A DNA stretch of 64,000 bases, from assembly GCA_014871385.1 (NCBI GenBank), contig CM026424.1, positions 12,862,892 through 12,926,891 of the forward strand. Direction: 5' to 3'. The notes under the pieces were generated by a model. It searched no databases. It was given only the letters and a program-made list of their open reading frames with translations, and was not told where the DNA came from. The stretch's first letter is position 1. Each line of letters begins with the position of its first letter. Shown here in pieces: positions 1 to 64,000 of this stretch. The position numbers and the translations under genes were made by a program. Source of the DNA: Ceratodon purpureus. Lineage: Eukaryota > Streptophyta > Bryopsida > Pseudoditrichales > Ditrichaceae.

Positions 1-1859
1 ATACATGTTGTAGGTTCAAACTTAAAAGGCTTGACATTACTAATCAACCTTGCTACACAATAGACACAGTGTATATTAAGTTCTAACTTGGCATTTTTAA
101 TTATTGAAGATAATAGATTTATTCACAAAAAGATACCCTCCCTTCTCCAATTTTAATGATTAAAATTAGCCCTTGATAGCTCTAGGTATCTTTAATGAGT
201 TCAAGGAGAAAATATGTGGCTAGGATTGTTGGAACAACATCACCTCTACATTTTGTTTCCAAAAGGTGGCTCAAAATTTAAAAACTTCTTGCTTGTGTTA
301 AGAGACCACCAAGCTCTTTGTTACTTTGTAAATATTATAATCGTAAGAGTACCAAGCTCTTTCGTATCTACTAACTATTTAGGGAGAACAAATAATAGTA
401 TAATAAATAAAAAGAGGGGTATCTTCTTAAAACTTTTCTTGACTCTACAATTAATTGTAATGAACTTGAAAAACTCTCAACTCATTCAATGAGTATATAT
501 TATTTTGAAATGAAGACGTGTGTGTAAATGTTCAAATTTCTATTATTAGAAGAAATGCAACTTGACAATTGATGTCGTGACCTTTGGTACTATTTGAACA
601 CATACAAATTCTCAATTCCAAAAGGAGCTTGAGACATGGTATGAGATATCAAAGCCTTTTGAATTACATAGAATTGCATTCTTAATTGCAGTTGGAATGT
701 TTGAAAGCTTTCAAATACATATGCTATTAGGGGAAAATATTGATTACATGGTTAAATTGGACACAAGAGCATATAGTGATTTTATATTTTCATTTGAAGG
801 ACAGAGCACAAATTATAAGTTATAACGTTTGAAAAAAATGCAGAGATAAGTTAATGGTGGCACAGTTTTTATCCATGACATTCTATGCTGGCTCGTAGGA
901 TTTACCACATGTTGAGGTTAATAGGAAAGTTACAACAGATACATAGGTGAATGATTGATTTTCCCATTTATCAAAGAATGTCAAATACATTGGTTCATTC
1001 ACTAATCTCAAAACATACTAAGTTTTGAAATCTGGTATTGTGGTCATTAAGTTTGAAAATGATTGTGATGAATTTACATGATTTTAAATGCTACAATTTG
1101 TAGCCATGAAGAAAAGTAATAAATTGGCTAATGAGAATAAACAACTGACAGTCTGACTTCTTTAGCTCCATTTCATTTCTTTAGCTGGATGAAAACAAAA
1201 ATTAATCCTTCAATAGTAATGAGCCATGAGTCATGACCATTTGTCACCAAAACGGCAAAACCATTCCAAAAATTGACTTTTTAAAATCAAGTATAGCATA
1301 AGAGGTTTACGACTATCCTTGAAGCTTTCTTTGCATCTCCAATTGTAGGATTCTACCTTTGACTTCTAAGAGATCATACATAAAATGTTTTAATAAATAT
1401 GACTGCAAGGATATATAGGAGATTATAAAGTTTAAAGTAAGAAACATTGCAATGTTTTTTTTTTTATTTAATTCTTTTTATTTGCTCCAAATAGAATAAG
1501 CAGACTTTGACTTCTTTTTTTGTCCAAATTTTGCACTATGTAAGTTGAAGGATTTACACTATTATTGTCAAAATTGACTGTTATGGTTATTTTCTTATTT
1601 ACAAAACTTCTGAGGTAGCAAAAAGGTGTAGGACATTTTGGAAATTGTTTATAAAGGCATGGAACTTAATATTTTTGTAAATTAATGTAGATACATGTTA
1701 TATAACTTATGACATCCTAAAAAGTGACTGAAATATTCAAAAAGTACACCGAAATGCTCCAAACCAGCTTTGAGCTTTGAAAAATAGCACACTTCATATT
1801 CACTTCCTAGTGATCACATGTTGCACCTTGTGGTCCACTTTATTCTGCTCTCCTCCAAC
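1..1859. other. AT-rich intergenic DNA
   Basis: I see no gene here. Open frames are short (longest 92 codons at 214-492) and A/T-driven, with no recognisable domain and no coherent splice pattern. Homopolymer T runs occur near 1456 and 1940. The last part, from about 1856, is the diverged outer end of the left inverted-repeat arm. Confidence 0.7.
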
Positions 1860-3138
1860 CAAATTTATTATGTAATTTTTGGTTAGCATTTTAAGTTTGA
1901 GAAATAGAGAAATTAAGAAACACATAAACACCTCAACGATTTTTTTTTTTTTTTTCTATTTTGAATCTAAAATGACAATTTACAGTAACCATTAGTTGAT
2001 TTGAAAATGGAACATTGATATGCATTATAAAAAGCACACAAAGGATTTCAACACTAGTGGTAGAGAAACCTAGACTTATGACCAAAATATTTAATGGTCA
2101 TGATGCATAATATCATCACATTCTCATTGGCTGAGGTAATCTAAAAATTAAAATTGTGTACTTGTGAATTTGTACATTCAAATTTTGCACTTGTTTACAC
2201 TGAGGCTCCCAGAAGGACCTGTTCTATGATTTGCACATGGGAGGATGGTACAGTACATAGACTTGCTCTTACAAGCTTAACCCTTCAGACAACCATGACT
2301 GTAGTTACATTGAATTTGAATTGTCCACCAAGGTTAAAATATGGACACTTCAAATTACAACTTGCAGTCTTGCAGACTAGAAGACGTACTGAGTAAATAG
2401 TTGAGTACTTCTACCCTTGTCATCCATCTCAGCAATTATTAGTCAACTTGACTTCTTGGTTCCGGAGCGAGGGCAGTAGCACCTCAGGAGCTGAAGCTTA
2501 GGGTCGACACTAGGAGGTGGTCCACAGACTGACTCATGAGGCGACGTCGCCTGCCATAGTGGTCACTAATTCAAGTGCAATGCAAGCTGGTGTGCATTTC
2601 AAATCTCACGTCGATCATCATTTCTCCACCAAACTGTGAAGAACATCCATTGAATAAGTCTGTGGGGACTGATGAGTCATGATTTCTCCTCCCGTATTCC
2701 ACAGGATGCAGCCGCACATCGGGTCGACGTCATACCTCAGTGAGCGGGAAGTGGCCGGATGGACCTGCTGAAAGTTCGAATTACGCACGTATTTTCCTTC
2801 TGGAATCGATCTGGACCGGCGATCTGATCGTTGTGTATCATTCACAGCTGATTCCCCTCTCATGCCTTGCTCGGATCATTGGAATATAAGCACCTGAGTT
2901 TGGCCGAAGCTCCGAACTAGCAGATGCCGTTGGCCTTCTGATGGGCACTTACACCACTAGACCACAATTCAAGCTCATTTTAATTTTCAGTGGGAGCATT
3001 CTTGTGATGGTACGTAATAGTTTCCCTGGTTTAGAGGGTGTTATTATCAACTGCCTGTTATTAATATCAACTGCGAGGATGTTATTATTATCTGTCTCTG
3101 TTTAATATAGTGGGTGTTTCTTTGGATGCTTCTTCAGA
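1860..3138 (+). repeat. Left inverted-repeat arm
   Basis: From about 2080 to 3138 the arm matches the reverse complement of the right arm almost base for base. Two 80-81-codon open frames in it (2154-2396 plus; 2618-2863 minus) are identical at protein level to those in the other arm. Outward of 2080 the arms diverge: a poly-T tract at 1940-1957 and a short insertion near 2018-2030 are absent from the partner, and homology fades near 1860. The inner edge falls after the shared GATGCTTCTTCAGA. The open frames match no family I recognise and are probably chance frames. Confidence 0.85.
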
Positions 3139-4739
3139 TAGTTGGTAGATTGTAAGAATTTGTAATATGGTTACCTCTTTAGATGAGGTGCTGGTTGAGA
3201 TTTTGATTCATGGTTTTATGTGTATCATTGTGTGGCAGACACTCCATATTGTTTTAAAATGAAAATCGCTTAACAAGCCTGATTTTTGAGTGCAGCAATC
3301 CAAAATTATCCGTACTGTCTGATTTCATTTTGAAGTACATATGTGTATTGACATTGAAACTGCCAGAATAAGCTACTCCAATTGTGTTACACATGAATTG
3401 CGATAAATCTGCTGTGGCCTCTGGTCAGTCCGGTGCTTTTTCTTTGCATTGGGGCAGCGGACTTAGAATTCATCAAAATTAATTGATCATTATCTCAGTG
3501 GCATTCCTTTGATGTTGTCTCATACAAAATATAGCCATGGATTGATCTCAAGCTGGAAACTAAAGCATAGTCCTACTTTTGACACACGCATCATCCTTTT
3601 GCCCTAGATATGGTTTTCTCCTGTCTCTTGAACAGCTCATTCATATCTCCGTATTTTCTTGGTCGAATCGTTGAAAAATAATTTGAATTTTGGATAGCCG
3701 GTTCCAGTCTGCAACTGCTGTGGCGGTGTAGAGATAGGGAGCTAGGCGGGCTCAGGATGCACTTGGAAGCTACAATAACACATAGACAGCGAATACCTAC
3801 TGTAGTATCTCCTAGTAGCCTAGTAGCTCCTAGTCTATTGCCAACCAATAGAGCTAGGTCCTGCTTGAAAAACAACATTTGCAACATCGTGCACTAAATG
3901 ATGCAGCAGCCTACAACTGCATGAAGCCGTATCACCCACCGAATGAAGCATGAATTACTAATAAGTGGTTCGTACATATACTAATCAATAATTGGTTTGT
4001 ACACTAATTACTCCAATATATAAAATTAACATAGTAAGAGTGTGTTGCAATTATCACAAACTAGAAGTCAGAACAAGAGCACGTGTATCTAATTTGTTGA
4101 ATGTAGCAAACAGTGTGCTTTCTCAAATATTAGGATTTTACCCTCAATTTACAAACTTCCTTGAGAAGGAGATTCAACCATACATTTCTATTTAAATTGG
4201 TCTATTAAATTTATCATAAAATTACAACATTAAACTAGTTCTCTAAACAACATCTCCATATTCATTCCCTTAACATCAAGTTTCACCCATAGTTTAGTAG
4301 GTTTCATAACCCACTCTAATAATCTTGATTATCGTTCCCAGGATTCAAGATTTTATTATGCTGCAAACACATAAGAAAACTCCAATTTACATGAGTAACA
4401 AAATAGGTTCGAAGCTAAAAACATTATTTACTCAATTGCAAAATGGATGTGTTGTCGAAGTCTCAATGATAACAGATCGTAGCATGCTCCGGATTCCATA
4501 TCCAGGATATCCCAGACCTTGTACCACATTCCGATTCTCCAAGATTTCCATGAGAATTGGCTCTGAGATTGATAGCGTTCAAAGTTTCACAAATCATTGC
4601 AACGATGCAATCCATCGACAAGGACGTGCCACATTGCGACCTCCTAATTCGTCCAAATGCATAACTTGGAATTGAACTTGCTGTGAAGTATTCGAGTGAG
4701 TTGGGGGGCGTAGGTAAGCACCCAATCCGGCCATTTAGT
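3139..4739. other. Interior of inverted-repeat element, left part, no gene recognised
   Basis: Mixed-composition sequence between the left arm and the GC-rich interior. Open frames at 3591-3887 (minus), 3992-4195 (plus), 4325-4675 (plus) and 4463-4747 (minus) have no recognisable domain. A donor-like GTAAGC occurs just after 4712. I cannot tie any of it to the AP2-like exons downstream. Confidence 0.5.
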
Positions 4740-6759
4740 GACGCCAATCATGAATTGCTCTGGAGAAAACTAATCCATCCGTCTTCGCGCCTCCTACGAA
4801 GCTCAATGAGGCTAGTAGGCTAGCTGCCCAGTTGAGGGCGTCGTGGCAGGTCCTCCCCAGTCTCGACGGTACGGTCACGCCAACTGTGGGCTGTTTACAG
4901 AGGCCCGCCCTGGCTCCGGCCTCCATTTCTCATGCTTGCTAAACCCCATTCCCCCCCGAGATCAACGTTTCCTGAAAGTTCACCTCCCCTCACCGCACTC
5001 CACCCCATCGCAACCACCAGCACCTCCTCGCTCATTCACAGTCCTGATCTCAAGCGCCCAGCCCACGCAGAAACAGAGAAGAAACTAACACGTACAGAGC
5101 CGCGGAGCCGCGGGGCGCCACCCAAGCTGCGGGAGCTGGCGATCGATCGATCGAGGCACACGACGAGTCACGACCATCCTCACCTGTCCGTCACCAGGCT
5201 CAGGGCGCATCTGAAGAGGAGGAAGCAGCAATCCGCTGCCTCGTGAGGAGCCGAGGACCTGTGCCCTCACCACGCACCCACCCACCCACCTTTCCCCCCT
5301 CTCGCCCAGGCTGGGCCCCTCAGGTATCGCTGCTGACACAAGGTCATACTCTTCCGTTTTTCTAGACACGACATTGTCCTCTGCCGCGCGGTAGCCGGTA
5401 GGCATCCTTCAGGGGGTGGTGGTCGCGGAAGTCGGGCTTTTCAGCCCCGAACCTCTCCTCCCACCCGCTCGCATTGTGGCGGCACGCAATGACCGTTTCT
5501 TCGACTGGACAAGCTTCGAGCGTCCCATGTTTGTTAGTTTCACTGTGAGAGTCGCGGGCTCGAGGGCAAGCTATCGTGTATACCCGCTAAATGTGATCGT
5601 AGCATAGTGCATTCCCCTGCGGAAGAAATCAGAACGTGCGTTGAGGGTAGAACTGCTGCGGTCAATCCGCACAACCGGGCTCACAGAGGGAATTGTCGTA
5701 TCTCTCTCTCTCTTCCTCGATACTTAGTTACGCTGCGGCGACCAGGCTCCCTTCCCATGCCGTGAACTCCGGCAAACCTTGGCACTGTCCAAGGACGACG
5801 TGCTGTAGTCTGCCACCAACAGTTTGGTATTTGAACAGTATTCCCGGATTTTCCTTAACAATGTGCCTCCCCCTTTCTGGACATGATGCAGGAACCAGGT
5901 GAACATAGCGGTTTCCAAGCAGGAGCGCGCGGTCGAGCCGAGGCTGACACCCTTCGGAAGGCCATCAAGCTGCTGGAGCGAGGACGTTGCGAGCCTGATT
6001 CTGGCATTTCCCCCCATCAGGTACTCCACTTATTAAGACTTAACATTTTGCGTAAGCTGGAGAAAGGTCATCGGTACTCTTCACCATCGAAGCCTGGATC
6101 GCCTGTTTTGGCGCTCGAGACGTGTCCCTGGAACGGTGGAAAGTGGTGCGATGAATCAACGCATCTAAAAGGGTAATCCTCTAGGAACTCGCACAACCGG
6201 GCTGACAACGCAACGTGCAATTTTCCGCAGGTTACCGACCCGCAAAAGTCCAGGGAAGACCTAGGCAACATCGCCATCGCCATCAGGTATGTGTATTGCA
6301 CCGATTGAAACGGTGATAAATGTCGGGTTTTGAAATTTTTGTTTTCGAACAGAACTCATCCAAGCTCCCAAAAGAAAATTCCTTATTAGCTGACTCTACA
6401 GCCCATATTACAAGGTATTTACTAACTTTCGAAATTTCCACATTGTGTAGGGACTCTGCTGAGTGAGCCCCCAAGCCTGCAACTCCAAGTTGGCATTGTA
6501 CTATCATAGCCATACTCTCCTCATGGCTCAGCGACCGTGCAAAGACCCGACTCTCTTCCATCTCAACAAGAGCACTGGAAGATTTTCTGCATGGGTCAGG
6601 TAAATTACTTACGGTTCTTGTGGTGAGCTTCCCTGGCCTCACGGCGCTGCCGATCACGTACGTGGAGATTCTGGATCGATGTTTCTGTTGCCTCCCTGGG
6701 TTGTGAGACCCATCCTGTACTGCAGAGTTTCTAATTCTCCTCGACTTGGGTGTTTCCAG
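4740..6759 (+). other. GC-rich stretch with possible upstream exons of the AP2-like gene
   Basis: GC content rises sharply at about 4780 and stays high. Plausible exon-like blocks bounded by AG and GT are 5891-6019 (CAG before, GTACTC after), 6232-6285 and about 6640-6703. None has a domain I can name, and frames across them are ambiguous. 5141-5154 is a GATCGATCGATCGA run. The stretch 4930-5330 is C-rich and could be leader or first exon. Treat this as the likely 5' part of the captured gene, with exon structure unresolved. Confidence 0.35.
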
Positions 6760-8069
6760 GAGGCCCAACGACGGCAACAAACGTCACTATATCGGGTGCT
6801 ACACGACCTTCCATATGGCCGCAAGGGCCCAGGACCGGGCCACTCTGAAAATCAACGCCAGAGCCCCCGTGAATTTTAAAGCATCCGACTATGACGAGGA
6901 CATTCGGCTGGTAGGATGATCCTGAATTTTGCTCTGTACGCATGTGCCTTCATTGCCGAGTTTGCATCAATAACCTAGCCGCAAACGAAACACTGCGATT
7001 TACATGCAGTACTTGACTTGTGAACACTCGGTTTATCTTAATCTGCCCTGAATATATACAACTTGGTCTAACGGTGCTTGGCAGAAGTCGGGACAACCAT
7101 CCACTGATTTATTCTTGGACTTGAATTTCTCTGCACAGAGAGCTGCACATGGCGAGCGAGCATTTTTGACAATGCTCCGAAATGAAGCCCGCCCTACCTA
7201 CAACGTGGTCCTCAACAAATCGCCGTGTAAGCGTAACTAATCCCATACTATCCATGTCACACTTAGAATATGTTGCTGCCGAGATGAATGCCACTTCTAA
7301 TAACAAGCTGCCGACCAATTCCTGTAACAAGCTGTTTGGTTGTGATATATTAGAGTAGGCTCCTCTCCGGAAGTAGTTGAGTGAGATCACAGTCTGTCGT
7401 TATGCTCCACAAGTGAATATTGATTCAGTTGGACATGTGCTACATTGTGAACTGGGGGCAGGCTATGTGAAGTTCCAGAACATGGAGAACGACATGGAGG
7501 AGCTGCGGCGTGTGACTAAATTCACCATCCAACAGTTTGTCGCTCACTTGGCGACCAATCCCACCCGGAGTCCTGAAATGAATCAGGCCGCGGAGATCCT
7601 GCTGGAGATTTTCGCCACACACACTCCTGGCACTGATGAGCCCCGGATGCCACGTCGAGTGGCAGTTGCCAGCAGCCCCGAGTTTGACATCTTCGCTCGG
7701 GACATTCCCAAGGGGAAGAGGTGATCACGTACACTCCACCCGCTCTTCATTCTGTCGATATACATGGCTCAACAAGAATGCAGTGCAATCAGAAAATGTC
7801 TGCACCCGAGTCTTTCACACATTGGTCTTGCGTCTCATATTACATGCACTGCCTCTTTGCAACAACACACAAGCAGTTACAGTGATAAAACTCCCGGAAT
7901 CTGTTAACTTCCTGGATTGACATGTCCCTCTTTCCACAGGAGCCCCCGGGCGTGGAGGACGAGAGCTGCTGGAGGTGGCAGCGAGGAACGCAACAGACCC
8001 CGAACCCGCAGTTTCTGCAAAAGGAAACTCGCAATGTCGCATTGTCCGTATAGGCGTCCTCGTTCTTGA
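6760..8069 (+). pseudogene. Divergent or decayed AP2-domain transcription factor gene (AINTEGUMENTA-like region)
   Basis: Exon 6760-6910 (CAG before, GTAGGA after) encodes 50 residues matching the second half of an AP2 DNA-binding domain: HYIGCYTTFHMAARAQDRA, then an alanine/asparagine stretch and SDYDED. In the family the equivalent reads YLGxFxxxxxAARAYDxAA, followed by an NF and NYE/DYE segment. Exon 7479-7720 (TTCCAG before, GTGATC after) begins with MENDMEELRRVTK and QQFVAHL, matching the linker helix between the two AP2 repeats (consensus EEMKxMTREEFVAxLRR). Exon 7940-8069 gives a basic tail and an in-frame stop. The three blocks join in phase. The tyrosine of the RAYD element is Gln, and the N-terminal half of the domain (GVxxRxWGxW) is not convincingly present. 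Because it sits between inverted repeats with introns retained, DNA-level capture is likely. It may be a fragment rather than a working gene. Confidence 0.45.
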
Positions 8070-8919
8070 GGTGAGCGCGCTCGATCCAGGACCTACTCGA
8101 TCGTCTCTTCTCCCTGCACTCGCTTGACGTTGTCACTGTTTTATAAGCCTGTCAGGAATAGAGAACCGACTGAATATCAAAATCGACTGATCAATGTCTC
8201 TTCTCTCTTCACCGATTCGGATCCCGAGTTAGGTCCCACTTGTTGGAAGTCTTGGAGTAGCTCTTCACCTGCTTGGGCACCTTCTGCTCGTTGATACATT
8301 GAGTTTCTCCACGCTATCCTTCGGCATTAGTCGGTATGCTTGATGCGGTCACACCTTCCGGTGTGCAACCTGAAAACGTAACGTTTGACAAAATAATCTT
8401 CTAAGGCTACCAATTCTGCGTCGTGAGGTTGTTGCGGGTACTATCAAGTCCTAAGTCACCAAGGTCTTTGCCTTCCCTGGATTGTAGATTGCTGTGCACT
8501 GGTAGGAATTATGATCAATCATACTGCCGGACCTAACAGCTGCAACGTTCTTGCAGGAGCATGGGGGCGCCCACTGCATTATCAAGATGCCGGGCCGTGG
8601 CTGCTACCCATTGAAGTAAAATTGGAGGCGTAGCAGTCGCAACATCGATGCTGAAGCATAATTTTGCTGGATGGTATACCGAAGCAGGATTTTATTGACA
8701 TCCATAAAGTTCATGCTTGTACATATTACAGGAATAGTACAAATTATTTTCGATTACTGCACTTAAAATTTAGGCTTGTTTTGTGATAGTGCTTATTATA
8801 AATTTTGGATCCTGTGCCAAATACATAACACCAAAAAAAAAACTCACCAAGCAACTCACCTTAAGAAGTAACCTTAATACAGGGTCTCACATTCTCCAAC
8901 TATATTCTCACATTCACAT
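8070..8919. other. Interior of inverted-repeat element, right part
   Basis: Composition falls back to AT-rich towards the right arm. One alternative terminal exon is visible at 8557-8616: a good acceptor (TTCTTGCAG), 19 codons and TAA. It could follow a reading of 7940-8069 in a different frame, ending at a GAG|GTGAGC donor. I cannot choose between the two endings. Otherwise nothing recognised. Confidence 0.35.
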
Positions 8920-10180
8920 TCTGAAGAAGCATCCAAAGAAACACCCACTATATTAAGAGGATACAGATAATAATAACATCCTCGCAGTTGATATTAATAA
9001 CAGGCAGTTGATAATAACACCCTCTAAACCAGGGAAACTATTACGTACCATCACAAGAATGCTCCCACTGAAAATTAAAATGAGCTTGAATTGTGGTCTA
9101 GTGGTGTAAGTGCCCATCAGAAGGCCAACGGCATCTGCTAGTTCGGAGCTTCGGCCAAACTCAGGTGCTTATATTCCAATGATCCGAGCAAGGCATGAGA
9201 GGGGAATCAGCTGTGAATGATACACAACGATCAGATCGCCGGTCCAGATCGATTCCAGAAGGAAAATACGTGCGTAATTCGAACTTTCAGCAGGTCCATC
9301 CGGCCACTTCCCGCTCACTGAGGTATGACGTTGACCCGATGTGCGGCTGCATCCTGTGGAATACGGGAGGAGAAATCATGACTCATCAGTCCCCACAGAC
9401 TTATTCAATGGATGTTCTTCACAGTTTGGTGGAGAAATGATGATCGACGTGAGATTTGAAATGCACACCAGCTTGCATTGCACTTGAATTAGTGACCACT
9501 ATGGCAGGCGACGTCGCCTCATGAGTCAGTCTGTGGACCACCTCCTAGTGTCGACCCTAAGCTTCAGCTCCTGAGGTGCTACTGCCCTCGCTCCGGAACC
9601 AAGAAGTCAAGTTGACTAATAATTGCTGAGATGGATGACAAGGGTAGAAGTACTCAACTATTTACTCAGTACGTCTTCTAGTCTGCAAGACTGCAAGTTG
9701 TAATTTGAAGTGTCCATATTTTAACCTTGGTGGACAATTCAAATTCAATGTAACTACAGTCATGGTTGTCTGAAGGGTTAAGCTTGTAAGAGCAAGTCTA
9801 TGTACTGTACCATCCTCCCATGTGCAAATCATAGAACAGGTCCTTCTGGGAGCCTCAGTGTAAACAAGTGCAAAATTTGAATGTACAAATTCACAAGTAC
9901 ACAATTTTAATTTTTAGATTACCTCAGCCAATGAGAATGTGATGATATTATGCATCATGACCATTAAATATTTTGGTCATAAGTCTAGGTTTCTCTACCA
10001 CTAGTGTTGAAATCCTTTGTGTGCTTTTTAATGTTCTTTTCCAAATCAACTAATGGTTATTGTAGATTATCATCGAAAACTAAAAATGGAAAAAGACTTT
10101 GAGGTGTTTATGTGTTTCTTAATTTCTCTATTTCTCAAACTTAAAATGCTTACCAAAAATAATAGACCAAATTTGGTTAT
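8920..10180 (-). repeat. Right inverted-repeat arm
   Basis: Reverse complement of the left arm. It begins at TCTGAAGAAGCATCC (8920). Within the well-matched inner kilobase only scattered differences are seen (for example GTCGACGTC versus GTCAACGTC, and a few bases near 8950-8965). The outer part, from about 9975, has indels relative to its partner and fades near 10180. High identity suggests recent formation or gene conversion. Confidence 0.85.
9094..9150 (+). other. tRNA-like A-box/B-box pair inside the arm
   Basis: TGGTCTAGTGG (9094-9104) fits the RNA polymerase III A-box consensus TRGYNNARNGG, as found in tRNA-Glu, Asp and Gly genes. AGTTCGGAGCT (9140-9150) is an imperfect B-box (consensus GGTTCGANTCC) at suitable spacing. 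The same pair lies reversed in the left arm near 2908-2964. No complete cloverleaf can be folded by eye, so at most this is a tRNA-derived SINE relic. Confidence 0.25.
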
Positions 10181-10540
10181 TTGAAACAAAAGAAATCACT
10201 GTGGTCAATATTGAAAAATGATTTATATATGAATCAAATATTATTTGGAGATGATTAAATATTATGTTTTGAATTCTTAACCATGATGACTGAAATTTGA
10301 CACCAAGATATCATATTGATAATATGTCAAAACACTCCAATATAATAAGAATGATTTAAGTATGGCATTATCTATAATTCAATTAGGCATAAAATCCAAA
10401 AATAAAAACCAAAACATATAAGATGGCATAGGTTTGCACTAAATGCAAATTTTGCTACGTGTCGTGGGTTCTTTTTATTTGTCCTACACACGGATGGACA
10501 AAAAATCATTGTAGTTGATTGTATCATTGTAGTTCACGCC
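10181..10540. other. AT-rich DNA between the element and the third repeat copy
   Basis: A/T-rich sequence without a credible gene. It lies between the faded outer end of the right arm and the PIE1-derived fragment. Confidence 0.6.
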
Positions 10541-10700
10541 TTCAGACCCACAGCTCTCGAAAGATCGCCTTCCACACTGCTTCGACCCGGTTCTCGCTGC
10601 TCAGAGCGCCTCTGGGTTGCCTTTCCAACATCCATGCTGGTGCCTGCCCGCCATCCTCTGGACGTTGCCCGCTCTCCATGACCACTTTGACGTTTGCGAT
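10541..10700 (-). pseudogene. Captured fragment of the neighbouring PIE1/SWR1 last exon
   Basis: This 160-bp GC-rich block aligns with about 21982-22155, inside the last exon of the PIE1-like gene, in the same orientation. Shared blocks include CAGCTCTCGAAAGATCGC, CACTGCTTCGACCCG, CCAACATCCATGCTGG, CCTGCCCGCC and GACGTTTGCGA. On the minus strand it still reads PAWMLERQPRGA followed by SSE, as in PIE1, but upstream and downstream frames do not continue the PIE1 protein. It is directly joined to arm-type repeat sequence (10710 onward), so it behaves as a gene fragment carried by the repeat. Identity looks like roughly 75-80 percent by eye. Confidence 0.85.
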
Positions 10701-10709
10701 GTCAGTTTT

Positions 10710-11345
10710 CACCAAAGGTTTAAACATGGACACTGCAAACTACAACATGCAACGTAAACATCAAACTGATGGTAGTACCAGAAAACATACTCGTGGCAGT
10801 TCTAGAAAACATGCAGCCTGGACACGAAACCAAACCGAGTAAATAGATGAGTACTTTCAGCCTTGTCATCCATCTCAGCAATTATTAGTCAACTTGACTT
10901 CTTGGTTCAGGAGCAGGGCAAGGAAAATATCATGAGCGCTGAAGCTTAGGATTCACAGTGTGAGACGACGTCGCCTGTCACGGTGGTCACTTCAGACTGT
11001 AATGCAAGCTGGTGTGTGTGAATTCTTACGTCGATCATCATTTCTCAACCAAACTGTGGATGACATCCATTCAATAAGTTTGTGGGGACGGACGAGTCAT
11101 GATTTCTCCTCCCGTAGGGCTGTATTCCGCGGGTTTTAGCCCCACTTCAGTAAGCGGGAAGTGGCCGGATCAACCTGCTGAAAGTTCGAATTACGCGCGT
11201 ATCGTCCTTCTAGAATCGATCCGGACCGGCGATCTGATCCTAGTTTATCATTCACAGCTGATTCATGTCTCATCGCTTGCCCCGATCACTGGAACAGCAC
11301 CTCGACGAAGTTCCAAACAGGTAGATACCTCAAATGGGCACCAAT
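10710..11345 (+). repeat. Third, older copy of the arm repeat
   Basis: Direct-orientation relative of left-arm positions about 2325-2950. Conserved stretches include CATCCATCTCAGCAATTATT, GACTTCTTGGTTC, GACGTCGCCTG, ACGTCGATCATCATTTCTC, GCGGGAAGTGGCCGGAT and TGCTGAAAGTTCGAATTACG. It is clearly more diverged than the two arms are from each other, with several small insertions, so it is an earlier copy. Confidence 0.85.
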
Positions 11346-12330
11346 TTAAGGACCTCCAAAGCTCATTTCAAATATCAATGGGAGCCTGGACGACAAGAAA
11401 ATGAAGAAAGACAGCGCTTATCTTGATATCAGTTTCAAGTTTCAACCCCATCGATAGACAGAAACCCCATGTACAACAATTTTGTTAGGAATGAAAAGAG
11501 GTGATGAGGTAATTCTTCTTGATAATATAGATATCTACCTTGCTCATGAGTCATCAACAACTCCAAGTCTCCAAAACTGTTTGTGCGAAGGGAGCACTTT
11601 GAAGTTGTTATTCAAACAGTATAAGGGAAGGGTGCTGAAAACCGACCATATTTCAGGTGTGCCCACAACGTCGAACAGTGAAAGAAAAAATTTAGAATTT
11701 TTGGATGGTCTGCGAAGCAGACGAACTTCTGATAGGCACTTATGTGTAGACAGTAGACGAACTTCTGATGGGCACTTATGTGTACTTCTGATAGTTTATC
11801 TACAGTATACAAATTTGTGATTATTTCATTAAAACATATTCCCAGAGTGTCTCTAAAGCATCTTTTGTTAATTTTCACTATACTCATATTATTTCCAAAT
11901 TATTACCTTTTATCTTCCCACATGTAGGTTTTTGGTATTTTGTATGCAGATGACCTTGCAAGGCATCCTTAAATGGTCAAACGGTAATTTACCACTTGAA
12001 TTATGATTTATTAGCGTCTCAAAAGTATTGCATGCACATTCTCTAAGACTATCATTTCTATGGTATTATTTTATATATCCTTTAGCACAAAATTCCAGAT
12101 TTTCTTTAATGATATAAACATCCTTTTGAAAGGGCACCTAGCAGCAAAAAAAAAAGTCTTTAGTATTTAGTATAAACATTGGTTACATTTTTTTTTATTA
12201 TTTAGAATTTCAAACCAATCTAACAAGGACGCATCTAAACATCTAAATTTCTAAAACTTGAATTATAAATAATAAATCTTTAGGAATTGCAAAAAAAAAT
12301 TGCTGCATAAATCTAGCAAATTTTGGAGTC
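11346..12330. other. AT-rich DNA with repeat remnants
   Basis: A 38-bp unit containing GACGAACTTCTGATGGGCAC occurs twice (about 11717-11754 and 11755-11783). Its core also ends the arm repeat near 2936-2955, so these are probably further arm fragments. The rest is A/T-rich without a gene; the 112-codon frame at 11482-11820 shows no domain. Confidence 0.5.
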
Positions 12331-13449
12331 AAATATATTCAATTGAACATTGAGGTTGTTCTTATACATTTGCAAAGACAATCATCTCAGCTATTGGTAC
12401 ATAAAATTGAGAAGGTAATGGAACAATGCTCCAAAATATTTGCATCTGCCCTACATCAACAAAATCATGAAGTATCAATAACTGTATAATTTCTTTTTGG
12501 ATGATTTAAAGCAAAAAACAATATTTGCAAAGTTATAAAGCTACTACATTTTTGCATCTTAACCCCTAAAGGCCATTGATGTTTTTGAAGCGAGAACTAC
12601 CAAAAACATATCGCTATTGATAGAATTCTATTGTTTTCTAAATTTAGAGTCAATATTGAATATTTAACCGTATGATCTTGTACCTTCCTTATTCAAAAAG
12701 GTGTATACCAATTCTGAAGACAATCCACCGTATAAATTTTGAGATTGTAACATTTGAAGTCACTGTAAAAAAATTTTTTGACACTGCCCCGTGAGTATAC
12801 CTAAGTCTTGATGCCCAAAAACTATACTTTGCAAACACATTTGATAAATGGAGGATCATCAATCCATTTAGGTATGGACGTTAGGTATAAGCACACAAAG
12901 TTTGAGCCTCATACGACCTTGGAAAGGCAAAAACATCCTTGATTTTGTGAAAGGGGGTGTGCTGAAATTGTCTTACTAAGTTACATTCTTCAAAATTAAA
13001 ACTACTTAAAGGGTGATCTAAAAATGTCCAGTTGAAAATCTGAACGGTAGATATGTTGAAGTCAAAGAAGAAAAGAACCAAAAACAATTTCAATGCAATC
13101 GGAGTAGATCTCAAATTTCTAGAACTTTTTGAAGTGTAATTGTATATTTCATTTCTTTTTGAAAGTGCAATTTTGGTAAAAGGGGGTCATGTGGATGTAC
13201 CCTTTGCCACATCATAGGTAATGGATAAAAATTTTGGAGTGGATGAAAATTGTATGTGGATGAAAAATATATATAATTGAATGAAAACTAAACTTTGGAT
13301 GATAGTTGTCATTTGGATGAAAAAAATCAGCAACTTCTTTAGATGGAAATAGTTAGTTAGATGAAAATTTTCTTGGATGAAAACCGTCAGAAATGTGTAT
13401 GGGTGTAAAAATATTGGACCCATCATTTTGCAAGTGCCCACCCTTTGAA

Positions 13450-13747
13450 TAGGGTTGTCATAACGGACGGACATGGGCCAAATATGAAAACCGGACGGCA
13501 CTTCGGACGGACGGACCTGTCGGTCCCCGACATTTATCGGACATAGCGGTCCCCTAGAAAGAATCAATAGGTATATATCTTCAATATATGCAAGATAAGC
13601 TTCAATATATGCAAGATAAGCTTCAATATATGCAAGATTGGAACGGTCAACCCTAAGTCTCGATCAAACGGACCTTCCTTGACCCTTAACGGACGGACGA
13701 GCGGACCGTATGGCACATCGGACGGGGAGGTCCTGTGAACAACCATG
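13450..13747. mobile_element. Nested hAT-like MITE (298 bp)
   Basis: An 8-bp duplication CCTTTGAA flanks it (13442-13449 and 13748-13755). The ends are TAGGGTTGTCATAACGG and, reversed, CATGGTTGTTCACAGG, with further inverted GGACGG-rich sequence inside. An 8-bp target duplication and TAGGGTTGTC-like, CGG-rich ends are typical of plant hAT MITEs. It lies inside TTAA element 1 and is therefore younger than it. Confidence 0.7.
13579..13641. repeat. 21-bp minisatellite, three copies
   Basis: Three tandem copies of CTTCAATATATGCAAGATAAG; the third ends in TTGG. Located inside the hAT-like element. Confidence 0.9.
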
Positions 13748-14495
13748 CCTTTGAAAATTTGTCTTGTCACTTTCTGCCCTATTGAATGATAGGCAACTTG
13801 GGCAGAAAATGGGAGATTTTCATTGGTTATTGGCTGCCCAAATTTGAGACTGATTCTTCTAAATTCATATCTTTTGCATCATAACTCCAAATGCTTTGAA
13901 ATTTGCGCCATTGGAAAGCTTGTGTTGAGAGCTATACATAGTAAAAATTTCAGAAAATAATAAAATTATGAAACCTTAGAATAGCCTGCCCAATAGGGCT
14001 GCGGCCCGAATCGGGTCTCAAGGGCCTTTTGGGGTTAAGAATTCCATTTTTAAATCTCCTATTGTAAAAAGCCATTCAAATTCTCACAGAATACATTTCA
14101 CTACAATTCACTTAGAGATGGCGTTTTGACTTTTTCTATTAACAATCATTTTTAATAATAAACTTAAGTTATAGTGAACGTCAATAAGAGTTTCATTTAC
14201 AAATAAATCTAAAAAATAAAACAAAAAAATTTGAAATTTTAAGGATCAAAAAACAAAAATATGAGAAATTATTCATGTTCTATTTTTTTATTTTTAATCA
14301 ATATAAGGCTATTTTTATTCATTTTTTGGGCGGAACAATAAACGTAAATAATAAATTTTTGAGAAAAAAATCTAATTATGCCAAAAAATTATTTCCAAAC
14401 ATAAAACATTTGTTCCAGGTGATCAAACATGCTATCAACCTACAATATTCTTTTAAGTTCATGTACTGCCGTATTCATTCAGACACCTTCAATAA

Positions 14496-15434
14496 CCCCT
14501 AATTTTCCTTATGTTTTTGGAAGCTTGAAACCTCAAAACTGCGATTATTTACCTCTATGCACTTCCAAGGGTATAAACAATTTTTAAAAAAAAATTAAAG
14601 ACTTTCAACCAGAAGATCTTGAATCTAAGCCTATTTGTAGTTCTAGTTCCAAAAACTGACCTTTAGATGATTATTCTTTTCAAGATCGTAACATTCAAAG
14701 TTTGTGCAAAAGTTTTTTTGAGCATAATTGCTTGAGAGGCATTGCTTCCACAGTGCGAAGGGAGACTTGAAGATTGTTACCTCAAACATTCCGGCCATAT
14801 TTTTTTCCATGTAGCTAACTAGATTAGGTATGCTCATGCAAAATTTTAGGGACTCAAAACGCTTTTTAGACCTTTATGCAAATTATTTTCTATACAAAGG
14901 TATAAAATTGACAAAATGGTAAAACATGCATTACATAAACAATTTGTGAGCTAAGGAAAAAATGAACGGTGAGTAGGTACCTTTATAAATTTGTGATTTT
15001 CAGAAAAACAATTTTTAAAAAATTCAAAAATCTCGAATTTCGACAAAAATTACTAAAAACTTTGAAGCTTGTCTTTGTAAGTTTTGGAGGCTGCCCTTGT
15101 AAAATTTGACAGCTTTTTGACTTGGATCACTATGAAATTTGAATATTGATTTAGTAATGAAAATATTTCAATTTTTGTTTTTTTAAAGATACCTAATTTT
15201 AGGCTGCCCGTTTTGGACTTGAAACCTAAAATTTCTTCTAAAATTTAAATTTGGCTCCAAAATTTTTACTACATAGACCTTACCATAAACAGAGCACTGA
15301 GTAAAATCTTGAAAAAAACCTTACCATAAACAGAGCACCCAATAAAAAACTTGAAAAAAATATTACTTTTAACATCCCCATCTAGGCTGCCTGAAATTGC
15401 AAAAACCATTTTGGGTTTTAAGGATAATCAGGGA
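14496..15434. mobile_element. TTAA-type non-autonomous element 2 (about 939 bp)
   Basis: Begins CCCCTAATTTTCCTTA; its end reversed reads TCCCTGATTATCCTTA. Flanking tetranucleotides are ATAA and GTAA, both one change from TTAA. Copy B has the uninterrupted site (CCTTCATTAAGACACC, TTAA at 17809-17812), so an insertion at TTAA followed by point mutations explains the data. No coding sequence recognised. Confidence 0.65.
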
Positions 15435-15869
15435 GTAAGGCATTGAGTTCAATTTGTCTACAATGTTAATCTAATAAATAAATTGAAGTCAAGCTATTTG
15501 AACAACCATTATAGTTCATATAGTGGGACTTTAATTTAATAATTATAGCAATCTATATAAGTATCAAAGTGCTAATTGTTTTAATGAAAGTCTTAATTGT
15601 TATAAGAACACCATATTCTTTAAATTGGAAATTTAATCCAATTTTGGAACCACTCAAATTTTTCTTATATTATTCCTAGGACCGATATAATTTTATTCAT
15701 GTTTTTGTGTTCAAACTTTGCAAAAATATTTAATGTATAATTATAATAACATCCAAAAATTACATAAAAAATATACACTTCATATATTTGGAAAAAATAC
15801 TATAACTCATGTAAAAATGATGTCACTTGGAACCATGAAAATTTCCAAATTGATGAATATGTTGTTTAA

Positions 15870-16557
15870 CCATTTAGTGCCAACGTGACCACAAAGTGGT
15901 CACTGAATCACTAGAAAATGAAACGCTGAAAAATCTATGAACTATCTCACTTCGACTTGTGAAGTTCACATGTGCATTTTTTGATTTTGTACATGATGCA
16001 AAAAGAAAGTTTAAAATCTGACTTTCTTAGCTATTCAAAATACCTATGTACAAAACACCAAAATACTTCAAATACCTCAAAAAATAGCAAATACTTACAA
16101 ATACAATACATGTACTATGTGGTATTTCTTGTATTTGCAAGTTTGTTATCTTGAATATTTGTTTGGGATTGTGTTCTCTTGTTCATGTTCTAGTACTACT
16201 GTATATATTCGGATCTTGATCAATGTACCAACTGGTTTCTTATTTTAACATATAAAATTTGTCTAGAACCATACTTAGATAAGTCACTTTCACTTGTAAA
16301 ATCTACGATAATTATGTATGAGTGTGTTCTTGACATGAAAGATTGCAATGAAGAGGTGTCGATATAGGCCATTGTTTAACCTCTTCACTTCTAATTTTGA
16401 AAATTTAACCCAAATTCTAATTAACCTTGAAGACTGAAGTCACACACCTCAAAAAATCTTATAATCCATATTAAGTGTGCATTATTGATCAAATACATAT
16501 TATAATCTTATAATCCAACGGTCCGATCTTACCAAGATTTCTCTGGGCACCAAAGGG
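15870..16557. mobile_element. TTAA-flanked non-autonomous element 3 (688 bp)
   Basis: Starts CCATTTAGTGCC and ends GGCACCAAAGGG, with TTAA at 15866-15869 and 16558-16561. Its body is homologous to element 4 (for example AATCTGACTTTCTTAGCTAT and ATACATGTACTATGT), so two copies of one family are present. The corresponding place in copy B near 17955 lacks it, though the left flank of the site differs between copies. Confidence 0.75.
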
Positions 16558-17140
16558 TTAATGCCAAATGTGATGGATTCCTTTCCTATAGATAGTGAGA
16601 TTTGTAAGATGTTAGTTAAATGATGAATAATAATGACAAATAATAATGACATAAAGCAACTAATCATTTTATACCTTTAATCTCTTAATCCAAAACTTTT
16701 GATGGGTAGTTATGATGGATTCTTTTCAAACTAAAATTTTAAGAATTCTCTTTGAATCATTTGACCATGAAATAAAGCATGAACAATTAAGATCTCATCT
16801 TAGCCTTAAAAAATAACACGTACACAAAGCTAACAACTATAAAATTTCTATAATATATTTTGGACAATGAATGAATGCCATAAATCGCCCTAAATCTAGA
16901 CATTATGGTGGTCAATCTCCCTAAATTTAGACACTCGCGGCGTGAAGGGTCACTATTCAGAGTGATTCCAAGTAGCCAAATTAAACGGTGAGTTGGAGTA
17001 TGCTGTTCCATTCAAATGGTTAACTTTTGAGATTCACACCAATTCACACCACTCCAATATAAATCGTTCACAAAAATTCGTAAGGAAAATGTGATTGTCG
17101 ATTTGAGGAAACCGATATCCAAAGAAGGATGAAGGCACAG

Positions 17141-19292
17141 AAAATATATTCAATTGAACATTGAGGTTGTTCTTACACGTTTCCAAAGACAATTGTCTCA
17201 GTTACTTGTACATAAAATCGTGGAGGTAATTGAGCAATGTTGCAAAATATTTGCATCAAGAAAACCATCAACCATCAATAACAATATATCTTTTGGGTGA
17301 TTTAATAAGAAATATAGAATTGCAAACCTACAAAGCCAATACCTTTTGGCATCTTTATGCAAGTCTTAAGAATTCATTTTTAAATCTGCCATTATAATAA
17401 GGCATTCAGATTCTCACAAAATCCATTTCATAATAAGTCACATAGAAATTGAAATTGAAATTTTAGATTTGCAATCATGTTTAATAAAAAACGTAAGATG
17501 TACTGTATATTAATAACAGGTTTAATTATAAACTATTCTAAAATAAAATAAAAACAAAAATTTAAGGATGGAAAAACAAAAATATGAGAATTTATACTGA
17601 GTGACATTTCTCTATTTTTGATCCATCTAAGGCATTTTTGAATAATTGTTTTTGGAAAAAAAATGAAAAGTTTAATTTTAGAAAGACAAATCTTAGAAAA
17701 GTTAAATTTTAGAAAAAAATCATTCAAGGGTGAACAAACCTACTGTCGACGTAGAGTATTCTTTTGTGTTTCTGTATAGTCATTGTCATAATCAATAGGA
17801 CACCTTCATTAAGACACCAAGTTCAATTTGTCCACATTAATTTAATATAAAAAAATGGATAAAGCCAAGCTATTTGAACAATCATTATAGACAAATACGT
17901 AATTTATAATTTATTAAATACACCAATTTATATAAACATCAAGGTGTTAATTGCTTAAATGTCAAATTTGGTGGATTGCTTTTCTATAGACAGTGAGATT
18001 TGGATGATGAATAATTATGTCATAAGGCTACTAATCTTTTGATCCCTTTAATCCAAAAAATTTGATGGACAATTTTCAAACTAAAATTTCAGGAATTTTT
18101 ATGAATGATCATTTCACTATGAAATTAAACACAAAAAATCACTTATCATCCCTGCCTATAAATTCAACATGCACACAGAGCTAACCATAGAATTTTTGTA
18201 ATATGTCATGGAATTTGGATGAATACCATCCACGAGACATTGGTTACTTTGTGGTGGTCAATCGCCAGAAATCTCGACACTCGCGGAGTTAATCTTTTAG
18301 TACTTAAGTGACCACTTAGAAAATGATCAGTGGATCACTAGAAAATGAAATGTTGAAAAATCTGTGAACCATTTCAATTCAACTTCTGAAGTTTAGATGT
18401 GCAACTTTTGATTTTTTAGATGATCCAAAAAGAAAATTTGAAATCTGACTTTCTTAGCTATACAAATACCTATGTATAAAACACCAAAACATTGTCACAT
18501 TGTCAAAATACTGTAAATACTCACAAACATGATACATGTACTATGTAGTAAAAATGACACATGTACTATGTGCTATTTCTTGTGTTTGCAAGTTTGTAAT
18601 CTTGGAATTTTTTTTTGGATTGTAATCTCTTGTTCGTATTCTAGGAGTGTATATATTTTGCTCTTGATCAATGTATCAACTCCTTTCTTATTTTATTATA
18701 TAATTATATCCTAAACCATACACGGATAAGTCACTCTCACTTATAAAATCTATAATAATTATGTATAAGTGTGTTCATCGACATGAAAGATCGTAATGAA
18801 GAGGTGCTGATAGAGGCCATTACTAGACATCTTTACTTTTAATTTTGAACATTTAACCCAAATTCTATTTATCCTTGAAGTTACACACCTCCAAAATCTC
18901 CATTTTAAGTGTACATTATACATATCAAAGACATTATAATCTTCCAATCCAAAGGTCCGATCTTACCAAGATTTAATTAACACTTGTTGCATTAAGCTAT
19001 GCTTACATTCATACAGTTGGATACTATTAATAGTCTCAATAAAACAGTAATTTATCAAGAAACACCCTAAAGGGTTAAGGGTCATTATTGAGAGTGATTC
19101 CAAGTAGCCCAATCAAACGGTGAGCTAGAATGTGTTGAGTTCCTTTTGAACGGTGAACTTCTAGGAACTCAAGTGCTTTAAGATTCACACCAATTCACAC
19201 CACTCCAAAAGAAATCGTGCACAAAAATTTGTAAGGAGAATGAGATTGTCGATTTGAGGAAACGCATATTCAAAGAAGGATGAAGGTACGGA
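17141..19292 (+). repeat. Tandem duplication of a non-coding unit, copy B (with one insertion)
   Basis: Second copy of the unit described for 12331-17140. It lacks TTAA elements 1-3 but has its own insertion (18293-19074). It ends with GATTTGAGGAAACGCATATT and GAAGGATGAAGG, matching the end of copy A near 17100-17135. Confidence 0.8.
18293..19074. mobile_element. TTAA-flanked non-autonomous element 4 (782 bp)
   Basis: Inserted between TTAA 18289-18292 and TTAA 19075-19078. The right end CACCCTAAAGGG is well kept; the left end TCTTTTAGTACT is eroded. The body is homologous to element 3. Copy A has the uninterrupted sequence CTCGCGGCGTGAAGGGTCAC (16935-16954), where one TGAA (16943-16946) stands for the target TTAA. 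This gives a clear empty/filled pair. Confidence 0.8.
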
Positions 19293-19667
19293 AGAATAGA
19301 TATAGGTGGAGAAAATTAGTTAACTCCTAATGTTGAAATCAACCCAATCAGGGTTGATTTCGGTCCGATCAGGCTTGCAGTTACAAAATTCAGATCAAAT
19401 GAAGTTGCTATTTTTGGCAAATAGTAGAGGTTTTCCATACCTTTCCAAAAAGTCATCTCATGCTTCATACTTTAGGAGAATTTCCCAGTCAAAGTTCAAA
19501 AACACTATTTGAAATCTGCCCAAAACTGCACAAACTACGGTATATGCTCATTTATTCTCATAAACTACAGCCCAAAATCAATTAAATTACAAAAACTTTA
19601 AAAATTCACCAAAAATTGAAATTTTCTTTTTCATCAAGTTTTTTTTTTTCTTCAAGTAAATAAGGTT
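19293..19667. other. AT-rich spacer
   Basis: Low-complexity AT-rich DNA between the tandem duplication and TTAA element 5, with a T-run at 19640-19649. No gene seen. Confidence 0.6.
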
Positions 19668-19671
19668 TTAA

Positions 19672-20424
19672 CCCCCAAATGCCTGAACCTATGACCACGG
19701 AAATAGACTTTGACTTTGGATGCTCTATTTTGCTACTGTAAATGATGTAAAACATTAATTTTTAATTTTTCTTAGTAAGATACACATGTTATCTACAAGC
19801 AATGATTTTATCAAAATTATTGGTTTCATTATATAATTAATATATTTTTTCAAATCAAAACAAACAAAGAAAATTCATATCAAATATAGGTTATACTAAA
19901 AAATTACAAAATATTTACCAGAGATGCATATGACAACCAAGAACTTTATTTTAGTTACAATGCTCAGAAGTTATGTTTTAATTCAAAACTATGATGAAAA
20001 AACCTAAAACCGTGGAAAATCAAGAAGTAGCCACTACTATACCCCTTCATCTTATACCAGCTATAAATCACTTAGTTTTAGGTATTTTTCAAAATTTTAA
20101 ATTGGACCGGAAAACATATTTGTTAAGCTACATTTCATTAGTTTACCTCAAATGCCAAAAAGATCATCCCAATAGTCCAAATTGTGTTCCAGCTATCTAT
20201 TTTAAGAAATTTTAAAATACACACACAGTATTGATATTTTGGACTTTAGGGAGGCACCAAAATTCAAGAAATTATCATTTTGAGGATTCATTATGAGGTT
20301 AGATAGATATCTCTCAACTTTACAACATGAAAAAAAAATGGATGAAAAGTTGTCATTTGGATGACAGTTATGGAACTTGAAAGAATGAGAACAACCAATT
20401 TTTGGTCGTTTAGGCATTTAGGGG
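19672..20424. mobile_element. TTAA-flanked non-autonomous element 5 (753 bp)
   Basis: Left end CCCCCAAATGCCTGAACC; right end reversed CCCCTAAATGCCTAAACG. TTAA at 19668-19671 and 20425-20428. Two internal frames of 71-74 codons have no recognisable domain. Ends belong to the same consensus as elements 1, 3, 4 and 6 (CCCYHWADKGCC). Confidence 0.75.
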
Positions 20425-20428
20425 TTAA

Positions 20429-21681
20429 GGCATGATCTCACTGTTAGGATTTTCAATCCAATCACTCTTCCCATGCCTTTTTTATTGTCAAAGAATGGCC
20501 TTTGTAGTTGAATTTCTATATGAATAATCAAGCATTTCATTTCTATAGGTTTTATAGGTCATATGAGGGTAAAAATTGCAAACGCATGTTCCTAACCGAC
20601 CCAAAAACAAGTATTTGAAGAGCCTCATATCAAATTTTCTACCAAAAATGGTTTGTTTGGCCCTCAAAATACTAGTTATCCTTTTCCCAACAATCAAAAA
20701 AACTTTTTTTCCATCTTTAAACATTACGATCTCACAATTGATAAGGAATTTGAATTTAAGATTTGACATACATATGCACATACAAGTTAGGTACAAGATC
20801 TTATAGTTGCATATTCAAAAATACATCAAAAATTAAAACTTTGCACCTTGCATTTAAAGAGGGCAATTTTGAGGGTTTTCTGCAATTTTGAGTGCATTCG
20901 ACATTAGGGGTTGAAGGCTTGAGCACCTTCAGGTGTCAAGGACCATAACCAGAATCCGAAACTCGGAACGGACGAACGGACAAAAGAGAACGTGAACAAT
21001 TCGACCCAACTGCAAACCCTCAAAATAAGGTAAAATCATCTGCGGCATTTCCAAAAGCCATACCCGGTTCGGGGATTCCGCACCTGCTGAGACAGGACTT
21101 CGCAACTAAAACTGACACAAAGAGTCACAGTCAGAATCATGAGTGCAACGGAAACAATCGCGTCTGTCATAAAATACGAACAAGACAAATGCACACTACT
21201 CACTTGGCATATATAAGCCTACATCAGCTTCTCCTCTGTATCACTCCTACAAGTCAGTATTCGTTCCATGCTCTTTCAATCCCCACCCCCCCAAAAAGGT
21301 GTGAGCAACTTCACGTTGCATAATCAAACATCGACACCCACAACTCACACACCCCTACACTTCGCCATTCACGCGCCAGCCACACAAAACAACCACTACA
21401 GTGTGTCACCACGCACTGCCCGCAATCCATGATCCACGAAAGCAATTCCGCGACCCACCATATGAATCGAAAATGGAATTCATTTGAAAGAAAAAAGAGA
21501 AAAGAGAAAGAATTAACACGAGCACTGCTCAGTATCTTCACGTATTCCTACACGGGCCTTCCGGCCCAAAATTTCGCTACTCCCGGAAAATTTATGCACC
21601 ATGCACCCCACTCACTGCACCACCCATCGCCACTCCGCCTCTCACCAAAAATACAACGGCCCGCCCGGCCCCTCTCTCACC
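20429..21681. other. AT-rich spacer grading into the PIE1 3' region
   Basis: 20488-20806 holds overlapping chance frames on both strands. ACATTAGGGGTTGA at 20901-20914 resembles a right end of the TTAA family without an obvious partner. From about 21000 GC content rises. The final few hundred bases before 21682 are presumably 3' UTR of the minus-strand PIE1 gene; I could not identify a poly(A) signal with confidence. Confidence 0.5.
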
Positions 21682-24600
21682 CTACCGACCTGACGACGGG
21701 TGTGGCTGCACATCCCGTGCTGCTCTCGGACCCGCCTGTTTCTTGTGCGCGCCCGATCCCAGAGACAGCGCCAGCCCCGTGTCCACTGGCGACTCTGGCC
21801 CCGATGCTCGATCTGGAAATGCTCCAGGCTGGTACATCTGCGGACCCAGCGAAGGGGTTCGCCTGCCGGACAGCGACGCCCCCGCCATGCTGCGACCCGG
21901 CGACGCATGGGGCCGCTGATGATGCTGCTGCGACGCCGAAGCACCGGACACCGATGCACCTCGAACGGGGCTTGACGGACCCAGACGCAGCACAGCTCTC
22001 GAAAGATCGCTTCCGCCGGCTACACTGCTTCGACCCGCTCCCTGCCTCTCGCTGCTGGGAGCGCCTCGGGGTTGTCTCTCCAACATCCATGCTGGCCCCT
22101 GCCCGCCGTTCTCCTGCACGTGGCCCGCTCTCGACGACCGCCCCGACGTTTGCGAACGCGCCAAGCTCGGGGACGAACCCCTTCCCACGCTTCGCCCTGC
22201 TTCCCGCCCCGGAGGAGAGCCCCTCACCGGTGACCCCGCCCCCGACGGCCTCTGCTTGCCCTCCGAAAACGGCAGCGACGGCAGCTCTGCGCTGAAGTCC
22301 AGATCATTCAGAGACGGAACGGGAGGCCACGCGCCAGCTGCGGGAGGCCAGTGCAGTTGCTCGGGGACGCCCAACGACAGTAGGTCCGGACCTGAAGACC
22401 CCGACAGCCTGCTCATCAGGTGTGATGCTAAGCTCGAATCCTCGCCGTGGAGGGCTCCAAAACCCGCTCCGCTCGACCTCAACGCTGGGAACCCCAGCTC
22501 CTCCACGTCCCCTCCGTACTCCGCCAGGTTTGGCTCCGCTGACCCCGCCGCCTCCGACCTCTTCGTCGCATGTCGATATATCTTCGGCTTCCGAGCTGGG
22601 GCTGCCACAGGGGACTCAAATCCATCGAATCGGTTGCCGGGTGACACCCCCACGATCGTCACGTCGTCGTCGCTGGACCCGTTCAGATCTATTCCCCTTG
22701 CTCCCAAAGAACCCTCTCTGCTGCTCCCGCCGTTCAGGTCTCTGCCCACCGACGCTGGGTTGCCCGACCCCGCTCGACGGCCAGACCCTGCCTCAGAATC
22801 AGTGGCCTGCCCGGATTGCGATGCCACCTTCTTCACCGACTTCTCCTTCTTCTCCGTCCTCTGCCCCGGCTTAGGAGCTCCCGGTGTTCTGACTCCGGGG
22901 CTGCCCTTCTTCCCACTCTTGGAAGAGCGCTCACCCCGAGCCGGGCTGCCGGGCTGCTGGACGTTCAGGTCCAATCCGCCCGAACCGGGTGGTGACGTCG
23001 ACGCTGCGGAATTCGGAGCCTTCTTCTTCGGCTTCTTAACGCCGGCCTTTCGAACCCACTCTGCTCCCGCCACCGCCCCCTTCCCGTTCGACTCTGCGTC
23101 TCGCCCTCCAGGGACACTCGAATCCTGTCCGTTCGCTCCCGATGGAGGACCTGCCTCCTCGCCCGTCGCGTCCGCAGGCCCCTTCTTCGCGTCCGACTTC
23201 GACGTCTTCGCTGCTTTTGCTTTCGGGGGTCTGCTTGGGTCGCCGGCGGGCCTCTTCTTCGGAACTCCTCTCCCCTTGGAAGGAATGTGGAGCCCCAACA
23301 CGCCTGTGCCAGAGCCCCCGGCCGCGGCCCAGTCGCGGATGGCTCCGTCCCACCCGATCTTCGAGGCAAACCTGCGATTGTCGGCACCATGCCACCCCGT
23401 CAGAACGCACAACAGCATCACCATCCACGCCTACCGGCACAACAGGCCAAGTCAACTCCACGCATCAAGCACACTCTGCACCTCCTGCCACCTGTGGAAC
23501 CCGACCATGCATCCTCCACATTTTCTCCGGATACCAATCCCTACGCCCAACCTACCACCACATCCCTGGGTCCACTACCAGATTCCCACGATGTCGCTAA
23601 CATGCAAAGGCGAAAGAGAGAGGATATACCCACCTGAACCGATTCCCCACCAACATTTCTGCCAGATGCCGCACGGCCTTCACACTCACACCAGCGGCAG
23701 GCGACGGTGGAGTGAACCCCAGCAAATCCTCCAGGGTCACCGCCGAAGCCACGCTTTGTGCCTGCAAACCACTCCCGCCCTCGCCTGCGCCGGACTCGCC
23801 CTGCACGGGAGACCCAACCAGGAACTGCGCCACGCTGAAGCCCTCGTTCTCCCCCGCCACGCCCGCATGCTTCGGAACCAGCCCCTTCGCATGCGGCTTC
23901 ACCGTGGCTTGATTACTCACAGATTTGTTCTCTCTTTCTGCCTGCACCAAGGCCGCCGACACTTCACGAGGGGACAACTTCCCGCCCCCAATCTTGCTCG
24001 CCGCCGCCTGCGGCTTCACCAGACTCTTCAGCGAGATGAAGGTGCGCCCGCCGCACGGCGAGTCCGCAGCACCTCCTCCGCCCACCCTCTCCGACTCAAG
24101 CTGCGGACCCACCTTCGCCCAATTCTGTACTGCCGCCAACGCGGCCACAAAATGCCGCTGCAGGAGAAGCTCCTGCTCTGGCAGCTGCAACACTGCGTCC
24201 AGTAGCCGCTTCGTGTGTTCCTGAAACACCCAACTCAATCACGATCAGCCACTCTCACCCTCGCCACAATCCTCATGCCCCTCCCACATGCTGCACGATC
24301 AACGCCATCCCCACGTCACCCATGCCTACCTCTGTCACTCTCAGCTGCGCATTCGTCGCCGCGTTCTGTGCACTCTTCTCGCTGGTTGGATCCCCGCTCG
24401 CTGCGGCCGCATTCTGAGCCAGCAGCTGCCGGAACCGCTCCCTGCAGTGAATCGGATGACGGTGTCGCCCTCTGTACACACCACCGTCGGGTCCCCCTGC
24501 CAGTGCATCGCTCGCCAGGTGCCAGTTCCCTCCGTACTCGTGCACCACCGCGCACAGCACAGCATCCTCGCCGTGCGTCCACGGTGACGCAGGGGGGAGC

Positions 24601-27600
24601 TGCTCCACGGACCTCACACTATCCTTCTTCCGTTCCTTCTCCAGCATCACCAGCGGTCCCTTCTTCGCCACCGTTCCTGAGATCGACAGTTTCCCCAACT
24701 TCTCCTTCCCGCTGCTCGCACCACCGCCATGCCCGCCACCGCTCGACGACCCGCCTCCCGTCCCATCGCCATCCTGCCGCCCGCCACCCGACTGTTTATG
24801 GTCGCTGGAAATGCCGAAGATTGTTCTGAACAAGCTGTCCTCGAACGTCCGCGCCCTCCCCTTGCCCTGCAAAACACGCACAAATCGTTTCCAAAACAAG
24901 TCAGTGCCGCACCCATGGAGGATGCCCCACCCCAATGCGCGTGCGCCTCAACGCATGCTGCTTCACCCACGCTCATGCAAACCTACACCACCTACGCCTC
25001 GCAAACCTGCAACTCTGCACGCTTCCAATACTTGTACCATACTCCTACCCCCAACTCCCTCTACACACACACCATTGGACCACCAGTTCAGAAACAACCT
25101 TGTCCGCGCCCGTTCCTTTCTCCCTCACCGACTGATCCTTCTTCACCTTCTTCGATTGCTTGTCCGCCGACATCTCTTCCTCCAGTAACTTCGGTGCCTT
25201 TCGCTTTCTCTGAGACAGGCTCCGATGAGGCAGATGCATCATCTCCGACTGCTCATCCCCGTACGAAGGGTCGCCGCCCGCTTCCGCGTGGTAATCCTCT
25301 CCCACGGAGTTATCCTCCGTATCGGACACCAGAGAGCCCTCCGCCAGAGATTTGAACTTCGCCTTCTTCGACTTCTTCTTCCCCTTCGACTTCAGCGTGA
25401 AGTTCTCAGCACCTCTCACCGTCGCCGCAGCTTCAGCCAGGGCCCTGCTCCAGCTCATCCACACACCATCGAACGTCATCATCAAATACGACCTTCACCC
25501 CCATCAAAACTCTACAACCCAGTGCCACACCATCCCAGACGACCACGACAGCCACCACACACTTCTATGCCAGAGCCGCCGTCTCTATTCCTCGACTCCA
25601 CCACACACTAATACTCAGAGCACCCTCCATCCCACGAATACTGCATCTCATACATGACCAGCTTGAAAGGGAAACTCACCTGTCGGCATCACGCATCTCT
25701 TCCTCCATTGCTTCCCATTCCAACTGCTTCTGTTCCTGCTCAACACAGACGGCCTCAGAGCCACTCGGCTGCATCAACTTCTATCACTCCCAAAACATAA
25801 TCCGATGTATCTCGCCTACTACGAACGATGAGAGACCAGCCTCCCCCGACCAACCATTCCATGGTACAATGATACACACAAAAACACCAACCCTTGCTGA
25901 ACTTTCTGAAAGCATCCAAACCAGCCTCCCAAAGTTGCAGTGCGGTGCAGTGCAAACCTGTTGCTGAGCGAGGATATCGACTTGCTGGCGATACGCCTCA
26001 TCAGCTAATGCTGTGTCCCAAGCTGCAATACATTCAAGACAAGCACGGTCATTCCACACGCCCCTCCCCATGCTTCAATCCACAACAACCGCGAAACAAT
26101 CCTATCCTACCGATGAGCACCACTGCCAACTCGACCGCACAACCACGCAATCCCGGAATTGCTCACGCACAGAACGACCATGCAACTCGCCCACCACAGA
26201 CCACAGATCACAAAACAACAGGCCTGTCCCTCCAGCATTTGCATCACGACAACGTAACACACAAACAAACAGAAAGCTCCAAGCTCTCAGCACACAACTT
26301 CTCCGCTCTGAGCTCAACCACGCACCCGCATCGTCCTACCCCTCGTCAACAAACTCTCACCTCCCACTCACACAACTTCAAATTGCAGAAAGAAACGCTC
26401 AACACGTACTTTCGTAAAACAAAGGCTCATTGTCCTCGTCAATCTCTGCTTCCTGCTCCTCCTTCAGCTTCTCTAGTTGATCCAGTTCCCACTCCTTCTC
26501 CTCGAATGCCACCTGCATTCACCACGCATACATCTCAGACAACTGCGATCCCAATGCTCTTCCAGTGCGAATCCACGGATCAATCCAGCAACGCACGATA
26601 CGGTCGCCTGCGACTCCAACTATTCATCCAATTCACACCGGCACTGAACTGCACTGCACGCTGTAACTATGTTGTTCTTCCTACACCCCTTCGTCAGGGC
26701 ATCATCGGAAATGCTCACCAACTAATCTGCAGCAACATGTGCAATGCCAAAACAGCCCCAATCCACTTGCCTCGCACACCTTACCATGTCGTCATGCATT
26801 TCACCACCCCCAAATAACTCCAAGTCCCGACACAAACCCGAGCCGACACACACATCGAGGACCTACAACCCCACCAATCTATGCACTTCCACACACACCC
26901 CAGACTGCAGTCACCAGGTCTCTGAACGCCCCACACAGTACCTGTGCTACCACGGCCAAGTTATCCACCCGGGGGTCCCATAGCTCCAAGAATCGCATGG
27001 CATACCGCTCCACTGGACGCAGCTGGTCCTCGAACGATCCGCTCCCTCGTCCGGATGCTGCTGCCGCAGCTGCCATCTGCCGCACGTCCGCGAGCATGTC
27101 CATCTCCTCGTCTGCCTCGGTGGCCAGAATCGAAGACTCCCCAAAGGGTAGCTCCTCTGTTCCCACCACCGCCCCACCCTCTTCCGCGACTCTCTCCCCC
27201 CCTGCTGCAGGACCGCCCGCCACCGCAACGTCGCTCGGAGGCCTTCCGCTTCTCCCGTTCTCGTCCAAGTCGTCCGCCAGATCTTCGTCGTCCAAGTTTC
27301 CGGCGAACACCTCCTCCGTGAACTCTTGATGCTCCGCGGCCTCTTCCTGCTCCACTCGCTTCATCGCCATGTAGTCTGCCTCGTCTTCCGCATTCTTCAG
27401 CGCGGCTTCCACTTCCGCATTCGACAGCTCCTTCTGTTCGAACGCCTTCGCCGACGCCGCGTCCGGGGTCCCACCGCCGGAACCCGCCCCGCCCGTCGCT
27501 CCAGAACCCTTGCCCGCGGATCCACCCACCTTCACCCCCTTCAGCCCGGAGAACAGCTCCATCGGGTCCAACTTCTTGAAGAAGTCCGTGTTGTAGCTCC

Positions 27601-30600
27601 CGCTCTGGATCACCAGATCGTCCAGGATCCGCTTCTGATTCGCCTTCTTCAGGATGTTCTCCTCGATCGTGCTCTCGCTGATCAGCCGGTATATGTGCAC
27701 CTCTCGGGTCTGCCCGATCCGGTGACACCTATCCTGGGCTTGCAAGTCCATCGCTGGATTCCAATCGCTGTCGTAGAAGATCACCGTGTCCGCGCCCACC
27801 AGGTTGATCCCCACGCCCCCGCTCCGCGTCGACAGAATGAACAGAAATATCTTCGGATTCGTGTTGAACCGCTGCATCAGAATCTGCCGCTGCTCTGGCT
27901 TCGTCGACCCGTCCAGCCGCATGTACGTGTACCCGTACAGGTTGATGAACGACTCCAACACGTCCAGCATCTTCGTCATCTGCGTGAAGATCAGCGCCCT
28001 GTGCCCCTCCGACTTCAGCCTCCGGAGTAGCACCGCCAGCTCCTGCAGCTTCCCGCAGTCGAACTGCAGCAGCCTCCGATCGGGGAAGAACAGCTGCCGT
28101 CTCACCACCACCGGCCGAAGAGGCACCAGCATGCTGCTCGCCTCTTGCAGCACCTCCTCCGAGATCGACTGCCTCAACGCCGGCCCCCCACCTATCGCGT
28201 GGCTGCACCAAGCCACGGGAAGCGGCGCCCGGGCGGCCGGAATCGCGAACATGAACGAGGTCACCACATCCATCACGCGTTCGCACCGCGTCAGAGGCAG
28301 CTGCACCATCTCCGACACGATGCTCGAGAACTCCAGGTACCGCCTCGGATTGCCCTCCACCCTGTGCACGTCGTGCACCGGATGCAGCACCTCCACGCTC
28401 TTCAGAAAGTCCGCCCCGTACACCGGCTGCCGCCCGCACCGCAACTCGTTCACCATCCACAGTGCCACCACCCTCTCTCGCCTCCGCCTCTCCCTCTCCC
28501 CCCTCAGCACCGAATGGATCTCCTCCATCACGCTCCGAACCTCCCTGCTCGGCTTGTGCTTCGACTGATGCTGCTCCCACGTGTCCACGCCCGTGCTCGC
28601 CAGTTCCACGATCACCGGACCCGGAGTCTTTATCGTCGCCACCTCCTCTGCCTCCCAATTGCTCATCGCCCCGCTCAGCCCACTGAACTGCAGGTTCAGC
28701 GTCTCCATGTCCACCCCTTCCAACGGGCTCCTACACATCGCCGAGCACGCCGCAGAGCTCAGATGCACCTCCATGCCCGGCATGTCGAACGAAGAGACGA
28801 TCGGCCGACCCTCGAACAGGTCCGGATGATTGCACACCTTCCGCAGCTGCATCAGCACGTTGATCAGGCCCAGAAAGTTGCCGCTCGACAGAGTCGCCTG
28901 CGTGTCCGAGCTCGCCATGAAGTCCTCGTACAGATTCCGCTGCCGCTTCGACAGACGGCATCGTATCACGTGCTCGAACTTCCCCGGCAGCTGCTTCTCC
29001 ACGTCCTTCTTCAACCGTCGCAGCAGGAAAGGCCGCAGCACGTTGTGCAACCGATCCACCAGCTCCTTGTTCACCTGGAAACAATCACACGCTCAGATCC
29101 CATCCTTACTCACACACGCAATCAGTGCCCCCCACCCCCAACATCCCCACTATGCTCCACAACCCAACACGCCCGCGTCAATACCTGGTCCTCGCCCTCC
29201 ACCATCCCCGTTATCGGATTCGAAAACCAGTCGCGGAACTCCTGATGAGACTGGAACACGTGAGGCATCAGGAAGTGCATGAGAGACCACAGCTCCATCA
29301 GATCGTTCTGCAGAGGAGTCCCCGTCAGAAGGATCCGCCGCTTCGAGTTGAAGTTCAGCAGCGTCTGCCATCTCTGCGACTTCCAGTTCTTGATCAGATG
29401 CGCCTCGTCCAGTATCAGGTACTTCCACTTCTTCCGCTTGAATGCCTTCGCGTCCTGTATCACCAGCCGGTACGTCGTGATGCACACGTGGAACGAGTTC
29501 GCTCTCGACCATCCCTGTCGCTTCACCTTCCTTTCCTTGGCGCTCCCGAAGTACGTCAGTATCTTGAACGCCGGGCACCATTTCATGAACTCCGTCTCCC
29601 AGTTCAACATCACGCTCGTCGGCACCACGATCAGATGCGGACCCCATATGCCTTTCTCGCACGCCAGGTGCGCCAGCAGTGCGATCGTCATGATCGTCTT
29701 CCCCAGCCCCATCTCGTCTGCCAGGATCCCGTTCAGCCGCTTCTCGTACATCGTCACCAGCCAATCCAGCCCGATGTGCTGGTACTCCCGCAGCGAGTGC
29801 TTCAGCAGAAACGGCAGCTTCGTCTTCACTTTCGTCGTCGAGAATGTGTACCCCGTGGGTTGCGCTGACTGAGCGGCCGCAGCAAAGTCGGCCAGCCTCT
29901 CCTCGCTGTTCTTCTCCTCCCCCACCTCCACGTTCTCCGCTTCTGCGCCCGCCACATCTGCACTCCCACCTTCACCGGGACCCAACCCACGGATCACGTC
30001 CAACCCGTCCTCTGCTTTGCCCTCCGTGCCCACGTCAGACTCCACCAACGCTCCGTCACCCACATTCTCCGACTCGCCTCCCACACCTCCGTTCGCCGCC
30101 ATGCTGTCGAATCTCGCCGCATCTGCTGGATGTCTACTCGGATCACCTTCTACTGCAAGAGACACGCCCCGCGGGGAGAGACTCCCATCACCTGCTCGCC
30201 TCCCCTTTGCCCCTCCCGTTCCCAGAATCGTCCCCACCTCTGACTTGCTGCCAACCTCGCCGCCTCCACTTGCATTCGCTGACCTCCTCATCATACGATC
30301 GCCTCGCCGCCTCGCGGCCTCGCTCACCTTTGCAACAGCTGCAGCTGTCTCGGCATCCACCTCACCGCCCCCTCCCAGCAGCAGCGATGTCGACGACGCC
30401 CCACTCTTCGAAGACCCTGCTCCCGAGAACCCGTTCCTCCCAGTATTGTGGGCCTCGGAATACAACACCTTCCCCTGCACGTCCATCTGCCACATTGCAC
30501 AGCACCGTCCACCCACACACCATCAGCGGACTGGACCGGAAACCCCTCACATTTTCCACAACCAAGGACAGTAGCCACCCGAATCATGGCGGTCTAGGCA

Positions 30601-33600
30601 GATCGCCACGAACTCCGCATTCCCCAAAATCCGAGTGCATACTGAAGGCTACGCGAGGCCATCGACCCCTCTACAAGGGCCACCTCTTTAACCACCCCTA
30701 CAACATCACAGCCACGAGCACCACTCCTCTCCCTCAAATATCATCCACCCACTATTCTCTACAAGGCACACCTTCTCAGACGCTCCCACGGGCTTGCTCA
30801 CCAATCTTGTCTCCACGATCTCTCGCTTCACCTCCACCGTGTTTATCACCCGAGAGATACCCGCTCCGCTCAACAACACGGGCTCTCGCTCCCGCCCGCT
30901 TGTGCTCGGTTCCCCCATCCTCTCCCTTGCGTCCGAAAAGTCATCCGCTTCCCCGTCCACATCATCCTCCTCGCTACTACTCCCACTCGTGCCGGCTTCA
31001 CTGGTCCGATCCCGCCGATCCACTGAAAACTCGTCACTATCTTCTCCCTCATCGTTCACATCCTGCCCACAACACATCACTACATCAGCGCCATCACCAC
31101 ATCGCGTCCCACACTCCAACTACGCTACGCACTGCACTCACCAACATCTCGAATACCATCACTCCTCGCGAAACACCAGATACGGCACCTCCTCTCAAAT
31201 CATGGCGGCCTTTCCGACCAGATCGTGTCCTGCAAACAATGATCAAGCTCTAGTACATTGGACACGGCCAAGCCACCTCATAGCCTCTCAAGTCCAACAA
31301 CCCCGAACATCACTGTCACTGGGCTTTGCACTGATCCGGACAGGCATCCGCGACGCTCTTTCTGATGGCATCGCCATTCTACCCCTCTCGACACCCAATA
31401 CTACATATCACGTGCAAATCTTGAAACAGCGAACGAAGCACAACAGCCGCTCGGCATCACTTACAGATCTGTACTTCGCCAACAGCTCTTCCAACGGCAT
31501 TTCGCTCTCCAGCATCAGTTCATCGATCTACAACACCACCATCACCACCACACGACCAAGGATCAACCCAGTGCCTCCCACATCACAAGCAACCCATGCC
31601 GGTACGGCCAAACCCCACCAACTATCTCATGCCTGCCAGTTACCGACCGCCTACCGCCGCATATAAACCCAATGCTCTTACCAACACCTCAGACTCGGCG
31701 GCCACCACAACCACAACACACAGCATCACTCACCTCGTTCGCGTTCTCGTCACCCTCCTCCTCGGCGATTCGGTCCTCTTCCTCCAGAGTCCTCTCATCG
31801 TCATCCTGTGCCAACACGTACCCAACCATCAGCTTGCACTTCGAACCTCACATGCTCCGCCACATAGACCCACTTCATCCTCTGGACCACAACAGCCCGT
31901 GTGCACCACGGCCTGCGAACTCAGCTCCTGTGCATCCGCGGAGACAGACAGAGCTACCAAAGTCCAGACACAGACGCTTCCAGGAATACCTCCAAATGCA
32001 ACAACACCATCACAACAAACCGGACACACCAGCTTTGCACACCAGGGCACCCCTTAAAACAGAAACACGACCACTCGTCCTTGCACAGCACTCACAACTC
32101 CACTCGCGTCTTAACTCGTATACCACTGCACCCAACCTGCATGGAAAGCGCACATAATGCTTCACCTGCAACAGAAGACCTGACCCTACAGAATGCTCTC
32201 GTAACCTTACCTCGTCATTCCCTGCTGCCGGGATGTACTCCTTGTCATCCTGCACAACACACGTCCCACATCAATCAAACTGTATTTAGCCAGTAGCTAT
32301 GTGGGATAACTGTGACATGCACGCCCGCATACTGGCTTCATGTCTATCACACAGCCTTCCAGCGACTATTCTCGCTTTGGTAAACCCCGCCCAGCTTCCT
32401 GGTCCGACCACTCAATACGCCAACACAACACAGTCAAACCCTGGGGTCCAAGCCGTGCACTTACACCAAATCCCAGACCGATCCTACAGCTGATCGCTAC
32501 TACGCGGGAGTACATACCTGCAACACCCCGGTTCGCTCAATCAAACGCTTCGGGCTGTTCACCTCGCCTGACGACCCACCATCGGGTTCCAAACTTCCAT
32601 CGGTCAGCTCAACCACGAGCTTCGTCAAGTTTCCGGCGACCTCGCTTGGGCCTCTCTCTGTGAAAGGGCCTCGGGCTCTCGCACAGGGAACTGTACCAGT
32701 CTTACCACCGTGCCCGCCACCGCTAGAACCCAGACCTCCCTCCAATGACTCCTGCTGTTCAAGCCCTCTCGCGTACGATGAACCCGCACCGGCCCCTTCT
32801 GAAGCAAAGACGGCGCTTCTCTTCGACTCATCGGTAACCACCGCTTCCCCGCTAGCCGCACCAGTGCCATCCTCCGATGCCTCCTCCCCCTCGACGCTGC
32901 CGTCATCCTCGTCTGTTTCCCCACTGTCATCCTCCTCCTCATCCTCCACCTCGCTCCCAGACTCTCCTGCAAAATCATCCAAACAATCCACTCCAATTCA
33001 GACTCCTCTCCCGCTCCTCCACCTGCCAGCCAGGTTTGTCTACCACGATCCAGTAACCACTTCCAACGCATGGTATCCTACTCCCTAAGACGAACCTCTA
33101 GAAAAGGCCTCCTTCTCTCACGTCCATCTAGCACCCGTTAACGGACACAGAGTTCCAGGCCCACTGCTAAAACCCGCCGCGGCCTTCACAACCCAGACAG
33201 GCACCATGCTTCCGACAACATGCTATTCGAAAGCAGGGACAAAATCAAGCTGACCTTCCCCGTCCTATCCACTACACCACGCTCAAGGACCTCGTCCTGT
33301 GCGACCGAAAAACCTCTGCGACAAGCCACGACGAAGACCAACCTCTCATCAGTTTGTACGCGTTCAGAAGATCTTCCAGCGGAAGCTCGCTCTCCCTTTG
33401 CAGTGCACTCAGCTCCTCCTTCCTTTCCTCTTCTGTTATCAATGCTTCATCCGCTTCCAATGTGCCTTCGTCGTCCTCCTGAGCATGCCAAGATAATGCG
33501 CGTCAGACTCACGGTTCCGATCACGGCATTGGCAACACTCTCACCAATTTGATCCCAAACCCAAGCATCTGGCCATGCATTTTGACAGTCGTGGACAAGG

Positions 33601-36600
33601 AAACGAAAATCGACCCATTGCTTACTTGTTCCGCCTCGTCCTCCACCGTAAAGTCGCCATCACCATCCCCCTCGATCTCCATCCTCACGGCCCCTTCCAA
33701 CTCATCGCCTTTCCCACCATCGACGGGTTCCGACGCTGCTCCCGGCACTCTTCCATCACCACCGGAACCATCCTTCCCCACTAGAGACAATGGCACAACG
33801 CTCTGGGGCTCATGTGCAGGTATGACATCCGCAAGGTTTTCAGCCAACATCGTCGAATACCTGCGCCAAACAGTCCAGGAACACAACCTCACATGAATCC
33901 AATCACGCACTTGCACCATCCCCAGAATCGGCGTACCAGCACTTGCAAACGTAAAACCTCCCCGTCCTCTTACGATGTCTCATCACTGGCACCGCTGCCT
34001 GGGAATTGCCACCCCTGGATTCAGGTGGCGTCCGTCTATCGCCCACTCTACTATGCTGCCGACCACTAAAAGCAGATCACAGACTGTGCCCAGGCCACTG
34101 CACCAACACGACCTCCAAAACCACATGACCAACACTCGATTCACAAAACATCGGAATTCGTCTGCCCATTCGCAGCACCCTTACCTTTCTGTCTGCCCCA
34201 ACAGGAAATCCAGGTGCTTATCAAGCGCCTTCTTCTTCCTTTCCTCCACCAGTAATTGCTGCTTGTACGATACCTGTCCAGTCACCACGGATCCACGATT
34301 CAGGGAACGAACTCCTCACCCCTAGCAACGCCCACGACTCCAGGAGTGTGCTCTGATTCTCTCTGTATACGGTGCTTAGGCACGAATCGGCCCATACTTG
34401 GCCCATACTTAACGCACTCATGGCTACACTACAGCATTCACAAATCACCCATCCCTACCCTCCACAACCGACCAACCCCACGCAGTCCACTCCTCCACTC
34501 TGTGAACACGAGAGGCCGAACGCAATCACCTCTCAGCCTCCGACGAACACTACGCACACACGTCTAACCGATCTGACCCCATGTGCTAGTATCCCGACCC
34601 AGCTTGCAGGCTAGACTCCCTTACCAGCTTGTCGACTTTTAGCCAGAACTTCTTCACGTCTTTCGCGATGTTACTCGCCACTCTCCGCATTCGCTGCTCC
34701 TCTTCCTGGTCGACCACCACCGTCCCAATGCCCTCATTCATTCATGGATCCACTGCTATATGTTCCTCCAGCATCACATGCAATCCACACAAATACCGCA
34801 CATTCATCAACACTCCACCGCCAAGGTCAACGGAAGAATCAACCCACCTTCAATCGCCGGTTCTCCTTCGCTACCACGTCCAGCTTGCTTCTGTTCACAC
34901 GCAAGGCCACCTTCTTGGCCTGGCTCAACTTCCATTTCCGCTCCCTCTCAAAATCCTGCCATCACCACCCACGACATCTTCGTAAAACCCACTTTACCCC
35001 CCGGGCCTGGCCATCGGCTCCAAGTCACATAGGACATCCTCGCGTTGGAAAAGCTTAGACACTCAAGCACTCCAACAGAACGGCTCATGGGACCACAAAA
35101 CGCCATCCCGCAACGTACCATCCTCGCACAACAAGGATGAAAGGCACTACTTGAACCGAAAACGAAACCAGAACAAACATCCGCGAGCAAGCGATTTCCC
35201 CACCTTGGCCAGCCACGCCATTTCCTCCAGCACGAAATCCCAGTGCGTCTTGTGTCGCGCTGGCTCCTTGCTCTTCGGCAGCCCCCTCTTGTCCCTATTC
35301 GCCTCCAAGTACTGCATACACGACACAGACGTCAGCCCCTTCCCACCACTCCAACCACCTCCACCCTCGGGCGATACGATCATCCCAAACTATGCCTCAG
35401 CAACATGCCTGATGCCACTGCACCACCACGACCATTCGCTTCACTCGAAATGGTCCTACAGCCCCTCGTCAAACACCCTCATGCCTCGCTTCCGACCATA
35501 ATTCACCGCTCAACACCTGACTCATACACACCCTGTAGGTCGCGCAGTCCACAACACGGGCATTACCGTCCACCATCTCGAACGGTGAAGAGGTGCCGCC
35601 CGATGCAGATCATCGTCAGCACCGCCTGGGGCGGTACCACAACTCAGACAACATGTACTAGGACACACTCCACGTTTCCGAAATAGTGCGGCTTGCACAA
35701 GAAAGGCGTCACCTCCGAGCATTACATACGGGACTCCACCTCGTCATCACTCATCACACACATCGACAAACTTCCACTCTCTACGTGCGGGGTCGACCAA
35801 GACCAGTCACAATGCAATCGGAGCTCATGAAAAGAGTTCGCACCTCGTGCTTCAGCACAACCTCGTCGGCTTTGGCGAGCACCGCGTCCTCGCGCTGGCG
35901 CTTCTGCAGGGCCAGCAGCCGCCGACGAGATGCCAACGTGCTCTGCGCAGCAGCCAAAGCCTCCCGGTCCTGACCTGCGTTTCCCCCGTCCCTCCTCTCG
36001 CGGTGAGACTTCCCACCCACTCTCTTCTCCGCGATCGACTGCGCCCCGTCCCTCCTCCCGACGGCCTCCGCCCCTGCATCTGTCCTCTCACGCTGAGACT
36101 TTCCGCCCACTCGCTTCTCGATCACGGGATGCAGCCCCTCCTCGCTCCTGTCCACGGCCTGCTCCGCTGCATCACTCCCCTCGCGATGAGACATTGCACC
36201 CACCCTGGCCTCAATTGCACCCTGCCTCGCGTCCATCTCCCCAATCGCCCCGTGCCCGGCCTCCCTCCTCTCGCGAGGCTGCTTTGCACCCACTCCCCGC
36301 TCGCCAACATCCGGCCCCGCGCCCGTGACCTGCTGCCCTGCATCCCTCCGCTCAGCACCTGCATTTCCCTCCATTCCCCTCCCGGAGCCCACTGGCCCCG
36401 CCTGCGCTTCGCTCCGCCCCACGGCTCCCGGGGCGCCGTCGCCCACCTCCACGCCTGCAGCTCGCTGGGCTTCCTGTCTGGCAATCTGGCCCCTCGTCTT
36501 CTGAGAGCCAGGCGACGCGGAGCCAAAGCTCTTGCCCCGGCCATGCTTGGAGCCCCCATTGCTGAACGGACCCACGATCCGCACCCGCACCGGCACTCTG

Positions 36601-37031
36601 TCCTGGACCTGGGCCTGCCCCGCAACCTTCAAGGACGGCCCCTCCGCGCCCGACTCCTCCACGGGGGTCGGATCCCTCGCAGCCTCCCGGGCGTCGGGCG
36701 CCCCGGGCCTGCCAACCGAGCTTCTTGTTGCCGGTACCTTCTTGCTGGCCACATCGCCAGGCGCTTTCTCCCCCGGCTTAGGCGCCCCCACGACCTTCCT
36801 GGGCCTCCCCCTGCCTGCATGTTGTTGCGGCGCCTTCGCCTGCGCGACCACCCCGACCTGCACGCTCGTTGCGGTTGCTGCAGTCACGGGCACAGGCACA
36901 GCCTCTTCCGACACAGTCGCCCCGCTCACATCCCTGGCCTCCGCGAGGCCGGATTCCAGGCTAGTGGGCTCGGGCCTCGCGCGGTTTCGCCTCCCATAGC
37001 ATTTCAGTTGCTTTGACGAAGTCTGTTGCAT
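21682..37031 (-). CDS. PIE1: SWR1-complex ATPase, PIE1 class
   Basis: Catalytic subunit of the nuclear SWR1 complex, which exchanges H2A for H2A.Z. Exons (high to low): 37031-35844, 35311-35204, 34955-34848, 34705-34625, 34273-34185, 33860-33626, 33478-33343, 32966-32518, 32249-32211, 31805-31734, 31527-31465, 31062-30772, 30474-29185, 29074-26942, 26512-26410, 26022-25958, 25768-25680, 25444-25084, 24866-24330, 24220-23634, 23371-21682. They join in phase to 3237 codons and a stop. Seen: AT-hook GRGRPRK (73-79); HSA domain (about 410-500, HKTHWDFVLEEMAWL); acidic linkers; Walker A DEMGLGKT (1206-1213); DEAH (1309-1312); an insertion of about 250 residues between ATPase lobes, as in INO80/SWR1; motif VI RCHRIGQ (1832-1838); SANT/Myb domain (about 2395-2452). 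Arabidopsis PIE1 is about 2055 residues; the excess is Gly/Ala/Pro/Ser-rich termini. The start is the first Met of the open first exon. The donor of exon 1 is weak, and the end of exon 18 could shift by 3 bases. Confidence 0.93.
35982..36305 (-). repeat. Coding minisatellite in PIE1 exon 1 (30-31-residue units)
   Basis: Residues about 243-350 contain four degenerate units starting ERGVGAKQPRERRE, EARVGAMSHREGSD, EKRVGGKSQRERTD and EKRVGGKSHRERRD. Spacing is 30-31 residues. The segment is charged, predicted disordered, and lies just before the HSA domain. Confidence 0.8.
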
Positions 37032-37238
37032 CTCTTACCTTCTTTTAACATTCTCGCTTCATGCACTCCCAATGCACAAAACGAAGCCTCGACCGGACCG
37101 AACAATCCCTCCTCGCCCCTGCCAATCCCCGCCCAATCCCTCCCGCCCCAAAAAACCCAAACTCTCGTCCCCCTCAACCTATGCCTGCAATACTCCTCGC
37201 CCTGCTCCCTCCCCCAAATTCCTGACTGACCCTGATCA

Positions 37239-37530
37239 CTAGGGTTTCGCCCGTTCTTGATGAAACGCGGTCGAGCCCCGAAACCCTAACAACGCACATG
37301 CAACCTGCTGCCCCTCGATCGAGTCCGAGGATTCCTGCGCACGCGGGCTCCGAAGCAGGCACAAGAGCTGGGCACACAAACAGCCAGAGGTGAGCCAACC
37401 ACAAGAAACCCTAGGGTGCAAACTCTGCGCCGGGACCGCACCACCTGCATGACGATCCCCAGCACTGCCGAAGCTTAACATGCGTGCGCTTGTAGTCCCT
37501 CCCCCAACACAGAATACGAAACCCTAGGCT
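37239..37530 (-). promoter_or_regulatory. Telo-box cluster upstream of PIE1
   Basis: AAACCCTA-type telo-boxes occur at 37240-37247 (as TAGGGTTT), 37281-37288, 37406-37416 (AAACCCTAGGG) and 37519-37526, within 0.5 kb 5' of the PIE1 start. In plants such boxes bind TRB/Myb-type factors and are common in leaders of growth and translation genes. The transcription start is not identifiable by eye. Confidence 0.5.
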
Positions 37531-38348
37531 GCAAACCTCACGGTCGTCGTCCAAAACACTCCACAGGCTTAAAGCTTACGCTCTTTGCAGCCTCTGCGGC
37601 TCGTACTCTTGTTTTGTTCACCTTCCCTGCCTCAACGCTGGTTATTTCCTCGGAGATGATGAAGCGAATCCGCCATGAGTCGGCCTCGGTTGCCAATGTT
37701 GCAATTTTAGTTTGCAACAGAAGCTTCATGCGTGTGCCGTGTCCTTTTATGGCAGATTTGGGTCTCCGCCATGATCAGTGATACACAGTGCTCCTGAGTC
37801 GTCGTCACTGCGTTGTCCTGGGTGGGTCCGTCTCTCGAATCTATCCTTCCTCCCTTTTCTGCACTTCCGGATGTCATTGTATTCGTTGTGCCTCTTCCAA
37901 CACCACTGTTTGCCTCCATTCACACTTTTTTTAAACTACGCCTCGCATTTGGTGACCCTGATGTTGATGGAGTATTAGTGATATTTATAATTTATATCAT
38001 TCTGTTTTATTGGGCGTGACTTTGGGAGAAACTCCGTTCTGTTCTATAAAATTTGTGCTTCCGGTGAAATTTTTATGCCAGATGCCGAATTGGTTTGCTC
38101 CAAAGCATCAAACCATAGTTTTGAATCTCTCTCGGCAGTATTATCGCCTAATTGTGCTGGATAGAAGTTGATTGTTGATGATGTAATTCTTGAAGATGTT
38201 TTGTTGGTTACTGGTGAACTTTCAACAATGTGATATGGATAATGTTCATGGATACAAAATCTGAAATCATGTATAAAGATGATTCTATACAGCACTATAA
38301 TAAAATATGTCAAAATAGTCATGGTAAAAAGTTAGCTGCATTTGTCGT
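37531..38348. other. PIE1 upstream flank
   Basis: Transition from GC-rich promoter to AT-rich DNA. Short frames on both strands have no recognisable domain. It ends at TTAA element 6. Confidence 0.5.
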
Positions 38349-38352
38349 TTAA

Positions 38353-38744
38353 CCCTTTAATGCCTACGGCACCAATTTTGGTTGCAAAAGTATGTTTATT
38401 GATGCCTGTGTCTGAATGACGTGGAATTTGGATATGAGTTCTTCCCATCGAATAGGGGCAGGTAGTTAATCTGTCCAATGCACTAAAATTTAGTGAATTC
38501 GCATACTTTATGTGTCAGATATGACCTGAAAGGTGGCATATTTATATTATAATGACCCTTCATCCACGGTTGTATGAATTTCATCTAAGGATGACGACAT
38601 CGTGACATCATCCCCTTCACATCCGTACGGTTGGAGAAGGCAGATTCTCTTTTTTAAATGACGTGGACCACTAAGAGGGATATAGCTCAACTCATGTTTT
38701 TTTTGCTGAACCATTGTGCTGAGACCGCCTTAGGCATTAAAGGG
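38353..38744. mobile_element. TTAA-flanked MITE 6 (392 bp)
   Basis: The clearest member. Left end CCCTTTAATGCCTACGGC; right end reversed CCCTTTAATGCCTAAGGC; TTAA on each side (38349-38352, 38745-38748). It lies about 1.3 kb upstream of the PIE1 start codon. The internal sequence shows no open frame. Confidence 0.85.
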
Positions 38745-40544
38745 TTAATATAACAATAGTATTAACTCAAAAGGAGTACAAAACATGAAATTGATGGAAA
38801 AAATGAAAATAACATTCTATTCAAGTGTGATCTTCATGATGTTGTGGTATTAATCTAAATGATGATGATGGGTGTATTGATTACATTTTATTTTTTTAAT
38901 GTGAGTTCTCAAAAAATATTCAATTGCATTTTAAAATGTAATATATATGGTACGAAAAGAATATTCAGTATTAAGAAATTGTAGTTTAAAATCAGTAAAA
39001 TAACTATAATTATTCAAAAAGACTACAAAGTAATTTGACTCAAAGGTCCATTATGATAAATATATATATATATATATACCATAATAGAATATTTTTTGTA
39101 ACATATTATTAATTTGTTATTTTATTTTCATGGTATTTACATTTGAATATACACGTATGTGCAAATTTAAAAACAAAACATCTAATTTACCAATTCTAAA
39201 AGATATATTTCTTTTTTTTCAAAATAATTATACTTTTAAATAGCTTATTCTATGGGACATATGAGAGAATCATATTTTCAAAGTTTTTTTGTTTTCAATA
39301 CCACAATCGCAAAATAAAAATAAAATGATAAAATAATAAAGACTATAATTATATTTGAATTTATTAATAAATATATACAAGGGTTATGTAAAACGTCACT
39401 TGCATAATTTGTTGCTATATCTTTACTTAGCATAAATACACCTTCAAATTTACGATTCTTTTATGAATATTTTGTAGTATTTTTTTGATTTTATGGCCTT
39501 ATACAAGGATATAAGTACCTTCCTTAAGGTAATCAAAGCAAGAAATTGAAACTTTTTTGTCAACTATAACTTTTCAACAACACGATTTACAAACATTGAA
39601 TATCGTGGTTGAAGTTAAGTAAAAATTGAAGGCATTGCATCCACACATCATGTATTAAGCAAATTGTATGATTTTCTTTAATAATAAAAATGATGAAAAA
39701 TATCTTATGGAATGAATTATATATTTTTAAAATTTTAAAATAAATAAATAAATAAATAATATTATGGTTACAATGGTATTATCTGTTTTTCAAAAAAATA
39801 TGTCAATTCAAAATGTTATTAATCAAATAAATTAGAGGAGAATGAAATATTGCGAGTAATTTTTTTATTTTATCAATAAATTAAACAGCACGCGTCAATG
39901 TTGACTTGATAATGCTTGTGAAGGCCTAAAAGAGGTCCAGATCTGAATCCAGTTGCATGTACTTTGCTTCATTGATAACAATGAAACTTTTACATTTCAA
40001 TTTCATGTTTCGATAAAAAATTAATGATAGAACAATCAATGATGTTTAATATTTTAAAATTATAATTTAAATGATTCAACATGTATAACAATTTTGTCAA
40101 CTTCATAAAGACCAATGTTTATTTATTTAATAATGAATTTTTAATATTTATAATTTTTATTTTATTTTTTAAAAATGTTTGATTTGAATAGAAATAAAAA
40201 TAAATTATAATTATAAATAAAATAATATGAAATTAGATCATATTTACAAATTTTCATAAACAAATCAAAATTTCAATGTCTAAAAAATTATTTGCAAATT
40301 AGTTCCATGTACAATTATTTTTACATAAAGTTTCTTAAAACAACTATAAATCTATTTTCATCAACAAAATTCAACAATATTCTTATCTATTATGGTTGTG
40401 ATTGTTGACTATTTGTATATAATTCATAATCTTTAATACAACGGCTAATTCATCAATTAAGCAAAATGCATAATGAGGGACAAATCTCATCACTGTGCTT
40501 TAAGTAGCAACTAAGCAAGCCAACAGTTAGTACAACGATGAGGA

Positions 40545-40808
40545 TTATATGTCTAAATTTGTTCCATACTGCATGCTAAACATGAAATCGAAAATCCGTT
40601 CCATGGAGAAATTTTCCAATTGTTCTTTGAACATCTCAAGGTCTTCGATTCTATAAGTTCCTTGAATTATTGACTGGATTAGTTGGACATCGTGATTGTC
40701 GTAAATGTATTTCGAAAGTCGGCCTTCCGCATCATTGATTGTGGCTATGATCCATTCCGCTTTAAAGATCAGTTGCAAGTGACAGCCCGGCATTACTAGT
40801 TTTTCCAA
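40545..40808 (-). other. Unidentified 87-codon open frame
   Basis: In very AT-rich surroundings this frame has balanced amino-acid usage (AEWIIATINDAEGRL, then an acidic and hydrophobic tail ending QYGTNLDI), less A/T-biased than its neighbours. I do not recognise a family. An in-frame stop lies about 20 codons upstream. It could be a remnant exon of a mobile element or gene; chance is not excluded. Confidence 0.25.
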
Positions 40809-41189
40809 GTTTCTTGTAAAACAGTTGAAAGCAATTTAGGTGACCGAGTCTTGCTTTTTCCTTCAATGTTTTGCTTCCCATTTTTCTAACTACCATTTCT
40901 AGTTTTAATGGTGTTGCTTTGTCTTTATTCATCTACGACCACCTCCTTTGGTCACAGCTGCCCTATATAGTTTAAAAAATTTAATTTATATTATTTATAC
41001 AATTGAGCAAAATATTTTTGTTAATGTTTGTGTTTTTTACATTAGATACATTGTATGGACACGATATTTTATATTATATGTATTGATCAATTTCATTTAC
41101 AACCATGGAAATTATACACAATTATAATTTAAAAATTTTAATGCAATTTGGAGAATAATAATTACAGATTTCTTATTATTATTGGTCAA

Positions 41190-41239
<50 letters not shown>

Positions 41240-42476
41240 CTTTCATTTTGCTATAATATAAATGAAAAATATTCTATAAAATATATAGTTGGTAATATTT
41301 GTCTAATACTTTTATTTGATACTTCAAATTTAAGATTTAAATTATTCATATTAGTCTAAATATGTGAGAACATAATTCAACACATGTGGAATTTCAAAGA
41401 TTTCACTACGATAATCAAATTTAAAAACAAATATTAAATGTTTAATTATGTTATAGAATCAATCCATTAATCATTTTTGAATAAATTTAATATTATATAT
41501 TCATTCCTGTAAAATTTGAATAATAAAAAATTGGAGAAAATTAATAAATATATCCAATTAGCCATAAAATTTTAGTATATAGACAAAATTTATACAAATA
41601 TGATAATTTATTATAAGAATATTTATTGCACAATAAATTTTATCTATAATGTTTGTACTATATGATTGAATGAAACAATTAAATGTGATGTATTTTAAAA
41701 ACCCTCAAGTAATGTATTCAAAAATTAGATTTAATAGGATAAACATAATATTTCACCATCAAACGATGAGAAATTCTCCCCTCAAAGTTTATTGATTTGG
41801 ATTGAGCGGTGGAAATTTCTATTTGAGGAGGTGAACGCAGAGAAAATGAACCAAGACTGTGAAATCCTTGTTAGGGTAGGGGCCCTAATTTTGTAGCACA
41901 CCCTTATACCACTAAGGATATAAGTCATCCGGTGGCTGATAACAAATTGCAACATATCCCATGAACTTGCAAAATTTCACAACCCTCCTTGTCATACGAA
42001 TGCCATTCTAATTATGAGTATCGGTCTTTTTTGTGAAGGTCTTGAGTATGTATTTCTCCAGCAACGAGTAGGTGTATTTTTCATGAGTATCTCGAGTCGC
42101 TCTCTAGCGTCGAGTGGCCATCATTTTTTGCAAGAGTCCTTCTTGAATTATGCACAGTAACACAGCCATGCAGTCCTTAAAGGTATGTACACTTGTTTAA
42201 TTTTTTATTCCTTATTTTGATTTTCTTTTGTGTTTTTTGCCATGGCTATGTTAGGGCGCCATAAGATACTTGTAGTGCTCCGTCCTACAACAGCTAACAA
42301 TACGTATAATGAGCAGTGCACTCTTCTGTAGTATCGTTCTGTATTCTCTTTTCTTCATTCACTTTCTACTGTCGCAGTCTCCGAGGAAAGCTGACTCTGT
42401 TATAATGAAAAACAAGTATTTCAGAGCATTGAAATAATAGAAATGTAGAAAAAAAGGAACAGTGGAATAGTATACT

Positions 42477-42660
42477 CACCATCAAGTCAAAAGTGTCCAT
42501 AAAAGACTTCGGCTGAGGAGGAATATCCACCATTGGTGTCTCGAATTGACGTCCCGACTCATCAAAAAAATTATCCAGGATCCAATCTTTATCAAAATCC
42601 GGTGAACCCCACGGAGATTCAGGTATAAGAACCTCACCCTCATTAATCCAGCCAAGTTGA
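42477..42660 (-). other. Unidentified exon-like frame with consensus donor
   Basis: Within the open frame 42366-42803, the part reading GWINEGEVLIPESPWGSPDF and on to MDTFDLM has protein-like composition and ends at GATG|GTGAGTATAC (about 42477), a perfect 5' splice site. A 20-base T-rich run on the plus strand at 42690-42718 gives an A-rich lysine stretch just upstream and makes the 5' edge unclear. No family recognised, and no partner exon found nearby. Confidence 0.35.
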
Positions 42661-45600
42661 AGAAGGACAATTACTGATTGATAGGATTGTTTTTTTTTTT
42701 TTTTTTGTTTTTTTTTTCTTCTGAATTTTGCAAACTTTGACCCACCCGACCCTACATATTGTTGAGAGTGGTTGTTGTGTAAATTTTTGGCGAGGGTCTC
42801 CACAAAATCTTAAAGATTTGGACCAATCATGTATCTTTGTATCTGCAGTATCTTTTTACACTGTAGATTCTGAAATCTTCTATGGCTTTTTAAAATTTGC
42901 CAAAGTGACATTCAACCGCATGTTTATAACATACAACTATATTTCAAGTGCATTGAATCTGACCTCCATGATAATCTTTATCTAGTTTCTAAGCTACCTT
43001 CTAGATTGTGGTACCTATATTCATTAGTTTTAATGTATGCCTTTAATCTCTATTTGTAGTTTATAAATATATTGACTTTTGAAGTTTATAAGTATATTGA
43101 GCTAAAAAATGATTTTTAAAAAAACATTTATAATAAAATATCATACAATAAAATAATATTTACAATCACTGATTAATTAAATTATTACCAAAATCATACT
43201 TAGATAAATCAACTTTGGTTGGATTAATTGTTTTGACAATAATCTTATTGACATGACATTTTCCTCTCTCAAAAAAATTATTATATTTTTGAGAGATTAT
43301 TTAAATAAAATTTAACATTATGTATGTTGATAAAATTTTTCTCACATTCAACCTTAAGATCTTAAACTTCATAGTATTAAGTAACGTACAAAGTATAATC
43401 TTACAGTAAAAACATAAAAAATAGGATGATTACTTAAGAAAAAAATTATAAACGATCAAAACAATTATTGTAATATACTTTCATTACGATAAAATAAATG
43501 CTAAATGAATCAAGTCATTAACTAATTGAAGATCCACGGACTCTGGGTTTTAAGTGCTTTACAAATTAAAATTTAAAATAATATAAGTAAGTTTAACTAA
43601 ACATTATAAAATAAGTTGCATTAAAATCAAAACAAATATAATTTCTTTGAATGTTGTAGTAGATTTGTGCATAATCTATTAAAATGACGAAATTGTATAA
43701 TTAAAATAAAATTTGTGTTGTTTGTGTTCAGTCTATAAAAAAAATAAAAAAATTATGTAGTAAAATAATTTTTGATCATAAAAAAATAATGTTTGCATCA
43801 CAACAACATATGGTTAATAATGGACTTTCTAGATGTTTTTATTGAATTGATAATTACTCATCTTTTAGAGGCTAAGTCCAAGGGTTGGCTTTGGTGGTGA
43901 TAAGGTCTACCCTTGTGTATTAACTTCATGTCATGTATATTTAATACAAGATATGCTCTCAAACACAAATCTGTTAGCCATGGTTCTTTTCGACATAGTG
44001 ATTTAAAATCAAAAAACAATGTAGTTAGAAATCAAGAAAGTAATATAAAAACAAATTTTTAAAAACCTCGGTGATAGTATTCCCACTTTAATTTGACAAC
44101 ACTTGAATTAATTTGGAATTAAAATTCAATGATTTTTTTATGACCATTTTTTTTTTGAACGAATTGTGTTTTTATAGGAATAAAAGGATTTCTTACAAAA
44201 GTGTATGAAATGCACGTTTAAAAGCTTTCAGCACCAATTAGTTAATGACACTAATTGGATTTAAATTGCATTACATGGTGTTCTTTTCACTGTTTGCGTT
44301 CAAGCCGACCGCTTCACTTGCCAATCATACGGGTTTTTCTGTACCTTGAGTATCGTTGTCAACTTATGTGCTGTATAAGACATTTGAGCCAAGTTCAAGG
44401 AGATCATTGTGTTGGATAATATTAAACCTTGTATAAATAAATATAACATAAGTGCTTCTTTCATTTCCTTGTTTATGAAGAAAATCCAAAAAGAAGAGAT
44501 TTTGGAGTATTCTATCAATGCTTAATTGGATACAAATAATGGAGCTTTGTATTTACCATATATAATATTTATGGAATATTACAGTTTAATGACAAACCAT
44601 TAAAGCTTAATGTTTATAAAATATGGTAGCATTAATTAATAAGCAGCAACTTAATATCATAATAAAATATCAAATACGAGAAAGATTATATATAAAGCAA
44701 TAATCATTCATGTACTGAATTGGATGATGATAATGAATAAATATTGTAAATAAGTAAATAAATAATCATATTTATATACTTGTATATATTATAAATCATT
44801 GTTTAATATCTTCAAATATTAATCTAATCATTATTTAATCAAAATTATATTTAATTTGCATATAATTAGAATTTTTTGCTGTTATAAAAGATACACTTCA
44901 TATATTTTAATTGGAAAAGAATTAATAAAGTAATTTTCAAAAATTACCAGATTCTATTAAATTTTTAGGCATTATTTAATTATATTTTTCTAATCATCAA
45001 AATTTCCAAGGTATATGAGATATTAATAGAAGCATAATAAAAATCATTAACGATGCACATTTGATTTAGTACAACCATTTGATTTAGCATTTAATCTAAG
45101 GTTCATACTTGTTTTGAACGCGTATCAACCAATAATACAATTTGAATCAATGCCTTTATTAATTAATAAGACTTTGTTACTTATAAATATAAAATTATAA
45201 ATGATCATATATATTTTTCTTTAATTTGTCTATTAATTATAATGAAACTTATCATACTTTAAAAATATTACAAGTATTTGATGATGATACATTATATTGA
45301 AAAAAAATATATTGAAAAAAAATTCAATAGTAACTAAAATTAAGATAATTTTGTTTTTCCATTCATTAATTATTTATTATTCAAAATTTATAATATATAT
45401 AATACATATAAATTATCATTCAAATTGATTTTATATCTTTAATTTAAAGTTATCTAAATTTCAAAACAAGTTTTTTGTCACATAATATCTATTTTTGTTT
45501 ATTGTGTCATAAGTTGAAACAAAAAATCAAAATTAATTTGAATTATAACTTTTAGTTTCAATTAAATATAAACTAATCTTACTGTATTTCAAAAAATTGA

Positions 45601-45949
45601 TACAATTGTTTCAAATTTGTAATAATATGTGATAATTCTTTAGTGGACCGATTTAAAATATTTATCTATAAATCACAACAATAAGATCTATTGTTAAATG
45701 TAACTACAAAATATAACATGATCTTTCAACATAGAATACTAATTTTGTTTGTTGTTTTGAATAATAATATTCTCACACATTTTTTTAAGAACTACAAAGT
45801 ACCAAAATATATATAAATCATAGGAGATTTAATTTTTACCTGGCATTGTTATACAAATGCAATAGATGAATGAATTGTCACCAAATTACAAGCGAATGCT
45901 TGCCCACCATAGGCACCTTCAAAGATGGCACCATGCACTAGAACTTACA

Positions 45950-46278
45950 CCCTTGCGATAAACCTCGCCCTTGTCTTAATGACGAGGGCCCCCCGACCAG
46001 AGCTGTCATTGGAGGGGGCAAAAAGCCTATATTTTGCATGTTGATGAAAAAAAAAAATTAAATTTAAAAAAAAAATTAAAAAAATTTAAACTAACTAAAA
46101 TTAATCTAGTGGGTCCCCCTAGACTAATTCGGGGTCCCCGATTTCATTAAAAATAAAAAAATTACTAAAAAAGGACCGCAGGGCCCCTAAAAATAGATCA
46201 AGGAGGAAAGGAGAAAGGGGAGGAGGAGGGGGAGGGCCCGCCTCGTCATTAAGACGAGGGCAAGGTTTATTGCAAGGG
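45950..46278. mobile_element. Mutator-like MITE (329 bp)
   Basis: The 9-bp duplication GAACTTACA is exact on both sides (45941-45949 and 46279-46287). Ends CCCTTGCGATAAACCTCGCC and, reversed, CCCTTGCAATAAACCTTGCC continue as an inverted repeat of about 45 bp (CTTAATGACGAGG). A 9-bp target duplication is typical of Mutator-like elements. The interior holds A-rich and GGAGG-rich simple sequence and no coding frame. Confidence 0.85.
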
Positions 46279-46287
46279 GAACTTACA

Positions 46288-46596
46288 GCCTCCTAGGGAT
46301 TGTAGCTTTTACTAAGTTTTTACTAAGGCTGTAGTTTTAGTACGTAACATTTTTCTGATCATGAGGTTTTGCTTGGCATTTGTCCTCATTCTTTGCAACG
46401 AGTAATAAATTGATCTCGCTTGTGTCAAAAAAATAATAATAAAAAATTACAAGCGAATCAACCACTGAAAATCTTTGTGTATAAATTTTGAACACATTAA
46501 ATGCCTTGAAATGTAATTATGCATTAAAAAAATTTCATTGAATTCAAAGTCATTTATTACATAAAAGTATATCCTATGTCAATAGCAAGTTCGTCC

Positions 46597-46628
<32 letters not shown>

Positions 46629-47740
46629 TTTTAAGGATGGAAAAATAAAAGACATGGGGAATTATTTCGTTTGAAAATATATTTTATTTTGATCCATATA
46701 AGGCTATTTTTTTCTATATTTTGAAAGATGAACCTTATTTATACATAATAAATAAATATTTGTCCAATGGTGAACGAACCTGATTAACGTATGGTAAAAT
46801 TTACATTTGTTATTAAAGATATTAAAGCGGTGAAAAATAATATTCATATTGTTAGCATGATATATAGTTAAAAGAATAAACAGAAATAAATCATCTCAAG
46901 TTAAGTTAATAAATGTTTTTAACAATCTTTTCCAAATACTATCACATGGTTTAGTTCAAATAAAAATCTATATATAAGATTGAAATTGAAAATCATAAGC
47001 AAAGATACATTTGAATTTAATACGCACTTAGTTAGAGTCGATGAACATAAGCGTGTAATTTTGATATAAACTCATTTTCAATGTACATAAAAATGCACTC
47101 TTACAAAAAATTATCAAAATTTGGTTTCATTTGCATCTTCAATTCCATTTTAGAAACATGCACTTGTTATTAGTTAAGCAACCAATAAAGTTGATAAGAG
47201 TTTTAAGAAACAACATAATTGTTTGCCATATTCAAATGGAGTTGCAAATTAGAACTCAAGAACATAGTCTTAGCTACTCCTATTCTTTGTTCGAGCAGGC
47301 CATCCACCCTCCTTCCATGTTCATTTAGGCAAGCCGTCATAATTGAATTTGATGTCTTCATCGTTCTCTATCAGGGCACAATTCCAACAATGCATGCCTT
47401 TAATGCAACAATATTAAATATTCATTTTCATTAATTATTTCAACTTTGATAATCCAATCACACTACAAGAACCTTAAACCTACATTTGATCTTTAGTTAT
47501 CAAAACACCATATCAAAACAACCTTTTTATTAAAATCTCGAATGTCTCACAATCATGAATTAAACTTCATCAAAATTTCAACCACAATTAATGGAGATTC
47601 TCCTCGCTAACATCAAATCGTTTCACAACCCACAACCCACAATCCAAGACCCACAAACTACAATCAACCTACATAAATTACAACCCAGACAAAGGAGAAA
47701 TGGAGAAGGAGGTTCCCAATGATGAGGCAGGCTGAGGCTC
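46288..47740. other. AT-rich upstream flank of the UBA2-like gene
   Basis: (AT)n microsatellite at 46597-46622, otherwise AT-rich DNA without a recognisable gene. From about 47690 the composition becomes GC-rich at the gene's leader. Confidence 0.6.
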
Positions 47741-48660
47741 GCCGAAGTGAGCCTGCTGGCTGTGTGGCTGGAATGGAAACCCAAACCCTGCGGACTTAGG
47801 ACCCACGCTCACTCCCAACTCTCAAAGCTCCCCGAAAACCCTAACTCCACTTCACTTCGCTTTCCTCGCTTTCCACCTCCACATGCACCCGCTCCCGCTC
47901 CCGCACCCGCACCCGCACCCGCATACTCTGACTTTCACCAGGCTCGCTCGCTCGCTCGCTCGCACAGGATCAAACCCTCGCGGACTACCATCGTCATCGC
48001 CATCGCCACTGGTAAGTTACGCCGCTTCTGCCCCTCGCATATGCTGCTCAATTTCACGTCTATTGCTTTGCTAGGGTTTCATGTTACGTTTCGCAATAGG
48101 AGTTATTATGTCTCTGTGTGTTTGTTCTTGCTTTTCTACGGCGTGAGGATTTGAGATAGGAGGGTGTTGGGAGGGGGGTGTACGCAATTGAGGATAGGAC
48201 GGCAGGCAGGAGTGTGGGAGCGGGGGGGATGGGTAGGGTGGGGGGTGAGTGAAGTGTGAGTTTGCCGTGGGGTGGTTTGGAGTGGGAATTCGGGAATCGG
48301 AGGGTGGATTAGTGTCGTCTGGTAGGTTGTGAGAGCGGATTGGTGTGTGGAATCGGACTAGGCTCTGGGATTCGTTTCGTGTGGGTTCTTTTATGTGTTC
48401 TGGAGGTTTTGGTGTGTTGTTTCGGCGTTAGGTAGTCGGTGGTGTGTTTGTTTCCCTTGCGTGACGAGGGTGATGGTGTGTATCGCCATGATTTTTTACA
48501 ATTTTGTGTGGTTTCGATGTTATGGGGTTTGTTGGAAGGGTGCAGAGGGAAGGTTGTTCTGGAATTTGTGTGTGGTGTTGTTTTTTCTGAGTCTTGCTGG
48601 TAGTGTTTGCTGAATTGTGGTCTGGGCGTGGCAGTTAGAGAGAGTTTCGCTTAAGTCATC
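47741..48660 (+). promoter_or_regulatory. UBA2-like leader with 5' UTR intron and simple repeats
   Basis: The leader has a telo-box AAACCCTA (47836-47843), a CCCGCA/CCCGCT hexamer run (about 47887-47922) and a (GCTC)n run (47942-47964). A strong donor CTG|GTAAGT (intron from 48012) and acceptor GGCAG (ending 48634) define a 623-bp G+T-rich leader intron. The second leader exon is only 26 bases before the ATG at 48661. Long leader introns in plants often raise expression; that role here is inference. Confidence 0.6.
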
Positions 48661-50479
48661 ATGGACCAGAAGAAGAGGAAGCTGGAGGATGGTGGCCTGC
48701 CTGCTGGAGGACCTGCTGTGCCTGTGCCGGCTTTCGAGGTCACGAAGGAGGATGTCAAGAAGCTCGTGGAGCCTTTCACCAAGGAGCAGTTGATGGACTT
48801 ATTGGAGAACGCCGCTCTTCTTCATTCAGGTATGTATCTCCAACCCCCGGGTCTTGGCAATGTGCATGTGAGGAAGAGTTGACGAGTCTCGAGTCTTGTC
48901 CGTTGTATTCACGCGTACCTGCTGTGGGCTGTGCAGACATTCTGGAGGAAATTCGCAAGTTGGCCGACAAAGACCCTGGTCATAGGAAGATCTTCGTGCG
49001 GGGTCTGGGCTGGGATACGACGACGGAGACGTTGAAGACGGTGTTCTCGCAGTTCGGAGAGGTCGAAGAGGGGGCTGTGATCATGGACAAGGGTACCGGG
49101 AAGAGCAGAGGTTTTGGGTTCGTGACGTTCAAACACATGGATGGTGCGCAGCGGTCGCTGAAGGAACCTAGCAAGCGGATCGATGGGCGGATGACGGTAT
49201 GCCAGTTGGCATCGACCGGGGCGCTGCAGACTAATCCAAATCAGGAGGTGTCGCAAAGGAAGATCTATGTGGGCAACGTCCCGCTGGATCTCTCCGCTGA
49301 CAGGCTGCTGGCACTGTTCGCCGGTTACGGAGAAATCGAGGAGGGGCCTTTAGGATTCGACAAGTTCACAGGACGGTCTCGAGGATTTGCTTTGATCATT
49401 TACAAGACCGTGGAGGCTGCGAAGAGGGCACTTCTGGAGCCGATCAAGGCGCTCGATGGCATCCAGATGTACTGCAAGCTGGCAGCGGAGAATCAGAAGC
49501 AGTCGGGGAGACAGGGTGCCGGCGGGAAGAATGAGAGCGATCTCATATTGGGCAGACAGCCTGTGAGCACCGGGAGCCATTATTTCCTCTTATTTTATAT
49601 ATGATTGAATGGTTGTGCGACTGGGTGCCAGCTTTCTTGACTGGGGCCCAGGCGTCATTTACCGATGCGTTATGTTTGCAGGACTAATACCAGTTTTAGT
49701 CGAATGCAGAAGTATTAACCGCCCGTGGTGGCGTTGGTTTCTTGCAGGCGTCCACTCCCCAGTCGCACTCAAACGGGCAAAATATGCCATACGGTTCGAT
49801 GAACACCGGCCTGATAACCACGGGGATTCCTCTGAGCCAGGGCGTGAACCAAGGGATGAACCAAGGGCTCCATTCGGGTTTGAGCAGCCACAATCAGGGT
49901 CTGAGCGGGCTGAACAGCTCCCTGAACCCGTCCCTGAACTATCCACTGAACTCATCGTTATCGTCGATAGGGCAATTGTCAAATCCATCAATAAACGGCT
50001 CTCTGAACTCTAACCTGAACCCGCAAACTTCTTTGGGGAATGGGTCCTACGGTTCGCAAATGGGAATGTCTCAGTATGGGGGTCAACCAGCTGGGCTTGG
50101 CGGGCAGCCAACGTACTCATCCATGAATGGAGTTCTCTACGGATCTGGGGCTAACTCTGTAGCTTCTCAGCAGGTACTTGTTTAACGCTCTTCATATCGT
50201 GCATGACTTCTTGTGATGCTTTGGGATACTGGTGCTGGATCTTGAGGCCTGTAGTTTGGACATAACTCCGCTGGGGGTGTTGTTTACCCAACAGCCTATC
50301 CAGTGGATGGGTTCGATCTGACTTCTCAGTAAATTTTTGTTGCTCAGCAAGCGGCGCTGCAGGTGGCTGGTGGTCACTACGGATATGGGTCGTACCAAAA
50401 TCCTCAACTCCCTGCGTCGTCTGCGCCACGCACACCCTCGGTTGGAAACATGTATATGCCGTCCAACTACAACCTATAA
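48661..50479 (+). CDS. UBA2: UBA2-type hnRNP-like protein with two RRM domains
   Basis: Nuclear RNA-binding protein of the UBP1-associated protein 2 family, implicated in mRNA stability and stress or ABA responses in Arabidopsis. Exons: 48661-48829, 48937-49562, 49748-50173, 50349-50479. RRM1 is at about residues 73-149 ([10 protein letters not shown] as RNP2, [10 protein letters not shown] as RNP1) and RRM2 at 164-240 ([17 protein letters not shown]). The N-terminus has the family's helical segment ([15 protein letters not shown]). Exon 3 encodes a 142-residue Asn/Gln/Ser/Gly/Leu-rich prion-like tail with NSSLNPSLN-type repeats. In the last exon frame 1 reads [13 protein letters not shown], then the expected ending ([17 protein letters not shown] at 50477-50479) lies in another frame, offset by one base at about 50397-50400 (CCAAA). 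Up to that point the frame is intact (about 424 residues); the full family-like length would be about 450. The start has no competing in-frame ATG. Confidence 0.9.
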
Positions 50480-53400
50480 GGTGAGTTCAGGGGTTTTTCC
50501 TATCTTTGCTTGAATCGGTTGGTTTTCTATGGATGCCCTAGCTCTTTCCGTGCGTGTCGAGCCACATGCCAGGGGCTTGTATGGTCGGTCGGTTTGAGCA
50601 GGCATGTAACTTTGGCAAGCTTGCTAGTAGGGTTGATTAGCGTTTGAGGTCCTCCCTGTGGAGTCATGTTGGATGGTTTTTGGTGCTGTAAGTGGTTGAG
50701 CTGCGCTTTTAGCACGTCTAAGTTGTTTTATTTGCCGTGTTTTTGGTTTGGAGTGTAGCGCGGGTGAGGGGTGCGGTGATAATGTAGTTTCAGTGAAGAG
50801 GCTTGTGGTTTCTGACGTTCTGGCTTCTGCTTTCTGGTTTGTGTTTCTGAATTTTTTTATCACCCGAACTGTTCGATCTGTCATTATGATTGTTCATGTT
50901 TGGTGGCCTGGTGTATCTGGACTTCAGAGTTTTGATGGTGCTGCCGGTTCACTGTGGTTCTTCGCCGCGTCGTGTCAACGAATAGTAGGATATCTCGGAG
51001 ATTTTGAGCATGGCTGAATCCTCACTCTTGTGCAGTGGGGGCGTCTGTTTGTGTGATGGACATGTTTGAGCGACATCTGATTCTTGAGACTCTGCAAGTG
51101 TAACTTTTCTGGAGGCTGGTGCTTTTTTTGTACATGACTCACTAGGCTTGAACCAGAAGCCACACAGTCAGTCGTGCTGAATGCCGATTGTGTGGGCCTG
51201 ATCTGGAACTCGCTTCTTCTTGAACAGTCCTCGAGAAGTGTTTGACAAGAGCAGATTAGTAGGAAGCACTCGTATTGGGCTGCAGCGCGTGATTGACATC
51301 TGTTTTGCAAGAGTTAGGGTAGGCTATAGAAAGGGTTTCATGAAATGCCAAGAGGTAGCTTGATGTACCGATGCATGGACTGGCAAGTGAAGCTAGAGCT
51401 GGTGCATTTGGAGTGTTTCTGTGGAATGCTGTTTCATACTTTTTAGAGTTCCAATGGTACTCACTGTGAGACCAGCATTGGTGAAGTGGCAATGTTTTTG
51501 GGAGGCACAGTCGTGCAGAGTGAGAGCTACTTCATAGTTAGGCACTCCTATTTTTTGAGGAATTGGGTTGCTTGTATCTGAGACAAATTTTGAAGGTTCT
51601 GCACTTGTGTGCGCTGGTTTTGACCTGACAAACTGTGAGACTGCCTAATGCAATACGTTGAAATGCCCATGCTCTTTCTGTTCAAGGCTGTGGGAGTTTC
51701 TGATGTGTTTGGAAATTGGGACGTCATCTTTGGATGTTGAATTTGAGCATTTTGTAATATCTTTGTGATTTTGTGTATGTTCGTGGATTCCTTCCTATGC
51801 ATGCTGTTTTTTTTCCCATATATATATATAGAGAGAGATGTTTGTGATGACGATGATTGTAAAGGTGTTGCTTCATTTTTTTTTGTAAAGGTAGCGCCAA
51901 AGATCTGAATCCGCCACCCTGAATTGTGTGCTTTGTGAATGTTGTGACGAGGGTCGAGGTCATTGTTGAGAGTTTCTTTGAGTTTTGGCCATCACGTATG
52001 TGATTGTGGGACCTCTCTATGTGGTCGACTATGTTGTAAGGTCGTGGTTGCTCGTCAAAGACATGGGGCGATTCAGCTTATAAGTGGGTTACATGTGCGG
52101 GGAGCGCGGGGGGATTGTTCAAGAGAGTATGTGGCACGGGCAGGGGTAGCATCCACACCTCGAATTTTACCTCTGAAGTTCTCATTTATTGGATCCTTTA
52201 AGTCGCTACTAGTCGGTGATACTCTGTTGCTTTGATGAATCTGCCCTACGGCTCATGACTTGCCATTCGTGGTGTCCCTCACCATGTGACCTCTGGACGA
52301 CCTTGGTGGATATGAGATTGGAATGAGATTAGCTGAGGGTTGATGAGCCAGGTTTCCTAGGCGTGTGCAGCTGGATCGATGTCTGTACGGTGAACCAACT
52401 GCTGAGCTCTTGCGGGTTTTGGGAATGAGGTGGTCGGTTGGTATCCGATAATTTACTCGAGATTGGGTGGCAATGATCCTTTAAGCATCCGCCTCACGGG
52501 AAGCGTGGCGTTAGCAGTGGTGGATTTAACTTGGAATGGTAAACGCAAGTCCAATTTTCGGCAGATTGTTTGATGTGAGTATATTTGAATTTACTTTCCC
52601 TGTTCCACATTATTAGAAGGGGCTGGGTGACGATACACTTCTGGAGTGCTCTGTGCCAGCATGGAATTTGAAATACTGTTTTTTGTCACAGTGATTTCCG
52701 TGATTGACATGGTTTGTCCAGGGAGTGGTTGGTGGTCATGAATGGAGAGACGAGGTATGGAGCTTCATTTGCAGTTCTTTGCTTTTACAGCATGTTTTCA
52801 CCTTGTTTATGATGGTCTGAGCCTGAGAGTCGTTTACAGGGACGTCGGTTAGTTTGTTTTCCATCCTTCCTGCACACACAGCAGTGATTAACAAGTGGCT
52901 GTTGTGGGTAAGGTTGTCGTCGATATTATATGTGGGGGGCACGAATGGATTGGTTGGGGTGGTTTGTAGAATCTCCGGAGAACGTATCGTAGGGCAAGGA
53001 TGCAGGAGGCGGCTTGCAGGGGTTGTTTTAACAGCTTCGTAGTAGTGACGGTGCTGTGATTAGTAGGCCACCAGGTTTTTACTGATACAATTTGGAGTTT
53101 GCTTTTTTGGGGTTCCTTTCAACCTTTCATCGTTGAGTTGGATCATCTCCAACATTGGCGGTGGTTTCCTTGTCAACAGAGCACGTTCTTAGCATCCTGG
53201 CTTATTGTTTCTGTAGCAGTAAGCCTGGAATTCGGTTGTGGTTTCTCAGGATGTATATATTCACTGAGGTTTTTTTATCAGGCTTTTGTGAATATGCACA
53301 ATTTCTCGTGAAGTGTGTTCTGTCCTGCGTGGTTTTCGATTTCTGAATTTTTTTGGATAACATATTTTGGAGTGCTTCTGTGTTGCCAAGGCTTGTCGTA

Positions 53401-54708
53401 CTTCTTGTTCAAGTATTTGGATAGCCTTCCTTTGAGGATGTCATGGCCTTGTGTATTTGTACTCAGCAAGATTGTTTGTGTTTTGCGGGTGGTTTCTGAT
53501 GTAGGAACGCAGGAACGCAGGCAAGGCCACGGCTGCAGTCGGGCAGCCCACCATGTTGGTGTGGGTTCGACCCCCAGTGGTCTTATATTGGTTGGTTCGG
53601 CGGGTGCTTCCGATTTCGTGGCTGCTGCTGGCGCTGAAGCCTTTAGAGACGCTGAGTGGAGATATCGGGTATTCTGAATGAGGAGTATGAGTGTGATGTT
53701 TTGGATTGTTTGTCGGAGTGTCGGACCCTGTCTCTCCAGATCTGATGTGGTCGTGTGAGGTTTCATTGCACCTTAGCCACACTCAGGTTATAATTCTTAG
53801 CACATAGATGAGTCGAATGAGGTTGTAATACGTACCGTAGTGCTTTGTTGTTGTGCATACTTGGACTTTTGGATTTTTGTAGTGGGAGGTTACCTGTTAC
53901 GGTGAAATCAACTCAAGTTAGTGTGGCCTCAAACTACTAACTGTTGTACGTTATTTAAAATCCCTGCACCTCTCTCGAGAGGACATGAACGATAATCCGA
54001 GATGAACGAGATGTGAAAAAATATTTCGCCACCATGCCTCCATTTCAGTAATGTCTCATGCCGTGAGAAGATGCAAATCAAGTCGGCGGGAACCTAATGT
54101 TTTTCCAATTGAGCTTGTCACCAGCGTTGTCGCTGTGATCATTTGTAATGAACATATTTTTTTTACAATAATATATAACCTTAGATAAGATTGAATGATC
54201 ATGGACGACAGAAGCTAACTTTTTCCTGCACCATGTTTCATAAAGTAATGTTAAAACATTCATATTACATAAGTATCCAGTGCAGGAGAGTAGCTCACTA
54301 ATTCTATGGAGAAGTCAAACACGAACAATTAGACTTGTCAATAGTATAACACATTGTACAAATTTTGTATGCGGAAATCCGGTCCATGTATCCCCACATG
54401 AACTTAGATATAAAAGGATTCGCTACTTGCGAAATCCTAGTCTCAAGAAATCTTCAAGAAATGATTCTCCCACGGACATCACCTCTCTCGCTAGCAATGA
54501 TATTCTTCCAAACTTTCAGGAGTGCAAAAGCGAACCCCAACTGGAAAGCAGTGCTGCTACAAGAATGACGTTGGTCATGGCATCGCCTGATACCGTTCAA
54601 CAATTCAAACTCACGCAATAATGGTGTTGCCTGTAAACCGCCGGCTCACCTATGGCAAAGAGTGTGAAGATGCCCTAGTGCAGCCAATGAGTGGTTTGGT
54701 TCCTGTAA
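50480..54708 (+). other. Long G+T-rich downstream region, probable 3' UTR or non-coding transcript
   Basis: A perfect donor AAG|GTGAGT follows the stop by one base (intron from 50481), so the 3' UTR is probably spliced. From there to about 53900 the plus strand is conspicuously G+T-rich, like the introns of this gene, with no credible coding frame. A B-box-like GGGTTCGACCCCC is at 53563-53575. From about 53900 the composition becomes neutral and AT-richer. The last part (to 54708) presumably includes the 3' UTR of the convergent minus-strand ligase gene. Confidence 0.45.
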
Positions 54709-57700
54709 CTAATCCCTATGTGACCGCAAGCTAGCGTAGTTGCCCCATCGAAATGATTTTCTTAACCACCGTCTCGTAGACACCTTCTTCGGGGAGAAGT
54801 CTCCCTGTGACCGAGTGGGTGCAGGTTTTGAAGAGGACGGCACGTCGTCATCATCAGGGTGGGGCTGAGTAGGCGAAGGATTTACAGCTACCACTGGAGC
54901 CGTTCTCAGCATGGAAGCTCTTGAAGGTGCAGGCCAAGCAAGACTTTCAATAGTCGTAGAGTCGTCAGTTCTGACTTCTGACCGGGAGTCGGATCTTGTA
55001 AAGCCGCATGTCACAGCAGGTGAGGTGCAACCGGAGTTTTCACCGGAGTTTTCATCGTTGGAACCAAAGCCTCCTGGACAGTTCAGAGCGGAGAAGCCAG
55101 GGCAAGTCAATCTTAACGAGTGAGTAGAAAGTGGAGACACTCGACAACCACCTCTGTTCTCACCCTTCTGAAGAAGGGCCCTGGCAGAGTTGGGCTCTGA
55201 GATTTCCAAAGTGCATGTTGTACATAGAGTAAGTGAAGCTAAGTTCACTTTAGCGAGATCCTTGAGCGACATTGTTGTCGACAATTTCACGAATGACACG
55301 ATACCATGTCTACAAAGGGGGCATGGAATAGCTCCTGGTGGACTTGAGGTTGTTGTTGAAACAATGTTGGTGGAACAGAGGTAGAGAGCACACCGTGTGC
55401 AAAGTTCATGCCCACAACCTGAAACATCATCCATGGGTTATCAGTATGTTACTAGGACAAAGTAGATAAGCCTGCATATTCTTGATAAATCTCCGCTACA
55501 TCGTATTGCAGCTAGTAAAGACAGTACTTCAAAATGAAATACGACTAGGGTTGATCTTACCTTCTGCAGCCACGGTGCACCGTCTTTCTAGGCAGACAGA
55601 ACAGGGGTCAGCGTCTACAGGTGCAGGATCCACACTTCGCCAACCACAATCCCTGCCAGATAGGAGAATATTTCAGGAATTAGTGATAAGACGACATGAT
55701 GCCTCATTAGCAATACACACGATGGATAAATGAAAGTGTGTTTACTTAAACAAGGTCAAATTAACTCGCACGAGATTACAAAAGAATATCTTAGCCCATA
55801 AAAACGACACAAAGGGAACGATAAACTCTCACATACCTAGCTATTTTCATGATACTGGAGAGAGGCAGGGCTAGGTAGCGAGACGGCGGGAAAGGCTGAA
55901 TAGGAACTGATGAATCTTGTATCAACAGAGGCTCCAGCCAATGCCGACGCCACAATCGTGCCACTTGCAACGCTGTCCATCTACATCAAATTACAAATGT
56001 CCTGCGTTTAGCACATCTTGGGGATTGTGAATGTCAGCAGGGTGCCTTACCGAGTTAGAATTTAAAGCCTACACCTCCATCAGCACAATGTTTAAGGAGT
56101 AGCCTTCGTCACCGCCACTACTACCATCTACTGAACTACAATATTGCAACATGGCCTCCACAACTTTACTACTTGCAGATATAGAAAGTAACACGAAATT
56201 CAAAATGCAGGAATAGCTATAATCATACCCGTTGCAGTTGGTAGCACTCCGACTTGCCCCCTTTGCAATGAGAGCCTGTATACAAAAGAAACTTTGCTTC
56301 AGAACAAAACTGTATCTCCCGACATGTTTAGAATTGTATTGAAACACAAAACAAATCTCTAGGCACACATGTTTTCGTCAATGTCGGTACTCATGAGCCT
56401 AATGAAGGCAAGCGATCGGTAGAATAGGGCACCTGACAGCAGGGTATACTGCCTCCACAAGCAGCATAATGTAACGGCGCACTACCTGCTCCTGTATCAC
56501 CCTTCTATCTCAGTAAAGTTGTACAAGTTCTCCTCGCAGAATTAAAATATAATTACTGTTAAATAGAGTTGACAACCAAATGACATTTCCTTTTTCTGAA
56601 TCAAGCAGATGGACTAGCTAAGTTTGTGTTACCAAGCCCTCAGGTTGAAATAAATACCTATCAAGTCAATAGTAGTGCCATCCTGAACGGTGACTGCATT
56701 AACATTTGCAGAAAGATCCAGCAGCAACTGGACACACTCAGTGTGGCTATTCAGAGCAGCCATATGAAGTGATGTGATGCCTCCATCAGCTGCTCTGTTC
56801 ACAACCCTAGCCAAAGAACTGCAAGACAAATGCATTCTGTTAGACTTGAAGAGCGAAAAGGCAGATGCAATTCAACAAAAGTATACTAAAAAAACACCCA
56901 CATGCAACTGAGGTAAACCCTGACTAGTCTGTGCCCCGAAGTAAAATCTCCAATCCGCTTGCAGAGATATTCCCAGTTAGATAATGGTTTTGAAAATAAC
57001 CATTGATCTGGGTAGTTTTTCGTGGATGCCGATTCATCCGTACTCAATGCATTCCACAATTGGGGGACACTAGGCACATAATCAGCTACGATCAAGCGTA
57101 TGCACCGCGCATGGCCGCTGACTGCCGCAAAATGTAAAGCAGTACGACCATTTAAATAGTCTGCTCTGTTTACCTGCACATCAAAAAGTCAGATCATCGA
57201 TGTCATTGCTATGCGAAGACTATGATAGATGAGTAGATCACTGTTGTGAAGGACACTAGAATACAAATTATTAGCCACAGCTACGCTCATTTTCGGGAGG
57301 TACAATCCAACGAAGTACTCACATAGGGTCAGAAACTTTCATACTTTCGAGCATATTTTTTTATCTCAGCCCAATTCGAGCCCAGTCCTCCCACTGAAAA
57401 TCAATTATCGAGCAATCACTCCAGACACTTAACGGTTCCAGATACTTCGCGAATCCTTCCCTACTATCCACTACTTAGCCCCAAAAATACTGAAGAATGC
57501 ATGAGGCTAAGTAGTGGATAAACAGGGACTACAATGAATACCTCCAATCCATATTGAATTCCATTTGGATAACTTCCAATGATATAACGGACAAAGTCCG
57601 AAATACGCCAAGTTAACATAATCTGCATTAGAAATTCATGTTAGAAAAAACCAGGGGAGCATCACAACGTCGCTGCAAAAAATGCATCGATACGAGTATG

Positions 57701-59492
57701 TGAGCCCCTCAAGGGTATTTCTAAATGAGTCACTAATGGTAGATTCAAGAGAACTACCGACGGAACCCCAAACTATCAAACTTTCAACATGCGATAAATG
57801 ACTGTCAAAAGGACTACCGGTAGTCAATCTTTGTGCAGCAGGAAACAAAATTCGTGAGAAATTCATAAACAAAATTCGTGAGAAATTCAAAAACAAAATA
57901 TCTTCAACAATCGTTTGCTCAAGTCTACGAGTAGTGAAAAATCACTTAATTGAGTCGACAAATAACGTGACGAGAAATTTCTCCCGTCCTAAGGGGCGGA
58001 AGAGCTGTGCCTAAAGCCAATGCAAGTCCTACAAGATATACGAAACCCTAGACAATGTGCCACACATGCAAAAGCAATTGATGCTATACTTCAGCCCGCT
58101 GAAGGAATCACCCTTCATCTTAAAATTCCTCCGTTCATTGCTTCACCTCCAAAACTAATTTGATCAAAATCAATGTCACAGCAGCTATTAATTGACTCGT
58201 AAAGCATCTAGTAACACTGGGAATGATCCAGCTACATTCGTTGATCAAAAAGTCAATCAGAATCGGAATTGCCTAGGTAGAAGAGTTTTAGAATTTCGTA
58301 CATTTGCTCTATAAAGTAGCAGGGTCTGCACCACCTCCCAGTGCCCGTAGCGACAAGCTTGCATTAACGCAGTCTGAAAATCCACGACTCAAATAATGTC
58401 AAGGAGAATCAAACGGCAAATAGCACATTAAATCGAGGGAACTCGTCACTAGAAAAACAACGCGAAGATCGATGGCTCTAAACATGAAAATGAACATTAA
58501 TGGTCAAAACTGTGACTTGACCTAATCAGCTCATTTGAAGGAAACAACCCTGACATACCTGTCCACAATAGTTACGCGTGTTGACTTCCACCCCGCATTC
58601 AAGAAGCAAAGTGACGATCTGCGCAGAAGATTCAATAAATATAAGTTCGGAAAGAGCAATAAAATATTTTTTAAGAGTAAATGAAATACAGATCAGACAT
58701 CCAGACAGCTAACAAAACCACGATCAGAGCAGACCATCACCTGAGTCGAACAGATAGGAGTCGAAAACTAGGATGAGTAGCATTTCCCAAAAGAATACCA
58801 CAACATTGGGCTACTCGACTAATGTTACGGTCCAAACCAAAACGTAGCTAGAACATTCGAGATTCGGTTGGCCGGAACAGTCATAGAAAGACAAATCCAG
58901 TTATCAACTACAATTAATTACTGTGGACACAAGAAGCTAATTGCCACCAACAACACACAATCAGGTCGAATCCACCAAATCAGTATAGGTTACGCACATG
59001 ACACCCGTGGTTCTTACAACCACAAGAAGGTCACCATCACTTGTTCTTAATAACTGCTTACAGTTTCCACATTCCACAGTAGGGATATTTTTTGGAGAGA
59101 ATTCTGTCCTTTCCATTACTTTCCAGAGTAAACAATTCTGTTCTCAAATTACATCACCTGACTCAGATTCTCCACGCCTGTGTGCGAACAAAGCCAGTAA
59201 TAACTCAAAATAACTCCGTTTCGAGAAGACTCAAAATCCCAAACTAAAAGACACAAAAAACACGAAGACAGACAGAGCAGTCAATTCCCCGAAAGCAGGA
59301 AGCGAAAGTACCAACCTCATTGTGCCCCTGCATAGCCGAAAAATGCAAGGGCGAATTCCGCACCCCAAAGGTGGAATATTTGGCCAGGCGAGGGTTGCAG
59401 TCCAGAAGCGCCTGCGCTTCCTGCAAGTCCCCATCCCGCGCCGCGGACACCAATCGCTCCCCAGACGCCGAGCAACCAAAGGAATTCCCCAT
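54709..59492 (-). CDS. XBAT32: XBAT32/XB3-type ankyrin-repeat RING E3 ubiquitin ligase
   Basis: Transfers ubiquitin to target proteins; in Arabidopsis XBAT32 acts in ethylene biosynthesis control and lateral root formation, and rice XB3 binds the XA21 receptor. Exons: 59492-59316, 58618-58559, 58373-58302, 57173-56902, 56818-56658, 56491-56433, 56275-56229, 55980-55837, 55652-55561, 55418-54709. All join in phase to 597 codons plus stop. The N-terminus [12 protein letters not shown] is the family's conserved start; Gly2 is a likely N-myristoylation site, so membrane association is expected. I chose this Met over one six codons upstream for that reason. Ankyrin repeats run from about residue 45 to 300 ([65 protein letters not shown]). 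A C3HC4 RING follows: C348, C351, C363, H365, C368, C371, C394, C397. The C-terminal 200 residues are Ser/Pro-rich and divergent. The signature [13 protein letters not shown] points to the XBAT32/33 clade. Confidence 0.93.
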
Positions 59493-60310
59493 CCCTCCCG
59501 CCACCACCAACCTCCGTCACAAACCCCTCTCCTCTCCCCCTCCCTCCCTCCTCACTCCCCTCCCCACATCTCCCTCCTCCTCTCTCCCCCCTCACTCACC
59601 CACCCTCCCTCCCTCACTCCCCCATCATGACCCCCACATGTGCAAACCCCCAATTGTCCGTACACCAATCCCCCCAACCGCTCTCCACAAAAACACCACC
59701 TTCCCTCCCCCACATCAACACCACATCATCACACCTTCCTCCAGAGATCCAAAACTCCCTGTTTGCCCCATCATGTGCCCCTACCGACAAACCATCACCC
59801 CATCATCATCATCTCTCTCTCACACACTCTCTCCAAACTCATCACAAAACTAGTTGGGCGCCATCCATCTCCATCCACGAAACCTGATCCGTTTTTTACA
59901 ACAAACATAGCCACCGGTGGCCGACTAGTGAGTGAGTGAGATGAGTCCGGTGTGAAGCAAGTGCAGGTGTTTGGACCAGTGTGTTCGGAGACAGCAATGA
60001 TTGGGAATGAGTGAGAAGTGTGAGGGAGTCGGTTTGGACATGTACCAACTAAGTTCGGTCAGTGTGGTTGTTAGGGTGGGGGCATTGATGTGCGGCAATC
60101 GAGGAGATGGTGGCAGAGGAGAGGCAAGGTGCGGAGAATCAGACGAAGAACAAGGGAAGGGAATGCGAATGGGAATAGAAAAATGGGACAACTTGGGAAA
60201 AGGGAAAGGAAAGGGGACAACAGAGATGTCACTGCAAACAACACAAGCAAAGGAAGGAAGGAAAGAAAGAGCGAAGTGCAAGAGGCGCCCCCCCTCTCCC
60301 TCTTTCCTTG
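59493..60310 (-). promoter_or_regulatory. XBAT32-like leader and promoter
   Basis: On the sense (minus) strand 59520-59640 is a long GA-rich purine tract (CT-rich on the plus strand), which probably forms the 5' UTR and core promoter; plant genes with GA/CT-rich leaders are common. 59640-60310 is GC-intermediate with no credible gene. No TATA box can be assigned with confidence. Confidence 0.45.
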
Positions 60311-63300
60311 GATGAATAATGTGTGGATGGATGAGAATATATGGATGGATGTTGGATGTATGTATAGTACTTGAATACGCAATACCCACATAAAAACTAT
60401 TGCTATACACAAACTACTACACTATTTTATGACCTGCATGGGCCAACATTGGATTCTGTCTTCAGGTGCTCTTGGTTTTTGGATTGGGAGCGGTTTTGGG
60501 ATCACATTCACAGTGTTGTTGCTGCATCCATTTTGGATAATTTCTGCCTCGGTTGTGGATTTTTTCTGGATGGTGTTTGGAGATCATTGGGTGTAGTGAC
60601 GGTTTTAGGAAACGTGTTGTGTATTCCGAGGCCGTCGGCGTGAGTTACATGGATGGGATTGGGTTATGGGATAAGTACTTAAATTGGGGTGCGGGTATTT
60701 AAAGTGGTGATAGGATGTTATTTAAAGTGGTAATAGTATATGCTTGTTTCTGACTCCAATCATTTGAGAGCTCTCCACCTGTGTCAGATATCTCTTCCAA
60801 TCACCTTAGTAGTCAAGCTAGTTTTGACTTATGAATGGACCAATTTGAAGTGACTCATTATCTGCATAGTGGACTTCCACTTTAAAACCGCCATCACATC
60901 CATACTATCATTGCAGCAGCAAATGGGGAGTTTTCTACGAAATCTATTAAATATCTTATATTTCCAAAAAAACTATTAGTCTAGAAATACCAATTCACCT
61001 CGACCTTACACAAATATCATTAAGTTGGGTAGGTTCCACTTATTTTGAATTCTATTCAAATTTTAGTCTAAAACATAGAATTTCAAACCACAATTTGACC
61101 ATTCAATTCAAGTGACTATACACTAGCTACTGAATCTCCCTGTACATTGCACTAAAACCTCTTGATGTCATAGCACTTTTGGAGATGTATTAAATCAGGA
61201 ATAGGAGTATATAAAGCGATAATGAACACATATTATTAATAACCCTAATTCTGTAAAGACTCTCCACCTCTCTCATAGCTCTCTTACAATCACAGGAGTA
61301 GGGTAGTCAAGGTAACCTTAAGTAATTCTAGGTCCGCACTCTACATACACTTTTACTCTAATCAAATATTTGGAAGCGACAGACAAGTAAGGTTTTTTTT
61401 AATGTAATAACGGATTAGGGGTAGGAACCGGAATGTGTCATGGTGAGGCCAGGGAATAGGTATGCGGCGACAGAGGGCGTGGGCATAGGGTGGGCTAGGG
61501 GATCAAGTAAAGTGGAGGGGTGGAGCAAGTGGGCGGGCATGGGGGCCCAAGTGGAGGGGGGGATGAAAGTGGATAGATTCTTCGTGGATGGCGTGCTGGG
61601 CATGGCCACTGCAGCATCGCCCCAATACCCGGGCATTGGGCTTTCTAAACCAAGGCATGGCTGCCCTTTACAAGTGTATCCGGGGCATCATTCTCGCCCA
61701 CTATACGGTACTACTACTACCCCACTGCACACTGCACACTGCACTCTGCACAGCATTTCAATTTGGCTGATTTGGTCCCTGCACCACCTGGCACCCACTT
61801 TCTTCGTAATTTCAGTTTTGGTTACTTACCCCTAAATTATTGCAGCAACTTCGGGGTTGGTTTATTCCCAAAAAATAATTATTCTTGTTGATTCAAATTG
61901 ATGATAAATATGTGAATTGTATGTGAGTGTGAGGAGTAGAAATTCATGCTGTAGAATGATGTATCAGAAAGGAGAGGAAAATCCCTATGATTTGTAAGAA
62001 ATTGGATTTCAGTATGGGGGAGGGTATAAATAGGTTTTAGTACAATTTGGCATGAGAACCCATTGTGGTGAGAAAAATGGAGGCTTGCATTATTGCCTGG
62101 TGCTGTGAACTGTGCATAAGCAATTGGGGGAGCTGAATCTTGTCTCAGGCCATGGTTCCAGCCTACGATGCTAGGAGAACTGAGCATGTTATAATTTCAA
62201 ATTTCAAATTTCTATGTTTTTGCAAGATCCCTTGGACGTATGATTCAAAATTTTGCACAGTGTTATGTTGAAATCATGCTAACTTACGGCCATTATTGTC
62301 ACCATATTTTGGTACTGTAGGCGTCATAAGTTATAACATTGTATGTACTCAGGATTCTAAAATCCTGGTTTCTTTTTAGTTTTGTCCAGGGAGTCACTGA
62401 AAGACAATCACTGACAACTTCCAATCATACAAGTTTTCATCAAGGTGGTAAATTTCAAAACTGTGTACCGGTATGCTACTATTGAGGCCTAGCACGGAAT
62501 AAATGTTGTCAATAGTTCACATGAAATAACATAACATGGACGTGAAAAGAATTGGTACAGGTGCAGGGTGCATAACCTCTGCCATCACTTATTGATTCCA
62601 GTGAGAGTTGTCAGTACTACTAAGGATGGTGCATTCATACACAAATTCCACTAAAATTCGACTTCTGTAGTGGTAGTAATTTAGCCTATTTCAATGAAGA
62701 GATTCGGAATCAAAAAACAGATGAACCTCCCGTACCTTTTGCCCCTTTGCCCAAGGTCTGCACCATGCAGTATCGCATTGGTAGCCTGGTACAATTTGAA
62801 TTTGCACTCTTTGATTTCAAATATCTGAGTCTTGGTAGTTGGGATGGTCACGGCACCAATGACCATGTCAAGTGAACATTCCCAGGCCTGTTTACAAACA
62901 GTTTGATGCTGTGTGTTAAAGCTTGCTTTATCCATGCAATGTCCTAAAATTTGAACTGGTAGGATATTTGGAATCTGGTTCCATGGAACCATCTGAAAAC
63001 TCTACTTTCTAGTTATCTACCCCAAGACTTCTCCTTGTCAACTAAACTCAATTTGCCAGGGTCTTTTGGTTACAGTGGCACCTTGTACTCGAAAATAGTC
63101 AAGGATTAATCATTGCTGCAATACTTACATGTGCCACCAAAGTCGGCGTAATGTACTAGTTTGTTGATCCTCTACATTTAATTATAACATCTTTTTGTCG
63201 AACTTCTTGGATCTTCTCCAATACTAGCTACTCGTACTCTTTCATTTACTCTAAAGGTAAGTCAACTTCCTTCATTTGCCGACTTGGATGATTTACTTAT

Positions 63301-64000
63301 ACATATTCTAAAACACATGTTTTGTAATTCCTTGAACGCTTCTCATGACAAATATGAAAATAAAATGAAATAAGGTAGAAATAGCTATTTCTGTGCATTT
63401 TCGAGGATACCCTGGATGCAAAGTGATGTATGAGCTGAATTTTTTTCCACAGATTAGCAAATATTGGGATACAAGAATGGAAGTGAAATTATATTTTTTT
63501 CATTCTATATGAATGTTATGAATTTTTAGAGTTTTTAATGGCTAGACACCTATTTATGTGCATATATCCCTCCACTACAACAACGCCCAACACTTGGGGT
63601 GGTCACTGGTGGTAAACAAGTGCAAAGCCCCCATGAACGAGGTGATGCTACAAAGGAGGAGCCTATTGATCAATGAGGTTCATTTCTTTATTCATGTTTC
63701 ACGGTCGGGTGCTCCGGGGTGTAGAGTGAGACCCTGCAATCTTTTTTTCTACTTCTACTTGATGCGATGGCAACACATGTGTGGTCTTGCAGGTTTTACA
63801 TCTCTAACATATCAATTTTGATTTTAGAAAACTACTTAACTCTAGAACATACGAAGCTTTTGGTATTCTTTTTGTTGTACGTGTCCAGTGTTGCGCTTTG
63901 GTAGTGATGAGCCCACTTTCTTAGGCGTCCTCCCAGTAACCAGCTCCGTGTCATCAGCAATTGACAGCACGCAATTCTACTTGCCCTCCTCTGCTCATTG
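60311..64000. other. AT-rich terminal region with diverged duplications
   Basis: Blocks around 60660-60830 and 61190-61320 are related (both contain CTCTCCACCT, an AATCAC block, AGTAGTCAAG or GTAGTCAAGG, and TTTAAAGTGG-like sequence), so they look like an old duplication. 61722-61752 is an imperfect CTGCACA tandem. A short GC-rich island at 61430-61640 is described separately. Frames at 61879-62187, 62681-62992 and 63558-63821 show no recognisable domain. Confidence 0.5.
61415..61636 (-). other. Unidentified 73-codon frame in a GC-rich island
   Basis: The minus strand reads MPGYWGDAAVAMPSTPSTK and continues with a Pro/Met/His-rich stretch (MPAHLL, AHPMPTPSV). The island is abruptly GC-richer than its surroundings, like the gene fragments near 10.5 kb. 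Low-complexity tails of plant transcription factors can look like this, but I cannot name a family. The plus strand also has an open frame here (61440-61835), so coding direction is uncertain. Confidence 0.25.

Follow-up and report, generated by a model that had tools for sequence, protein, structure and literature searches.

Non-autonomous piggyBac-type transposons in the moss Ceratodon purpureus, most with a palindrome near one tip

The piggyBac mobile-DNA system is best known from insects and bats, and Sola3, a separate DDE superfamily, likewise targets TTAA. Plants are already listed among piggyBac hosts (PMC8086355), and a table for the fern Ceratopteris gives 1230 PiggyBac fragments with 122,417 bases (PMC6890710); the original prediction for the moss DNA described here, that such transposons are seldom described from land plants, was checked in part, by way of these two listings. 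In the element of Trichoplusia ni, a dimer of the cysteine-rich domain (CRD) binds a palindrome that occupies bp 17-33 of an end (PMC7351741). In the literature searched, knowledge of how piggyBac cysteine-rich domains sit on the left-end palindrome rests on two solved systems.

The stretch analysed here, which we call the window, comprises 64,000 nucleotides of Ceratodon purpureus (assembly GCA_014871385.1, contig CM026424.1, positions 12,862,892 to 12,926,891). It holds six non-autonomous elements with CCC-like and GGG-like ends at TTAA, five of them (E1-E5) at 12.56-20.42 kb and the sixth (E6) at 38.35 kb. We consider it very probable (roughly 0.9) that these are MITE-like transposons of the piggyBac superfamily, moved in trans by full-length piggyBac-like elements elsewhere in the moss genome. 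Observed directly are the TTAA flanks, the tips and the genome copies; E1-E4 also have empty counterparts, and long open transposase frames lie within like ends.

Elements of the window and their copies

The elements, none of which is assigned a strand, are as follows.

12563..14034, no strand: E1, non-autonomous piggyBac-type element; TTAA at 12559-12562 and 14035-14038
14496..15434, no strand: E2, non-autonomous element; degenerate flanks, now ATAA and GTAA
15870..16557, no strand: E3, non-autonomous element; TTAA at 15866-15869 and 16558-16561
18293..19074, no strand: E4, diverged relative of E3; TTAA at 18289-18292 and 19075-19078
19672..20424, no strand: E5, non-autonomous element; TTAA at 19668-19671 and 20425-20428; the 5' tip is the right tip
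38353..38744, no strand: E6, young non-autonomous element of 392 bp; TTAA at 38349-38352 and 38745-38748

The left end of E1 reads TTAACCCCTAAAGGCC from 12559 and its inverse finishes at 14038, the corresponding ends being TTAACCATTTAGTGCC from 15866 with the inverse at 16561 in E3, TTAACCCCCAAATGCC from 19668 with the inverse at 20428 in E5, and TTAACCCTTTAATGCC from 38349 with the inverse at 38748 in E6, where both ends are exact. Inverted tips starting with CCC occur at both ends of E1, E5 and E6, while E3 and E4 each have one mutated tip and the right tip of E2 is TCCC. E4, 78% identical to E3 across 708 aligned bases, has a degenerate left tip (TCTTTTAGTACT), yet TTAA on both sides. A 298-bp hAT-like element is nested within E1. 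When the tip is treated as a loose 16-mer with three mismatches, the window contains 12 matches against a shuffle mean of 6.3, and 12 or more were reached in 4 of 100 shuffles. Because this count lies so close to chance, the tip pattern in the window is no stand-alone proof, and it is the copies and empty counterparts that carry the proof.

Uninterrupted counterparts of E1-E4 are supplied by host repeats within the window itself, each holding a single TTAA or a sequence one base away from it.

16900..18009, no strand: host repeat copies without insertions (empty counterparts), from the in-window repeat comparison
16900-17005: empty counterpart of E4, clean
17142-17464: empty counterpart of E1, near 17.2-17.46 kb
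17729-17890: empty counterpart of E2
17958-18009: empty counterpart of E3, near 17.9 kb

For E6, a search of the genome returned no empty counterpart, its flanks matching nowhere else.

Copies elsewhere delimit the elements further. E1 has 42 genome-wide matches, and both tips are present in seven of the eight copies fetched. The 38 places similar to E2, a count that leaves out the window and its duplicate, include 28 whose match continues without a break at least as far as query position 1020, 22 of which end at 1033-1040, that is, at window positions 15432-15439, where 22 of all 38 places end. By these copy endpoints E2 ends at 15434 and not near 15417, and 15434 is preferred to 15433 with the palindrome described below in view. 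Among 30 fetched copies of E5, a sample that takes in the window copy and its duplicate, exact TTAA stands on the left in 27, on the right in 25 and on both sides in 22, against a TTAA background of 0.69% in the flanks. The prediction of six elements with CCC...GGG ends, most of them flanked by TTAA, is sustained by the TTAA, the copies and the empty counterparts. It had named other flanks across the genome, or ends running past CCC/GGG, as observations that would speak against it: the flanks are mostly TTAA, and the alignments do not overrun the ends, but the right tip of E3 is not common to its copies, 25 of 38 places ending at query position 671 of 688 and none beyond 681, so that its last 17 bases are absent from the other copies.

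The families could instead be dead relics that owe their spread to segmental duplication and have lost any enzyme able to move them. A near-identical inverted copy of the window region does lie at C4:12667550-12676046, the best matches of E1-E3 other than this copy are only 77-88% identical, and the E5 sample diverges from its majority by 4.7% on average. Against this, just six flank pairs are alike among the 30 E5 copies, the E6 copies on nine contigs are 97-99% identical, and the flanks of E6 in the window occur once. All 40 E6 copies scored, out of 54 candidates, are 97-100% identical over 391-392 of the 392 bases. E6-type tips match 96 times versus once in the control, and 30 of 34 tip pairs are exactly 400 bp apart. 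Sixteen of the 40 scored copies are on C6, a very large contig that makes up 30% of the assembly and fits a sex chromosome.

Transposases elsewhere in the genome

Across the genome, the piggyBac transposase profile DDE_Tnp_1_7 exceeds its cut-off at 116 places, 93 of them without a stop, and five older transposase pairs have dN/dS values of 0.05-0.14; both results tell against dead relics, which we regard as highly improbable. The genome is rich in piggyBac for a land plant, the kind of element being known and its abundance striking. Ends of the TTAA-CCC type bound seven of the eight transposase loci read on both sides, and full-length elements measure 3.9-6.5 kb. One transposase frame was aligned with the solved piggyBac and piggyBat proteins (3e-35 versus piggyBat, 2e-25 versus piggyBac), and the piggyBac catalytic residues D268, D346 and D447 all stand opposite D. 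Cysteine-rich CxxC pairs are found in the C-terminal tails of all 11 proteins printed, two of which come from stop-broken frames.

E1-E6 contain no transposase, as had been predicted, and the link between them and the full-length elements is via the tips. The 5' tip of E5 recurs, over 49 bp at 92%, on the transposase element C2:10598030-10604526, one of the seven loci with TTAA-CCC ends, which has an open transposase frame and a 3' tip that is E5-like by eye (CCCCCAACCGCC vs CCCCCAAATGCC), without significant alignment. A 5' tip like that of E6 is present at one transposase locus only, L067, where no 3' tip was recognised within the 2 kb read, and an E3-like tip lies 3.8 kb upstream of the transposase at C2:8204194. 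E1-type 5' tips have 43 matches in the genome, the nearest of them 16.3 kb from any listed transposase domain; a tie of E1 to the L012 lineage by tip resemblance gave no alignment and was dropped. The genome search found no autonomous element bearing the exact tips of E6 on its two ends, and yielded a 1479-bp intermediate at C8:702977-704455.

Elements of the Sola3 type could also be proposed to have moved E1-E6, in that the two superfamilies are described as having a TTAA target and short inverted ends in common. Here, however, the same tips, with an equally placed palindrome, bound piggyBac transposases, and E5 has 49 bp in common with one of these elements. Since ends of this kind also enclose piggyBac transposases, the elements are assigned to piggyBac and Sola3 is unneeded, its involvement being extremely unlikely. 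The superfamily originally proposed is therefore supported, and the autonomous partner that was expected to exist has its counterpart in the transposase frames found within TTAA-CCC ends.

A palindrome centred at bp 25

A new feature is that most elements bear an imperfect palindrome centred at bp 25, at one tip only. This is the 5' tip wherever a transposase supplies the orientation, and the letters of the palindrome differ between lineages while its position is constant.

14002..14018, minus strand: E1 palindrome, bp 17-33 from the right tip; 7 of 9 pairs around axis 25
15402..15418, minus strand: E2 palindrome, bp 17-33 from the right tip, taking 15434 as that tip; 7 of 9 pairs
15886..15902, plus strand: E3 palindrome, bp 17-33 from the left tip; 8 of 9 pairs
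20392..20408, minus strand: E5 palindrome, bp 17-33 from the right tip; 7 of 9 pairs
38369..38385, plus strand: E6 weak palindrome, bp 17-33 from the left tip; 5 of 9 pairs, another axis scoring higher at this tip

E4 has no palindrome at bp 25, and the L012 and L014 elements have no good one there. In an exploratory set of 12 elements, axis 25 reaches a sum of 68, where the 166 axes average 37.1 (sd 5.4) and the next axis scores 49. Of the 20 flanks in a hold-out, 11 have a tip and 9 have no exact one; axis 25 there sums to 72 over 13 tips (mean 29.7, sd 6.9; next 45), and it is the best axis in 8 of the 11 tipped loci, failing in 3. The pattern of tip plus palindrome has 432 matches versus 1 in the control, with the predicted gap of 14 in 90 of the 100 matches listed, and such a tip stands on the 5' side in 7 of 31 eligible transposase matches and on the 3' side in none. 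A loose scan of the window for this pattern returns 16 matches, most of them away from element tips, and the palindrome alone is therefore no detector.

E1-E6 carry ends alone, and the transposases of full-length piggyBac-like elements elsewhere in the genome very probably moved them in trans. By analogy with solved systems, a dimeric DDD transposase would hold both tips via its core, and a pair of C-terminal cysteine-rich zinc domains would hold the palindrome at bp 25 of the 5' tip; excision may then proceed via TTAA hairpins, with re-insertion at a new TTAA, as for T. ni piggyBac. The elements might instead be piggyBac passengers whose palindrome belongs to a hairpin or a promoter at the 5' end and is no CRD site; in elements oriented by a transposase it lies at the 5' tip, which is where a promoter would be expected. 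We think this unlikely, as the fixed distance from the tip and the presence of the palindrome in E1, E2, E3 and E5, which lack genes, suit end recognition better, and its position is that of the solved CRD site.

Under end recognition, the palindrome would serve as an orienting, lineage-specific address, the letters changing by lineage with symmetry and tip distance fixed. We tentatively propose, at somewhat less than even odds, an old and still mobile radiation of many piggyBac lineages, in each of which the 5' palindrome is matched to its own cysteine-rich domain, forming an address code that chooses passengers and whose position has been kept from moss to moth and bat. If so, the palindrome would determine which passengers a given transposase carries. 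The genome holds many natural pairs of transposase and palindrome in which the geometry is constant and the letters vary, so that comparing them could test the recognition rule, and it offers native plant piggyBac elements together with a young passenger family.

Comparison with known systems

Lanisha, named by Maumus, McDaniel and Carey, authors overlapping with those of the Ceratodon genome preprint, is a cut-and-paste superfamily, but is described in the source text as EnSpm-like, in a group mostly with CA..TG ends (PMC12730594); not being of the TTAA-CCC type, it was ruled out as their identity. The PiggyBac fragments of Ceratopteris belong to the same superfamily in a land plant, whereas the moss has at least 116 transposase domains and several passenger families. 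T. ni piggyBac (PDB 6x67/6x68; PMC7351741) resembles the moss elements in its TTAA target, CCC tip, DDD transposase, C-terminal cysteine-rich domain and a palindrome occupying bp 17-33 of an end. It differs in that each of its ends carries the palindrome, the distances being unequal, where in the moss it is seen on one end only, and in a transposase of 594 aa, where moss stop-to-stop frames are often 800-1150 aa. The piggyBat element of Myotis lucifugus (PDB 9c0f; PMC11707139), the better sequence match of the moss frame aligned, resembles the moss elements in having its palindrome on one end only, the left; in piggyBat, motif and palindrome are repeated three times on that end.

Six elements and their copies

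The assembly searched comprises 362,488,568 bases in 151 contigs, with the window at C4:12862892-12926891; contig C6 measures 110.5 Mb, and the U and V of Ceratodon purpureus are described as exceeding 100 Mb each, or about 30% of a genome of 360 Mb (PMC8000587). The window features are as follows, by window position.

12563-14034: E1, non-autonomous piggyBac-type element
13450-13747: hAT-like element of 298 bp nested in E1, with ends TAGGGTTG and CAACCATG
14496-15434: E2, non-autonomous piggyBac-type element
15870-16557: E3, non-autonomous piggyBac-type element
18293-19074: E4, non-autonomous piggyBac-type element
19672-20424: E5, non-autonomous piggyBac-type element
26879-30522, minus strand: open frames in the GC-rich part of the window, resembling by eye a SWI2/SNF2-type chromatin remodeller
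38353-38744: E6, non-autonomous piggyBac-type element

The original prediction placed five TTAA-flanked elements with CCC...GGG ends at 12.5-20.4 kb and a sixth at 38.35 kb, and proposed piggyBac or Sola3 as their superfamily. These ends agree with copies of the elements and with the empty counterparts of E1-E4, which are second copies of a host repeat without the insertion. The tip pattern by itself is uncompelling when set against chance (12 matches in the window versus a shuffle mean of 6.3), and three stronger tests were therefore applied: empty counterparts, E5 copies and E6 copies. The host DNA separating the elements is itself repeated, with second copies that lack E1, E2, E3 and E4. 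The E4 counterpart is the cleanest (joined flanks CTCGCGGAGTTAAGGGTCATT versus empty site CTCGCGGCGTGAAGGGTCACT); that of E1 has 11 additional bases adjoining TTAA, that of E3 matches poorly on the left side, and the E2 comparison took the right cut of E2 at 15412. Among 30 sampled E5 copies, including the window copy and its duplicate, exact TTAA stands on the left in 27, on the right in 25 and on both sides in 22, the background TTAA frequency in these flanks being 0.69%. Six pairs of flanks among these copies are alike, four via two duplications and two involving locus L053, and divergence from the majority sequence averages 4.7% (range 2.9-8.0%). For E6, all 40 copies scored from 54 candidates, the window's own included, show 97-100% identity. 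The E6 tip TTAACCCTTTAATGCC has 96 genome matches versus 1 for the reversed control, forming 34 facing pairs; the spacing is exactly 400 bp in 30 of them and 379, 395, 402 and 1479 bp in the remaining four, and 28 tips are unpaired. The E6 flanks match only the window site, the two flank matches overlapping by exactly TTAA. Five E6-type tip pairs of 400 bp each lie within 161 kb around the window (C4:12740363-12901639), reflecting either local clustering or duplication.

Copy ends of E2 and E3 were counted over 38 similar places each, excluding the window and its duplicate. For E2, 28 places run unbroken to query position 1020 at least, with 22 of the ends at 1033-1040, another five at 1020-1029 and a single one at 1056; the remaining ten places end earlier, seven of them with a second piece further along. 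For E3, 25 places end at exactly position 671 of 688 and none of the 38 beyond 681, which leaves the 3' boundary of the E3/E4 family provisional; one sampled copy and a C6 copy of the E3 family run on into sequence common to E4. Both E1 tips are present in seven of eight sampled copies. The six E1 copies besides the window's measure 1155-1169 bp, TTAAs counted, a length that the window E1 exceeds by the nested hAT-like element, which is flanked by an 8-bp duplication, CCTTTGAA, single in uninterrupted copies. About 0.2 Mb off, C4:12667550-12676046 (loci L030 and L089) is a nearly identical inverted copy of window 12559-20424, produced either by the assembly or by a recent segmental duplication. 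Its E1 copy (L089, C4:12674790-12675650) carries an extra insertion of ~740 bp that has perfect ends, GGGGGGAAGCATGATAAAGTGTAC, duplicates the four bases TGAT, is missing from the window E1 and belongs to another, young family that does not use TTAA.

Transposases elsewhere in the genome

The six elements contain no transposase, and likely movers are located, as predicted, elsewhere in the genome; the proposed piggyBac membership is likewise upheld by DDE_Tnp_1_7 transposase loci bounded by TTAA-CCC ends. At least 116 places among 998 candidates score with the DDE_Tnp_1_7 profile, all 116 above the cut-off and 93 with domains free of stops, and none of 14 control genomes matched this profile. 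In Pfam scans of four transposase frames, the E-values ranged from 4.7e-76 to 4.7e-85. A single frame, from the element at C6:44867566, was compared with solved structures; it matched piggyBat at 3e-35 and T. ni piggyBac at 2e-25, with an aspartate opposite each of D268, D346 and D447 of the latter (numbering from PMC7351741), and CxxC pairs occur in the tails of 11 proteins. Seven of ten transposase pairs yielded dN/dS estimates, three being left out for unequal length. Values of 0.05-0.14 in five older pairs, two of which are close to saturation at synonymous sites, speak for long purifying selection; two young pairs gave 0.36 and 0.66.

Both sides were initially read at seven transposase loci; one tip was already visible at L009, L014 and L028, and L067 was selected because of its tip. 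Six of the seven are bounded on either side by TTAA-CCC, with 3.9 to 5.8 kb between the two ends; L067 has a 5' tip and no recognised 3' tip within the 2 kb read. An eighth locus, C2:10598030-10604526, carries the E5 5' tip (49 bp at 92%, then divergence), both tips at TTAA and an open frame of 1151 aa, and its 3' tip CCCCCAACCGCC resembles that of E5, CCCCCAAATGCC, by eye only. To judge from these sequences, it is the best candidate mover of E5. Consecutive tips (TTAACCCTTAACCC or TTAACCCTTTAACCC) occur at L075, L078, C1:1998981, C1:3607434, C1:15397813 and C2:19448134, where one element has apparently taken the TTAA beside another as its insertion site.

A palindrome inside one tip

Side-by-side comparison of tips revealed an imperfect palindrome just within one of them, such as GTGACCACAAAGTGGTCAC in E3. 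Exploratory scoring of nine pairs per axis over 166 axes covered 12 elements, L067 by one end and E2 omitted, its ends then being unclear. Axis 25, centred 25 bp from the tip (bp 17-33), had the highest sum, 68 versus a mean of 37.1 (sd 5.4; runner-up 49), and was top or joint top at one end in eight of the 12, E4, E6, L012 and L014 behaving otherwise. Since the idea came from this set, a hold-out of 20 new 5' flanks was fixed beforehand. An exact TTAACCC tip was found in 11 loci, giving 13 tips because two of these loci carry a consecutive pair, and none in the other nine within the stretch examined. Axis 25 summed to 72 over the 13 tips versus a mean of 29.7 (sd 6.9; runner-up 45) and was top or joint top in eight of 11 loci, the inner tip being used where there were two; L069 and L073, among the eight, belong to one family, and L068, L076 and L082 failed at this axis.

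With free spacing, the pattern TTAACCC N4-34 GACCA N5 TGGTC gave 432 matches versus 1 reversed, matches that are not independent because many are copies of one family. The predicted gap of 14 occurs in 90 of the 100 matches listed, in which gaps of 21 (three) and 22 (one) represent consecutive tips. The listed stretch covers 31 of the 37 transposase hits taken from C1-C3; seven of the 31 have a pattern tip on the 5' side, 2.7-4.0 kb off, and none has one on the 3' side. In the window, one end pairs at 7/9 positions in E1, E2 and E5 and 8/9 in E3, the E2 tip at 15434 having been preferred to 15433 with the palindrome in view; E6 is weak (5/9), and E4 has no palindrome at bp 25 by the same scoring. 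Six or more pairs arise at 335 of 20,000 random window positions. The letters vary by lineage (GCGACC/GGTCGC, CGGACA/TGTCCG, AGGCC/GGCCT), so that symmetry, not sequence, is preserved. The main exception is the L012 lineage, the largest of the first 20 loci, whose one member read lacks the palindrome at bp 25.

Comparison with known piggyBac systems

E1-E6 are piggyBac passengers, accompanied in this moss-like genome by many likely movers. The kind is already known: plants are named among hosts of piggyBac-like elements (PMC8086355; PMC10813416), and a fern repeat table gives 1230 PiggyBac fragments (PMC6890710). The special value of the moss elements lies in a natural series of palindromes with position fixed, and a limited literature search found no survey of palindrome position across piggyBac elements. 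By analogy, the palindrome is probably the site for a pair of cysteine-rich domains as well as the mark of the 5' end, with the caution that such domains vary in fold and may have other binding targets (PMC8086355). In T. ni piggyBac, a cysteine-rich-domain dimer occupies a palindrome spanning bp 17-33 at one end, where the groove is narrowed around a centre near bp 25 (PMC7351741). The left end of piggyBat has an imperfect palindrome three bases inside a motif at bp 11-16, and the right end has none (PMC11707139). The moss elements follow the same end plan as T. ni piggyBac and piggyBat.
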